From: Panorpa germanica | Taxonomy: Eukaryota; Arthropoda; Insecta; Mecoptera; Panorpidae | Reading direction: 5' to 3' | Length of the DNA stretch: 64,000 nt | NCBI GenBank assembly: GCA_963678705.1 | Contig: OY783208.1 | Coordinates: 8,680,001 to 8,744,000, forward strand | Part shown: piece by piece, positions 1-64,000 of the stretch | Position numbering within the stretch: position 1 is the stretch's first letter | Layout of the letters: each line of letters begins with the position of its first letter | Notes under the pieces: generated by a model | Database searches by the model: none | What the model saw: the letters and a program-made list of their open reading frames with translations, nothing else | Told to the model about the DNA's origin: nothing | Made by a program: the position numbers and the translations under genes

Positions 1-3
1 TGG

Positions 4-255
4 TTATACGCAGTCAGAAGGCCAAGAAAGCGACATTTCAAGAATTTCTTCTGGATCGTTATAAGCATATTCTTGTAACTCAACTTCCATTTCATTTTTT
101 TGTATACGAATAATGATATAGCCGATATCCTGGAGGTCCTTGAGGTGCTCTTCGAGAATATTTGTCGGATTGACATGAAACTTTGTGTGTTTATTAAATA
201 TATGTACATTACGAAAACGAAATAAAATTATTTAAATTTTTTAAAAACCGTGACT
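4..255 (-). other. Unrecognised open frame, about 80 codons
   Basis: The minus strand is open for about 80 codons and ends at a TAA at the window edge. No convincing start codon is seen. The translation is charged, with stretches such as NPTNILEEHLKDLQDIGY and EVELQEYAYNDPEEILEMS, and it looks more protein-like than random AT-rich sequence. I recognise no family. It lies just downstream (on the minus strand) of the Harbinger relic and could be part of the same element or an unrelated exon. It may also be chance. Confidence 0.2.
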
Positions 256-380
256 GCGCATAGCCCCTTAAGATAAAAAAAAAAATAAACTACACATATT
301 TAATTAAGAAGTTATTAAAAATAACGCTGGGCTATACCATCCCTTACTGAATGCCCCCCTTTCAGATGATTACTTAACTT

Positions 381-800
381 TTAAAGATCTAGGATATCGG
401 GATCATCATCTTCTGTTTCTACTTCAATTTCATTGTTGCCAGGCATTCGAACATTTCTTTTCAAATACAAGTTATGTAAAACAGCACAGCTGTATGTAAT
501 ATTTGCAACTTTTTCATGCTTATAAACAAGCTCCCTTTATTTTAAGAGGCGTCTGAACCGCCCTTTGAGTTGTTCTAAGCAACGGTCGACAGAGTTAGAC
601 TTCGAATTGGTATCAATTTGTACGTAACCAATGTAATCAATAGCCAAGGTTCTAGAGGTTATCCAAAGTCCCCTAATAACCACATTTTTCGCATACTGGC
701 TTGTCTTACTTGTACATGAACATCAGAAGCAGACGTGAAATAAATCTCTAAAAGTTTCCTTGAAATGTCGAATACTAATTTAAATTATGCACATAACCTA
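381..800 (-). pseudogene. Harbinger/HARBI1-like transposase, C-terminal relic
   Basis: The minus strand carries the C-terminal part of a PIF/Harbinger DDE nuclease. The family motif GDSGYPLEPWL appears as GDFG*PLEPWL, with a stop in place of the tyrosine codon. After a frameshift it continues as SVDRCLEQLKGRFRRLL, then VANITYSCAVLHNLYLKRN, and ends in an acidic tail before a TAA at 383-381. HARBI1-type proteins cut DNA for transposition. This copy has at least one nonsense codon and two frameshifts and lacks the N-terminal half, so it is dead. No terminal inverted repeats were found nearby. Confidence 0.7.
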
Positions 801-1778
801 TAAAGTAGCTACGTTATGGAATAAATATGAAAGAAAATTTGTTTAAAATATAACCAACATTTATAGATTCGATTAAACTATACGCAGCGTATTCTTGTGC
901 TATTTAAACTCAAAAAGACAAAATTACAAACAAAACTTTAATATTACAATCCAATTGTTACGGGCTACAACAGGAGTGTAATATGTTAGGAGAGTTGTTA
1001 TAAATTCCAACAATTAAAGTGTAATTAATATAAAAAATTCCAACCACAGTCAGTTCAAAAATGCCATATCTAAAAATAGCAATCGTTGCCATTTGAATTG
1101 CAATAGTCAATCCATTGGAATTTTTTTCAGAATAACTCTAAATAAATATAAAATAAATGTGGGTGTGGCCAAACATTTTCTTCTATACACTGCTCAATAT
1201 TTCTTTGTAAAGTTAATAACATAGTAAGAAATGAATTTTAACAATATTTTTAATATAGACAAAAAACATTGTATGATTCTTCGCGTTATAGGAGGGTCTA
1301 ACATGTAAATAACTCACTACGACATTGTTGGTAATGGATTGTTAACTAAGATAATAATTTTGGATGAGAATGAAAATCTACGTGATCAGAAACTTTGCGC
1401 AGAAACCACAATAAACTATAAACAATGTCTTAATTTCTATAAAACAGAACTAAATACAGCTACCAGAACCTTAAATGTTCAATTATTTATTAATAAGTCG
1501 CTATATTTTAAGAAATAATAAAACAATTAAAATACTTAATTTGTCTGTTTAATAATTACAGCTATTCTAAATCATAGAAAATACTACTATTACTACTACT
1601 ACTGTTTCATACAATCCATCATTTACTACTAAAAGCAGGTTCATGGATCCTATCAAGTTTCATATTACTATTGCTGTGAAAAAGGAAAAATCATCTCGAT
1701 TACTTATTTCTTCTGTGACGGTATACGCAGAGCTATAATAAGCGGTAAAATTAAAATTAGTAATTGATATAGCTATCA
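801..1778. other. AT-rich stretch without genes
   Basis: No coding signal was found. Positions about 1425-1560 match a dispersed repeat (family B here, best copy 26507-26990), seen as the shared block around CTAGAACCTTAA and the sequence after it. A short TAC/ACT microsatellite lies near 1590-1606. Confidence 0.5.
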
Positions 1779-2925
1779 CATGGGCTGAAAAGTCCCGGGC
1801 CTAACACATAGATGGCGCTAGTTTTATTACAGTCACCTTTTTTTCAGTTAATACTAACCTTCAAAAGACAGCTGTTAAAATTTCATGATATTCTATTCAG
1901 TAGTTTGTGAGTTATTGTGCTAAGAGTGACACTACTTTTCTTATTTTCAAAACAATGGATCAAAAACAATTTCGTGTTTTAATTTTACACTGCTTCTTGA
2001 TGGGAAAAAATACCGTTCAAGCGAAGCAATGGCTTGAAAAGTGTTATGGGGATGCGGTCCATCAGAAACAACAATAAAACGTTGGTTTGCTGACTTCAAA
2101 CGTGGTTGTAGAGACACCGATGATGCAGAACGCAGTGGACGTCCAAATGAGGCGGTAACACCAGAAAACATAAAACAAATCCACAAAATCGTTTTGAATG
2201 ATCGAAAAGTGAAGTTGCGTGAGTTAGCTGACATCGTAAAGATATCAAAAGAACGTTTTGGCTTTATATTGCATGAGCATTTGACAATGAGAAAGCTCTG
2301 TTAAAAGTGGGTGCCGCGTTTGCTTACTGTTGACCAAAAACGAGAACGTGTTGATGATTCTGAGCAGTGTTTGGCCATGTTAAACGTAACAAACCGGAAT
2401 TTTTGCGTCGATATGTGACAATGGATGAAACATGGATCCATCACTTCACTCCGGAATCAAAACGACCATTAACAGTGAATATTATATAGCGTTATTGGAG
2501 CGTTTGAAGGCCGAAATTGCAAAGAAACGACCTCATATGGCAAAGAAAAAAATTTTGTTTCATCAAGACAACGCACCGTGTCACAAGTCAATCAAAACAA
2601 TGGCAAAACTACATGAATTGAACTTCGAATTGCTCCCACATTCACCGTATTCGCCAGATTTGGCTCCCAGCGACTACTGCCTGTTCGCAGACCTGAAAAA
2701 AATGCTCGCCGGTAAGAAATTTCGCACGAATGAAGAGGTTATCGCTGAAACTGAGGCCTATTTTGAGGCAAAAGATAAATCGTTCTACAAAAGTGGTATT
2801 GAAATGTTAGAGCGGCGCTAGAATGATTGCGTTGCTCTTGATGGAGATTACGTTGATGAATAAAGCTAATATTGAACCAAAAAAACTGTGTTTTCTTTGT
2901 TAGGCCCGGGACTTTTCAGCCCATG
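1779..2925 (+). mobile_element. mariner-like DNA transposon, defective
   Basis: A single transposase relic is flanked by perfect 25-bp terminal inverted repeats at 1781-1805 and 2899-2923, starting TGGGCTGAAAAGTCCCGGGC. The repeat can be extended outward by two more bases (CA/TG). A TA dinucleotide lies a few bases outside each end (1774-1775 and 2928-2929), as expected for mariner target duplication, but a small indel makes the exact boundary uncertain. The element is about 1.15 kb, slightly shorter than the usual 1.25-1.3 kb because the transposase gene has lost an internal piece. Confidence 0.9.
1955..2863 (+). pseudogene. mariner transposase (DD34D), broken
   Basis: A DD34D transposase relic in several pieces. 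It starts MDQKQFRVLILHCFLMGKN at 1955. A frameshift near 2055-2065 leads into the helix-turn-helix region (SETTIKRWFADFKRG, DAERSGRP). A stop at 2302 follows RKLC where the family continues KWVPRLLT. A second frameshift lies near 2385. The first catalytic Asp is in MDETWIHHF. About 40 residues after TPESKR are deleted. The frame resumes at 2432-2821 with the second Asp (FHQDNAPCH) and third Asp (LAPSDY), separated by 34 residues. The final W codon is TAG, then the end at 2861-2863. It cannot make active enzyme. Confidence 0.9.
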
Positions 2926-3915
2926 ATTATATATGACTATATATTAGCAATAAAATCCGCCAATTATTGGATATTTAAGAAAATGAAAACGTCAATATAC
3001 ATATACATTAAAAACTATTAAAAAATTAAGTTCATAATCTCATTACGAGCAATATTTTATCTGAATAGAAAATGACATTAGTTTTAAAAAATAACTGAGT
3101 AAATAGTGGGACTATATATGCAAAAAGCGGGAAAATAAATAATTTTAATTAAAAGTAGCAACATAAGCAAAATATATTACAAATAAATGCCCTAATATCT
3201 AATTAATTTACTTTATAACATATTAATGCTGCTGATATTTTAAAAGACTTATCAGAAGATTTACATGTGACAATGCTAATGTCAAAAGGTTATTTAATTA
3301 ATTTGTTGAAATTACAAAAGTCTTGCTACAAAGATTACAGAAAAAGAATTCACTGCAAGATTTATTTACAGATATGAAAATAAAATTTTCAGAGTCTTGA
3401 GCAACGTTTGATTATTACCTGACGATTATCAGTTACCGCAGGGCCCCATTCGGGGAAAATCCCAGGATTCCAACATAAAACACCGCAAAAAAATTATTTA
3501 TTATTTTTCTTATACTATAAAAATATTACATTTATACATTTGCAATGTTAAACTTATACAATTTTATTATAAGCATTAAATTATTTATTATTTTGTGTTG
3601 TCCAATGTTGAAGAATACCATACAAAGAATTTTCATACTTTTTAATATTTGATAAATGCAAGCACACATTTGTGACTTTTGTGGCAATTATTATCTAAAT
3701 TGATATACTAGAACATGTAGATATCATCCTATACTATAATCTTCCAAAAGAAAGTTTATATGTCTACGCGATTCGCATGGTGGCTCGAAAACGGCTCCGT
3801 GCATCTTCATGAAAATTTCCTTTTTTATAGATAAAAAAATTTAAGACTTGTGGCGTTTTTGGATTTACCCTGATTATCCTAGAATCCCGCAATTTTGGAA
3901 AAACCGAAAAAAAAA
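2926..3915. other. AT-rich stretch without genes
   Basis: No coding or repeat signal that I can support was found between the mariner copy and the copia left LTR. A 15-bp GC-rich patch lies near 3440-3470. Confidence 0.4.
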
Positions 3916-4239
3916 TGTTGATTTTATGTGTTTTTATTCTAGCTAAAACACTTACATCATAATTCAAAGTTCTCTCTATGGTACCCGATACATAAATATA
4001 TATAATCAGTATTTAGTTTAGTAATATGATATTTAGGTTATATTTACTTTACTGTTTGTCATAAGAGCTATGTGTGTGAACAGTCCAATTAGTTTCAGTC
4101 CAAGTCTGAAAGAGAGGTCATTAAGTAACAAAAGGATTACTCATAAGCAGAATGCAAGTTAGGAGAATATGCTATTTAAGTTAGATGAAATATAGAACTC
4201 TACGAGTAAAGCCATATTACCCAAGCCACATTTCCAATA
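3916..4239 (+). repeat. copia 5' LTR
   Basis: 324 bp, starting TGTTG and ending just before the primer-binding site. It matches the 3' LTR closely but lacks an internal block of about 62 bp present there (after ACTCTACRAGTAAAG). Confidence 0.9.
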
Positions 4240-4261
4240 GGTTATGGGCCCAGTACACGCG
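4240..4261 (+). other. copia primer-binding site for initiator tRNA-Met
   Basis: GGTTATGGGCCCAG directly follows the 5' LTR. It is the reverse complement of the anticodon-arm region of eukaryotic initiator tRNA-Met (CTGGGCCCATAACC). Drosophila copia is known to prime from an internal fragment of that tRNA rather than its 3' end. Confidence 0.85.
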
Positions 4262-4708
4262 TAGTGGAAAAACTGAAATTTCAATTTAATGTTTATATAA
4301 TTAAATATTTGCAAGTTACATTAGTGAAGTGCAAAATTAAATTTTATATATGCAAGTGTTTAATTTTGATAAGTGGTGAATAATGCTAAGTGCTAAAACG
4401 AAAATGTGCTATATCGCAAGTTTTAATTCGTTAAAAGTTACTTACGTTAAAATTACAAAGTGATACACCACTTACAAACACTTTATAGTTTTTGAAGATT
4501 TTAACACTCAATAACACTAACATTTGTGAAGAGTAGACTAGTAGATCATATAGTGAAACTAATCAGAGAAATTAAAGACACTACTGTAAAAGTGCTTCAA
4601 GTAGAAACGAAACGTGACAGTTTTCGAAGAGACAACAATTTTAAAAATATAATTAATTATTAACGAAAAATCGTTTTAAATGAACCACGCATAATTTAAA
4701 CAAAAATA

Positions 4709-7700
4709 TGAAGTTTAAACAAGGGAAGAAATCGTCAGTAGAATATTACTGCTGCAGTAGAAGAAGTCACATAAAGAAGCCTGCATGCATCAATTACAAG
4801 AGAGAGCAGGGACGAAAAGATGAGAGGCAGGACTTCAGATGACGTTTCAGGTTTTGCATGTATGCAAGAAGAGTTATCCAAGAATTCTAAGATTTTGAGA
4901 AAACCTCCGTTGAGACTCCAGTAGGGCTGGAGGATGTTCTGCATTCGCCTGGGGTCCCCTACAACTTGCTGTCGATAACACAACTACAAAACGCAGGGAT
5001 GACGATCAGCTTCTATGATAAGGAAGTAAGGTCTTAAAAAGTGGTAAGACTGTAATGGCTGGTAAGTCAATAAACAATTTAACTGCAATTAAATTTACAT
5101 TAGGTAACAAAACCTTTTTAAATAAGTAAATAGTATTGTAGAGAATATTTATGAAATATGGCATAAGCGTTTGGGTCAAATTAGTAGGAATAAATTTTTA
5201 GAGTTTAAAAATAAACAAATGATAGATGGTTCAAAGCTAACTAATCAAGTTTCAGCAAATGACGATTTGGGTGAGCTTCTATCAAAGGTAAACAAACGCG
5301 GTTACCATTCAATAAATATAAAAGATAACAATTTTATAACTTGACGATTATTTAAAATACATTGCGACGTATGTGGTCCGTTCACTCCTTCAGCAATTCA
5401 AAATAAAAATTATTTTGCTTAATTTATAAATTAATTGATGATTAAATGATACACATTTAATTGTTTAGAAATAAGATTTATTTCCTGTATTTAAAGATTT
5501 CGTTGAAAAAAATCTAGTTTGAATTTAAACATATATATTAAATATAAGATAAACATATATGAAATATATGTGATATATATTTGTTAACTTAGGAAATGAA
5601 ATGAGAGACTAATATAAGCAGATTGTAACTCAAAAAGGCATATACAATTAATCAATATGAATCTTCGGGTTCGACCCCCCGGACCAGATATATATTTTCT
5701 GAGTTTGAAAATTATCAACTTATATTGATTATGTACATGCGTAATCGTACACTTATTAGGTAGTGGTGTAGACCACATATATGAGACCACGACACCACGA
5801 CTACTACCAAGATTGAATGAGGTCGATGGTAATAGGATACTGCATCGGAAATAGGGTGACGTTAAATAAATTTAAAAAAATAAATTAATACAAATATAGT
5901 ACAATACAATCAAGTAAACTGAAAAGTTACTGTGTTGAGAAAGGCATAAGTTATTACCAAACTATAGCACGTATCCCACAATTAAACAATAATACAGTAT
6001 TAACTGCTACGTAGTTAATTTATATTATTTAATAAATAAAATACCGAATAGAGCGATAAACAAAATAATACTCTGTATGAATTGTAGCATGGTAAAAAGT
6101 CACAAGTAAAATATTTAAAAGTTTTTGGTTCAACATTTTATATTCATAACAAAACTAGTAAATATAAATTTAAAGAATAAGGTATAGAAAGTTTAGTAGG
6201 GTATGACTCAAATGATTATCGTGAGTGGGATGTAGAAAAAGAAAAATACGTTGAAGTAACAGACGTAATATTAGACGAATCTAATTTCTTGAAATTCAGA
6301 CCCAACAGAGTTGAAGAGGTTGATAGAGAAAAACCTCAGAGTAAAATTGATGTAACTGACTGAGGTCAAAATCAATAGTGTTCTAAAAATCTGATAATGA
6401 TAAATCAGATACACTGAATTGTGAAAATTCAGATAAATGAAAAAATTGATGTTATTGACTTTTAGGTCAAAAATCAATATTGTTGTTAAATCTGATAATG
6501 ATAAATCAGATACACTGAATTGTGAAAATTCAGATAAATGGAAAAATTGATGTTATTGACTTTTAGGTCAAAAATCAATAATGGTATTAAATCTGATATG
6601 ATAAATCAGTTACACTGAATTTTGATAATTCAGGTAAATGAAAAATTGATGTTATTGACCTTAAGGTCGAAAATCAATAGAGTTGAAAATAATCTGATAA
6701 TAATCAGAGACACTGATTTTCTAAAATTCAGATAAATTTAAAGGAACTGATGTTACTGACATAAAGTCAAAATCGGTAGACGTGTTGGCAAAGTCTGATG
6801 AAAAGAAATTAGATAAATTAAGTATTGATACTTGATAGTTAAAAAGGTGATATAGTAAACATAAGGGAATTTTAATTTCAAAATAGAAAGAGAACTTTCT
6901 AAGCAGCGAAGGAGTGAGCGAATTATAAAGGTATCCACATATTTATAATAACGACGATAAAATAACAAACGATTATTTACTGTGTGCAAAATAGGTTATC
7001 AGTAAAATTCCCATGTCATATTAAGAGATTAAAAATAGAGATGATATGGATAAATGGGAAAATGCAATAGAAGGTGAAATAAATTAACTTCTAGTCAATA
7101 ATACATGGTATACTTTGGTACCGAAGCCACAGAATAAAATATCGTAGATTGTAAATGCGAATTTATAATTAAAAATGATGGGTATGGTATACCAGTAAGA
7201 TATAAAGGACGATTCGTAGCAAAAGGGTTAAGTCAAAATACATAATCGTTTCAAATGAGAATGTTGCAACAGTCGTGAGAATTTCTAGTTTTAGATTTAT
7301 TTTAGCTTTTGCAAACTAATCTAATATGACGATACATCATATGTATATTAAAATAGCATTTTAATCGGGAAATGAAAGGAGCAAATTTTTATAATAGTTC
7401 CCGAGGAAATAAGCTATAAAGAAAATTAAGTTTAAATACTTAATAGAGCTTTGTTTGGTTTAAAACAAGCAGCACGTTGCTGGTTTGAAGAAATTGAGAA
7501 TGCACTCAAATAAAAAGGGTTTGAAAATTATCGTATAGATAGATGCATTAATATCTTTAAAAATAAAATAGAAATATTTGGAAAAATATTTTTTACTTAA
7601 AAATTGCTACAGCTAATTTTAAATCGAGTTTGAAATATTATTTAATACATAGATTAAACATCGTTGATTTAAAAGAAATTAAATTTTTCTTGGGGATTAG

Positions 7701-8492
7701 AGTTAGACCGGAAAATTATAACATAAAATAAAATAATACAATTATGACAAAATTTAATACGAATGATTGTAAGCCGGTGACTACACTGCTTAAGAGTAAA
7801 TTAGATTACGAGGCTCTAAATTTAGTTAAGGAGTATAGTGCGTCTTGGCGAAGTGTCATTGGTTGTTTAATGTATGTTATGGTATGTACAAGATCAGACT
7901 TAGTACCGTTGAAAATATCTTGAGTAGATATACAAATAAAAATAACATTGAGTTGTGGAAATGTCTAAAATGAGTGCTGAGATAATTAAAAGGCTCATAG
8001 GACATTAAATTAACATACAATAAAAGAAAATACTGTGACATTTTGACGGGAGACGTTGATTGCGATTGGGAAGGAAATGATATTTTAGATCATAAAAGTA
8101 CAACAGGTTATTTGTTTAATATATTACAGCTTTGTACAAACCATATGCTGGAATACAAAGAAACAAGCTTCAGTTGCAGCTTCTTCATCAGAGGCTGAGG
8201 ATAAAGTTAGGCGCTCAGAGAAGCATTGTTTTTAAAATCGTTAGCTAATAGAATTACGAAAAATATATCAAGACAAATAATACTAATTCAAGATAAAAAG
8301 AAATAATAACGAATGTATAAACATTCTAAGCATATTGATACGAGTATAAAATTTCATAACTCTTGAATAGATTAAGAAAAAAAAACGTAATAAAATTATG
8401 TTTATGTTCCTACAGGTCAGCAGATAGCAGACATATTAACAAAACCTTTACCAGGGCCAAGGTTTCTAAAACTGCGAGCTGGACAGGGACTG
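4709..8492 (+). pseudogene. copia gag-pol polyprotein, degenerate
   Basis: Recognisable pieces in order: a damaged gag zinc knuckle (YCCSRRSHIKKPACINYK, about 4748-4800); protease tail DVLHSPGVPYNLLS (about 4930-4975); the GAG-pre-integrase motif IWHKRLGQIS (about 5150-5290); integrase CDVCGPFTP (about 5362-5390); integrase tail GYDSNDYREWDVEKEKY (about 6200-6260); RT start WENAIEGEIN and NNTWYTLVPKPQNK (about 7055-7135); AKGLSQN (about 7220-7240); GLKQAARCWFEEIENAL (about 7455-7510); RNase H STTGYLFN and KKQASVAASSSEAE (about 8098-8205); and ADILTKPLPGPRFLKLR (about 8430-8480). Stops and frameshifts separate nearly every piece, and most of gag and integrase is missing. Confidence 0.88.
6343..6820. 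repeat. Tandem repeat of about 100 bp inside copia pol
   Basis: Four full imperfect units (starting near 6343, 6439, 6541 and 6640) and a decayed fifth (6740-6820). Each unit holds three small inverted repeats: ATTGAT...ATCAAT, ATCTGAT...ATCAGAT and CTGAATT...AATTCAG. In one frame a unit encodes an acidic, Ser/Asp/Lys-rich stretch (KSDNDKSDTLNCENSDK), so it may have begun as a repeated linker between integrase and RT. Other copia elements need not have it. Confidence 0.8.
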
Positions 8493-8826
8493 GAATAAAT
8501 AATTAAAATTAAATATTCCAGTTAGAATTAAAAAACAAGAACGATTGTTTTGTATAATAATAACAATAATAATAATTTATCTAAGATTGTATTAAATTTA
8601 AAAGAATTATAAATTTGGCGAAGTGGGTGGCTTTATTAAGGTTTTCCTGGGTTTCCCTTAATATTAAGAACAAATGTTAAGCCACGTGTAATTCCCCAGG
8701 AGGCATGAAAAAGGAATATCTGAAAAAGTATTTATGATAAGAATTTCTTTATAAAAAGTTTTTTATATTGATGATAAGTATTATCATTGTAATTAGTTAA
8801 GTACCCGATTGAACTTTGAGGGGGCG

Positions 8827-9212
8827 TGTTGATTTTATGTGTTTTTATTCTAGCTAAAACACTTACGTCATAATTGAAAGTTCTCTCTATGGTACCCGAT
8901 ACATAAATATATATAATCAGTATTTAGTTTAGTAATATGATATTTAGGTTATATTTACTTTACTGTTTGTCATAAGAGCTATGTGTGTGAACAGTCCAAT
9001 TAGTTTCAGTCCAAGCCTGAAAGAGAGGTCATTAGGTAAGAAAAGGATTACTCATAAGCAGAATGCAAGTTAGGAGAATATGCTATTTAAGTTAGATGAA
9101 ATATAGAACTCTACAAGTAAAGATATTCCTTTAAAATGCGCTTAAGAAATAAAGACATCAAGTATTATTAATCAGTGTTTAATTTAATATTACCCAACCC
9201 ATATTTCCAATA
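8827..9212 (+). repeat. copia 3' LTR
   Basis: 386 bp, preceded by the purine tract and near-identical to the 5' LTR apart from an extra block of about 62 bp at roughly 9120-9185 that looks deleted from the 5' copy. Few substitutions separate the aligned parts, so the insertion is younger than its broken coding region would suggest. Confidence 0.9.
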
Positions 9213-10390
9213 AAATATTATACTTTTTGCTCTATAACTTTCAACTCGTAAAAGTTAGAAAGTTGAAATTCTGAATGTGTATTAAGGTACGAACTTTAGA
9301 AAATCAAAAATTGATAACAGGGACACAAAGAAGAGTAGGAGGCCCGATAGAAAACTGCAGTAACTTGAAATTCTTGATTGTGTAATAATTGTGTCACACC
9401 TTTTGTTTTGAATGTTATAAAAAACTACTGCGTTTTCGTCTGGTTTATGGCGCTTGTTGTATACTCAAAACATGTACGAATCACAATATTCATTATAACA
9501 CTTTTTATTTAGAAATATTTACAATATTAACGGTTAGTTGAAATTTATAATTTGAGGTTAGAAATAATACGACATTGTTCCATACATTAATGGCATCATA
9601 TTTCATATTTATTTGACAACTTTAACCATAAGTAGACAGTATGTCTATTTTTTAATTAATAGTGGTATAATGAATATTGTACAAACGTATAATTTATGGA
9701 ACCTATAAATACCTGAATAATAATTATTTTTTTTGATTTATTTAATATATAAATTGGACAAAACACTTGAATGTATCTAATAGTTTGTGCCACACACCCA
9801 CTTGTGTTGAGTTGTACACTGTTAAAAGTTCTTAAACTTAATACAGAATTAAGGCACAAGCTATATTAAAAACAACGTAATACTCATTAAGAAATATACA
9901 CTATTGACGGTTAAATATTAAATGGGAAATGTGACGTCATTTTGAACATAATGTCGATGACAGTTCTTAGCTAGTCTTATATTGACTTCTCAAGGTTCAA
10001 ACCAATTAATGTAATAGGTTTGAATATAGGATAAAATAAATTTTTAATGTATTCTTTAAAAATGTCAAGAATCATGTATATAAACATGTTTATGAAGTAC
10101 GAATTTGATTGGGCGTTCGATTTAAAGAGATGTAGATTGAGAAAAAATTATTTAGTATAAAGAATTTTTATTTTATTTTTTACTACCAACAATTATATAT
10201 CTATGTCAATATTATGAAAAATATAAATTATAAAATTGTGGTATATTAGAAAAACATCGGCCTGAAACGTAAAACGCATGACATACTTACTTTCTTTACT
10301 ATTTTTGAATTAATTCAGAGATAGAATTATTAAGATTGTAAGAGGTAAGAGAATTACCTTTTCTACAATTAAGATAAAGCTAATGTTATT
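9213..10390. other. Intergenic stretch with one dispersed repeat
   Basis: No genes were found. Positions about 9455-9587 match 39500-39641 (shared blocks around TTTAGAAATA and TAATTTGAGGT, then GAAATAATAYGACATTGTTC). I looked on the minus strand for the missing tail exons of LRR copy A, in particular the complement of TAATTGGCGCCATATTG, and did not find them. Confidence 0.5.
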
Positions 10391-11364
10391 CTAACCTGCA
10401 AATACAGCAACAACCATTGCAGCTGAAGAAACGACTATCCATGTGGTGTTCTGCTTTTCATTCTGATCTGATCTCTTAACGGGCGTCAACACCGTCGTAA
10501 TTTCGGTTGTGATTTCATTTCCAAGGTGTGTTTCATTGCTATTTAATTTCCCTTCCCCGTCCTTGTTCTCATCACAACTGGCTTTGACTATATCTTTTCG
10601 CTGCGGTTCTATTTTTAGAAATTCTATATGACGCAGCTCAAAATCTTTAATTTGCGTCACTGAGTCGGCAATTTCAGAAATTTCTGCTTAAATCAATTTC
10701 GTTCAAATTTGGTTGCGTTTCTTGTAAAGATTTGTTGGTCTACCAAAGCGTATTCTTCAATATTAGCAATCTGATTTTTATTTAAATTTAAAGTAGCTAG
10801 ACTCGAACAACCAGCGAATGTCTTAGACTTTACTGCTCGAATTTTATTCTCACTTAAGTCAGCAGTTTTAAGGTTCTCTAAGTTTATAAAAGTGCTATCA
10901 CTTAACTTTAAAATGTTATTATGAAATAAATTCAGTTCCCTTAACATTGGTAAGTTCAGACTTATTTTCCTAATTTAATTTCTTGCGATTTCTAACAACG
11001 TCAACCGATTTAAATTATGGAACACTTTAGGGCTGATGTCTTGAATGCCAACTCCATTTAGTATCATGCGTTCTAATTTGTTCAATCCAGTAAAGGCGTC
11101 GTCCTCAATGGCGGTTATTCTTCCAGATAGCAGCAGTGCTTTGAGGTTGGTGAAGTTCTTAAAAGCTCCGCTGTTTATTTTGTCAACGTTTACATTAATC
11201 ACAATAATGTTTGTTCTAATGGATGGGTCTTCAACGTTCCAATCGCTTGGAATAGATTTTAATTGGTTTGCATCATCCAAGAAAAGAGATGGGTTACGAT
11301 AGCCACTCTGAGCATCCACACTTAGAACAATTACAATGCACAAGTTTATCATTAAGCCGCGCAT
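10391..11364 (-). pseudogene. LRR receptor copy A, internally deleted pseudogene
   Basis: Paralogue of the intact gene at 30448-34254. It begins MRGLMINLCIVIVLSVDA (signal peptide; an upstream in-frame Met lies at 11391) and continues through N-terminal LRRs (VNVDKINSGAFKNFTNLKAL, DISPKVFHNLNRLTLLEIARN). A TAA at 10977-10975 stands where a Lys codon is expected. The frame then resumes (MLRELNLFHNNILKLS ... SLATLNLNKNQIANIEEYALVD). Near 10740 the sequence jumps to the C-terminal juxtamembrane region, so about ten repeats are deleted. Frameshifts near 10735 and 10670 follow. The last open piece ends WIVVSSAAMVVAVFAG at a splice donor (GCAG|GTTAGA) identical to that of copy C. Tail exons were not found. 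Confidence 0.85.
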
Positions 11365-11489
11365 TTTAATTCGAATAAAAAACGTTAACAAGTTAACACA
11401 AATACACTTTTATTAAAAAAGTTGGCTTTGCCACATTAGCTCACTGTTTACACACTACATTCACACTGCAATTCTTAATAGATACTGCT

Positions 11490-11547
11490 TCGATCAGCGA
11501 GGCTCTATTAACTAATTTCCCACTTCATTTTCTGAAACGTTTTTATA
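11490..11547 (-). promoter_or_regulatory. Core promoter of LRR copy A
   Basis: The minus strand reads TATAAAA at 11547-11541. About 40 bases downstream comes AGTTAATAGAGCCTCGCTGA, which matches the same region of copies B and C. The TATA-to-start spacing is longer than the usual 30 bases. No RNA data are available, so the start site is inferred. Confidence 0.5.
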
Positions 11548-11559
11548 TCAAAAGAAACA

Positions 11560-11712
11560 CAAGGAGTGCCGTTAGATTTGTTGTACAAAGACGGTTTTCA
11601 TTTTCACAATGACGTCATTTAGCGCTGTCACATTTACTTTTGCTTAATCACGTGATTCATCTTTACATGTAGTCATTTTATTGACCAGCTTTGACCAGTT
11701 TACTTTTAGGAA
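11560..11712. repeat. Conserved block with CRE and E-box palindromes, copy 1
   Basis: About 150 bp matching 27945-28085. Both copies hold TGACGTCA (11610-11617) and, exactly 38 bases later, TCACGTGA (11648-11655), followed by two ACCAG-type motifs and GTTTAC. TGACGTCA is the CRE/ATF-CREB consensus and CACGTG the bHLH E-box. This copy sits directly upstream of LRR copy A. It could be a shared regulatory module or simply a transposon fragment. Confidence 0.55.
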
Positions 11713-11734
11713 TTTTTATTTTCTAACTAATTTT

Positions 11735-11912
11735 CTGTTATTGTCGTTAAAATGTTATGACTTAACAACAATACTTTCAACCTGGACAGGTCTACCAACG
11801 CATATGCTTTAATATTAGCAATCTGCTTTTTATTTAAATGTAGAATAGCCAGACTCGGACAAACAGCGAATACCCCAGAATATATTGCACGGTTTTTATT
11901 CTTAATTAATAG
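11735..11912 (-). pseudogene. LRR relic, about two repeats
   Basis: The minus strand encodes CPSLAILHLNKKQIANIK, AYALVDLSRLKVLLLSHN and ILTTITEN followed by a stop. These align with consecutive repeats of copy A (SLATLNLNKNQIANIEEYALVD) and copy B (LEVLGLSYNYLTTITANQF). It lies about 370 bp upstream of copy A's start. It is a remnant of another family member, or of the segment deleted from copy A. Confidence 0.75.
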
Positions 11913-11917
11913 TTATG

Positions 11918-12756
11918 GGGCGGGGTTAAAGTCAAATTAATAAAAAGGAGGCATATTTTCGATCTTCTTTTTCGACTACAGAGTTTATATATTATTAATT
12001 CTATAATTACTACATGATAAAATAACATTTAATGAATTTATTGTGAAATTTTTATAAATAAATATCAAGAAATAAGGCAGTAACAGCGAATTTACGCTGA
12101 CGTCACAAAAAAAGTTTCATTGCGGTGTCCACCATAACTCATCACTGGAATCAGAAAACCAAAATGATTTCATTAATTGATAAGTTTTTGCAGGTAACAA
12201 TGTCGAATTTTTTTGAAACTAATTTTTCAATTTTTTACAGTTTTTGAAGTCAAAACACCGATTCTCATGAAAAAAATTAAAAACTGTTTTAAAATAATTT
12301 AAAAAAACTCGATATCGTTACCTCGGCATTTATGTAAAGAAAGTGTGTGCAAAATTTCAAAAGGTAGATTTTGAGGTTTCAATAAATCTTGAGCTAGAGA
12401 GGACACCGACTCTGAAAAATCTAAGTGTCACAGACACGCGTTGAAAAGTTTCAAATAAAGACGACACGAGACCAGAGAGGTGAAGATTTAAAACTCTATA
12501 TCTCCGACAGTTTTACTTTAATCGATTTCAAATTTTCACACAATAAATTTAATATGATGTACATTCATATAAATAAGTAAAAAAAATAAAAAAAGAAAGA
12601 TAGAAGACTGATATTTATTTATGAAAATTCACAAAGTATTCTTCTAATGTTATTTTATCATGTAGTAATTACAGTAATAATTATATATTAACTGTGTAGT
12701 CAAAAAACATTATTGAAGAAATGCTATTTTTTATCGATTTGACCTTAACCCCACCC
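11918..12756. repeat. Long-TIR MITE (family C), copy 1
   Basis: The ends are inverted repeats of about 160 bp: GGGCGGGGTTAAAGTCAAA at the left matches the complement of the right end (GGGTGGGGTTAAGGTCAAA), and the match continues through the block ATTACTACATGATAAAATAA on both sides. There is no coding capacity, which fits a non-autonomous foldback or MITE. Related copies lie at 29490-30060 and 51830-52420, with a fragment at 27530-27620. The target duplication is unclear. Confidence 0.75.
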
Positions 12757-13554
12757 TCCTTTAAATAGAAAGCATAAGACACTTGTTAATATTGAATCCA
12801 ACAAGTGTATAGCCATTTGCGCGAATGTAAATTTGACACCACTAGTGATGCTCGTTGTCAACTATTCGCTTTCTGCAGCGACGTTATATCTAACAACATC
12901 AAATTACAACATTTAAAATAAAACTTTATTCTACGAACTTTTTTCCGGTTCCAGAATGCTCACTCTGGTTAATCCGTTTACAGCGTAACTGGATGCTACA
13001 AGATTATTGTGCAAAAATTGAACTGGAATTAATCGCAGGAAATTCCCATTGGACACGTTCGTAGGACGTTAAGAAAGACAAAATAAATTTGATATAAATA
13101 AATGATATAAGAACACACTATTTGGTTAAAACCCACACGATGGAACACAGACTGATGTGTGCGAATAACTCATAATCGATTACTACTTAATTTTAGTCGA
13201 AATATGATTCACACGAAATACCACAATCCTTTTAGATATTTTTAGCATTCATAGCATTTTAAAAGATGCAAATTTGTATCATGCAAATTTGTGTAATGTT
13301 ATAAGTAAAAATACAATCATTTATTATTTTGTATTACGAAAGGACGAGGTTAACTTGTTAGCCGGTCCCGCTCTTATTCAGACCGGAACTGACGGATTCA
13401 TTGCAAATTGTAATGTAAATAAGAAACTTTGAGGAAAGTAAGCATTGCAAAGATAAGTTAGTTAGAACTGTATATCAAAATGACCGCAAATAAAAATGAA
13501 TCATTTGATTAATCAAATAGAAATGCAGCAGTGTTGACAACTGCACATTGTGCT
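12757..13554. other. 5' flank of LRR copy B, no gene seen
   Basis: No coding signal was found. Positions about 13420-13510 (AACTTTGAGGAAAGTAA, then ACCGCAAATAAAAATGAATCA) resemble 30150-30200 upstream of copy C (AACTTTGAGGAAAATAA, ACCACAAGTAAGAATGAATCA), suggesting a shared upstream promoter segment. Confidence 0.45.
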
Positions 13555-13600
13555 TATAAAACGAAACAAAAAGTTATTTACTACAGTCTCGCTGAACAAA
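13555..13600 (+). promoter_or_regulatory. Core promoter of LRR copy B (TATA plus initiator-like site)
   Basis: TATAAA at 13555-13560, with ACAGTCTCGCTGAA starting near 13583, about 29 bases later. That is the standard TATA-to-start distance. The CTCGCTGA sequence is also present at the same place upstream of copy A and in altered form upstream of copy C. The start site is inferred. Confidence 0.6.
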
Positions 13601-13800
13601 TTAGTGTGCGATAACATTTACAGTTTAGTAAATATTTAGAGTTCAATTAAATAGATAAAGTGATTTTATTTTTTTTTAATAATAATAAATAATAAATAAA
13701 AATAGATAAAGTGATTTTTAGAGATCTCGTATTTGCAAAAACAAAAGTTTGTATAACAATAAAGAAGAAATTTTGTACTATCATAATCCATTTGTATACT

Positions 13801-16713
13801 TCGATGGTACGCATATTGGTCTTGTTTATTTTGAGTGTGTGTGTTCTATCCAACGTCACTGAACTCTACTTGGAAGATGGTAATGCATTAAAACGGATCC
13901 CGCAAGATTGGAACATCGAAGACCCATTACTTTTAAAATCGATTATCGTACAGAAGTGCAAACTATAAGGAGAAGTGCTTTTGAACAATTTAAAAGCCTC
14001 GAGGTTCTAGAACTGCGTGAAACAATTGACACCATACAAGACGATGCCTTTAAGGGATTAGATAAAATAAGAAACATAGCACTTATTGCAACTGATTTCG
14101 TGGAAACTGATTCTAAAGTATTTCATAATTTAAATAGTTTGCTGAGGTTAAGCATGGTTAATGCTAAAATCAAGCAAATATGGTTAAATGACTTAACTGT
14201 GCTAGAAGAATTGGATTTAGTTCAAAATGAGATTACCGCACTAGATGGCAATAGGTTTAAAAACTTACTTGAATTAAGCTGTATTAACTTAGGCTTCAAT
14301 AAAATCAATTCAATAAGGCCTGGGACATTTGCAGATTGTCCAAAGCTGAAATATTTGTATTCAAATAACACGAGCTGGCAAGTATTGAACCAGATACTTT
14401 TAAAAACCTTTACGACTTAGAAGTGTTGGGCTTAAGCTACAACTATTTAACGACCATAACAGCAAACCAGTTCAATGGCTTGACGAGTTTAACGCAATTG
14501 GGTTTAGCAAATAATTTAATAAATGAGGTTGACAGTAATGGTTTCCAAGATCTTATTGAACTAACTGGTTTAGGCTTATCACATAACTATATCACATCTC
14601 TTGATCCGTTCCTTTTGACGAATTTGACAAAATTGACCCACATTTGGTTTGATAATAACTTTATAAAGAGTTTACCTGCAACATTTTTTAAAAACACCTC
14701 TAACTTAGAATTTATACATTTTTAATTTAATTTATTAAAAAAAATTCAGTTGTACGATAACTTCGTTAGGTTGAGGCACGTCTTTCTGCAACACAATCAA
14801 ATAGAGTCAATACAATTATCAGCCACGAATCAAAAAATCATTGAGGTATTAGATTTAGGTGACAACAACTTGACTCACCTTGACGAGTCGTTTCAGAATT
14901 TAACTAACCTTCAAATATTGTCGTTAGGGAATAATAATCTTAAAAGTTATCCTCTGTGCATACCAGGCAGTTTAAAACAGATGAATTTGTCTCAGAATGA
15001 TCTATGTGAAATAGCATTGGATAAATTGTGTGGCTCTGTAAGTAAAGGGATGCTGGAAACAGTTCATTTATCTTTGAATCACTTAACATCGTTCAATTTG
15101 AGGGAGAGCAACAAGTCTTTAAGAGAAACGCAACCGCTTTTAACCGAGGTTGATTTAAACAGTAACTACTTCAACGCCGACATTATTAACTTCATTCAGG
15201 ATTTTAAGCGTGATGAATTAATTCTAAAAATTGAACCGGTGCTGAAGCTTGAAGTCGAAGTGAGTCAGTGCTTTAACAATAAAGCGGGTCAGAATGGCAA
15301 AAAGACAAACCATGAAAATGTAACGAAAAACGAAAATAGCAACTTATTTATAACCGCGAGAAAAAATGATCAAAGCACAAGGCAGATTTCACAACCTTAG
15401 CTTTTTACCTTAGTTGAAGAATAGCTTACCGTCTCTAAACACGATTTCTTTATTACAATTAAGGTACACACAAAATGTGATTCGGATAAACAGGAAGTTT
15501 GCATTTTATATTCCAAGTCGATGTTTTTATGACTTGTGGATGTTACTTTAATACGCACATAAATATTTGAGCAATTTGCGCCACGTTTTCTTATTTTAAT
15601 AATTATATTCTGATTAATGTTGTGGAGTTTTGGACCTTTATAGAGAACTATAAGCTGGCTGAGGCTTGTCTATGATCTGTGGGCGGTTTTCAAATTCTCG
15701 AACGACAAATGTCGCTCAGTTTCTCGATAACTTAGTCGGCGCAATTTTTGTAAAAGACCTTTCTACTGTTAATTACTTAATAGTATTTTTTTATTTTAAT
15801 AACAAAGCACGCAGTAGTTTTAAAAACATTTATTTTACACTACATTACTTGATTATATTGGTTGATGAAAATAGTTGTTTTGGATTGAATACCAATGCTA
15901 CAACACGTGTTGTTATCACACAATGAATAATGTTCACGTAGTGAACGCTTTGACTGAAGCTATCGAAGTGTCGCAGGATGCGTAATGTACAAATGATGCA
16001 AGGTTGTTTGTGAAACAAAAAATATAGCTATCTCGCTTGTAATACGGTTTATGAATAACTATGATTGTTGTTGCACAGATGGCAATGTATGAATTTGATA
16101 AATACATAATTTTACATAACGTAAAATAATCTTGAATTAAACATTAATTAATAATAGCTTCTCTCTGTTGAAATGACATTTGTACTGCATTTAGTGTTGC
16201 CTAACTCGTAATATTAATAACTAGTACATAGAAAACCGTTCCTTTTAAGTAATTGGCGCCATATTGTTCATATGTAAACTACAGAGGAGAATGAGGACGA
16301 ATGAAATTGCAATTTACAATGGCATCAGCCGTTCTAGATCTAATGATGTCCTTACAGCCAGTCCAGTTCACGATTACCCGAGTCTTTATAACGATGTAGG
16401 AGCGGAGCCTACCTATTTAACGATCCTGCCTGATAGTCCAGGTACGTAATTAGAGAACGCCCAACGTGAATTGTACCTAATATGAAAAAGTCAAATAGTT
16501 GCTTTTACAAACACATTGTGTAACATTGTTACAAGCTTCAAATACAACAATTAAACAGTAATTGAAAAATGTGAATACAAAGAAAGTAAGGTAGTTTTAA
16601 TTGGGTATGTTCACTATAAGTTGATGTGGTTTTCAAATGTTTCAGGGCCCCAACTTCTGGAACTGCATAGTTACAATTCTGCGGAGACAAGTCATTATGA
16701 AGAAGTTGGTTGA
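13801..16713 (+). pseudogene. LRR receptor copy B, broken ectodomain with open tail exons
   Basis: Exon 1 (13801-15400) starts MVRILVLFILSVCVLSNVTE (signal peptide) and runs through the same LRR series as copy C. It has frameshifts near 13955 and 14370 and a nonsense codon at 14723-14725. Its C-terminal part diverges (to ...STRQISQP) and lacks the half-helix and GCAG|GTTAGA donor of copies A and C. Two tail exons remain open: 16250-16441 (VIGAILFICK ... PSLYNDVGAEPTYLTIL) and 16646-16713 (...TSHYEEVG). The acceptor before the first reads TTTTAAG where copy C has TTTTCAG, a likely inactivating change. Against copy C the tail is 20 residues shorter in exon 2 and has lost two YDY motifs. Probably not functional as a receptor. 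Confidence 0.82.
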
Positions 16714-17464
16714 CAACTGAACATGGCTTCATGTTGCCTTCAAAGTCATCACGTTATGTTTTTAAAGAAGATTTTATTTATTTTTAGTTAACCTTACTTT
16801 TTATTAAACTTGAATTAATGGCAATATTTTATAACGTTTATGTTACTATATTCATTACTTAATAACCATTAGTGTATGAATAACTTACGAAGTTTTAAAT
16901 TTAATCAAAACATAAAATTAGTTGCTATTGACTTGGCTGTCACTCTAAATAGCGAATTAGCTAGGGCTAGGAGAATTAAACTGTACCAGTTTTATTATTA
17001 TCACAGTACCAGTATACTGTAACTGTATTATTGTTGTTATCATTGTTTTAACGTTTTTTTCAACTACAAAACGTTGACGCGTACTTATTAATATATTTTG
17101 ACAAAAGCATATTTGTTACATGCTTTTTTTGTTAGAATAAATAACAATGAATAGAGGGGGAGTGCGGGTGGTGTACTGTTGCAAAATCCCGACATTACTA
17201 GCTTCTAGTGAGTCGATATCGAATAATAAATTTCATACAATCGTAGTTCTTCATTGATGTAGTTTGATTCGTATCACACATTTTAATAACAATCTAAATT
17301 GAGTGTTTGCCTTAAAAATGTGAAGACTACGATGTACTATTTACTTACACATTAGTTACCAGGGCGAATCCAGTTCACGATTACCCGATTACATGTACTG
17401 ATAAAGTTAACTATTAGGATCCCAAATGTGATTTGTATTTATTATTTGTTTATTTATATTTATA
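16714..17464. other. Gap with a small duplicate of the LRR tail exon
   Basis: Positions about 17370-17390 repeat CCAGTTCACGATTACCCGA from copy B's tail exon (about 16362-16380), encoding PVHDYP. This fragment abuts a piece of repeat family B (17393-17450). It suggests another lost LRR copy. Nothing else was seen. Confidence 0.5.
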
Positions 17465-20400
17465 CTAGCTGACCCGGAGAACTTCGTACCGCCTAACAGT
17501 CAATGAATGTCGTGTTACCTTTTAGCTGAACTAATTTAGTCTTTGATGAACGTAATACAATGATACAAAATAATATTTATTAATATAGATAGAAACATAA
17601 AAGTATTTTATTATGATGAATGATGATGAAAACATACAGAATGAGAATAAAAATTAAAAAAATAATAATAATTAAGTAATTCAAACTCATGTCAGAAAAA
17701 AATGATTGAAAACTATGTTGTGCAGATTGGAATACACTCGGATTAATTCATTAATGGGATTTTCATTCAAGCACCTTGTGGTAAACGACATTCTTTGTTT
17801 TTTGGTCAGGCGCAAGAACAAATAAAGCGGATGGTTTGCCGACACGTGAGCATGCCACGCACAATTGACCATGAGAAAAACATGCATTTTCTAGATTGAG
17901 GCCACAAATAGTCAAGGATTGGCCCTGTGATTTGTTGATCGTCATGGCGAAGGCAAGACGAATCGGGAATTGAATTCGTTTAAACTCAAATGGCAAATGG
18001 CGTTGGGATCATCGGAATCCTTGGAATAAGAACTTCCTCATCTTTAAATTTTCCTTTAGGTATCGACGCGTGAATCACATTGCTCATCAGTTTTTTTTAT
18101 CACCAAACGCGTTCCATTGCACAGTTTTGGTTGGTTTAAATTTCTAAGAATGATGACTACCGAGCAAACCGTAAGTTTTAAATTGTGCGGTGGTAAACCA
18201 GGCACATCCAAGGAGTTTAAAAATTCACTTGGATAATTAGTGGCTTCTTCTTCGTTTGTTACACAGTCGATAGATTTGAATGAATACAGAGTACCTACGA
18301 TTTGATTTTGAATTATAAAATTGAGGTCATCTACATCTTTATTTTTAGCGGCCAAAATTGCTCGCTCACTTAACCATTTAGTATTTTTGTGGTTAGCAAT
18401 GATATCCGGGAATACTTTGTTGATAAGCTCGTCTTTTGATGATACAAAATTGCAAACATTTAGAGGAAATGAAATCAAACCGCTCGATTTGTCAACAGGA
18501 ACACGGCCATTACCGATAGTCAGCAATTGCTTCGAGAAATCATCAGCAGATAGATCGTTCAACAATGCAACTCTCATATTTACAGACAGTTGAAGTTTCT
18601 TTACATATCGCCACAGATTTGATGCTTTGAGGCAAGCGTTTATTTCGTCGGCAGCAGTAGATCTTGGAATGACTGGTAGTGTTTGTCGGAAATCGCCAGA
18701 TAATAAAATCATTGCACCACCAAAACATCTCGAGTCAATTCGCAGATCTTTTAATGTTCGGTCTAGTGCTTCCAATGCGCGTTTGTGCGCCATTGTGCAT
18801 TCGTCCCATATGATGATTTTTGATGCTACTAAAAGTTTGGCCATTGCGGAGTGTTTCGAAATGTAACATGTCGGTTGTTCAGTAGTTTGAAGGTTTAATG
18901 GCAATTTTAACGCTGAGTGAGCCGTACGGCATCCGTCTAACAATGTGGCCGCTATTCCAGAAGAAGCAATTGCTACCGCAATTTCGGATCTCGCACGTAC
19001 AGTGGCCAAAATCAATGACATGAGGAATGTCTTCCCAGTTCCACCGGGGGCATCTAAAAAAAATAAGCCGCCATTTTCATCATCAATTGCATTAATCAGT
19101 GTATCATAGACTTCCCTCTGCTTAGGATTCAACAGAGGTACATTCGTTTGGACTGATTGGATTAGTTCATGTGGATCATATTCACGTTCACGTTCCAATT
19201 CTCTATTAAATGCGTCATTCATTCCGCGATCTGGCGCTGGCATTCCTAACCTAACTAACAAACTGCCGCACATGAGGTAACACATATCTTCGATCAAGAG
19301 CAAAGTCTGGTTATGCATCTCCTCATTCACCTCAAGATCGGAATTTCTTGAGCTGACGCGAATTCGATGTAAAATATCTTCAGACATGTTATCTTTGTAT
19401 TTGTTCCATAGGTCACGTGGGTTCGATGGGAAGCATGTCGAAATGATGATAGCAAATAATGTGCGTATCTGACTTGGAGATGCAGAAATAATTGCTTCAG
19501 CGATTGTCGTGTCCCAATGAGTATCGTTTTCAAGCAAATTCAGCTCTTGACATGCTGCACGAAATGTGGGGCACACTATACCAATAACAGTTCGTAGTGA
19601 TTCAAATGATGTTGGCCCTCGAACATGTACCAGCAACAACCGCAAATAGAAACATTCATCATTCTTCGGATGAACTGTGTAAATACGACCAAGAGCATCA
19701 GTAGAACGCATATCTGGATAACCAGGAACTGCATCGCCTTGCTTCCGACGTTGAAATTTCTTCGATGTAGCGTTCCAAGTGTAATAACGTGGCATTTCTG
19801 AGTAAAGCAAAGTTCGTGCGAACGGATCGCTTTGACAAATCGCAAAGAAACTGGTCAGTGTTGTCGCTGGAGGTGTTTCGGCACGTTGAGCAGCATTCGA
19901 CGCTGTGAAATATACTCTCTGACCGTTCTCTAGATGCACCCCCAAATGTACAACAGTGGGATGACGTTCGTGAATAAGGAATGAAAATATACGCCAAATT
20001 GCTTCATTGCAGTTCACATATCTACCGACTTGATAGCGCGTGATTTCATCGTTGATATTGAATGTTTGGATACCAAAAACCGCCATGTCGCTCCCTTTCG
20101 TGACATATTTGCAAATGTATTTAATTGACTTGACCGAATTGCAATACTCAACATTACAAAGTGCCTAGAAAGTTTTGGAAAGAAGTGGTGAATATGGAAC
20201 AATCCAACTGTTGTCAACTACGAAATCGTTTCCTTTCACTTTAGTTGTGATAGTTCTACCATTATCATCGGGCGATCGACGCCGATACAATGGATAACCA
20301 TCGTTGCCTGTAATGGGCTCTGCCGTCAATTTTCGTGGATACCGTTTGGAACACTTGCCGTCGACCATGCACGGTGATTGGTGGTTGATAGTGCCACACG

Positions 20401-23178
20401 GTCTATGAATCATATTCGTGATTACAACATCATGTAGGTCTGGATCGGTTTCAGGAGCAGGAATCTCCGCACAAATGATGTCATCTATTTGATCTGGCCG
20501 AATTCTTTCGACTAACCAAATTAGAATGTGAGCATGCGGTAGGCCTCGTTTTTGCCATTCGATTGAATACATCCAGCATCGAGTATTCCCAAAGACGTGT
20601 TGCTTAACAATGTAATTCATTAGTGACCGAATTTTTTGCCTGAAAACACGTGCGGTGATGTCGTGTCGATCACTTGATGTTTGTCCGGGAAGCAGCAATT
20701 TAATAATTTCTATCCATTTCGGATTACATGTAAATGTAATGAATAGATCTGACCATAATGACGAACATATGTCATTGCATCTTGCGCATATTCATGCAAA
20801 TGACGCGGGCTACCTGTGTATGTCGCCGGTAAAATAGTCAATCGACCAACATTTTCTGAATCTCCTTCTGTGCTAATTGCATCGCGTAAATGAATATACT
20901 CTTCTGAACGCAATTTAACTTGATTCAACCGAATGAAAGTCAGGCGCTCCGTTTCGATTTTAACGTACATGTCAACGCAATATTGTTGAAGCAGTCGACG
21001 AAATCGCAACAAATAATTGTCAGAATTTTCACGAATCATCAAACGATATGCGTAATAATTCATTGAACTTACCTTCTTGGTAGTTTCCTCACCTGGAACA
21101 AATGCAGTAAAAATTGTATTTTAGAACCCCTAATAGGTTAACGACTCTTACAGCTACTCTCTACTAAATTAGAAATTACAACTTCTTTTGGGTACTAAAA
21201 GCACACAGAATAAAATGTATATCAAGTTTAAATGAAAACAACAATATTGATCTTACCATTCAATGGATTAATCATTTTGATATGAAAGTGATATCCATCG
21301 TCTCCTTGCCAAAACATCAGCGGGTATTGTAACGCGTCATATGAACGGTGTGTTTCATATATTCTTTGTAGTTGCCCAGTATTGCGTCGTGTAAGTACAA
21401 TATCACGTGTTTCCAAGTTTTCACCAACAATCAGGATTGCCACTTCATCGATTGTTGGAGCATTAAATGTGCGTTTATGTGTTCCAGCTGGTCTTTTATC
21501 TGCTCTGATCCCAACTTTATAGTCATCACTTGGCATGCGCTCTAAAGCAGTCTTGAACAGCCTGACCAATGCATGATGTTCATGAAGCATTTGCTGCAGA
21601 TCTTGGAGAATTGCTCTTTTCGTAGCTGTGTTGATCCCTTGACGCCGGTCAAGTTGTTCTTCCATATTGCCCATGAAGTATATTTGCAAGAATTTATGCT
21701 GTGCATCTTCTATAGGTTGCAATGATCCAATGCGATGGCAAATCTGGCCTTGAATCTGTAAAGTCAAAGCCATAGTTATAGTTAGATTGACAAACACTTT
21801 TTACAAACACTTTTTTTTTTCAAATAATAACATGCCATTTTTATTTCAGAGACAAATACAGAAATCTAACAAACTACATTCCAGATTTTTTTTACAATCA
21901 TAGGAAATATAGTTTTTAACGTAAATTACCTTAAATGTCGGATTATATCCGTGTTCTTCGATAATTTCCGCCCCAAATGAAGTCATTTGGAAACAGACAT
22001 TGTATTTTTGAGTGTTCGCTAGAAAATGTCGTGATTCTAGTGTTTCGCCATAACGCAGGGAGGACAATGGCTCTGGTGGCGGGACCAATGATGTCAATTT
22101 CACTTTACCACTAAGGCAGCACAAACCAGGCGTTTCACCAGCAAACCTCAATGCTCCACAATGCTGGCAAACAACGTCCATTGGACCAATGCAAACTAAA
22201 CGATGCAAGCTGTAGTCGATGGTGCAATCATATAGAAACGCTGCTCGATTCAAATCAATACTTGAACCATTTCTTCTTGCACTTCGAAGATTATTCCTCT
22301 GTTCATCTGTACGATAAGCTCGACGATTTCTCGTTTCTAACCTAGCCGTTTCACGGGCTACCTCTCTTTGCTCTTGTGTTTGAGGAGCACGAATTAAGGC
22401 CCTTCTTTGCTCAATACTAACGCGGTGCTCTTCTCGTGCAATTTCTCGTTCTTCATCAGATAATTGACTCGCGATATTCCGTTGCCTAATTGCATTACGG
22501 CTCTGCTGGGAAAGATTAGATCTTCTAGGACGCGGCATAGTTATTAATATTAATACTGAATGTGCACTCGCATAAAACCACAAAAAACCACTTTCGAGAC
22601 ATAGACAATAGCTCAAAGAGTATATAAGCACTACATATGAATAGCTTATCAAGAAATATTATAGTTATAGATAACCTATAAAAAGACATTTACACTTTTG
22701 TTAACATGTACAATAAATCTTAGGTATTATTTTCTGAAATTAAAAATTATATAATTAATAAATAATTTACACAAATTAATGTCTAAAACAAACAAATATA
22801 ACAGTACCTGAACTTTCGACACATTTTACAAAAAATAAATTTCTGAACGCACATATGAATAGTTGTTAAAACATGTTGTCATGACAACAAATGTTTGACA
22901 TGAAATAAACAAATCAGCATTTATTAAAATGATCAAATATCGAGTTTTCATTGTCGAGTTTTTTAAATTTCGAATTTTCATTTTTTTAAGATGTATTATG
23001 CTATTGTAAGTGTTGTAACAAAACCCGTCTTTGTTTTATATATTTTCATTGTTTTTAAGATGTATTATGCTATTCGGGGCGAAGACAAATCCAACGAATC
23101 AATAACCATGAATATTGGTTCAGCAGATCTCGAGTTATAAGAGTTGCAACAAACCCGTCTTTCTTTTATATATTAAGA
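17465..23178 (-). mobile_element. Helitron, near full length (5.7 kb)
   Basis: On the minus strand the element begins TCTTAATATATAAAAG at 23178 and ends GGGTCAGCTAG at 17465. It is flanked by A on the 5' side and T on the 3' side, the expected A|T host site. TC start, CTAG end and a weak GGCG...CTCC hairpin just before the end are Helitron hallmarks. The interior encodes one Rep-helicase gene, 17763-22538. The 640-bp leader contains a partial tandem duplication (AAGACGGGTTTTGTTRCAAC at about 23013-23032 and 23140-23160). Helitrons move by rolling-circle replication. Confidence 0.85.
17763..22538 (-). pseudogene. Helitron Rep-helicase (HUH endonuclease plus Pif1-like helicase), lightly damaged
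   Basis: Three exons are inferred. Exon 1 (22538-21930) starts MPRPRRSNLSQQSRNAIR and has a zinc-binding CQHCG...CC motif. Exon 2 (21755-21257) begins IQGQICHRIGS. Exon 3 runs 21092-17763. Both introns (174 and 164 bp) have GT/AG borders and keep phase. The HUH motif is in LPHAHILIWL, and the paired catalytic tyrosines are in YICKY (about 20120). Helicase motifs are GGTGKTF (Walker A), IIWDEC (Walker B), LSGDFRQTLPVI and AMTINKSQGQSL. Damage is limited: a frameshift near 20745, a TAG at about 20163 (KTF*ALCNVEY), and frameshifts near 18085 and 18000. The short terminal piece ends YHKVLE. Recently active but now probably dead. Confidence 0.88.
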
Positions 23179-23494
23179 TTTTGCTTTTAAATTTATTATT
23201 TATTAATTGTATAATACAATTTAGATATATTAATTTTTATCTAAAACTTTTTTTATAAGCATATGGCACAACAACAAAATAAAATCATGTCATAATGTCA
23301 TAAACTGCAACAACTGCCTAATGCATTCAAATAAAGAAGAAGATGTCGTGAATCGCATTAAAGTTGAACGAAAAGTTTGACTGGGTTAAACTTCACTTGA
23401 TCCGTTAGACAGTTGATCCATCCGACGGAATGGAAGGTTCTCACGGGTCGGTACTGACAACCGATTTAACTCGGTCGAATAAATTTAGGGAGAT
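23179..23494. other. AT-rich gap between Helitron and LINE fragment
   Basis: No feature that I can support. Confidence 0.4.
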
Positions 23495-23805
23495 TTTCTT
23501 TATTTATTTATTTGGCTTGATTTTTATTCGTCGTAGCCACCATCAAACATTTTTTATATGTACTTAACATATAATTTATAACACTATTTTACCATTGTCT
23601 AAATAATTCAGTAATTAATTTTTAATCACTTAATACAAATTTAGTATTAACAGGGAAAGTTTTAATCACATCTAATATTTCACTATTGAATTTTGATCTT
23701 TGTAAACTATAATTTATGCATTCAAATATAATATGATCTAAAGTTCCTAATCCGCCGGGTTTTGCACTGATTACTTTTGATTCTGATTCTATAGGGAAAT
23801 TGATG
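23495..23805 (-). mobile_element. LINE 3'-end fragment (I/R1-like)
   Basis: The minus strand encodes the last residues of a LINE ORF2: KPGGLGTLDHIIFECINY, then a basic stretch and FPVNTKFVLSD before a stop. A short 3' UTR follows and ends in an AAAT-type tail (plus strand TTTCTTTATTTATTTATTT, 23495-23515). The DHIIFEC motif corresponds to the C-terminal zinc finger of I- and R1-type ORF2 (compare DHILWQC in the LINE at 56649-61914). The copy is strongly 5'-truncated. Confidence 0.6.
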
Positions 23806-23819
23806 GGAAGTGAACTATA

Positions 23820-23955
23820 ACATAATTTCTATAAAACTGTACTATACACTGATAAAGTTAGCTACCAGGATCTCAAATGTGGTATTATTTTTTAATATGA
23901 AGAAATAATATAGAATAAATTAACAATGAAACTAATCGTTTTAGATAATTTCTTA
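23820..23955. repeat. Dispersed repeat family B, fragment
   Basis: TTTCTATAAAACTGTACTATA followed by GATAAAGTTAGCTACCAGGAT matches the left part of family B (best copy 26507-26990). Confidence 0.55.
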
Positions 23956-24829
23956 TCAAAACGGAAATGCGGATCAGATCCGCTCCGTGCGTCCATCGAC
24001 AAGAAACGTGTTAGGGCACTCTCACAACAAACTATTTGCGATATCCAACTATTTCAGTAGGCTGTAGTCACAATAACATACTTTATCATGAAAAGTTTCT
24101 ACTTTAATGTCTATCAATACACCACTGTATGAATGCAGTTTGTATTTCATACGTCCTCATAATATGGTTTGATCGTATGTATATCAAAGTGCCGCCCTAC
24201 ATCTTGTCGGAATTCGTTTTTATTGCGCTATGTCTCGTTTAAAGGAGAAAACCAATATGTATATTATATTATATTTTTTTACCTTCAGTACAGTAGTGTA
24301 ATGATAAAAACTAAAATAGACGCTTTATCTCATGATTAAGTGTGCTAATGCGAAATAACTTCAATACATTCTACCGAAAATGTTGGAATCGCTAGTAGTC
24401 AGTTGCAGTGTGAGAGTAGACTTAACCAACACGCTGCGCTGGTTCCTACGTAGGCACGGTCTGCCTTAGAGAGGATCCGGATGCAGACAACCTCATGACC
24501 CCCCCCCCCACTCCTGTCACGGCTCTACTTATATGATAAAAATTTAACAGAAGTTAAAACCTAAGTAATGTAAGTTAATTTAATAAATTTAAATTTAAAA
24601 TTATTTGAATTTCGTAAAATTAATTAAACATTTCCATAACTCACTTCAAATGAAAAACGGAATTAGAAAAACTTAACCGAATTAAATAATGGCTATAAAT
24701 GTTTAATTAGATGGTTTTTAATTTAGTTTTTAACTGAATTTCATTAATTTATACCTCTATCCGCATGTAGCGGATATCGTAGTGCAGTCTTAGCCTAAGA
24801 AGAAGCTTCTTAAGCATTTTTTCGATCAA
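23956..24829. other. AT-rich stretch without genes
   Basis: No coding signal was found. A run of 12 C lies near 24489-24501, and GC content is locally higher around 24430-24530. Confidence 0.4.
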
Positions 24830-24839
24830 TTTTTAATGT
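24830..24839. repeat. Target-site duplication, left of the Jockey-like LINE
   Basis: TTTTTAATGT here is repeated exactly at 26271-26280 directly after the poly(A) tail. Confidence 0.85.
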
Positions 24840-26089
24840 ACGCAATTCTAAGATTGAAGACATTTCCGCTTAAGTGGAAAACTGCAGAAATAATACTTAT
24901 TCCAAAACCAGGTAAAGACGCAAAAGAGGTATCGTCATACAGACCCATAAGTCTTCTTCCGGTAGTGTCAAAACTTTTTGAAAAACTTATTCTTAAAAGA
25001 CTGAAGATTATTTTCGAAAATAGCAAACTAATTCCAACACATCAGTTTGGCTTTAGACAACAGCATGCTACAACTGAACAAGTACATCGAGTAGCCTGCA
25101 CTATAAATTCAGCACTACAGGAGAAGAAGTATTGCTCAGCGGTTTTTCTTGATATCAGCCAAGCGTTTGACAAGGTATGGCATCCTGGACTACTGTTTAA
25201 ACTAAAAACTGCACTGCCAAATGACTTTTTCCAGATATTAAAGTCTTATATCACAAACAGAAAGTTTATGATAAAATATCAGAATGAAAAATCAACGATA
25301 CGTGACATTGAATCGGGCGTTCCTCAAGGTAGTGTTCTCGGACCAGTACTATATTTATTATTTACTTCTGACCTTCCTACCATGCGTGAAACAACAGTAG
25401 CAACCTACGCTGATGATACCGCAATTCTGGCACTTCATGAAGACTCCGTCATTGCTTCCGCAAAACTGCAGAAACATCTACTACAGATTCAGAATTGGTT
25501 AAAAGATTGGAGAATAAAAGTAAACGAAACTAAATCAGTTCACGTAACTTTCACACTAAGGAAGAATTCTTGCCCCCCAGTCACACTAAATAATTTACAA
25601 CTTCCACAGGCAGAGACAGTAAAATACTTAGGTATCCACTTGGACAGACGCCTAACATGGAGAACGCATATCTGGAAGAAACGGTTGCAGTTAGAAGGTA
25701 AAAGAAGAGATATGTACTGGCTCTTGGGCTGGAAGTCTCAGTTATCCATCAGTAATAAACTACTGTTGTACAAGGTCATACTGAAGCCAATATGGACATA
25801 TGGGATAGAGCTATGGGGCAGTGCCAGCAATTCTAATATAGAGATTCTACAAAGGTTTCAAAATAAACTGTTAAAGCAAATCCTTAACGTACCGCGATTC
25901 GTTCCAAACTGGTTAACTCATCAAGATCTAGGGGTTCCATATATAAGAAGTGCAATTAAGGATAGCAGCAAGAAATACGTAAAAAGATTAGAAGTTCATC
26001 CAAATGAATCAGTTGTACAACTTTTCCAGCATAAACCGATTAGACGACTGAAACGTAAAAATCCAATTGACCTACCAAATATGGTGTAG
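24836..26089 (+). pseudogene. Jockey-clade reverse transcriptase, C-terminal part
   Basis: An uninterrupted 417-codon frame. Its first ATG is supplied by the target duplication, so real homology starts at AILRLKTFPLKWKTA. RT motifs are in order: LIPKPGKD (residues 21-28), SYRPISLLPVVSKLFE (34-49), FLDISQAFDKVWH (104-116), GVPQGSVLGPVLY (161-173) and the catalytic YADDT (191-195). The Jockey-type thumb and tail follow (VKYLGIHLDRRLTW, ILKPIWTYGIELWG, LLKQILNVP). The endonuclease domain and ORF1 are absent, so the copy cannot move by itself. No internal stops or frameshifts. Confidence 0.88.
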
Positions 26090-26270
26090 AATAGGTTCCA
26101 TATGTACGAAATATTATTGTAATAGGTTAAGTCAAAGGGTGAGTCATCGATGGATGGCAAGCTCGCATGTCATTTTTTATTTATATATATTCCCAAAATT
26201 TAGTTATTGTTCTTCGGGGACAGATTGTAAATTATGTATGTTGTAAAATAAAAAAAAAAAAAAAAAAAAA
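24840..26270 (+). mobile_element. 5'-truncated Jockey-clade LINE with poly(A) tail
   Basis: The insertion is bounded by a perfect 10-bp target duplication (24830-24839 and 26271-26280) and ends in a run of 21 A. It starts in the middle of reverse transcriptase, the typical result of incomplete target-primed reverse transcription. The open frame, perfect duplication and long pure A tail indicate a recent insertion. Confidence 0.88.
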
Positions 26271-26506
26271 TTTTTAATGTGTTTATATTTACTTTTTTAT
26301 TTGTTACTTTACGGATTAGAAATAGACATACAAATTGTTATAGAAAAGAAAGAGATAGAAAGTAAAATATATATTTTAAAATACTCGACAGCTCTCTGTT
26401 TCTTTATCCGACTAGCTTTACAAATAAGTTATTATTTTTATTTAGTTCGTGTCAGTTCTGTCAAAAATAGCTGCAATGGGTTTGTGATCTAAGTCTTACT
26501 TTCTAT

Positions 26507-26990
26507 AAAAATGTCCTCTATATTGATAAAGTGGGTTACTAGAACCTTAACTGTACAATTATTTTTTAATAACTCGTTATATGTTAGAAGATATTAACAA
26601 TCAAAAAAGTCATTTTGTCCGTTGTATTATATTAAATGGATTCAACGTTGTAAAACATTCCAAGACATGTGACCTCACGTACTCTATGTTGTTATCTCTT
26701 TATACAACAAAGCGTAAAAAGGATAGCATATTCATGACAGAACTCTGACAAGTTTACAGGTTACTAACCTTAAAGCTCATAAATCTCTGCTATATGTATT
26801 TATATTTCAAAATATCAGATATTCTTTACAGCTGTTTCGAAAAACAATAAAGTTTTTATATTATGTAACAGAAACAGGGTAAACTAAAATAAAAAATTAT
26901 TACTCTTTTCTGACTAACGTATGCGTACTAGATACACAGGACTACCAACAGATACAAAACATTACCACAGCACTGACCGAATCAACAAGA
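26507..26990 (+). repeat. Dispersed repeat family B, best copy
   Basis: About 480 bp with copies at 28430-28870 (inverted) and 36275-37640 (interrupted), and fragments at 1425-1560, 17393-17450 and 23820-23955. It runs from GATAAAGTGGGTTACTAGAAC through TTCAACGTTGTA and CTCTGACAAGTTTACAGGTTA to ACATTACCACAGCACTGACC. It is non-coding. I did not find terminal repeats, so the class is unknown. Confidence 0.65.
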
Positions 26991-27529
26991 AATAAATCGT
27001 ATCAATAATATAAAAAACCAACTTCCACGGTCTAAATTATAAATATCTATAATAATTATGTTGAATGCAACAAACGGTCTTACTTAATAAACAGCCAACA
27101 ATTCAGTTTTAATTCCAATTAAATCGAACGGAGCGGAAGTACTTGAATTACATTTCAAACCCTTCCAATCTGCGTCGTTTCGTGGTTAAGTTGTTGATAA
27201 CAAACACGTCACCTGATTACCAGAATCAAGTACCACGCGTATTTATTCATTGTTTGTACATGTTAATTAGCGCCCCGCACCCCGCGCTGAGCAATAACTA
27301 AGTCTGCTCTTATGAAGGAACTCATCAGCCGAAGTCATCTGGAGAAGAATCTTTGCCAACTCAATATTTTCGAAGCATAAGCAATAGCGCGATTATTCCT
27401 TTTAAAGAAATATTCAAAATAAGTCATGAGCATGATACAATAATTATTTAAGTGGGGAGCGGTGGTCTAGAATTTTCAAAAAATCGATATTTTTTATGCT
27501 ATTTCAAATCATTACATAGCATTTAACTT
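26991..27529. other. AT-rich stretch without genes
   Basis: No feature that I can support. A short higher-GC patch lies near 27270-27290. Confidence 0.35.
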
Positions 27530-27620
27530 TTTTTGTACTCGCCTAATTTTACTCCAATCGGCTTCAAATCTTCACACAATAAACTTAATATGTTTTATAA
27601 TAATATAAATAAAGAAAAAT
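27530..27620. repeat. MITE family C fragment
   Basis: The TCACACAATAAACTTAATATG block and the AATATAAATAA after it match the 3' part of family C copies at 12530-12590 and 52370-52420. Confidence 0.5.
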
Positions 27621-27944
27621 GTACCCCCTCCCTTTATTCGATAATATTCAACTGTTTTAATACGTAACCATTGTCCAAGTAGACATCTTGGTCATGACCG
27701 TCTGACTGAACACTTACACTTATCATCGAACTACGCATTCGGATTTTGATGTAACAAAGTTAAATTCTTGTTATACACACCTTTAAAATCTAAAATAAAA
27801 ACTTCAAATCGCTTTATCTATTTAATTGATGTTTTTATTACACTTAAATTGTTAACATACTGCATAGGTCAACGGGATTGTAATAACTAATTTCTATTTT
27901 CATTTTCTCAAGAGTTTTAATATAATAAACACAAGATATGCCAT

Positions 27945-28085
27945 TACATTTGTTGTACAAACACGGTCTTTATTTCCATATTGACGTCATTTAGCGCTAG
28001 CGCATTTCCGTTTGATTAATCACGTGATTCCTTTTTACATGCGGTCATTTTATCAACCAGTTTGTACCAGTTTACGTTGTTAGGT
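27945..28085. repeat. Conserved block with CRE and E-box palindromes, copy 2
   Basis: Matches 11560-11712. TGACGTCA at 27982-27989 and TCACGTGA at 28020-28027 have the same 38-base spacing as in copy 1, and ACCAGTTTAC lies downstream. It lies about 2.2 kb upstream of the inferred start of LRR copy C. Confidence 0.55.
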
Positions 28086-28429
28086 TGGGTTGTTATTACA
28101 TTCCTAGAAGTTTCCAATCTCTAGAACATGTTATCTTTTCTTTCGATTTTTTGGACCAGCATTTAATTTTTCTTGGTTTGATTTTTGGATTATTCATTAC
28201 ATAACCTCCTTAGACCACAGCACAATTGAGATTATTGTTGTGCTGAAATAGGCTTGTGTACTTATTTTTTAGGGGCGATTTTTCATTAGTTAATTGAAAT
28301 TGATGGTAATAAATGTGTACTGGCGTTTCTATTTTAATAAATATCTAAATATTGACGGAGATATAGCAATTAAAAATTTGAATTGTACTTTTAGCGTTAC
28401 AGACGTCAGCCATTTGTATGACGTGAAAA

Positions 28430-28870
28430 TGTATTGTATAGGTCAGTGCTGTGGTAATGTTTTATAGGTGTTGGTAGTCGAAATAATCAAGTCAATTCAA
28501 AGAATAATAAGTTTTTATTTTATTTAACTGTGTTACGGCAGATATAATATTGGAATTTTATTGTTCCTTAAAATGATATTTGATATATAAATACATAGAG
28601 CAGAGATTTATGATCTGTAAGGTTGGTAACCAGTATACTTGTCAGAGTTCTGTCATTTCTCTGTTGTATAAAAGAGATAGTAAAAAAGCGCACGTAATAC
28701 ACATGTCTTGGAATGTTCTACAACGTTGAATCCCTTTAATAATTAAAGGGATAAAAATGGCAATTTTAATTCTTAATATTTCCTAACATATAAGAAGTTA
28801 TCATTAAATAATTGAACATTTGAAGTTCTAGTAACCGACTATATATTCATAAAGTCGGTTACGGTTAAAA
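28430..28870 (-). repeat. Dispersed repeat family B, inverted copy
   Basis: The reverse complement matches 26507-26990 along its whole length, including CAGTGCTGTGGTAATGTTTT at the left. With the copy at 26507-26990 it forms a large imperfect inverted repeat with a spacer of about 1.4 kb. Confidence 0.65.
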
Positions 28871-28899
28871 GTCTAGAGTACACTTTTATAGAAATTACA

Positions 28900-29215
28900 A
28901 TTTGAATATGAATTCAGAAAATTAAATTTCTATATAGGGTTTTCCTGGTTGACATTTAACGGTTGTGTCCCAATTGGAATTACAAAAATTATTCTGGTCG
29001 AGGCGCTAATTCTACGAAAAAATTATTTTAGAGGAGGCTATGTAGAAGCTTATTGGTTGAAACCTAAGTAGGCGTTTACTTTTGTCTCTGTTTTTGATAC
29101 AAAATGTGTTCATAATGGTCACGTTGTCCATTAGTCACCCTATATCGCCCAAATCTCGATTCCTATACTAGGTCGAGTTCATTCGAATCAAAATGTTTTG
29201 TGGCGTAATAGCATA
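28900..29215. repeat. Dispersed repeat family E, copy 1
   Basis: Shares GAATTCRGAAAATT, GTCCCAATTGGA and TCTATACTAGGTCGAGTTC with 45190-45420. Non-coding, class unknown. Confidence 0.5.
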
Positions 29216-29233
29216 TAAAAGGAAAATCGCTAA

Positions 29234-29370
29234 CGAAACTGGTGACCGCATGGAGATATTAATAATTTTTTCATTCAAAGGATATGCGGTAGAGATTAGG
29301 TAATGTATCTAATCACAAATTCAAAACTTTAAGGAAAATAATAAACCACAAGTAAAAATGAATCACATGA
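29234..29370 (+). repeat. Direct repeat of the copy C upstream region, left copy
   Basis: About 137 bp, from AACGAAACTGGTGACCG to AAAATGAATCACATGAT, repeated with few changes at 30064-30200. The two copies flank about 690 bp that contains a family C MITE. The right copy sits 250-380 bp upstream of LRR copy C. Confidence 0.8.
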
Positions 29371-29489
29371 TGATAAATGTTAGTACAGTATAATGTTCAG
29401 GTGCATGTGTTAGTTTTATGGTTATTCCAACACAGCGTTTTAAGCTTCGGACTTCAAGTAAATATTTCTGTGGTTAGGTAAAATCGTTG

Positions 29490-30060
29490 GAAAAAAGTAT
29501 ATTTTCGATAATGTTTTTTGACTACACAGTTAAAATATAATTATTTCTATAACTACATGATAAAATAACATTTAAAGAATTCTTTGTATAATTTTCATAA
29601 CCATATATCAAGAAATGAGCCATTGAGAGCGAATCTACGCTGACGTCGCAAAAAAGAGTTTTTTTGCGGTGTCCCTCATAACTCATCACTGGATTATTTG
29701 AAATCAAAAAACCAAAATGAGTGTATTAGTTAATATGTTTCTGCAGGTCACCCTGTCGAATTATTATTTAAATTGATTTTTCAATTTTTTACAGCACTTA
29801 AAAGTCAAAATATCGATTTTTCATGAAAAAAATCAGAAACTTTGTTATTGTTATATATTGTTATAAAATATTTAAAATTAAAAAAGAAACTCTACAGCGT
29901 TACCTCGGCATTTATGTAAAGAACGAGTGTGCAAAATTTCAAAAGATTCGGTTATGTAGATTTTAAGCTAGAGAGGACACCGACTCTATAAAAGCTTAGT
30001 GTAAGAAAAAGCGCATAAAAGTTTCAAAGAAAGACGAAATCAGACCAAAGGGGTGAATGC
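29490..30060. repeat. MITE family C, copy 2
   Basis: Matches 11950-12480 through TATTTTCGATAATGTTTTTTG, the CTACATGATAAAATAACATTT block, TCATAACTCATCACTGGA and GAGAGGACACCGACTCT. The outermost inverted repeat is missing, so this copy is truncated or has been trimmed. Confidence 0.7.
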
Positions 30061-30063
30061 TAA

Positions 30064-30200
30064 CGAAACTGGTGACCGTTTGGAGATATTAATAATTTTT
30101 TCATTCAAAGGATATGGGGTAGAGATTAGGTAATGTATCTAATCACAAATTTAAAACTTTGAGGAAAATAATAGACCACAAGTAAGAATGAATCACATGA
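30064..30200 (+). repeat. Direct repeat of the copy C upstream region, right copy
   Basis: Partner of 29234-29370. Its AACTTTGAGGAAAATAA and AAGAATGAATCACATGAT parts also resemble the upstream region of LRR copy B (13420-13510). Confidence 0.8.
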
Positions 30201-30249
30201 TTTATGAAAAGGAAATGGAACTGCGTTAGGAACGTTGGTGGGACAACGT

Positions 30250-30320
30250 TATTATGGTAAAACTTTTTTGAAAATGAAACGAGCAGTTAGTTATTAGAGG
30301 TACACTGACTAAAGCGGAGT
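30250..30320 (+). promoter_or_regulatory. Probable core promoter of LRR copy C
   Basis: GAAAATGAAACGAGCAGTTAGTTATTAGAGG and the following ACTGACTAAAGC align with the promoter of copy A (AAAATGAAGTGGGAAATTAG, TTAATAGAG) and, more loosely, copy B. Unlike copies A and B there is no clear TATA box; the corresponding place reads GGTAAAA. The transcription start is inferred from alignment only. Confidence 0.4.
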
Positions 30321-30447
30321 TTGTTATCAAATCTAGGACAATAAATATTTAAAGTTTATTTAAATGGATAAGAAGATAAGTGATTTCATATAACTTAGCT
30401 CATATTTTACAAGAACAAATAGAAAACTTTATATTATTAAAATCAAT

Positions 30448-33400
30448 ATGTGTAGTTCAGTGATATGTTTAATAGTTTTTAGCGTTGTTACTGTGTGTGC
30501 TCAGTTAATCGATTTTAATACAAATCTTGAATGGGATGATGCTATTATACCAAAATCAATCTCAGAAGAATGGAACATTTCAAATCCATCATCTGTAACG
30601 CGGATTAAAGTGACAAATGTAAACGTGCAGACAATAAAACACAATGCTTTTAAAAAATTTACTAACCTCAAAGAACTGGTGCTAAGTGGTTCAGTTAGGA
30701 TCATAAAAAACGATGCTTTTCACGGATTAATGAGCATAACCAACATAACACTTGAAAATGGTGTCGAGTATATTGATTATAACGTGTTCTCTCATTTAAA
30801 TCGTTTGGAAAGGTTAACCGTCGCAAGCAACAAAATTACGAATATACGGTTGAACAATTTACCGAAGTTGTTAACATTGGATTTATCGCGAAATAATATT
30901 AGAGAGCTAAATAAGAATACATTCGTAAATTTACCAAAAGTTAAAGTTATTCAGCTTATTTACAATAATATCAGTACCATAAAGTCAAGGTCATTTATCG
31001 GATGTCCGAAGCTGGAATATTTGTCTTTGAACAACAATCAGCTTGCAAATATTGAACCAGATGCTTTTAAAAATCTTGAAGAGTTGGAAGAATTATTTTT
31101 AAGCAATAACAACATAATGGCCATAACGGGATATCATTTCAAAGGGTTAGCGAGTTTAACGTCTTTAAGTTTATTAAATAATTCAATAAATAGGGTTGAC
31201 AGTAACGGCTTTCGCGATCTCAATAAATTAACTTATTTAGATTTATCATGTAACCAAATCACATTTCTTGATAAGTTCCTTTTGTTTAATTTGACTGACT
31301 TGACGGACATTAAGGTGCAACACAACGCAATAATGAGTTTACATGAAAGATTTTTTAACAGAACACCTAAAGTAAGACATATAGACTTAAGATTTAATTT
31401 ATTTAAAGAATTTCATTTACCTGATAGTTTACTCAAGTTAACACACCTCATCTTAAAACACAACAAAATAGAGGCTATAAAATTATCAGCCGCAATACAC
31501 AGGAACATAGAGTATTTAGATTTAAGTGACAACAACTTGACTCACCTTGACGAATCGTTTCAACATTTCGATAAACTTCAAGAATTGCTTTTAAAAAACA
31601 ATACACTTAAAAGTTTTCCGCTGTGTGTACCGGGCAGTTTAGTAAAATTGAATTTATCACAGAATGAACTTTTTGAGATAGCACTGGATAAACTTTGTGG
31701 CTCTAAAACTCAAGGACATTTGGTAACAGTTGATTTATCTTTTAATCATTTTACATCTTTCAATTTGACGCGGACCGACCAATTTTTACACGAAGCGCAA
31801 TCTAAATTGAACAATATTGATTTAAGATGGAATTACTTGAATGATGACAATGTGAAATTCTTTCAAACTATTAAGCTATTCTATAATTTTAATGTAAGAA
31901 TTAAACCACAGCGAGAAGCAGAGGTCAAAACGAATCAAAATGAGTGGCAATGGACCACGTGGAAGACTGTTGCTTCGGCTGCTATAATTGCAGGTTAGAA
32001 TTACAATCCTTTCTCTTGTATTTAAAAAATTAAAAGTTAGGCCTCATTCCCACTTACTGTTTTATCACCTTAATATTTTAATCTAGATTTCAGGTTTCAA
32101 AATAGGCATTCGTGTTTTAATTTGATTTCAGTTAATTTAGTTGGTGCGCATACGGCGTTAGTAATATAAATTTTAACAGTTCGACAGATCGACAAAATTG
32201 AATGTGGAATAATTAAAATTTCGGTTTGTAATAACAATTAGTAATAGAATTGGGTTAAAATAGAAATGGAATCTTTCAGAATTTCAGTTTTTTAAAATAA
32301 CATTCTTTAGAATAGGAAAAATATTAATTTCAAAAATAAATTCAGCAAGGAGCAATTATTACTTGACATAGAAAGAAGTTTCCTATGCCATCCCATATAT
32401 TTTCCATTTTCACTATTTCTGTGTTATTTTATTTTACTTTCTACTAAGTTTAGTAAATTGTCAAATTGTGAAATGTTCATTCAAGACCTCATCATATAAT
32501 TTCACTTCACTTTCTAGCTTACCATAAGCTAATTCCAAAGTGTCACACTTTCTAGCTTGCAGCAAGCTAATTTCAAGATTTAATTTTCTACCAGAGAATA
32601 ATGTTATTGAATTATGTACCCTGTTGGTCACGATATGGATTAACAGAATGAACCCACCATCTAGATCAGAAAAATATCTGCAGCAATAACACAAGTCCTT
32701 CTTTTTTTCTATGCAACAGTAAGTTGTTTTTACTTCTATGCTTTTCATAATATGACTTTGAACTTCTTTAAAAAAAAATTCTTACTGCATTTTGACAGAT
32801 TGTCAAAAATTGGAGGTTACTTTCATAATATAATATATTTGTTTTTATTTTGGTATTTTTAATTTAAAACACTGAACCATGTAATGTTCTAAAAACCAAA
32901 TACAACGTAAATTAAAATCTAAATTAAAAATGGTGCAAGGAATGACTAAGCATATTCCCATATGCTATATAGTTTAAACTAAATAGAAAATTAGAAACAA
33001 AATAAAACAGTGAGTGGGAATGATACTTTATGTTGGCATTTAATTCGAATTTGAAGAAAGTTCAAAAAGTGAGGATGACAAATATTGGGCAGTTAGACCA
33101 CCTTTCTTTTTTTAATATTTATTTGAGTGTATCAACTTTCGCTAGTTATTAGCACTTAAAACAACATATACATTTATAAACATTTACAATACATAATTTA
33201 CAACTTATAGACACTAGTATAGGTATTTAAAATAAAGAGATTAAATTAGTTTTATTGATAAAGTCAATAAGGAGGTTTTTATGCTAGTTGGACCATCTTA
33301 GATTTGTTAATAGCAAATTAACACTAGATGAATTATTAGTACTTAAGTTTCATATAAAACGGTTTCACAGAATACGACATTTTGCAGGAACCAATCTGCT

Positions 33401-34254
33401 GTGTAATAGGAAGGATCTCATATACCTAAATCATATTCTTATTTCTCGTGTCATGATTTCAACTCATAATAAGCTTTAAGGTTAGGTTTTCAATAAGAGC
33501 CTCGTCTAGAGTCTAGACGATAGAAGTCGAAACATAAATTTTAACAAGTAATGGTTATTCTCCAATTAGAACAAGAAAAAGACACTACCAGCAACAATTA
33601 ATACGAGAATTATTAATTACAAAATATAAATGAAACATCTCTGTTGAAATGACATTTGTGCTGTATTAAGCATTTCCTAACTTATAATAGTAATAATTAC
33701 TACATAGAAAACCTGTTCCTTTTCAGTAATTGGCGCCATATTGTGTATATGTAAACAACTGACCAGAATTTACTCAAATCGAAATACTAACGACGCTGTT
33801 GTATTCACCGCAACTTATGATGACGTCAGACCCACGGGAACTAATAATGACGTCACATCGCCCCCAGTTTACGACTATGCGACAAATCCTCCAATGTATG
33901 ACTACCCGAAAGGCCCACCACTTTACGACGATGTAGGATTGCAGCCTACCTATTTAACGATTCTGTCTGATAGTTCAGGTACGTAATTAGAGAACGCCCA
34001 ACGTGAATTGAACCTAATTATTAAAAAGTCAATTAGTTGCTTTTACAAGCACATTGTGTAACATTGTTACCTAAAGCTTCAAATACAACAAATAAACAAT
34101 AATTAGAAAATGTAAATACAAAGAATGTAAAGTAGTTTCAATTAGGTATGCTCACTATTAAAAGTAGATGTGTTTTTCAAATGTTTTAGGGCCCCAACAT
34201 TTGGAACAGCAGCGGGAAAATTCTGAAGGGAATCATTATGAAGAAATTAACTGA
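30448..34254 (+). CDS. LRR transmembrane receptor with tyrosine-rich cytoplasmic tail (copy C, intact)
   Basis: Inferred join of 30448-31993, 33727-33978 and 34190-34254: 620 residues, GT/AG introns, phases maintained. Signal peptide MCSSVICLIVFSVVTVCAQ, then about 15-16 LRRs (residues about 60-470, for example LEYLSLNNNQLANIEPDAF) without cysteine-rich caps. A membrane helix at about 503-524 (TVASAAIIA|VIGAILCIC) is split by intron 1. The tail (525-620) has nine tyrosines: 531, 546, 564, 566, 573, 575, 582, 591 and 616. YDDV (582) and YLTI (591) lie five residues apart, close to ITAM spacing. The protein ends HYEEIN; YEEI is the classic Src-family SH2 ligand. It is probably a surface receptor signalling through phosphotyrosine. 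Ligand and function are unknown. YxxV/I motifs could instead be endocytic. Confidence 0.82.
31994..33726 (+). other. Intron 1 of LRR copy C
   Basis: Donor GCAG|GTTAGA and acceptor CCTTTTCAG|TAATTGG. The last 100 bases match the equivalent intron end in copy B (TGTTGAAATGACATTTGT, CATAGAAAACC), which supports the acceptor. Most of the first kilobase is a transposon-like insert (32037-33030). The unspliced frame hits TAG inside the donor itself (GCA GGT TAG). Confidence 0.75.
32037..33030. repeat. MITE-like element (family D) in intron 1 of LRR copy C
   Basis: The left end, CCTCATTCCCACTTACTGTTTTA, matches the complement of the right end (AAAACAGTGAGTGGGAATGA, about 33004-33025). Outside these, AAAGT on the left matches the complement of ACTTT on the right. 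About 1 kb with no coding capacity. A partial copy ends at 35206. Confidence 0.65.
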
Positions 34255-34490
34255 CAACTATACACGACTCCATTTTAACTCTAAAATGTAATAATAATTT
34301 TATATGTATTATTATGTAACATAGATAACATAGATATATAACTTAGATAACATAGCATAATATAAATGAAATAATTATTTATAAGAGAATATAAATTTTA
34401 GATAATTTAAGCACACCACGCTTTTATTATTAAACTACAGATAAAATGTTTTTCTCTTCCATTAATTACTTCATTCATTTAAAATAAATT
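34190..34490 (+). other. Last exon and 3' UTR of LRR copy C
   Basis: The exon starts after TTTTAG at 34189. The stop is TGA at 34252-34254. A possible polyadenylation signal, AATAAA, lies at 34483-34488. Confidence 0.5.
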
Positions 34491-34919
34491 AAAGATTATT
34501 TTATAAGAAACATTCTTTATTTTCTCTTTCTTAGTCAAAATTGTTAACTACTTTAGTAATTAAGAAAATTAAGAAAAAATCTTTTATTTTTATTATGTAG
34601 TACAAGTTTAGGTCGTATAATTTCTTTCGAGTTGCAATTTATCCATTAGCAGAGTTAAGTGCACAAGCAAACCATACCACCACAAATACTGAATTCTGTT
34701 GAGCAGTGTTACCCGATGTAAAAACGTAGTAAACAAATACCTGTGTAAAATAAGTGTAAATTATTTGATGTGATGTTTGAAAGTAACATTGTTACGTAAA
34801 TAAAACTAAAGTTACGAACGCTATTGGATGGGCGTATTGAATTTGTGATGCAGTTTTAAGCGCAGAGACAGTTTTTACAAAACCTTAAGTATCATTGCCA
34901 ATCACTGCTTTAACTTAAT
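34491..34919. other. AT-rich gap
   Basis: No feature that I can support. Confidence 0.35.
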
Positions 34920-35206
34920 TTTGTGTTTTATATTTAATTTTAATTGTTTAGCATATGGCAATATGCGTAGCCATTCATAGCACAAATTTTAATTTAATTT
35001 ATTTTTTACGTTTTTTTAGAACCGTAACTGTCGAACTGTTAAAATTTATTACTAAACGACGCTTGCGCACTAACTAAATAAACTAAACTCAAATTAAAAC
35101 ACGAATGTGACAAGGAATGCCTAACCTAAAATCTAGAATAAAATATGAAATAAAAACGTAAATTTAATATCAAAACAGTGAGTGGGAATGAGGCTTTAGT
35201 TTAGAT
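34920..35206. repeat. MITE family D, partial inverted copy
   Basis: The right end AAAACAGTGAGTGGGAATGAGGCTTTAG (35176-35204) is the family D terminus. The preceding 150 bases are the reverse complement of 32100-32180 (GTGTTTTAATTTGA, TTTTAACAGTTCGACAG). The other end is absent. Confidence 0.6.
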
Positions 35207-36274
35207 GAAATAAAATTAATCAATTCCTTAACGTAAGACGCAGTTGAACAATTTATTTCAGAACTGACGAATTTGAATCATTTCTAATCGAAACTGACAC
35301 GCGGTTTAAGCACCCTGCAACTGAACTTAACAAATAATTCAGTTCATTAAAAAGTCACGTACGTCGTGTACAATAAGTAATGTTATTTACTTATAGGTCG
35401 ACGCAACAACTGTCGACGCAATCTATAATGTGTTAAATGATCTTAATCAATTCTTCAACACATAATAAGGTACTTACACTTATAAAACAAATATCTAGAC
35501 CACAACAAGGCTACAATTATGCAAAATGTTGTCAAAAATTAATTTTATTTTTAAATTTTAACTTCCGGTTTTTAAATTATTTGTTATTTCTTCTGTTGGG
35601 TGAACACCTAAAATCCGTGAGGCGCTTCTTTAAGAAAGTCACACCTCTGTGTCATGTGACACCTGATGTTAGTTTAGTTAGTCAATTTGTTAATCAGTTG
35701 CGCATTTACCGAATTGTTCTTTTTCAGGCAGGTGATAAGTCATCGCATTAAGACAATGTTGTTTACTCAATAAGGACTGGTTACCTCTGCCGTGACTACT
35801 ACTTAATGGTATCAATGGCTAATTATTTAGGATATCAGTCCCAGCAGAGCTAAGTGACTACAAATATATCGCCAGAGGTTAGAACACTAATAAATGTTAA
35901 AAAGAAATAAAATGTGACAAATATAGGTATATCAAAGTGAGTGTTTTTAATAAACTAATGTAAGGAAGTTTATTTTTCTATTGTACTAAAACGCATTATG
36001 ATCTACTTATTATGATTCTTAATGTTCCGGGTATATATTCTTATATATTCGTATGGTTGAAAATTTTTTTGATATAAAGATATTTCATTATCTTTAAATG
36101 TGAATATACAGTGTTGTTTAGTTTGCATTCACTTGAGACGCAAATCAATCTGGGCGTCATCTATTGAACAAATAAGAAACTTTAATTATTGTAAGCTGCT
36201 CTTCAATAGATGTCGCTGAAACCAGTTTAGATTATGATTAAATATTTTAAATAATTTAATGGGATTGTGTCTTA
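35207..36274. other. AT-rich stretch without genes
   Basis: A 104-codon open frame at 35437-35751 has no recognisable domain and AT-driven composition, so I do not call it. GTCGACGCAA is repeated twice near 35398-35422. Confidence 0.35.
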
Positions 36275-37640
36275 TATCTTAATTTTTATAAAACTGTACT
36301 ATATTTTGATAAAGTGGGTTACTAGAATTTTTCTAATAACTTCTTATATTTCAGAAGATATTAACATTTAAAAATGTCATTTTGTCTCTTTACTTATTAA
36401 AGGAATTCAACGTTGTAGAACATTGCAAATTCATGTTACCTCACAACCGCTATGTTGTTTTCTCTTTTATACAACAGAGCGTAAAAGACATATATTCTTG
36501 ACAGAACTCTGACAAGTGCAACAGTGCCATGGATTCATTAATTATTGATACATTATTACTAACTATTTAGGAACCAGTCAAACTAAAACGTAGATATTTA
36601 TTGATTTTAAGACGCCAAACTAGGGGGTATAATATTTAGATTAAGTATTTCTTTATCAATAGAACCACGACGCATATTATTATAATCAAACTGGCCCTGT
36701 AGTATTTACATTAAGTTTTAATAGAAATATTAATTAACTAAACCTTTTGTTCAAAACACGTAGAGTTTCAAATAATGTTTATATTAGAACCAAATACTAA
36801 AATTCAAAGAAGTGTTGACGAAGCGATATTTGGATTTAGGATAAACATAGCTAGAGTTCAAATGAGATCATATATTCTAACAAAGACTTTTTAAAGCTAT
36901 ATAAACCTAGAAAATAGGGGATTCTTGGTCAGTCCATCTAGACCTAGTCAAAGAGGAGTCGCGCCTCAGAAGTTGGAAGACCACGTCACTATGACGCTTT
37001 GGTTAAGAAATAGTCAATCAGTCGCCTCGATATACGAATTATAAAGTTACTAAAAGAATTACTAAAGAATTGTCAATTTTCCAATAAAGTAAAAGAAATG
37101 TATTACATAGTTGAATGTCCGATAAAGAATAATAAGTGTTAATGTATACATTGTTTTAATTACAAAGTCCTTAGAATTACCGGTCGCGTTGCGTTAAGAT
37201 AAAGTGATTGTTCGTTGCAGAGATAGTAGAGCCTGCAAAGCACACAAAGTAAGTAAACCTCAAATATTTCTATAATATTATTAGATGAAGTACTAAGTCC
37301 TGATAGATGTATAAGACATCCAAAATAAGCTTGATCATCCGACTCAAGATAATACAGTTCACTTAAAGGACCCTCCGCTAGAGAGGATTGTGTATCGCTC
37401 TCTTAAAATAAGTAAACTACCACCATATTTAAGGGGTAGGGTTACACAAGTTTACAGGTTACCAACCTTACAGCTCATAAATCTCCGCTATGTGTAGTTA
37501 TATTTCAAAATATCAAATATTATTTACAGCTATTTTGAGGTATAATAAAATTCCAATATTATGTCTGCCGTAACAGGGTTAAATAAAATAAAAACTTATT
37601 ATTCTTTGATTTGATTTGATTATTTCGACTTTTTATCGTT
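36275..37640 (+). repeat. Dispersed repeat family B, copy split by an insertion
   Basis: 36275-36517 and 37446-37640 together match family B. The match breaks at CTCTGACAAGT and resumes at ACAAGTTTACAGGTTACC. Confidence 0.7.
36518..37445. mobile_element. Unclassified 928-bp insertion inside family B repeat
   Basis: Flanked by ACAAGT on both sides (36512-36517 and 37446-37451), as a 6-bp target duplication would be. It begins GCAACAGTGCC and ends GGGGTAGGGTTAC; the ends are at best weakly inverted. No protein coding was recognised. Confidence 0.5.
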
Positions 37641-37665
37641 TTATCACATTTATTGCAGCGATTGA

Positions 37666-37905
37666 TGCAATGAATGTTATAGAATGTTTAACAGTTCATC
37701 TAATTTACAACGACATAAGAACATACATTTGACTTTAATGAAATTTTCATGTGATGAATGTGATAAAACATTTAACAGTTCATATAATTTAAAACAACAT
37801 AAAAATATGCATTTAGGTATGAAATATTTTTCCTGTCATGAATGTAATAAAACGTTTAGTACGTCAACTCATTTAAAATGACATAAAAATACACATTTAA
37901 GATAG
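37666..37905 (+). pseudogene. C2H2 zinc-finger gene relic, three fingers
   Basis: Three consecutive C2H2 fingers: CNECYRMF...LQRHKNIH, CDECDKTF...LKQHKNMH and CHECNKTF...HLK*HKNTH. The third has a TGA at 37879-37881 within its helix, probably from an Arg codon. Linkers are shortened or altered (LTLMKFS, LGMKYFS). No start region or partner domain was found. It may be a fragment of a duplicated zinc-finger transcription factor. C2H2 arrays usually bind DNA. Confidence 0.7.
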
Positions 37906-39239
37906 AAACGTTCTTTGCTTAAATAAAAGTTAATTAGTTCACATTAAACTGTTTCTGGTAAGCCATAGCGCAATAATTGTGTATCCAATAATACATTTTT
38001 ATGAGAAAACAAAAGAAAAGCCATAATTTGTGCAGATTAAAAATTCATATATCAAATAAAAAATTTAAATTATTTCTATTCGCTTTTCTTTATGACTTGA
38101 TATTTTTTTTGTAAATATCTGTAAAAAATTATTAAAATAACTAAATTATTTGCCGTATATAATCAATTTGCTTGGTTATACGATATATCACTTAATTTGT
38201 TGAACAGTGTGTGTAACAAGTATGGTACAGACTGGTGTGCCATAAACATCTCGACTCTAATAAAAGTTATGTAAACTCCCTTATGTTCAGTTTTATAAAA
38301 AAACCTTTGGTTTTCTATCAGGGACGTCGCGTAAGAACTTAATCGAGCGCGAATTTATTATTTGATTTTTTATGTAATTTAATTATATATATTTTATTTT
38401 ATAAATCTCTATCTGGGGGTAGTGATTTATTTGTGAAGAAAATAACGGATGTAAGCTGTTACAATATATTTAAACTTTTAACGTATGAACTTATAAATAC
38501 AACTCATATCTTAGAACTATAACTTAACACTAGAACTAACAAAAAATCTAACTTTAAACCAATGTACAATGTACAATGGAAGAGAATAACAATATAACAA
38601 AAATTCCTTTCTCTTAGGCGGAGAAGGTTATATTGAACAATGAAATATTTAAATAATTGAATGTGATGTAAACAGTGTTAAATATTCAATGTTCAATTCA
38701 AACTATATAAAAAGCGTAACAAAGGTTTTGCTTCTACCAACGCAATACTGAACACCTTATTTATGCTATTTTTTTAAATACTAAGTAGCATTTTTATGAA
38801 ACAAAAATGTTTGAATCCTAAGTCGAACATCTAAAGTAATTACGGTTTTGACTGTGATCTCGAACAAAAAGGTTGAGGATCTACTCAGTCTCCAGTACTA
38901 ATAAAATACCATAATATTTGATTTCGAAAGGAGAGGAGTGACTTAAGAAAAGTACGGGTCGTCGAAGGACGTCTCACTGTGTTTAGCACCTTTTAAACAC
39001 TTATTTTAAATGGTGTTTCTGATACAAGTCTGTTTTTTGTTTCGTTTAGATTTACAATCTTTCATTCTAATATAAAAAAATAGTATTTAGCAAAAAGAAA
39101 ATAATATTATGGACAACATATTAAATCCTCAAGTAAATGGTAAATAAAATTATTACGATAAAATGAAGATAACTAAGTGAGGTTATCTTCCCTACAAACA
39201 ATTTGTCGTATTTATCAATCTCGTATCAGAGAGCGGTTA
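37906..39239. other. AT-rich stretch without genes
   Basis: No coding or repeat signal that I can support. Confidence 0.35.
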
Positions 39240-39641
39240 GACAACAGTTAGACAGTGTTCGGGAGAACATATGTTAGTACTGTAGTAGTACCGGGTAATA
39301 GCACGACTTGCATCTCGGCAAACCTCGTTTGGAAAGTATTGGGAATGCCGTCAGAGGGAGTACGAAGCATTTCGGCCGGTTGAAACGTGCTGTCCAAAGC
39401 TTTATGTAATGTCACACTAATGTCTAATAGGATTCCAACCACCATTCAGAGTGATACGATTCGCATCTAATTGGATTCCGATCAAATTGTTTGTAGGGTT
39501 GTTGTACACTCACTACTAAAACATATACAAATCACTACGTAATATTCATTACACCACTATTACTTAGAAATAGACAATATTCATGGTTAAAGTTGAACTT
39601 TCTAATTTGAGGTGTTAGAAATAATATGACATTGTTCTATG
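39240..39641. repeat. GC-richer patch and dispersed repeat
   Basis: 39240-39480 is clearly richer in G+C than its surroundings. On the minus strand it holds a 65-codon open frame (39445-39248) with no recognised domain. 39500-39641 matches 9455-9587, and ATCAAATTGTTTGTAGGGTT near 39480 resembles the end of family E at 45400-45420. Confidence 0.4.
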
Positions 39642-40655
39642 TATAAGTACACAAGCAATCTAGTCTAATAGACACAAGCAGTGTTATTAATTTTTACGTT
39701 TTACATCACGACATTACATTGAACCATTATGGTTAGTTTTTGCCAGTCTAATAATGCATGTCTTTTGCATTTCTCTTCCTTAGCAGTGATTGTAAAGGTT
39801 GGCAAATTGTAACGGGAAACAAGATGAGTAAGCAATGATGCCGTGAACTAAAGTTATTTTTGTAAGTTTTACCACTTTAATTATTAAAAGGGAAAAATGA
39901 CTATTACACTCAGTGATATCTTCTATAATATTACGATTTGTATGAAAATAATTGGATATTTGATGTTCGGAGAGTGCAGTTTTATATAAATTCCATTATG
40001 GTCCACAGCACAATTAAAGGATACAACAGAAGTTCAGCTACATCAACTTTTAAATATTTAACAAAATAAAAATATCAATATACTCGTATCTATATTTAAA
40101 TAATTTACAACACATTTTTAAAGTTTTTACACTAAGACGTTGCCTTGTCAACAGGAACTTAATTTTATAAATAATAAACCGCAAGAGTTTGGTATTTTAT
40201 AAATTTATTTATTTTTTTATAAAATCAGTACAATTTGGAATGTGTCAACTAATTTAAAATTTTATTACAAATGTTGACCTAATTACAAATATCAAAATAA
40301 AGTACGTTGACACATGTTTATTTACACATCCTTTGAAATTGACCTTGGACGACACGGTGAATTTAGATGGGTTTGGTAGAAAATCTGAAAATTAAAATAT
40401 ATTGATTAGTATAATTATTTGAAATTATTTTGGTGCCATAGTATTGGCCTGGATATTTAAGCGGGCGGTTTAATACCCCATATTTGTACAACCACTTCAA
40501 GAAAAATATAAATGCCCGCCATTCATGCCCGCAATATCTTTTTCATGATCATAAAAAAACGAAGCTTCATTTGTAGTTAATGGCAAAATGTTGATATTTC
40601 TGATCCGCTACTTTAATTAAAAAGTGTAAGAAATAATTGTATAACTCGAACCATA
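39642..40655. other. AT-rich stretch without genes
   Basis: No feature that I can support. Confidence 0.35.
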
Positions 40656-41015
40656 ATATATAAAGAAACAGAAAACGAAACAGCTGGATGGGAATACCTT
40701 GTTAGGGCATTTGACCATGACTGCGAACGATGGTTTAAAACAATGCATAGATCAAAAGACGATAATTTTAAAATAGTAGAGGTTGAGGCGAAGCAGTTGA
40801 GAAATACGTCGGCTGCTTGTATAGAGACAGCCGTATGCAGGGTTGAAGAAGGGTTCAGATAGAGCCGTTCTACCAGGGGAAGCTATTTATACCACCAAAT
40901 TTATATCCATAATAGCCACATTGTTCCCCAGTGTTAACGGTACTAATTCAGTCAGTTCTAAAAAGTGCCATGGTACTGTAAAAACATTACTGAATATTAC
41001 TGGAGTGAAATAATA
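40656..41015 (+). pseudogene. Unrecognised protein-coding relic
   Basis: Two frames give protein-like sequence back to back. The first runs from about 40656 to a TAG at about 40860 and includes WEYLVRAFDHDCERWFKTMH and RNTSAACIETAVCRVEEGF. The second continues to about 41010 with SDRAVLPGEAIYTTKFISII and SSKKCHGTVKTLLNITGVK. Amino-acid composition and lack of stops contrast with the surrounding DNA. Either a frameshift or a lost intron links them near 40855. I do not recognise the family; it may be a host gene fragment or transposon cargo. Confidence 0.4.
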
Positions 41016-42589
41016 GCTCAAATACGGAAATGGGAAATAAAAAATAAAATTATTTGTAAAGAATCTGTTGCTAAAGTGTGTGTTTGCACACTATTTTGCT
41101 CTATATAAATAAGTGAAAGGTTTGCAAAGCAGAGATGCAGAGGCACTAGACCACATAAGGGATGTTTGTGTGGACAGGGTGGGCAGCAGTAGCAAAGGGA
41201 ACAGATGAATGGCAGAAATAACTAGAAGGCTAAAACTATTTAAATCTTCCTAAATGTGGAAAACCAGAGGGTCTATGTCTGTAACAGTGTGATAGAGATA
41301 AAAGGCAGGAAAAGCGAAAATAAAGACAGAAGGGAGAATAGATAGTGAAAATATTGTAGAGAGATTGTCGAGAGGAGGAAAAGAAGGCAAGAGGTGAGAG
41401 ACGGAGATACATGCAAGAAGGAAGTAGAATCAGGAATCGGAGGGAATGATGAAGGAATAGTGAACATGAAGAGAGGGGGTCTAGAGAAGAAGAGTTCTAG
41501 TTTAGTTTTAAGTAGAACTTATATAAGAATGAAATGTATTATGAAATAAAACATTGTAGATTGTAAAGCCGAAAGACACACAATTAATATAATAAATTAA
41601 ATATTATACTTCCAATTTAATGAGTAATGATTTTTAAAAAATTGAATGATTTCTTCGCCAACTAGAAAAACATTTCTGGCGCTGCAACGTGCTTATTCAT
41701 GTAGTTTAGACAAATTTTGATTAAAATATTGTGGTCTTTAAGGTTGATAATAGCCACAAAAACTGTAGAACAAACAATGTCAACAATGGCAGGGCACATT
41801 TGAGTTTTACAACCCAGTTCTAAAATCTTGCTATCATTATGGAAATTGGGATCACTTAAAATGTATTTAAATAACAACTTTAAACTAAGATAATATAAAT
41901 ACGTATTTGAATTCTTGTTACCTTAGAATAGTCCAAAGACTGCATAAAATACGGCGAACGCAAAGAAAGTAGCTCTCTCAACGTGGACTGTAACTCCTGG
42001 AAAGAAAAATTATACAATGTATAGCTGTATTAGAGTGAGGGTGAGGGAAGGGAATCATAACCATTGAAATCGTAATCGTTGCTAACCCATTTGCGCACTA
42101 GTGACCTACTTTAAAAGGCAACTAACAATTAATTAATTTCACGTCGTTTTGTTTTCACTACAATGCATTTTAGAGAGGACAAAATTTAATCTGTGCTTAG
42201 GTTTTCACCGACCTAAATGCACCATAATATATTATAATATATATGTTAATAGTTAGGTTCTCTGAATTCCTGACTAACAGAAATGAAAGTGTTGTACGAC
42301 TCATTTGGAAGTTAATTAGCGTCATATTTTATAATATCTTGTTCTATAAACAAAGAATTCCCATATAGAAAACTGTCTTGCAGTATAAGGTTCTTGATTC
42401 CAGGTTCCTCAGCTAATTCCTATTAGTTCATATATTTCTATTAATTCCTATTAATTCCTATAGGTTCATTATTTGCTTTCAATATAGAAATTAGGTTACA
42501 ATGCCCTCATTAATTTACTACAAGGTATTTTAAGTGTTACATTGCGTTGTATTTTCTACCGTGTATGTCGTAGATGAAATAATTTAACT
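41016..42589. other. Gene-poor stretch with purine-rich tract
   Basis: 41160-41480 is strongly purine-biased on the plus strand (G/A runs such as GAGAGGAGGAAAAGAAGG). The open frame on the opposite strand simply mirrors this bias. ATTCCTATTA-type short repeats occur near 42415-42470. Confidence 0.4.
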
Positions 42590-43270
42590 AACCGCTTCCT
42601 ATATGAGTAGTTACCAAAATAAAAAAATAAAATCAAATTATTATTTTACGTTCAGGAAAATGATGACTCTTATAACAACATTATACACTCCAGTCAGTAA
42701 ACTATTGACGTAATTTGGCTGACCAAAAACATCTGCTCCAGTTCAGGGACTACTGTCGTAGTTTAAATCAGCAAAAACGCCTAGTCCAGATCAGGGACTA
42801 TATCTTGCTATCATTGATCAAACAAAAATGAACTAAATAAGATTTATACAGTTAAATTTTTTACCTGAATTACCCTCATCAACATGTTCTTTTGTGCATG
42901 TCACAGATTAAATAATTGTGAAGATCCAAGTACTTACCGCTATCTATAAGAGAAGTTATCAAAATAAAAAAATAATAACAAATTACGTTCAGGAGAAGGA
43001 TGATTATATAATAACCTTATATACTCCAATGAGTAAACTATCGTCGTAGTTTAACTGACCAAAATTTTCTTCTCTGGTCAGTTAAACTACTGCCGTAGTT
43101 TAACTAATCAAAAACATTTGCTCTACTTCAGGGATTACCGACGTAGTTTAACTGAGCAAAAACACCAGCTCCAGTTCAAGGACTACCGTCGTAGTTTAAC
43201 TGAGCAAAAACACCTATTCCAGTTCAGGGACTACATCATGCAACCATTAATCAAGCAAAAATGAACTAAA
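42590..43270. repeat. 48-bp minisatellite within a larger duplication
   Basis: Units of 48 bp start at CGTAGTTTAACTGAGCAAAAA. Starts are at 43045, 43094, 43142 and 43190, and in a related upstream block at 42709 and 42757. The flanks are also duplicated (ACCGCTTCCTATA at 42590 and ACCGCTATCTATA at 42938), so a segment of about 250 bp containing the array has been copied. One frame reads as 16-residue repeats (SLTEQKHQLQFKDYR). Confidence 0.8.
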
Positions 43271-45189
43271 TGAATTAAAACTACAGCAAGATACTATATT
43301 AAAGTACAACAAGATTTGTGTTTAAAATCACTATGTATCGCATTGAAAGGATTTTTAACATAATTCAAAAAGACCTCTATTTTGGTTGGTCACCCTATGT
43401 TACTGCAAAAGTATCTTCGGATATTATAAAACTGCAGGTAACTATAAAGGTAACTATCGGATTTTTCAACAAGAACTTTGTTTTTTAAAACAAGAAATTT
43501 AGATGAAAATGATTCAAATTTTTATTGCATTAGAAGAAGTAAGTTTTGGCAATTATGAGTGAAAATGACATTAATCTAAATGTCAAAACTGTCATGTTGT
43601 TGGTGTTGCCCTTATTAAAAAAACAAAGTTCTTGTTGAAAAACATGCGCGTAGTTATAACTATCGGTTATTAACCGGATTAGTGTGTAGCCTCAAACACA
43701 CGATGACAGATAAAATGTCAATGTAAACTAGATACCTGGGACTAGAGACTGTGAATTAGCAAAAGCAGTTGGACTGTCATCGCGTCTTTATAGCTGTCAA
43801 TAGGTAAACGTCAATAATAAACGTCGCGTTAAATGTAACGTAGTATACAAGAAACTATTTATACAAAATGGTTTACTTAGACTAGAAAGGCAACAAAATA
43901 AATACCTTTGACCGGATACTCTACGTGAAGTAAAACCAAATATTGAAAATATAAAAGTAATTAGTACAGTGTGACCAGGTGACAGGACAATCGGATTTAT
44001 GTTTGTGAATGTCATGACATCTATTGGATTAAATGTTGATGTGTTTGCAGCACTCAGACCTTTTGTGAATAGAATCTGTTTTGTGTTCATTAGATTTAAA
44101 TGTTAATGAAAAATATTTAATTTAGTTATAGTTAGTTTGCTAAAAATATTAAGACAGGTATGTGGAAGTCCTATTTATTTTACCAATAACATATAGGCTT
44201 TTGTATGTTTGATATTATTTGTTGATTATCAGATAATAATAATAAGGGCTAATGTAACGAATTCAAATTAGAGACCGAGATGAATGATTGGAAGAATCGT
44301 ATAAAAAGTTCTTTTTGTTAAATATTTTAGTTTCCTTTGATATAAAGTATAATGTCTGTTTTTACTTTAACTGGAACGTAGCCATGTTTGCTATGGCGGC
44401 TGATTATCAGAATTTCATGTTTTAAAACATTTAATTAACATTGTCTCTGTTAATCATTAAACTGCTGATGTGAAAGTTAACATTTTTGTTCAGTAATGTA
44501 CTGTGTTGAATCCATGTCAATAAATTTAAAATGTATTTAACGAAGGACTTCTGTTCGCATCATAGAAAATTTGTGACATTTATATATTTGAGTACCACAG
44601 AAAATTTCAAAATAATGTGAGGAAGATTTTTCTAATATTTACTCCCAAAATTTATAATATTTATTCCAAACCTATGGAAGCCTAACTTGATTTTATCCAG
44701 TAACAATTGTTATAAGGAATTGTTCATAAAACCATTAACGAATAATTGATTTTCTTTACTATATTTGCAGACTTACCTTCTGTTAGATAAAGAAAAAGAA
44801 AGAAGATCAAATTAATAAACATTTCAAAGGCCAAACAAATCAGCTTTTTTAAACAGCCCTGTCATAATATGGTTAAAACGAAATGTTTTGTTAGCCAGAC
44901 ACGATGTAAGCCGAACAGATGCAGTAAAAAGTTCGATAAAATGTAACACTTCACTTAGATTCTGACATGTGAAGTTGTTTCGCCATTTATAGTCGGTAAT
45001 GTAGACTAGCCTGTTTACAATTTGAGTAATATTGCATGTTCGAAGCAAGAAGTATATTTGGGTACGTTCAAGACGGGTACGTCTATTTAAACGTTTACTT
45101 TTTAAGTTTAAGACCCGGCAATGTACGTCGGACACAACATAAGTTTTGTGGTGAAAAGTTAATAATTACTTCATCTTTATTAATAGTAG
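43271..45189. other. AT-rich stretch without genes
   Basis: Several open frames of about 100 codons here (for example 43797-44090 and 44824-45135, minus) show no domain, signal or repeat pattern, and I do not call them. Confidence 0.35.
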
Positions 45190-45420
45190 ATGGGCAGAGT
45201 TCCCAAAAAAATTATTATGAATTCGGAAAATTTAATTTTTTTACTGGGTTTGCCCGCTTGAGATTGACCTGTAGTATCCCAATTGGATTTACCAATAAAT
45301 TTCTAGCCTTAAGTCTCTCTATATCGACCAAATGTCAATTTCTATACTAGGTCGAGTTCTAGAATATCGTATTCGAATTTTATACGCTTCGGATCAAAAT
45401 TATTTGTAGGGTTACGATAT
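45190..45420. repeat. Dispersed repeat family E, copy 2
   Basis: Matches 28900-29215 (AATTCGGAAAATT, TCCCAATTGGATTTAC, CTATACTAGGTCGAGTTC). Confidence 0.5.
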
Positions 45421-46667
45421 TAATAAAACTAATTAAACTAATTCCGTTACATTATCAAATTTCTTAATAATGTTGTTTGTACACCTAGACCATTAAGGGA
45501 CTGTTGTTCAGATTGTGAGGACGACAATGCTCTATTATAAGTATCAAGGAAAGAAACCTAATAATGAACTAATGAAATTCCTATTTCATTGTTGATAAAT
45601 TTGTTGTTAGTAGCAGGGGCGGAAATACTTTAGTTGTGGTTCCGTATAAATCCAACAAAATTATTAAAACAGCAAATGAAACAACAATATCTGCACAGGG
45701 AAGGCAGTTCAAGCAGTAGTGACTGATGGAATATCGATGAAGTAAATAAGTTAAAAGGAAGTCAGCAGATCAAATTAGACAAAAATCTTGCTTCTTTTTC
45801 TTTCTTGCACACTAATTTATTCCTTCCTCCCTCCAATACTTGATATTCTCCAATTCTCAATTCTCCAGTCTGAACCATGTATATCAACAATACATTTTTG
45901 TGCAATTTTATTTATATATTTTTAACTCTTAAATTGGAGCATTAACAAAATTTAATTATCTTCACATAAAAATAACCACAGTTTGAAAACTGTTTTATAT
46001 AAAACTGTTTGTAAATCAGTTCGGACCGTTTTACAGAAACAAATCTATTGATTTAATTTAATATTTTATTTCACTTAGTATTTCTGATGTAATGTTTTTT
46101 TAATCTTTCATAATTATGACTTCTCGGGCTTCCTAAGCACGTAGCTTTTTATCGCTCACAATAATAGGTAGTTTTACTAAGAATAAAAGGTTTAGTATTA
46201 TTTGTATTTGTAAGCTGGTAGTTCAGTTAGAAAAAGTGACTGTTTATGTACTTTTATTCACGTAGCAATGAAATCAAGTATAGGAGTAAAAGGAATAATG
46301 CATGATAATGAGCGAATACAATACGTGAATTTAGATAAAAGAAAAACCAGAATTTATTTAGGTAGGGGTGACAAAGGTGGGTGTGGAAATAGCAGGCACA
46401 CTATAATTCTAAATTAGAATGATCTGTTGAATTGTACCCATGACATCTTGGCTCGTTTTGTTTCGTCGTTCCCATCAAGAACTATATTTTGCGTGGAGTA
46501 ATGAACAACTGTACTTCCGCCATTGCTTAGTACTGATAGCAAACATTGTAATGTTACATGAACTGAACGTATGGATACATACTGCCTGTAGATGATATAG
46601 TAATAGTCGTAGTAATGTAGTTATTGAAATGAACATTTATTTTATTACTTTGAATAAATAGACCGGT
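45421..46667. other. AT-rich stretch without genes
   Basis: No feature that I can support. Confidence 0.35.
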
Positions 46668-47213
46668 GCGCTAGAGGTAAGTGAGTATGCAAAATGTGAG
46701 GACCGAATTCCACCAATGGATTTAAGTTAAGAAAAGGTCAAAATTAATAATGCGGATCTTGCCGGTCGAACATTTGGTCCATTTTTATTTTACCCCTCTA
46801 CTCTTATTTGTAAAGGAAATGCATTGAGTACAATCTATAAAATTATTTTAATGATTATTTCAGTAATAATTTATACTTTTTTCTAATGGTGAAAGTGAGA
46901 ATGGATTGTTAAATGAAAAAAATAAAATAAAAATAAAAGTAATAAAACCTTCGCAAAATATCGCATATCCTTTCACCCAGGGATTCAGCAGCTAAATGGC
47001 ATCCTAGAAAATGTTTCTTTGTATGAGAACCATCGAACCATAGACCAAGACACCCGACATTTGCTAAGTATAGGAGAGGGGATGTGAAGGGAGCGGAAAA
47101 GGACCATCACAGCTGGTGGCAAGATGTGTTTTGTTATTATTTGGGTCTCAGGTATAAGAATCCGACCATAGTTGCCGGTCCTCACATTTTGCATACTCAA
47201 CTACCTATAGCGC
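46668..47213. repeat. MITE-like element with about 38-bp TIRs
   Basis: The left end GCGCTAGAGGTAAGTGAGTA (continuing TGCAAAATGTGAGGACCG to 46705) is the inverted complement of the right end (47176-47213) with three or four mismatches; the inner 23 bases are perfect. 546 bp with no transposase. The target duplication is unclear (left flank GACCGGT, right flank CTGCACT). Confidence 0.75.
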
Positions 47214-47669
47214 CTGCACTGAAACGAACTACGAATTACGAATAAACAACAAACTCAATAATACAAAACCTCTCCGTAACAATTTTCTTTGTAATATAGT
47301 TCGTAAACTATAATCAGAACAATTCAAGGAACTAATCCGTGTGGGATTAAGAAAGATCAATTCGTTAGATTTGATTCACATTTAATTGAACATTAGGGTG
47401 CTGTTAATAAAAGTATACTCAAGATCATCAACCATTATTGTGGGCGAATGCCAACTTAAATGAAATAAGCGGACTATCGGCCATTACTTACAGTCTATAG
47501 ATAAAAATTATTACAATGTAATCCTCATTCAAATAGATGGGACAGTAACAATAATGGAACAATTAAAAAATAAAAGAAAAGGTTAAGGTTTAGCTTCAAT
47601 TTGTGCAGGTAACTTGGTTTGTGTTGTGAACTATTTTGATTCCACCTTCAACGAGACTACAATAAAGGA
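47214..47669. other. AT-rich gap
   Basis: No feature that I can support. Confidence 0.35.
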
Positions 47670-47995
47670 GATACAAAATGTCCGATACAAGCGTGGTCGA
47701 TGATTCTTGTGACAAAATTCTTTTTATGGGTTATTGTCCTAACTGTAGATTAACGGATTGATTCGATGTTAAATTGGAGTTCGTCAACATTGTGTGAGTA
47801 CATATTGAAGATTAACGAATGTGTAACAAGTGTAATAAGGTTCTGCTCTAAGTTCACGCACAGTTTGCTCTACGTTCCTTAAATATGATGCACCAACATA
47901 AACATCTGTCACGGTTCTACTGCAATTTTAAGCATTCAAATTTATTGAATTGAAATTAGAAACCAATATATCGTTTCAAAAAAGTTATGAAGGCG
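47670..47995 (+). pseudogene. Possible zinc-finger protein relic
   Basis: A frame starting MSDTSVVDDSCDKILFMGYC at about 47677 is followed, after stops and frameshifts, by CPNC, CNKCNKVL, LRSLNMMHQHKH and FYCNFKHSN. The C-x2-C and H/C pairs are spaced like degraded C2H2 fingers. At least three stops interrupt it. The assignment is tentative. Confidence 0.35.
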
Positions 47996-49293
47996 AAGGA
48001 CTATTGACGTAACTCCAGAATCAACCAAAAGCAATGTATCTATATCTGTATCTTTTTCGGAGATCGTAATTTAAATGAGGTAATATTTCTTATATAACGT
48101 TGGGAATTTTAGAAAATCAATTAATTTTCACATCTAATGAAAAATTTGCCACATCCTGTATTAGATTCAAGGAGAGAAATACAGGAATTGTTAAAAACTT
48201 ACGGACTTTAAAATAAATCGTTCATTTTATTATTATAGATGTCTCACAAGATATACAACAAATGTTCGATCGAGTATACCAGTTACTATCAACACAATAA
48301 TTCTTTAACAAGATCCTAGTACCGTAATTGCCGTAACAATAATTTATTACTTATTACTTTTTTTATGCATATGAAAAATAAATATAAAATTTATAGATAA
48401 AGTTACACGATAAATTTAAAAAAAAAATTAAATACTAAATATTTATAAACATTCAATTGACATTTAAAAGGGGTACTTAAATCGCTTGGTCACATTTAAC
48501 AATACTGTTAGAGTACATAACCTTTACATGCCTTTTAAATATTCGCGGTTACTCATGCGGCGACTATCAGCGTAAGCGACGTTGCCAAACCTTACATCGT
48601 GTTTTATATAGCGCAAGTAACGGATGATTGTGATGATATTTTTTATTAGAAATGTCAATTATTTTTGTTATTTCTTCGGAAAGATACTATTTGTATTATT
48701 TGAATCAAAAGCTTGATGTGTTCTAAACCATATTTAATTCAAATAATAATTTTCTCTATTAGACACATACATTAAATTTTCCCATGTCAAAATTTTTCTT
48801 GTTCCTTGTACGTGAAATTTTCATTTTTTGAAACTAATTATTACCTTAAAAGTAACATTTATTTATTTACCATATAGACTATTTTATAAAGTATCAGATT
48901 TACAAAGATCTCCATTCTTTATTACTTCACGAGAATCTCCTTTATAAGGCGTACTATATACTTATTAAAATATTTTAGGTTATTATTTGTATTAAAATAA
49001 TAATGAGACTCCTAGGGAAACAAAATGTAGCCTTCGGGAATGTCAGCAAGCTATTTGTTTTGTGTTCCAAATAAAACGGCAAAAAGTGGCAAGCGAGTTG
49101 GAACGCACAAAGGTCTGAAGAAGGTCATCTTTTACATCCGCGGGATTTACTGCTGTCTCCTTTCACCATTGAATATTATTTATAGGAAATAGAACCGAAT
49201 GGTGAACCAGAAGGGCTTTATAATTTGCCAAGTAAACTCTGTACCGTAAGCTGACGTTATGCAACGTTTGACAACCAATCCTGTTAACGATTT
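47996..49293. other. AT-rich stretch without genes
   Basis: No feature that I can support. Confidence 0.35.
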
Positions 49294-49341
49294 AGAACGG
49301 TTACACTTCTTCAGACTTGCAGATATGCTTGTAACCGTTCT
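49294..49341. repeat. Perfect 11-bp inverted repeat with 26-base loop
   Basis: AGAACGGTTAC (49294-49304) and GTAACCGTTCT (49331-49341) can form a hairpin. It may be the remains of a palindromic transposon end or chance. AACGGTT/AACCGTT is a Myb-type core. Confidence 0.6.
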
Positions 49342-49779
49342 GCCTTACCAAATCATATGACAGCTGTTGTTGAAAGACACAATAAATACCACGGGATCGT
49401 TGCGACCAAATATGATCAGATATTACCTAAAATATTGCGCTAAACATGATTTTCTTTCCGTTTTTTGATGCCGCGTAAAAATACTTTCGCTGCTAGATCG
49501 ATAACATTCGTATACGTGAATGTTTGTCTTGTGACCACGAATGTTTTTGTTGTAAACTTGAAGAAGTATATTTCTTCAGCAAAACTTTATATATAGGTTA
49601 ATAAGTTTTTATACTTACATTCTGAAGTAAATATCCAGAAAGTTAATATTAACTGAACGATAGAATATAATTCGATCACGTCGATTTCTTGACTTTACAC
49701 TATGATCCATATCAACCCGTAACATCCCCGAACTTGTAAATTTCTAAATTACGAGTATTTTTCAAGATAGCCAAATATA

Positions 49780-50015
49780 CGACGGTCGTTTGAAAAGTAA
49801 TGCGCACATGCTTGTTCAGCACGAACAAAAACAAATAGCAAGTTCGCCAAAAAGTAAAATAAAGTACAATTCTTAAGCTTTAACATAGACAACGTTAAGG
49901 CTAACACAGTTCTCCCAACGTGTAACATGTTTCATCTTTGTGTTTCTAATAATTCTTCCGACTTTTCTCCAATTCAGGACTTAACAGCTGCCTTCAGAAG
50001 ATGATGTGCTAAATT
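49780..50015 (-). pseudogene. mariner-family transposase, C-terminal relic
   Basis: The minus strand encodes KAAVKS*IGEKSEELLETQR, a stop, then NMLHVGRTVLALTLS. This matches the C-terminal region of mariner-type transposases (AAVKSWIEEKSEEFF...GIKNMLERWEKC). Downstream, at the plus-strand left edge, GACGGTCGTTTGAAAAGTAA resembles the terminal repeat of such elements. No other end was found. Confidence 0.5.
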
Positions 50016-51829
50016 TATATTGCACAACTGAACTGAAAATGCAATTGGTTGCTTTTAGTGTAGTAGGATTATTTTAAAAATAAAAACATATCATCTTCAC
50101 AAAATAAATATGTAATGAATGGTAGTGTATCACAGTATGTTTCATTATGTATATAACTGTTAAACATTCTTATTGTCAAATTATTAAAATGGCAGCAAGT
50201 GAATTTTAACATAAGTAGTGCTTATTAGCCTTGGAAATCTATTTCAGTTTTATATACGATAGAAAACCAGTAAAAACACGATATAATGTCGTAATCAACT
50301 GTTAGCGCCATGTGTGAGTCACAATCGGACAATTGTCATGACCTTCCCTATCGATAAGATCAAAACACCTGGTCGACACAAAATGTGTTACGATTGACAA
50401 TGTATATGAAGGAACCAGCTGACGAAGTGGAAACCAAGACAATCTTATTTATCAGTGGCAACAATTTATATTCGGTATTAAACCCACGTGACTTCAATTC
50501 TGAACTAGAATCCAGAGAACGTTGCACTTTTACTAGGCTCCTTGCGTCCCGCTGTTGTCGAGTTCGTTGTCCTGTTCAGCCCAATTACTGACAATAATGT
50601 GAAACTAGGTTTTCAAAATTACTGCCAGGAGAATAGAAAGGACGATTGAAGAGGACAAACAAAAAAGAGAAAGAAGTACTTGAAAAGGAACGGTGTGGCA
50701 ATAGAAGATGCAGAGAAAAGAAGATAAAAAGGCACAAGTGTGGAAGAGGAGCTAAGGAGCAGAGAAAAAAAGATACAGCAGTAGGATAGAGTGAAAATAA
50801 TTGATATTAGCAAATATAATATAAGGTACATAGGAAAAATCACAAGATTTAAATTGAGAAACAAAGAGAAAGGCAGCTGATATGCAAGGTGTGCTGGGGA
50901 GATATAGAAACAGATATTTAATACAATTAAAGTGTTAGTTCACAACCTAATTGTTCTAAATAAATTATAAGTAAAAGCTTACTTCCATCATCTGCTACGT
51001 CATCTATTGTAAAATACAAAAATTAATGAATAACAATGTGTTTAATTATTTAATTACTAATTATTGGTTTAATAATTAGCTTATTTTACTTAAATTATAT
51101 ATTATTTTATTTATAAATAAAAATAGTATTGGCACTATCACATGTGAAACTAAGTTGATTAATTTGAGGCGCAAGTGGTTAAAATACTCGTATATGAGTC
51201 CTACATAATCAAAGTTGGCTAGTTGATGTAAGTTGAAAGTTCGCATTCTCGTTTTGTTTTTGTATGCTCAGTAACTAGCCTGTTTGGGTCCTGTTCAAAA
51301 GTAATCGGCTGTTAAGTAGCTAAGCAGTTTTTAATAAATTTTAGGAAAAAGTAAAAATAACACTTTATTTTTCCAAAAAGTAATTTTGATTTTAAATCAT
51401 TTTTAAAGCAACTATAGTTAGTACTTGAGTAGCAAATTAAAAGTTAAATTTATTATCTATGGTCAATTGTAGTAATTTAAACACAGTTTTTTTTTCAATT
51501 TCATTGTATTTCATTTAAAAATTTAACAATGAATCAGCAAGAATCGAACCAAGCGCAAGGCAAACTAACTAGCCAAGGTTGTTTCTGTTGTTTGCGGTCG
51601 CCATTTTCACTAAGAGATTTTCAATAGTCAAACAATTGTTTTATCCAACTTCATTTTATAAGTAGAAACTTTAAAAATAAAGTAATGATAGCCTGAATAG
51701 CTAGGTTAGCTAGGTTTATATAAAAAGGATATAAAACATGTATTACAAATGTACTAGAAAATTTGTATATCAATAAAATACTTGGAACTTGGGTGTGGGG
51801 AAAGGGGAGGCGATGCAAGGAAAACATAT
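50016..51829. other. Gene-poor stretch with purine-rich tract
   Basis: 50620-50880 is purine-biased (AAGAGGACAAACAAAAAAGAG and similar). No gene or repeat that I can support. Confidence 0.35.
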
Positions 51830-52420
51830 TTTCGATAATGTTTCTTGACGACACGATTAATATATGGTTATTTCTATAATTACTACATAAATAGCAACAT
51901 AAAATAACATTTAAAGCATTTTTTGTAAAATTTTCATAAATAAATATCAAGAAATGAGGCATTGTCGGCGAATCTATGCAGATGTTACAAATAAAATTTT
52001 TGTTGTGAATTATATGAAATCAAAAAACCAAACTGATTTCATTTTGCATTCTGCAGGTAACCCAGTCGAGTATTTTTTGTTTTCATTTTGACAATTCAAA
52101 TACTACACTACAAAATACAGATTCTTTATGAAGAAAAATCAGAAACTTTGTTATTTACACTCGAAACACTCGATAGCGCTACCTCGGCATTTATTTGCAA
52201 AATTTTAAAAGGATCGGCGCAGTAGATGTTGAGCTAGAGAGGAAACCGTCTCTGAAAAAGCTAAGTGTGACAAAAACGCGTTTAAAAGTTTCAAAGAATG
52301 ACGAAACCAGACCAGAGAGGTAAAGACTTAAAACTCTATATCTCCGAATGTTTTACTGAAATCGACTTTAAATTTTCACATAATAAATTTAATATGTCGT
52401 AATAATATAAATAAATTTAA
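51830..52420. repeat. MITE family C, copy 3
   Basis: Matches copies at 11918-12756 and 29490-30060: ATATTTTCGATAATGTTTCTTG at the left, AAATATCAAGAAATGAGGCA in the middle, and TTTCACATAATAAATTTAATA at the right. Confidence 0.7.
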
Positions 52421-53201
52421 AAAACTTAAAACCTTAAGCATGCATGTACAAAATATTTAACACAGTAAATAAAACATCTCGCTTTTTGTCGTCATGTCTC
52501 TGATTATAAATAATAATTTCACGCAAATTTCGATAATTATCTGGCGGTTATTTTTAGGTTATAATAAAACACTAGCCTCTTGAAGAAAGACTTTATTCAT
52601 AAAGTATTTTAATTAAATTAGATCGAATCTTTTTAATTTCGAACATTGCATCAACGATTTGGAATAGCGTCATTGTTACACAAGTAGTAATGCATTTAAC
52701 TAGCAGATGTGTTCCTTCGATTGGCGTCCATCACATTCTAAACAAGAAGTAAATCTCTAAACGCATCTGAACTAATAACTACACTTTTACTTGGACATCC
52801 TCAAAGGCAGTTTAATTCTAATTATTTAATTAAATTCTTTAATAAATAAAGTGTGGTTTGTTAATAATAAAGATTAATCCATACCGGCTATTGAGATATC
52901 ATTATTTTCAATTAATGAATTATTGTTATTGTATATATGTGTCCATTATTTTGTTATTTTTCACTGTATTTTTGTATTAATATCGTGCGTAGTTTAAACT
53001 AATTCTGTTGATTTGATATTTATCGAAAGAGAAATGTTCATACTACACAGCTGTCGGTCGTATAACTTCGATTGTAAGGGTTTGCAATGAAGTTATGGAA
53101 TCACATGTTGATAGCGATAATATTTATGTAGCGATAACATTAGGAAGTTGGCTTTTCGACCGAGTTTATATTTAGTTTGCATTTGTTCTAGTAGTGTTAA
53201 T

Positions 53202-53235
<34 letters not shown>

Positions 53236-54140
53236 CAGAAAAGACAACCTCCTGCTGTGTGAGCGGTTTTTGTATTGACGTGGCCTCATATATGTTACTT
53301 GACCGCTGCCTGATAAGCTTAAGATTATGTTTGTGTATATTCAGTTAAGAGAGAGAGAGAGAGAGTTACAATGTAACACAAATGATAACTTACTCCCTAC
53401 AAAGTTAAATAAATAAATTGTTTATTAGTCTCCTTGTATTTCAAAGCCAGTTGATGTCACCTGTTAAGTTAAATAAAAACGAGTGTTTTACATGTAATAA
53501 AATAACGAGCATGTAATTAAAAAATAACTCAAAAGAAATCGCTCCGAATAGCGCCATTGTTACACAAGTATTTCAGGTTTATTTACTGGATTTCACTAGC
53601 AGATGTGTTCCGTCGATTGGCGCATGACATTCTATTATTATTTATGATTATTAGTTAAAATTGCTCTTTGGTTGTTTATCTGCATACTTTCCAATAACGA
53701 ATGAACGTCAAGAAGTTTGATTGGTTGGAAGTAGGGGTATGTACGCGAATCGATGCATGGCTCATTATTATTTATTATTTGTTATTAATATTTCTTAATT
53801 TACAATTTAATACAAATGATGACTTACCTTCTTCAAAATTAAATAAATTATTTATTAGTTTCATTGTATTTTAAAGCCAGTTGATGTCATCTGTTAAAGC
53901 AACTTAAATGAAAACGTTTGTTTTACATGCAATAAAAAAATCCCATAAGCTCTGTCTCCGAACATTGCATCAACGTTTAGGAATAATTTTCACTGGGACA
54001 TCTCATAAATTGATTAAATTCTTAAGTAGTAAAGTGTAAGTATAAGTAAAGTGTGGTGTGTCATTTTTAAAGAGTAAAACATGCCATTTTCTTCATCTGC
54101 AATAAAATTATTTTCAATTAATGAATTATTATATAATATT

Positions 54141-54799
54141 TATATTATATTATTTATAAATATTTAGAGACCTAAAACAGTGTAATCGATCATGAATGTA
54201 ATAGGCAGTTTGTGTAAAGCGAAGTCCAATTAACAGAATTACGGATTCATTTCCGCGCTATACTCTTTCGCAGTGCAGCAAGATAGAGGCGTCTACACTA
54301 TCTTTTCAAATAATTTTTTTACAGTCTATGTGCGAACATTTAAACGCGATTTTCTGGAAATTACATTTAAAGACAACAAAACAAATGGAAGAAATGAAAG
54401 TTCGTGAGAAATAACTAATAAATATCTTGTTTCTAAATTATATTTGATTGTTTTGGTTTAGATAAATATGACTGTAATTCAAGAGATGTGTATCCTTTAG
54501 TTCAGGATGTTATTAGTTGATTTATGGACAAACTTTATAAAGCTCACCGTCCGAATCTATACATAAAAATCAAATGAATAACCAAAGCAAATTATATATG
54601 AAAATTAGATTTATTAGTTGTACCTGTATTACTACTTGTAAAGTGGTTAAAATGATTACTTTGTTCGTGCAACTATTTTTAAGATAGTCCTTGCTCTTAA
54701 AGAAGTGCAATTACCAAAAAATGACAAAATCATGACCATCCCCTTCAATTACCCCTTCCCTATATTTCAAGTTTCATTTGATTTTATTAATTCCTTCAT
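54141..54799. other. Unique stretch between repeat units
   Basis: No feature that I can support. Confidence 0.3.
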
Positions 54800-55269
54800 C
54801 ATAAAGAAAAATAGATCTAGTCAGACTGTCAACAGACATGAGAGGAAGAGTATCGTTCATGCTACACAGTTGTCGGTCGTACAACTTATAATTATAAAGC
54901 GATGTCTTAAGCTGTTACTTTCAGACCACGTGGTGATAACGCTCATATTTACTTAGAGATTATATTAGGATATTACTTTTCCGACCGCATTTCCGTTTAC
55001 TTTGTACCTTTCAAAATCTGGTTCTAGATTAGTCTGATCTGCTTTACAAATTTGGTCGTAAGTCAAAGTTCGTATAAAAAGATAAGTAATAGACATTGAG
55101 GCATTTATGAATCGATCACCTTCATTTACAGGTCCACATTCACAACATATCGGTGCCACTAATTAAAAAAAGGGTGTCGAGTATTTTGTAAGTGAATAAA
55201 ATAAAAATTATAGGTTTATTAATTATCTATAGACAATAAACTGGAAAATGATTTTGAAATCTAAATGAC

Positions 55270-55480
55270 TGCCTTTACGCTGCTTGCACGAGTGAAGATT
55301 GATAACAACGCGTCGACACATTGCTTGCGGGACTGTCGCCATTTTTATGTGATGTTGTGCTTCAATTACGTCCAATTTGTTGGTTTATTTTAATACTATT
55401 AAGATATTCCTACAGAAAATAATCCACAGGACTGAGATCAAAGGCTCTGGAAGACCAGTTGATAATTCCTTTATCTTAGT
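55270..55480 (-). pseudogene. DDE transposase relic (Tc1/mariner-type)
   Basis: The minus strand reads NWSSRAFDLSPVDYFL, a stop, then EYLNSIKINQQI and on to CYQSSLVQA. This corresponds to the WPSRSPDLNPLDFFLWGYLKS block around the last catalytic Asp of Tc1/mariner-superfamily transposases, followed by its C-terminal helices. Stops interrupt it and no ends were seen. It lies in the gap between repeat units. Confidence 0.5.
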
Positions 55481-56635
55481 AATAGATAAGTTAGAAGTAT
55501 GTTTGTATTTCAATTATTTACGACTGTTGCACATGTAAAAATGCATCCTTTTTTTTCATTTACCCATACTAATCCCGCTTCGGGTGATTTAGCTGATTTT
55601 GCTTTTCAGTTATGTAGAGATAGTGGTACTGTTGTTGGCTTTTGTGTCATGTCCAAGTAAACGTGGGTAGTTCAGGTTTGGATAATGGATTAAACTAGCA
55701 GATGTGTTGCTTCGATTGATTAATTGGAAGTAGGGCCATTATTATTTATTGATTGTTATTATTATTTGTTAATTTACAATTTAACACAAATGATAGCTTA
55801 CCACCTACAAAGTTAAATAATTTATTGTTTATTAATCTCCTTGTATTTCTAAGTCAGTTGATGTCAACTGTTAAAAAAACTAAAATAAAAATGCATTTTA
55901 CACGCAATGAAAATTATAAAATAACTCAAAACAAATCGCCTGGACTCTGGTTTTCGACGACGCATTAACGTCCATTGCTACACAAGTATTTCAGGTTTGG
56001 GTAATGAATTTAACTAGTAGATGTGTTCCTTCGATTGGCGTCCATTACATTCTAACCAAGAAATAAATCTCTGTACGCATCTCAACCAGTAATTGGACTT
56101 TCACTAAGACATGTCCAAAAGCAGTTTAGTTCTCATAAGTTGAATAAATTGTTTTATTAATAAAGTGTGGTTTGTTATTTATTAAAGATTAAAACATACC
56201 GCCTGTTGCAATGACATTATGTTTAAGTAACAAATGATTATTAATTTTTGACTATTGTCATGTCCGCCATATGTTTTTCACTGTATTTGTGTACTAATAA
56301 CGTGCGTAGTGTAAATTAATTCTATTGATTTGACATTTACCGAAAGAGAAGTGTTCACGCTACTCAGTTGTATGAAATTTAGAATTAACACCTACAACCC
56401 ATAACCTTCTGCTGTGTGAGCAGTTTTTGTAGTGTACTGGCCTTATATATGCTCTAGACTGCTGCCTGATAATTTAATTATTATGTTTGTGTATATTTAG
56501 TTTAGAGAGAGAGAGAGAGAGAATGATGATTATTCGTTAAAATTTCTCTGTAGTTCTTTAACTACATACTTTCCAATAACGAAATAACGTCAAAACGTTT
56601 GATTGATTGGAAATAGGGACATGGAGGCAAATCGA

Positions 56636-56648
56636 TGCATGGCTCATT
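56636..56648. repeat. Target-site duplication, left of I-like LINE
   Basis: TGCATGGCTCATT is repeated exactly at 61915-61927. The related repeat unit at about 53750-53770 has the same sequence uninterrupted and shows the pre-insertion site. Confidence 0.88.
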
Positions 56649-56722
56649 TTTTTTTAATTATAGATTTTTGGGCTTCGTAGGCACGTAGCCTTTTATCGCC
56701 CCTAATACTATTCTGTCTTTTC

Positions 56723-59700
56723 TTATATATTATACCCAGATAACAAGAATGATCGATTCATGGCTACTGCAGTTATAAATCTCGGTTTCTCAATCAAAAA
56801 AGCGGTGTTAACAGGAAGCGTCTGCGAAGTCTGTAATACCGCCCTTTGGAGTCCATTTCTTGCCATTGATGTATTTTTACATTGCCACAGAATGTGGTCA
56901 GGGTCTGCCTCTTCTTCACCACATTCGCATTTAGAGTTTGGAATGATTTTGTTTCTTGCTAGATGTTTCGGAGCTCCAGTATGATTCATTCTTAGCCTTG
57001 AGGTCATTGTAATTAATCTTCTTGGCCATTTTAGTTTGGCAAACCATGGCTTACGTCTCAGTGTTGGTTGTATTGTATAAAATTCTCTACCTTTATCATA
57101 ATTATCCCACTTGTCTTGCCAATTTTTCATTTCATTTTTTTCTAATTCTGCTTTCATGTCTGATTTTATAAAAAATGAAATATATTTATCACAGGAAGTA
57201 GCTACCTTGGCCATTTGATCAGCTTTTTCATTTCCCTTAATTCCCTTATGTGACGGTATCCAAATTAGTTTAATATTTCGGCCCTTATCTATTTCCCTAT
57301 TTATTTTTTCTTTGACATAATAAATTTTGTTGTCTAATTTTGTATTGATTCCCTTACTGCTTAAGGACTGTATGACTGATAACGAGTCGGATAATATTAA
57401 AGTGCTGTCTCTATCATCAGTAATGATTTGATCCACAGCTAGATCTATAGCACATAACTCAGCTGTATATATGGATGCTTGATTATGAAGCTTGTAAATT
57501 CTGCTATTGTTAATATCTACTACTGCTGCACCCACTCCATCTGCTTCTTTTGAGCCGTCAGTATATAATTTTGTATAATTCGGGAATTGTTGATCTAATT
57601 TTTGTTGTAAGTCTATAGTTATTAGCTCAGGTAATATGTTGCTCATATTTAGCTCCTTGCCAATAGTTATATTTGCAGGAGTTCCTCTACCTGAGTAATA
57701 ATAATCTAATTCGAAAATTGGTATTTCTACTGGGGTTCCTCTTTCTGTCCATTTCCTTTTTTCATTTATCCAAATTGCATTAAGCTCATGACTTCTTGAA
57801 CCTGTTCTTGATAATTCGTTAAGTTCGTCCCTTATTAATGTGTTATTTGTCATTAAAGCGCTAGTCATAAAGTAAGACGTTTTCTTTATACATCTTTCTT
57901 TTAATGGTGGCATACAAGCCTCTGCTAGTAATGAAAAGGTATGAGTTGTACATATAGCTCCTAATACTATTCTTAAAGCTTTATATTGCAATTTTTCAAG
58001 TGATTCTATTGTATTGTTTTTACACATTATTAGTACCTCTGCACCATACTCCAAATGAGGGCGGACTAATGATTTATATAAATTTAGTAGCGAAGATGTA
58101 TTTAGTCCCCATCTTTGTCCAGCAAACATTTTGAGTATATTGATTGCAGGTTCAGCTTTCTTTTTAATATTGAGTATTATTGATTTTTCGGATTTATTTG
58201 TGGAAAATGGAAATCCTAAGTATATATAATTATTTGTGTATTCCAATTTTTGTTTACCTAGAGTTATTATAGGTGGCTGTGATATTTTTGAACTCATGTT
58301 AAAAATCATTAGTTTAGATTTTTCTGTTGATGCTTCTAAACAAGCATCATTAAGCCATTTCTCTAAGTTATTTACAATCTTTTGCATTTTTTTTCCAGTC
58401 TCCTCTATAGTATTTTCTTGTGATAAGAAAACTAAGTCATCCACATATGATATCCATGATATTGTTGGGTTGACATACGGTTTTATTGACCTAACCATCA
58501 TATTAAAGAGAACAGGACTTAGTGCTGAGCCTTGTGGAATGCCTTTAGAACATAGTCTCCAGTCCGATAGTAATCCATTAAACCATAGTTGAGTTTTCCT
58601 GCCACTTAGTAAATTCCTTAGTATATTAATTATTACTCTCGGTACTCCTATTACATATAATTGCCTTAATAAAAAATTGATGTTTACATTATCGAAAGCT
58701 GCTTTGATATCTACAAAACAGGCCATTGATACATTGCCTTTGCTTTTTCCTGCTTCAATTCTAGCTGATAATGCAACTATGCCATCCCTGGTACTTCTAC
58801 CTCTTCTACAGCCTAAAATTTGCTTTGGTATTAACGACTTAGAATCTAACCAATATTCTAATCTCGTTTTCAATATTTTCTCAAAGACTTTTCTGCAGCA
58901 ATTAATGAGAGTTATAGGTCTATATGAGGTTGGTTGATTTACTGGCTTATCTATTTTTAATATTAGAACAATCTGAGTATTTTTCCAGGACTCAGGAATT
59001 AGTTCTTCTTCCAAAATTGTGTTGTATATGTTTAATAATAACTTTTTAGCGATTGATGGGAGATGGCCTAACATTTCATAAGATATTCCATCTGGACCGG
59101 GCGTGGTTGTTTTCGTTATTATAAGGTGAGATTGTACTTCCCACATTTCTACTTCTTTAATCATCATTTTGCTAGAGTCGTCTTGAGTGACTCCATATAG
59201 TACGCTTTTTTGCTCAGGTACCCAGGGCGGTGCTATTACTTGTGAAAGTTCACATAACAAGTCCTCACTGTTAGGTGAATTTGTTTTCGTGCATTTTCCT
59301 GAACCTCTCATCCTATTAATTTTTCCCCATAATTGTTTAGTAGTTAAATTATGGTTTAACTCTTCGGCAAGGTTTCTCCAAGCTTGTCTTTTCTTGAACT
59401 TTAGTAAGTTGGTCGTTTCAGATTCTACTTTTTTTAAAGCTACTTTATTTGTTTCAGAACTATTTCGGTGGTATCTTCTGTAGGCTCTTTTTCTGTTTTG
59501 CACAGCCTCTTTGCATTCATCATCCCACTAAGGATTTGGCGGATATTTTGAGATTTTATTGTTTGCAATATTTTTCCCCCACTTTTTAGCTGCAGACTCA
59601 ATTGAGTCAATGAGGTAATTATACTTTTTTTCCAGCGTAGTATTGGACTGAATTTGGTTTGCCAATAAGTCTGCTTCTATTTGGTTAGAGAAATTGTCCC

Positions 59701-60424
59701 AGTCGATTGTATTTGGTACAATGTTTAATTTAAATCTTTCCTTGCCTCTGCTTGATTGACCAATTTGTGCCCCATTCATAAGTATAATGGCGTGATCAGA
59801 ACCTAGTTGATCCTCCATTACGTTCCATGAAAGTTGGCTACCAAGAGATGGGGTTGCCCATGATAAATCAATTACTGACGCTGTTCCTGAATGGATGTTG
59901 ATTCGAGTAGGAGAACCATCATTAAGGAACATCATATTGTTATTGTCCATCACCTGACATATAATTTTACCCCTTGGACAGTCATAGGTGTTTCCCCAAG
60001 CAATGGCTTTAGCATTCCAGTCACCTAGAATTAGCCTTGGTTCTGGAATAGATCTTAATATTGCATTCAATATTCCTGTAGTAATAGATGCTGTTGCTGG
60101 GGCATAAAGAGATACAACATTAATATGCTCATTACCCCATTTAATTATTGCTCCTATAATTTCAATATCCCCTGAGAGAGGAATTAAAATTTTGTCAATA
60201 AAAATGTTGTGGTTTATTACTAGAGCAACGCCTCCACCGTTGTTATTTCTATCTGCTCTTACTAGTTCCATATTTCTCCATTTGATTTTATAAGATGGAT
60301 CAAGCCAGGTTTCCGAGAGCGCGATTACTTCAATATTATTTTCAAAAACTATTTGTTTTAGATTTATCAATTTGGATTTTAAACTGCGGCAGTTCCATTG
60401 CATTATACAAGTATTTTTATACAT
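56723..60424 (-). pseudogene. I-like LINE ORF2 (endonuclease, RT, RNase H), one nonsense codon
   Basis: 1,233 sense-plus-stop codons in one frame with a single TAG at 59530-59528 (codon 299), where TGG (Trp in a PxWWD-type motif) is expected. APE endonuclease, residues 1-230: MQWNCRSL, SETWL, LGDWNAK, GSDHAII. RT: TTPGPDGISYEML, SYRPITLINCCRKVFE, FVDIKAAFDNV, GIPQGSALSPVLF and the catalytic YVDD. RNase H, about 953-1077: YTDGS, YTAELCA, LILSDSLS and NEKADQ supply the D-E-D-D residues. The C-terminal CCHC finger (CECG...DHILWQC) is at about 1166-1182. It nicks target DNA and copies the element RNA. Inactive here unless the stop is read through. Confidence 0.92.
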
Positions 60425-60455
60425 TATTTATTATGTTTGTTAACTAATATTTGTA

Positions 60456-61748
60456 TTAGAACATTTCAATATTTTGATTATCTGGGGGTGGAATAGAATG
60501 GCTATTTACAATTTTTTGGTTCAAATTATTAGTAATAGTTTCTGCTTCTAAAACTACTTCGTCAGTATCAATATTTTGGTTTATCTCCTCTGAATCTCTG
60601 ATCTCTTCTGAATTCTCAATAATATTTTTGTCTAAATCAGTTTTCTTAACGAACTCTGATTTCTTAATTTTCTCTTGTTTCTTCACTCTATCGGTTTTAT
60701 TTACGGGAATTGGCTGAGAGCGTTCGTTTTCCTTTGCCTTTTGTGTATTGTCAGGTTTTCACGTCCTTTTCTTTACTTCTCGGGGGGATCTGCGGGGTTC
60801 TGAAATTTTCAAAACTCTACGGATTTTCCTTTCCGGTTCACCGCTTATAATACAGTCTGTAATTTTCTTTTTATTTATACTTTCTTCCAAAGAAGGAAAC
60901 TCAAAAAGGTTTAATGTAAATACCTCCTTCCCACGATCAATTTTATTTTTTTCTATATAGGTAGTTTTAGCTTTAGCTTCGTTTTTATTTTTCAATTCTA
61001 AATATTTGCTGCAGGATCTATCGTCAGCTTTATGGTCTTCTTTACAGTTGCGACAAAATAATTTCTCTTTCTTACAACTTAAAGAGCTGTGATCTCCACC
61101 ACAAAATTGGCAATATTCAGCACTTCTACAGAAATTAGTGGAGTGGCCAAATTTCCAGCACCGACGACACTGTCTAATTCTTTGTATATATGCTGAAACT
61201 GGGTAAAGGATACCCTGGAAGGCTATATATTCCGGGATCTTATCCCCGCTAAAGGATATTAGGCACTTCCAAGTAGGAGTCTTTTTGCCTTCTTCAATTC
61301 TATTGAATCTAATAAAATCAGTAATTTTTGGTGCCAACTGTCTACTATTTTTATTAAAGCCTACTGCGTCATGTAGGAATACGTCATCCAGATTATCGGG
61401 GTGTAAATCGATTAGTCCCTGCACTTCTACCAAATTCTTCGGAATTATGCTATTGTATTTAGCTAGAACTATGGCGTCTTCTATAATTTTATTAGCCAGA
61501 AATGGGCTATTGGTCTCCACCTCAATTTTTCTTTGGCTGACAGCAATAATGTTAATGTCCTTATAATTTGACCGCAAATATTGTGCAATAAAGGCAGGGT
61601 TTGTGTTATAAGTAATTGGTTTTAGAATTACCAAGCACACTCCTGAATAACTATGTGGATAATAGCTGGTTCTTATCCTTTTTGCTTCAAAGAGGTCTTT
61701 CTCATGAGACCTGTCATTCATTATTATAACCTCACTTTCACTGAACAC
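60456..61748 (-). pseudogene. I-like LINE ORF1 (gag-like, three zinc knuckles), one nonsense codon
   Basis: About 430 codons in one frame with a single TGA at 60761-60759 after KKRT, consistent with a CGA-to-TGA change. Three CCHC zinc knuckles: CRRCWKFGHSTNFC (residues 194-207), CQFCGGDHSSLSC (213-225) and CRNCKEDHKADDRSC (232-246). Before them lies a region resembling the RNA-binding part of insect LINE ORF1 (SYSGVCLVILKP ... FIAQYLRSNYKDI). The C-terminus is charged and low-complexity. ORF1 proteins bind element RNA and form particles. The start may be the Met at residue 1 or 10. Confidence 0.88.
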
Positions 61749-61914
61749 AAATAAAAAAAAATTTATTATCTATTACTTTATTTTTACACTTTATTATCCT
61801 TAAACTCCTTTTCCAATTGTATTTATTAAATAAATAATTTATATTTAGTATAATAAATTTAATAAATTGAAAATAATTTCAGGAGCAAAATTAATACAAC
61901 ATAAATATGCGATC

Positions 61915-61927
61915 TGCATGGCTCATT
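61915..61927. repeat. Target-site duplication, right of I-like LINE
   Basis: Same 13 bases as 56636-56648. Confidence 0.88.
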
Positions 61928-63123
61928 ATTATTTATTATTTGTTAATATTATTTGTTAATTTATAATTTTACATAAATGATAACTTACTCTCTACAAAGT
62001 TAAATAGATTATTGTTTATTAGTCTCCTTGTATTTCAAAGTCAGTTGATGTCAACTGTTGAAACAACTTAAATAAAAACGTGTTTTACATAAAAATTAAA
62101 AAAAAACTCAGAACATATCGCCCGGGTTCTGACTTTAAACATTGCATCAACGTTCAGAAATAGCGCCATTGTTACACCAGTAGTTTGGGAACATATGTCC
62201 TTCGATTGGCGTCCATTACATTCTAACCAAGAAATAAATCTCTGTACCAGTAATTGTACTTTCACTGGGACATTCTCAAGTGCAGTTTAATTCTTTAAAT
62301 TTTGATGAAATTCTGTAGTAAATAAAGTGTGGTTTGGTATTATAAAAAAAATACATACCTTCTATTGCAATAAAATTATTTTTAAGTAATGAATGATTAA
62401 TAATGTACGATTATTGTCATGTCCGCTCTTCAGTTATTTTTTACAGTACTTTTGTACTACTACCGTACACAGTGAAAAATAATTCTATTGATTTGCATTT
62501 ACCGAAATAGAAGTGTTCACGCTACCCAGCTGTCGATTGTGACTTTGATTGTTACTCGATGCGTGAAAGTTATAGAATTTATGTAGTGATAGCATTAGGA
62601 AGCTGGGTTTTCGACCGAGTTTTTATTTAGAATGTATTTAGTATGGTAGAATTGACTGTATATATGTACATATCTACTACATAAAAATAAGTCGGGTTTT
62701 CCTTCCTGACGCTATAACTCCAGAACGCACGAACCGATTTCCACGGTTTTGCATTCGTTGGAAAGGTCTCGGGCTCCGTGAGGTTTATAGCAAAGAAAAT
62801 TCACGAAAAAGTTCAACAGAAAAGCAAGAAAATCTTTTTTTACATACAGCGCCATCTCTGATACATATCATGTACTACAAACAGTAGTGGTATAAAGCCG
62901 TTTCTAGGACAGTTGTGGTGGGGATGCATTTAGGTCACGATATGCAGAGGGGGCGTGACTATACTTGAAAGAATGTAAAAGGGGGTAAGGGTGGGGGGCA
63001 TATAGGTCATATGATCTAATGCCATGTATAGGATGTATTGCTATTGGTTTAGAAGATGATGACCTCATTACAGACTTTATCTCTAGGTACAGGTATGAAA
63101 GAGTGAGATAGCGATATTAATAA

Positions 63124-63408
63124 TTATGTGTGTGTTGGTATTGGTGTAGAAGATACGCCGTAATTATTGCATTCTTCGTCAATTTCCGGAAGCCAATCGT
63201 TTATGTTCGTATCCTCGATGTAGCTGTGGATGCAGTCGGTATATTCCCACTTATGTATTTTTATGTATGTATGCATATGTAAGGAGATTCTGTTGTTGGA
63301 GGTGGTATTTAATATGGAGTGGTAGAGAGGGTAAATTAATGCATAAATGTCATTTAAATAGAGATGATGTTGAGCTGTAATTACAGAGTAATGTTTTCTT
63401 AGTTCAAG
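63124..63408 (-). other. Unrecognised open frame divergent to the acidic protein gene
   Basis: The minus strand is open for 94 codons between TAG (63411-63409) and TAA (63126-63124). The only ATG is at 63276, giving 50 residues (MHTYIKIHKWEYTDCIHSY ... DWLPEIDEECNNYG). Upstream, TAATTACAG at about 63376 could be a splice acceptor, so this may be a terminal exon beginning AQHHLYLNDIYALIYPLYHS. Composition is protein-like. I do not recognise the family. Confidence 0.35.
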
Positions 63409-63423
63409 CTAAAGTTTAATAGT

Positions 63424-63738
63424 ATGAACGGATTTAAGAATATTCCAGGCGTAACATGGTTATTGGATTCGGGGCATATACGCGTCGGCATTAACAGTGA
63501 AGATAGATATTATGTGCAGGATATAACTGACGATTTTGATATAGATGACTGTGATTCAGAGGATATGACGGATGAAGAAATAATAATAGGTCACGAAGAA
63601 ATTGAAATACAGGAAGAAGATTCTGATGTGGAAATCATAGAATTATTAGACGATGATAATGAAGTTATTGAAATATTAGACTCTGACGATGAAATTGTAG
63701 AAGTGTTAGACTCTGATGACGAAATTGTAAAAGTATAA
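63424..63738 (+). CDS. Small acidic protein with tandem SUMO-interacting-like motifs
   Basis: 104 residues, complete frame, with AATAAA 40 bases after the stop (63778-63783). The N-terminus (MNGFKNIPGVTWLLDSGHIR) resembles nothing I know. From residue 34 on, the protein is dominated by Asp/Glu. Residues 71-104 are a 10-residue tandem repeat: IIELLDDDNE, VIEILDSDDE, IVEVLDSDDE, IVKV. Hydrophobic cores (V/I-x-V/I-V/I/L) beside acidic and Ser residues are the definition of SUMO-interacting motifs, and tandem arrays bind poly-SUMO in proteins such as RNF4. No RING or other domain is present. It sits behind a Helitron 5' end and next to a divergent open frame, so it may be cargo. A chance acidic repeat is possible. 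Confidence 0.5.
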   Translation: MNGFKNIPGVTWLLDSGHIRVGINSEDRYYVQDITDDFDIDDCDSEDMTDEEIIIGHEEIEIQEEDSDVEIIELLDDDNEVIEILDSDDEIVEVLDSDDEIVKV

Positions 63739-64000
63739 CATAGTGATAAATGTATATTTTTTATGTAAAATTATATAAATAAATGAACTTTTAAAAGCAA
63801 TTGTTATTTATATTTTGATTTTGAAACTGAAATATATAATTTAAAATGGATAACGGTTGTAAGATTATTAAGCATATGAGAACAATTATTGAACTGAAAA
63901 GTAATGCATTTAAGGTTGGGTTTTGAAATAAGTTTTAATTTTAATAAATATAGTATAGGGAGGGGATTAGAGTATATAATCTGTAGATATTTTATATTTT

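Follow-up and report, generated by a model that had tools for sequence, protein, structure and literature searches.

The window, a stretch of 64,000 nucleotides of the Panorpa germanica genome, contains a forward-strand gene whose three exons share one frame and encode 620 residues followed by a stop codon, together with degraded relatives of this gene. Both introns (1733 and 211 nt) have GT/AG borders and lie in phase 1. No RNA families were found in the window. The features are as follows, with tyrosine (Y) counts from 24 aligned sequences.

10397..11391, reverse strand: exon-1 remnant of another paralogue, with an internal deletion and a stop; its membrane end and donor motif can still be discerned
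11736..11909, reverse strand: short LRR piece of yet another paralogue (E 1.3e-5)
13798..16713, forward strand: degenerate paralogue
30448..31993, forward strand: exon 1, with start codon, signal peptide, LRR ectodomain and first half of the membrane helix (open reading frame and donor GCAG/GTTAG)
30448..30504, forward strand: predicted signal peptide, residues 1-19, by hydropathy alone
30595..31881, forward strand: LRR solenoid spanning residues 50-478; the pattern gives 15-16 repeats, part irregular (Pfam, AF2 model)
31994..33726, forward strand: intron 1, splitting the membrane helix
33727..33978, forward strand: exon 2, remaining half of the membrane helix plus the bulk of the tyrosine tail (member of a tail-exon family in its own genome)
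33816..33827, forward strand: tail motif YDDV, Y546 (24/24)
33870..33881, forward strand: tail motif YDYA, Y564 (22/24) and Y566 (23/24)
33897..33908, forward strand: tail motif YDYP, Y573 and Y575 (13/24 each; shorter tails are without this segment)
33924..33935, forward strand: tail motif YDDV, Y582 (22/24)
33951..33962, forward strand: tail motif YLTI, Y591 (24/24)
33979..34189, forward strand: intron 2
34190..34254, forward strand: exon 3, tail end with YEEI, one further residue and the stop
34237-34248, forward strand: codons of tail motif YEEI in exon 3, Y616 (23/24)

The sequence-only reading had joined the three exons into a membrane LRR receptor, and frame, hydropathy, Pfam and the splice sites of paralogues agree with it. 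A Pfam search of exon 1 returned LRR_8 (E 1.8e-69), and the AF2 model of this exon has a mean pLDDT of 84.6 and a pTM of 0.84. Hydrophobic segments lie at the N-terminus, with a Kyte-Doolittle peak of 2.42 in the residue window 5-23, and at about residues 505-527. In the paralogues, basic residues of the KQRRR type follow the membrane helix, thus the tail should lie inside. With its predicted signal peptide, LRR ectodomain, one helix and basic stop-transfer residues, the modelled protein fits a type I membrane LRR receptor. Toll-like receptor identity was rejected, since Pfam at E 0.001 on the 620-residue protein returned LRR models alone and no TIR domain. A comparison with LRR proteins of aphid-parasitoid venoms, also offered previously, is inapplicable because the source is a scorpionfly and this protein possesses both a membrane helix and a tail; as these two are conserved, a secreted or venom LRR protein was rejected for the window gene. 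Retention of intron 1 places an in-frame TAG immediately past the donor, by which a tail-less form of the window gene is possible.

The three-exon layout is not a chance reading because the degenerate copy at ~13.8-16.7 kb has traces of all three exons. Its exon 1 carries one stop and two frame changes and its membrane end was not found; exon 2 lies at about 16250-16441 and exon 3 at about 16646-16713. The genome holds at least 95 LRR first-exon loci and at least 135 tail-exon loci, 85 and 120 of them on chromosome 5, and 76 exon-1/tail-exon pairs lie on the same strand with a median gap of 659 nt. Five of the 19 unpaired exon-1 loci (L021, L022, L024, L025, L031_2177) do have a tail, and an LRR exon was found upstream in five of six further tail loci checked; the tail locus at C4:10211363 has none within 4.2 kb upstream. 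Tail-exon blocks occur paired, about 1.1 Mb apart. The window gene is one member of a large, apparently undescribed LRR receptor family, whose copies number more than 100 and lie for the most part on a single chromosome.

The loci modelled were the best 30 ectodomain matches and ten lower ones, the tail playing no part in the choice, and the 37 paralogue models represent 36 distinct genes, the window gene among them. For L002, L006, L026 and L039, a complete tail was not within the stretch first examined; that of L002 was found just beyond. Acceptor 1 is AG in 37 models, donor 2 GT in 36 and acceptor 2 AG in 34, counts that are not fully independent evidence, since donor 1 GT and phase 1 were set by the modelling script and the G at other sites is partly implied by the matched residue. 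Intron 1 of the window gene resembles those of paralogues in its first 16 nt and last 30-40 nt, and intron 2 measures 174-215 nt across the 36 models having exon 3. The predicted three-exon splicing of the window gene is supported by this conservation among paralogues. Internal stops occur in nine of the 37 models (L003, L008, L014, L018, L020, L021, L022, L024, L028), and 27 distinct models are free of them. The 24-sequence set, which includes the window gene, leaves out 13 models: these nine, the duplicate L031_7605, L012 and L013 without a clean exon 3, and the unusually long L040. L002 was added later with L041, giving a 25-sequence set; the kept models L029 and L032 begin at an internal Met as set by the script.

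The family of more than 100 copies went unremarked in the sequence-only reading, whose statement that no named insect LRR family has this layout holds within the protein collection and literature searched. Of 7981 proteins scored in the full-length search, 1491 matched at E 0.001, the top match with 35% identity over 46% of the query; the best 120 of the 1491 are LRR proteins by Pfam, in a listing that does not reveal tails. By sequence, 338 solved structures matched, with ALS, LGR and TLR chains foremost, and the best 50 matches of the structure search are generic LRR proteins, e.g., LGR4/5, LRIG1 and TLRs. No tail homologue was found at E 10 or better among 79, then 364, candidates from the collection that share five-residue words and have 0.55-1.75 times the length, a scope confined to annotated genomes. 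Judged by the titles and abstract starts listed, the literature yielded no insect family that joins LRRs to a tyrosine tail; on leucine-rich repeats and immunity in Mecoptera no paper was found.

The mosquito LRIM/APL1 proteins likewise form a lineage-restricted insect LRR family with a signal peptide and a TM subfamily; they are marked by coiled coils and a C-CC pattern of cysteines, and none is described as having a known signalling domain (PMC3020904). In contrast, the scorpionfly family has a tyrosine tail, and its invariant ectodomain cysteines 186, 393 and 417 (25/25 each) are single, so that LRIM identity was rejected for want of the double-cysteine motif. The exon-1 model has no long helix past the LRRs, in a region where model confidence is low. 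The amphioxus BbLcLRR, an Lck-associated inhibitory receptor, is also a membrane LRR receptor with tyrosines that are phosphorylated by a Src-family kinase; however, it is described as one receptor, phosphatase-associated, with three ITIM or ITIM-like sites (PMC8211107), in contrast to the more than 100 copies of the scorpionfly family.

The nine-tyrosine tail described previously was borne out, although by the present boundary (residues 528-620) it measures 93 residues, not about 96; the ectodomain has nine tyrosines in 479 residues. YEEI, previously read as terminal, is present, but one residue more precedes the stop (YEEIN). Tails without conserved tyrosine motifs, named beforehand as speaking against the receptor, were not what the paralogues showed: six tail tyrosines are retained in 22-24 of 24, whereas for ectodomain tyrosines conservation averages 8%. 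The overall identity of paralogues to the window gene, at 0.47 in the tail and 0.50 in the ectodomain, is no higher in the tail, where certain residues alone stand out. A set of 31 tails was formed from the earlier ones plus L043, L045, L056, L057, L048 and L012, chosen by eye among readable ones, so that its counts do not describe a random sample. These tails carry five to eleven tyrosines, with YDxV at least once in 31/31 and at least twice in 26/31, YLx[VI]L in 31/31, and tail-end YEE[IV] in 28/31 (31/31 as Y/F-E-E/D-I/V).

The ITAM reading of the tail did not survive. The strict consensus YxxL/I-x6-12-YxxL/I occurs in none of the 31 family tails because the first site has V, not L/I, and the spacer is five residues. 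The closest arrangement, YxxV-x5-YL, is present in 27/31, as is a relaxed pattern (V allowed, spacer 5-12). Sites of the ITIM type, I/V/L/S-x-Y-x-x-L/I/V, occur in five of 31 tails and not in the window gene. The three motifs YDDV, YLTI and YEEI each match YxxPhi, the consensus for AP-2, and the window gene has three PPxY, which could engage WW-domain ubiquitin ligases; the protein might then be an endocytic or sorting receptor taking up ligands without phosphotyrosine signalling. We regard this as quite improbable, as acidic residues past the tyrosine suit SH2 docking above AP-2, PPxY is present in only 12/31 tails, and five to eleven tyrosines exceed sorting needs.

Among insect receptors with tail tyrosines for a Src-family kinase, Draper has an ectodomain that is not LRR. 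Its tail differs by having an ITAM and NPXY, and insects employ a Src42A-Draper-Shark pathway (PMC4503800). By analogy with the fly, paired tyrosines of the scorpionfly tails could recruit the tandem-SH2 kinase Shark, to which the YxxV-x5-YL pair and the relaxed pattern would lend themselves, but the failure of the strict ITAM leaves this unlikely. YDxV, YLxV/I and the near-terminal YEEI are read better as candidate docking sites for Nck/Dock- and Src-type SH2 domains, with preferences taken from vertebrate motifs. Nephrin likewise has several YDxV sites, which are Nck docking sites with Src-family phosphorylation and feedback (PMC12203975); the resemblance is one of motif and not of homology, nephrin having an Ig-domain ectodomain and acting at a kidney junction. 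Drosophila Dock localises via its SH2 domain downstream of Src64 (PMC8106954).

Selection was estimated by Nei-Gojobori on ten disjoint paralogue pairs, comprising 20 of the 21 main-clade sequences (one unpaired; the window gene, L002, L025 and L031_2177 left out). With dS pooled for LRR positions, and subject to distortion by gene conversion and alignment, dN/dS at LRR position 3 was 1.93 (bootstrap 95% 1.41-2.66; permutation p 0.0002 among exposed positions), versus 0.19 at buried LRR positions, 0.14 in tail tyrosine motifs and 0.42 in the remaining tail. The AF2 model has strands at LRR positions 3-5, and position 3 belongs to the concave face. On the convex side, positions 20 and 23 were above 1 too (1.25 and 1.22), and over 77 pairs the whole concave class, at 1.11, was scarcely above the convex one, at 0.96. 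Between the window gene and its nearest copy, L002, dN/dS was about 0.5 (0.033/0.067) in the ectodomain and 0.32 in the tail, both below 1, thus no positive selection is seen for the window gene. At the level of sequence, these values show that related copies apparently diversify at one LRR position of the concave face while their tail tyrosine motifs are constrained. Papers on plant NLRs and PGIPs also discuss positive selection and solvent-exposed LRR residues in LRR multigene families; these plant proteins are, however, unrelated, and they signal otherwise or are secreted.

The two degraded copies near the window gene, the models with internal stops and the paired tail-exon blocks could also be expected of a gene family that duplicates readily, is largely dead and does little. 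This is very improbable given the 27 distinct stop-free models and the constraint on tail motifs and buried LRR positions. A fast-changing ligand face would fit reproductive or self recognition too, and P. germanica is a model for sperm competition (PMC11464959); with the same tail chemistry, the receptors could serve self, mate or cell recognition (adhesion, neural wiring or gamete interaction) instead of immunity, which we consider a less probable but serious alternative.

The window gene probably encodes a single-pass cell-surface LRR receptor of a large, recently expanded P. germanica family that combines diversified recognition with phosphotyrosine signalling. Different copies would bind different ligands by the concave face, and receptor clustering would allow the tail to be phosphorylated by a Src-family kinase. 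Its YDxV sites could then recruit the Nck homologue Dock, perhaps also Crk, leading to actin remodelling that serves uptake, encapsulation or adhesion. By binding at the near-terminal YEEI, the kinase may be kept in a positive loop. Such a putative pathway would most likely serve immune recognition by haemocytes or barrier tissue. A bolder version, which we hold to be rather doubtful, sees the more than 100 LRR receptor genes as a germline repertoire that shares one phosphotyrosine tail and has diversified on the concave face, as lamprey VLRs and plant LRR receptors have. It would be the insect equivalent of the multigene immunoreceptor families of vertebrates, perhaps with selective expression per cell and tail-less forms by intron 1 retention.

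To our knowledge, insects recognise microbes by small, stable receptor sets, mostly secreted or Toll-type LRR proteins. A membrane LRR receptor in more than 100 copies, its ligand face changing fast and its phosphotyrosine tail fixed, would represent a multigene recognition system that evolved separately. Such diversified recognition is not expected in insects, and Mecoptera is an order with little molecular work; the idea of multigene recognition would become testable in a tractable animal.

The three-exon LRR gene with a tyrosine-rich tail that the sequence-only reading placed at 30448-34254 of the forward strand is present, and its frames, borders and phases match that claim. Its product of 620 residues is laid out as follows:

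N-terminus: hydrophobic, signal-peptide-like
Ectodomain: LRRs
Residues ~505-527: membrane helix, cut in two by intron 1
Tail: YDDV, YDYA, YDYP, YDDV, YLTI and YEEI in this order, then one residue

Nine tyrosines lie in the 93 tail residues, compared with nine in the 479 residues of the ectodomain. Pfam assigned LRR models and no other domain to the product at E 0.001, and exon 1 was modelled by AlphaFold2 as an LRR solenoid (mean pLDDT 84.6, pTM 0.84). The gene is real and, at the sequence level, functional-looking; its function is inferred.

Within the window, tblastn also detected a degraded paralogue at ~13.8-16.7 kb in which all three exons can still be traced and, on the opposite strand, remnants of exon 1. 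The window further contains mobile elements:

2432-2821, forward strand: DDE transposase fragment (PF13358), judged mariner-like
18056-22652, reverse strand: PIF1 helicase ORF (PF05970, E 2e-62) and neighbouring ORFs, judged Helitron-like
24836-26089, forward strand: non-LTR retrotransposon stretch, reverse transcriptase ORF
56723-61748, reverse strand: non-LTR retrotransposon stretch, ORFs for an endonuclease and, next to it, a reverse transcriptase/RNase H

Whole-genome matches numbered at least 92 for the exon-1 query, 112 for a second query and 166 for the tail query; in large families such counts are lower bounds. Merging the listed places left at least 95 exon-1 loci, at least 85 of them on chromosome 5, which we take to carry the window, and at least 135 tail-exon loci, at least 120 of them on that chromosome. 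A same-strand tail follows within 5 kb downstream of at least 76 exon-1 loci in the merged list (median gap 659 nt). The list leaves 19 exon-1 loci and 59 tails without a partner; five of the 19 do have a tail in the three-exon models, and an LRR exon was found upstream of five of six inspected tail loci (five unpaired, one outside the merged list). The sixth, C4:10211363 on another contig of the genome, showed no LRR exon within 4.2 kb upstream, and its frame has stops. On chromosome 5, the blocks at ~9.08-9.30 Mb and 10.20-10.39 Mb share ten tail-exon places in matching order, 1.08-1.12 Mb apart and with equal or nearly equal scores; either a large segment was duplicated recently or a haplotype was left uncollapsed. 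Since some members on this chromosome sit in longer open frames (~700-860 codons against ~500-600, e.g., C5:2512845-2514386), the number of LRR repeats may vary among copies.

Judged from 37 three-exon models, one duplicating another, splicing is conserved across the family. Phase 1 and the GT of donor 1 were imposed by the model-building script, and the other sites, read from protein matches, gave AG at acceptor 1 in 37/37, GT at donor 2 in 36/37 and AG at acceptor 2 in 34/37; 28 models, i.e., 27 distinct ones including the window gene, are free of internal stops. Intron 1 begins with GTTAG in 36 models and GTTAA in one, a figure partly built in by a scoring that favoured the motif, and distant paralogues closely resemble one another in its first 16 nt (31994-32009 in the window) and last 30-40 nt. 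A stop codon directly follows donor 1 in all 37 models, so that translation of an unspliced transcript would stop once half of the membrane helix had been made. With intron 1 retained, the protein would thus have a short hydrophobic segment at its end and might be GPI-type or secreted.

Constraint on the tail tyrosines is seen in several comparisons. Among the window gene and 23 paralogues picked by ectodomain similarity, Y546 and Y591 are kept in 24/24 sequences, Y566 and Y616 in 23 and Y564 and Y582 in 22; Y573 and Y575 are kept in only 13 each, their segment being missing from shorter tails, and Y531 in one. The nine ectodomain tyrosines show a mean conservation of 8%. The tail does not, however, exceed the ectodomain in mean identity to the window gene (0.47 versus 0.50); the constraint falls on particular residues. 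All dN/dS figures here are simple counts on paralogues, which gene conversion and alignment may distort. In 146 pairs whose ectodomain dS is <0.3, the ectodomain had dN/dS 0.71 and the tail 0.38; at greater distance (dS 0.6-1.0) the two values come closer, at 0.53 and 0.45. Across ten disjoint pairs, dN/dS was 0.14 for the tyrosine motifs of four residues each and 0.42 for the remaining tail, and dN was lower in the motifs (permutation p 0.0032).

The sequence-only reading likened the tail to an ITAM, which did not hold: the strict motif is absent from all 31 tails compared, and this is not a strict ITAM receptor. The same absence speaks against Shark-type, ITAM-like signalling, which is favoured by a paired YxxV-x5-YL element in 27/31 tails and which we consider unlikely. 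YDxV occurs at least once in 31/31 tails and at least twice in 26, and YLx[VI]L in all 31. That the tyrosines are instead endocytic YxxPhi signals seems improbable to us. Three PPxY motifs, which are WW-domain ligands, overlap tail tyrosines in the window gene (33861-33926) and its nearest copy, and the other 29 tails hold 0-2. Near the tail end, YEE[IV] is found in 28/31 tails and the same or a close variant in all 31; Src-family SH2 domains favour YEEI. In nephrin, YDxV is the docking motif for the Nck SH2 domain, its sites are phosphorylated by a Src-family kinase, and Nck feeds back on the kinase (PMC12203975); in Drosophila, Src64 acts upstream of Dock, which is recruited via its own SH2 domain (PMC8106954). 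Based on the tail motifs, these two precedents and the YEEI preference, we infer as most likely, with moderate confidence, that clustering of the receptor by ligand would lead to tail phosphorylation, to recruitment of Dock and perhaps Crk, and to actin remodelling.

The putative ligand face is, by the same kind of count, diversifying among related copies. In the same ten disjoint pairs, which cover 20 of the 21 main-clade sequences, with the window gene outside the test, dN/dS was 0.19 at buried LRR positions and 1.93 at position 3 of LxxLxLxxNxL (bootstrap 95% 1.41-2.66); the latter exceeds the remaining exposed positions (permutation p 0.0002). In the AlphaFold2 model, position-3 residues belong to the short, parallel strands; positions 20 and 23, off the concave strand, likewise exceed 1 (1.25 and 1.22), and position 5 gave 1.06. 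Across 77 non-independent pairs the whole concave class reached 1.11 versus 0.96 for the convex, and the value of 5.4 at position 3 rests on its own very low dS. Between the window gene and its nearest copy, ectodomain dN/dS is ~0.5. That the receptors serve recognition outside immunity seems rather unlikely to us.

No tail relative was found among the 79 and 364 word-sharing candidates of two tail searches in a collection of 5.8 billion proteins, and a full-length search returned generic LRR proteins among the matches listed. Among the titles and abstract openings listed by literature searches for such families, no insect family of the same layout was seen. The nearest described systems are amphioxus BbLcLRR (PMC8211107) and mosquito LRIMs (PMC3020904), and the nearest by pathway is Draper (PMC4503800). 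LRR receptors with tyrosine tails are a known kind; an insect family this large, with such a tail and pattern of change, appears to be new and is known here from Panorpa germanica alone. The window gene is more interesting than the first account of it suggested.
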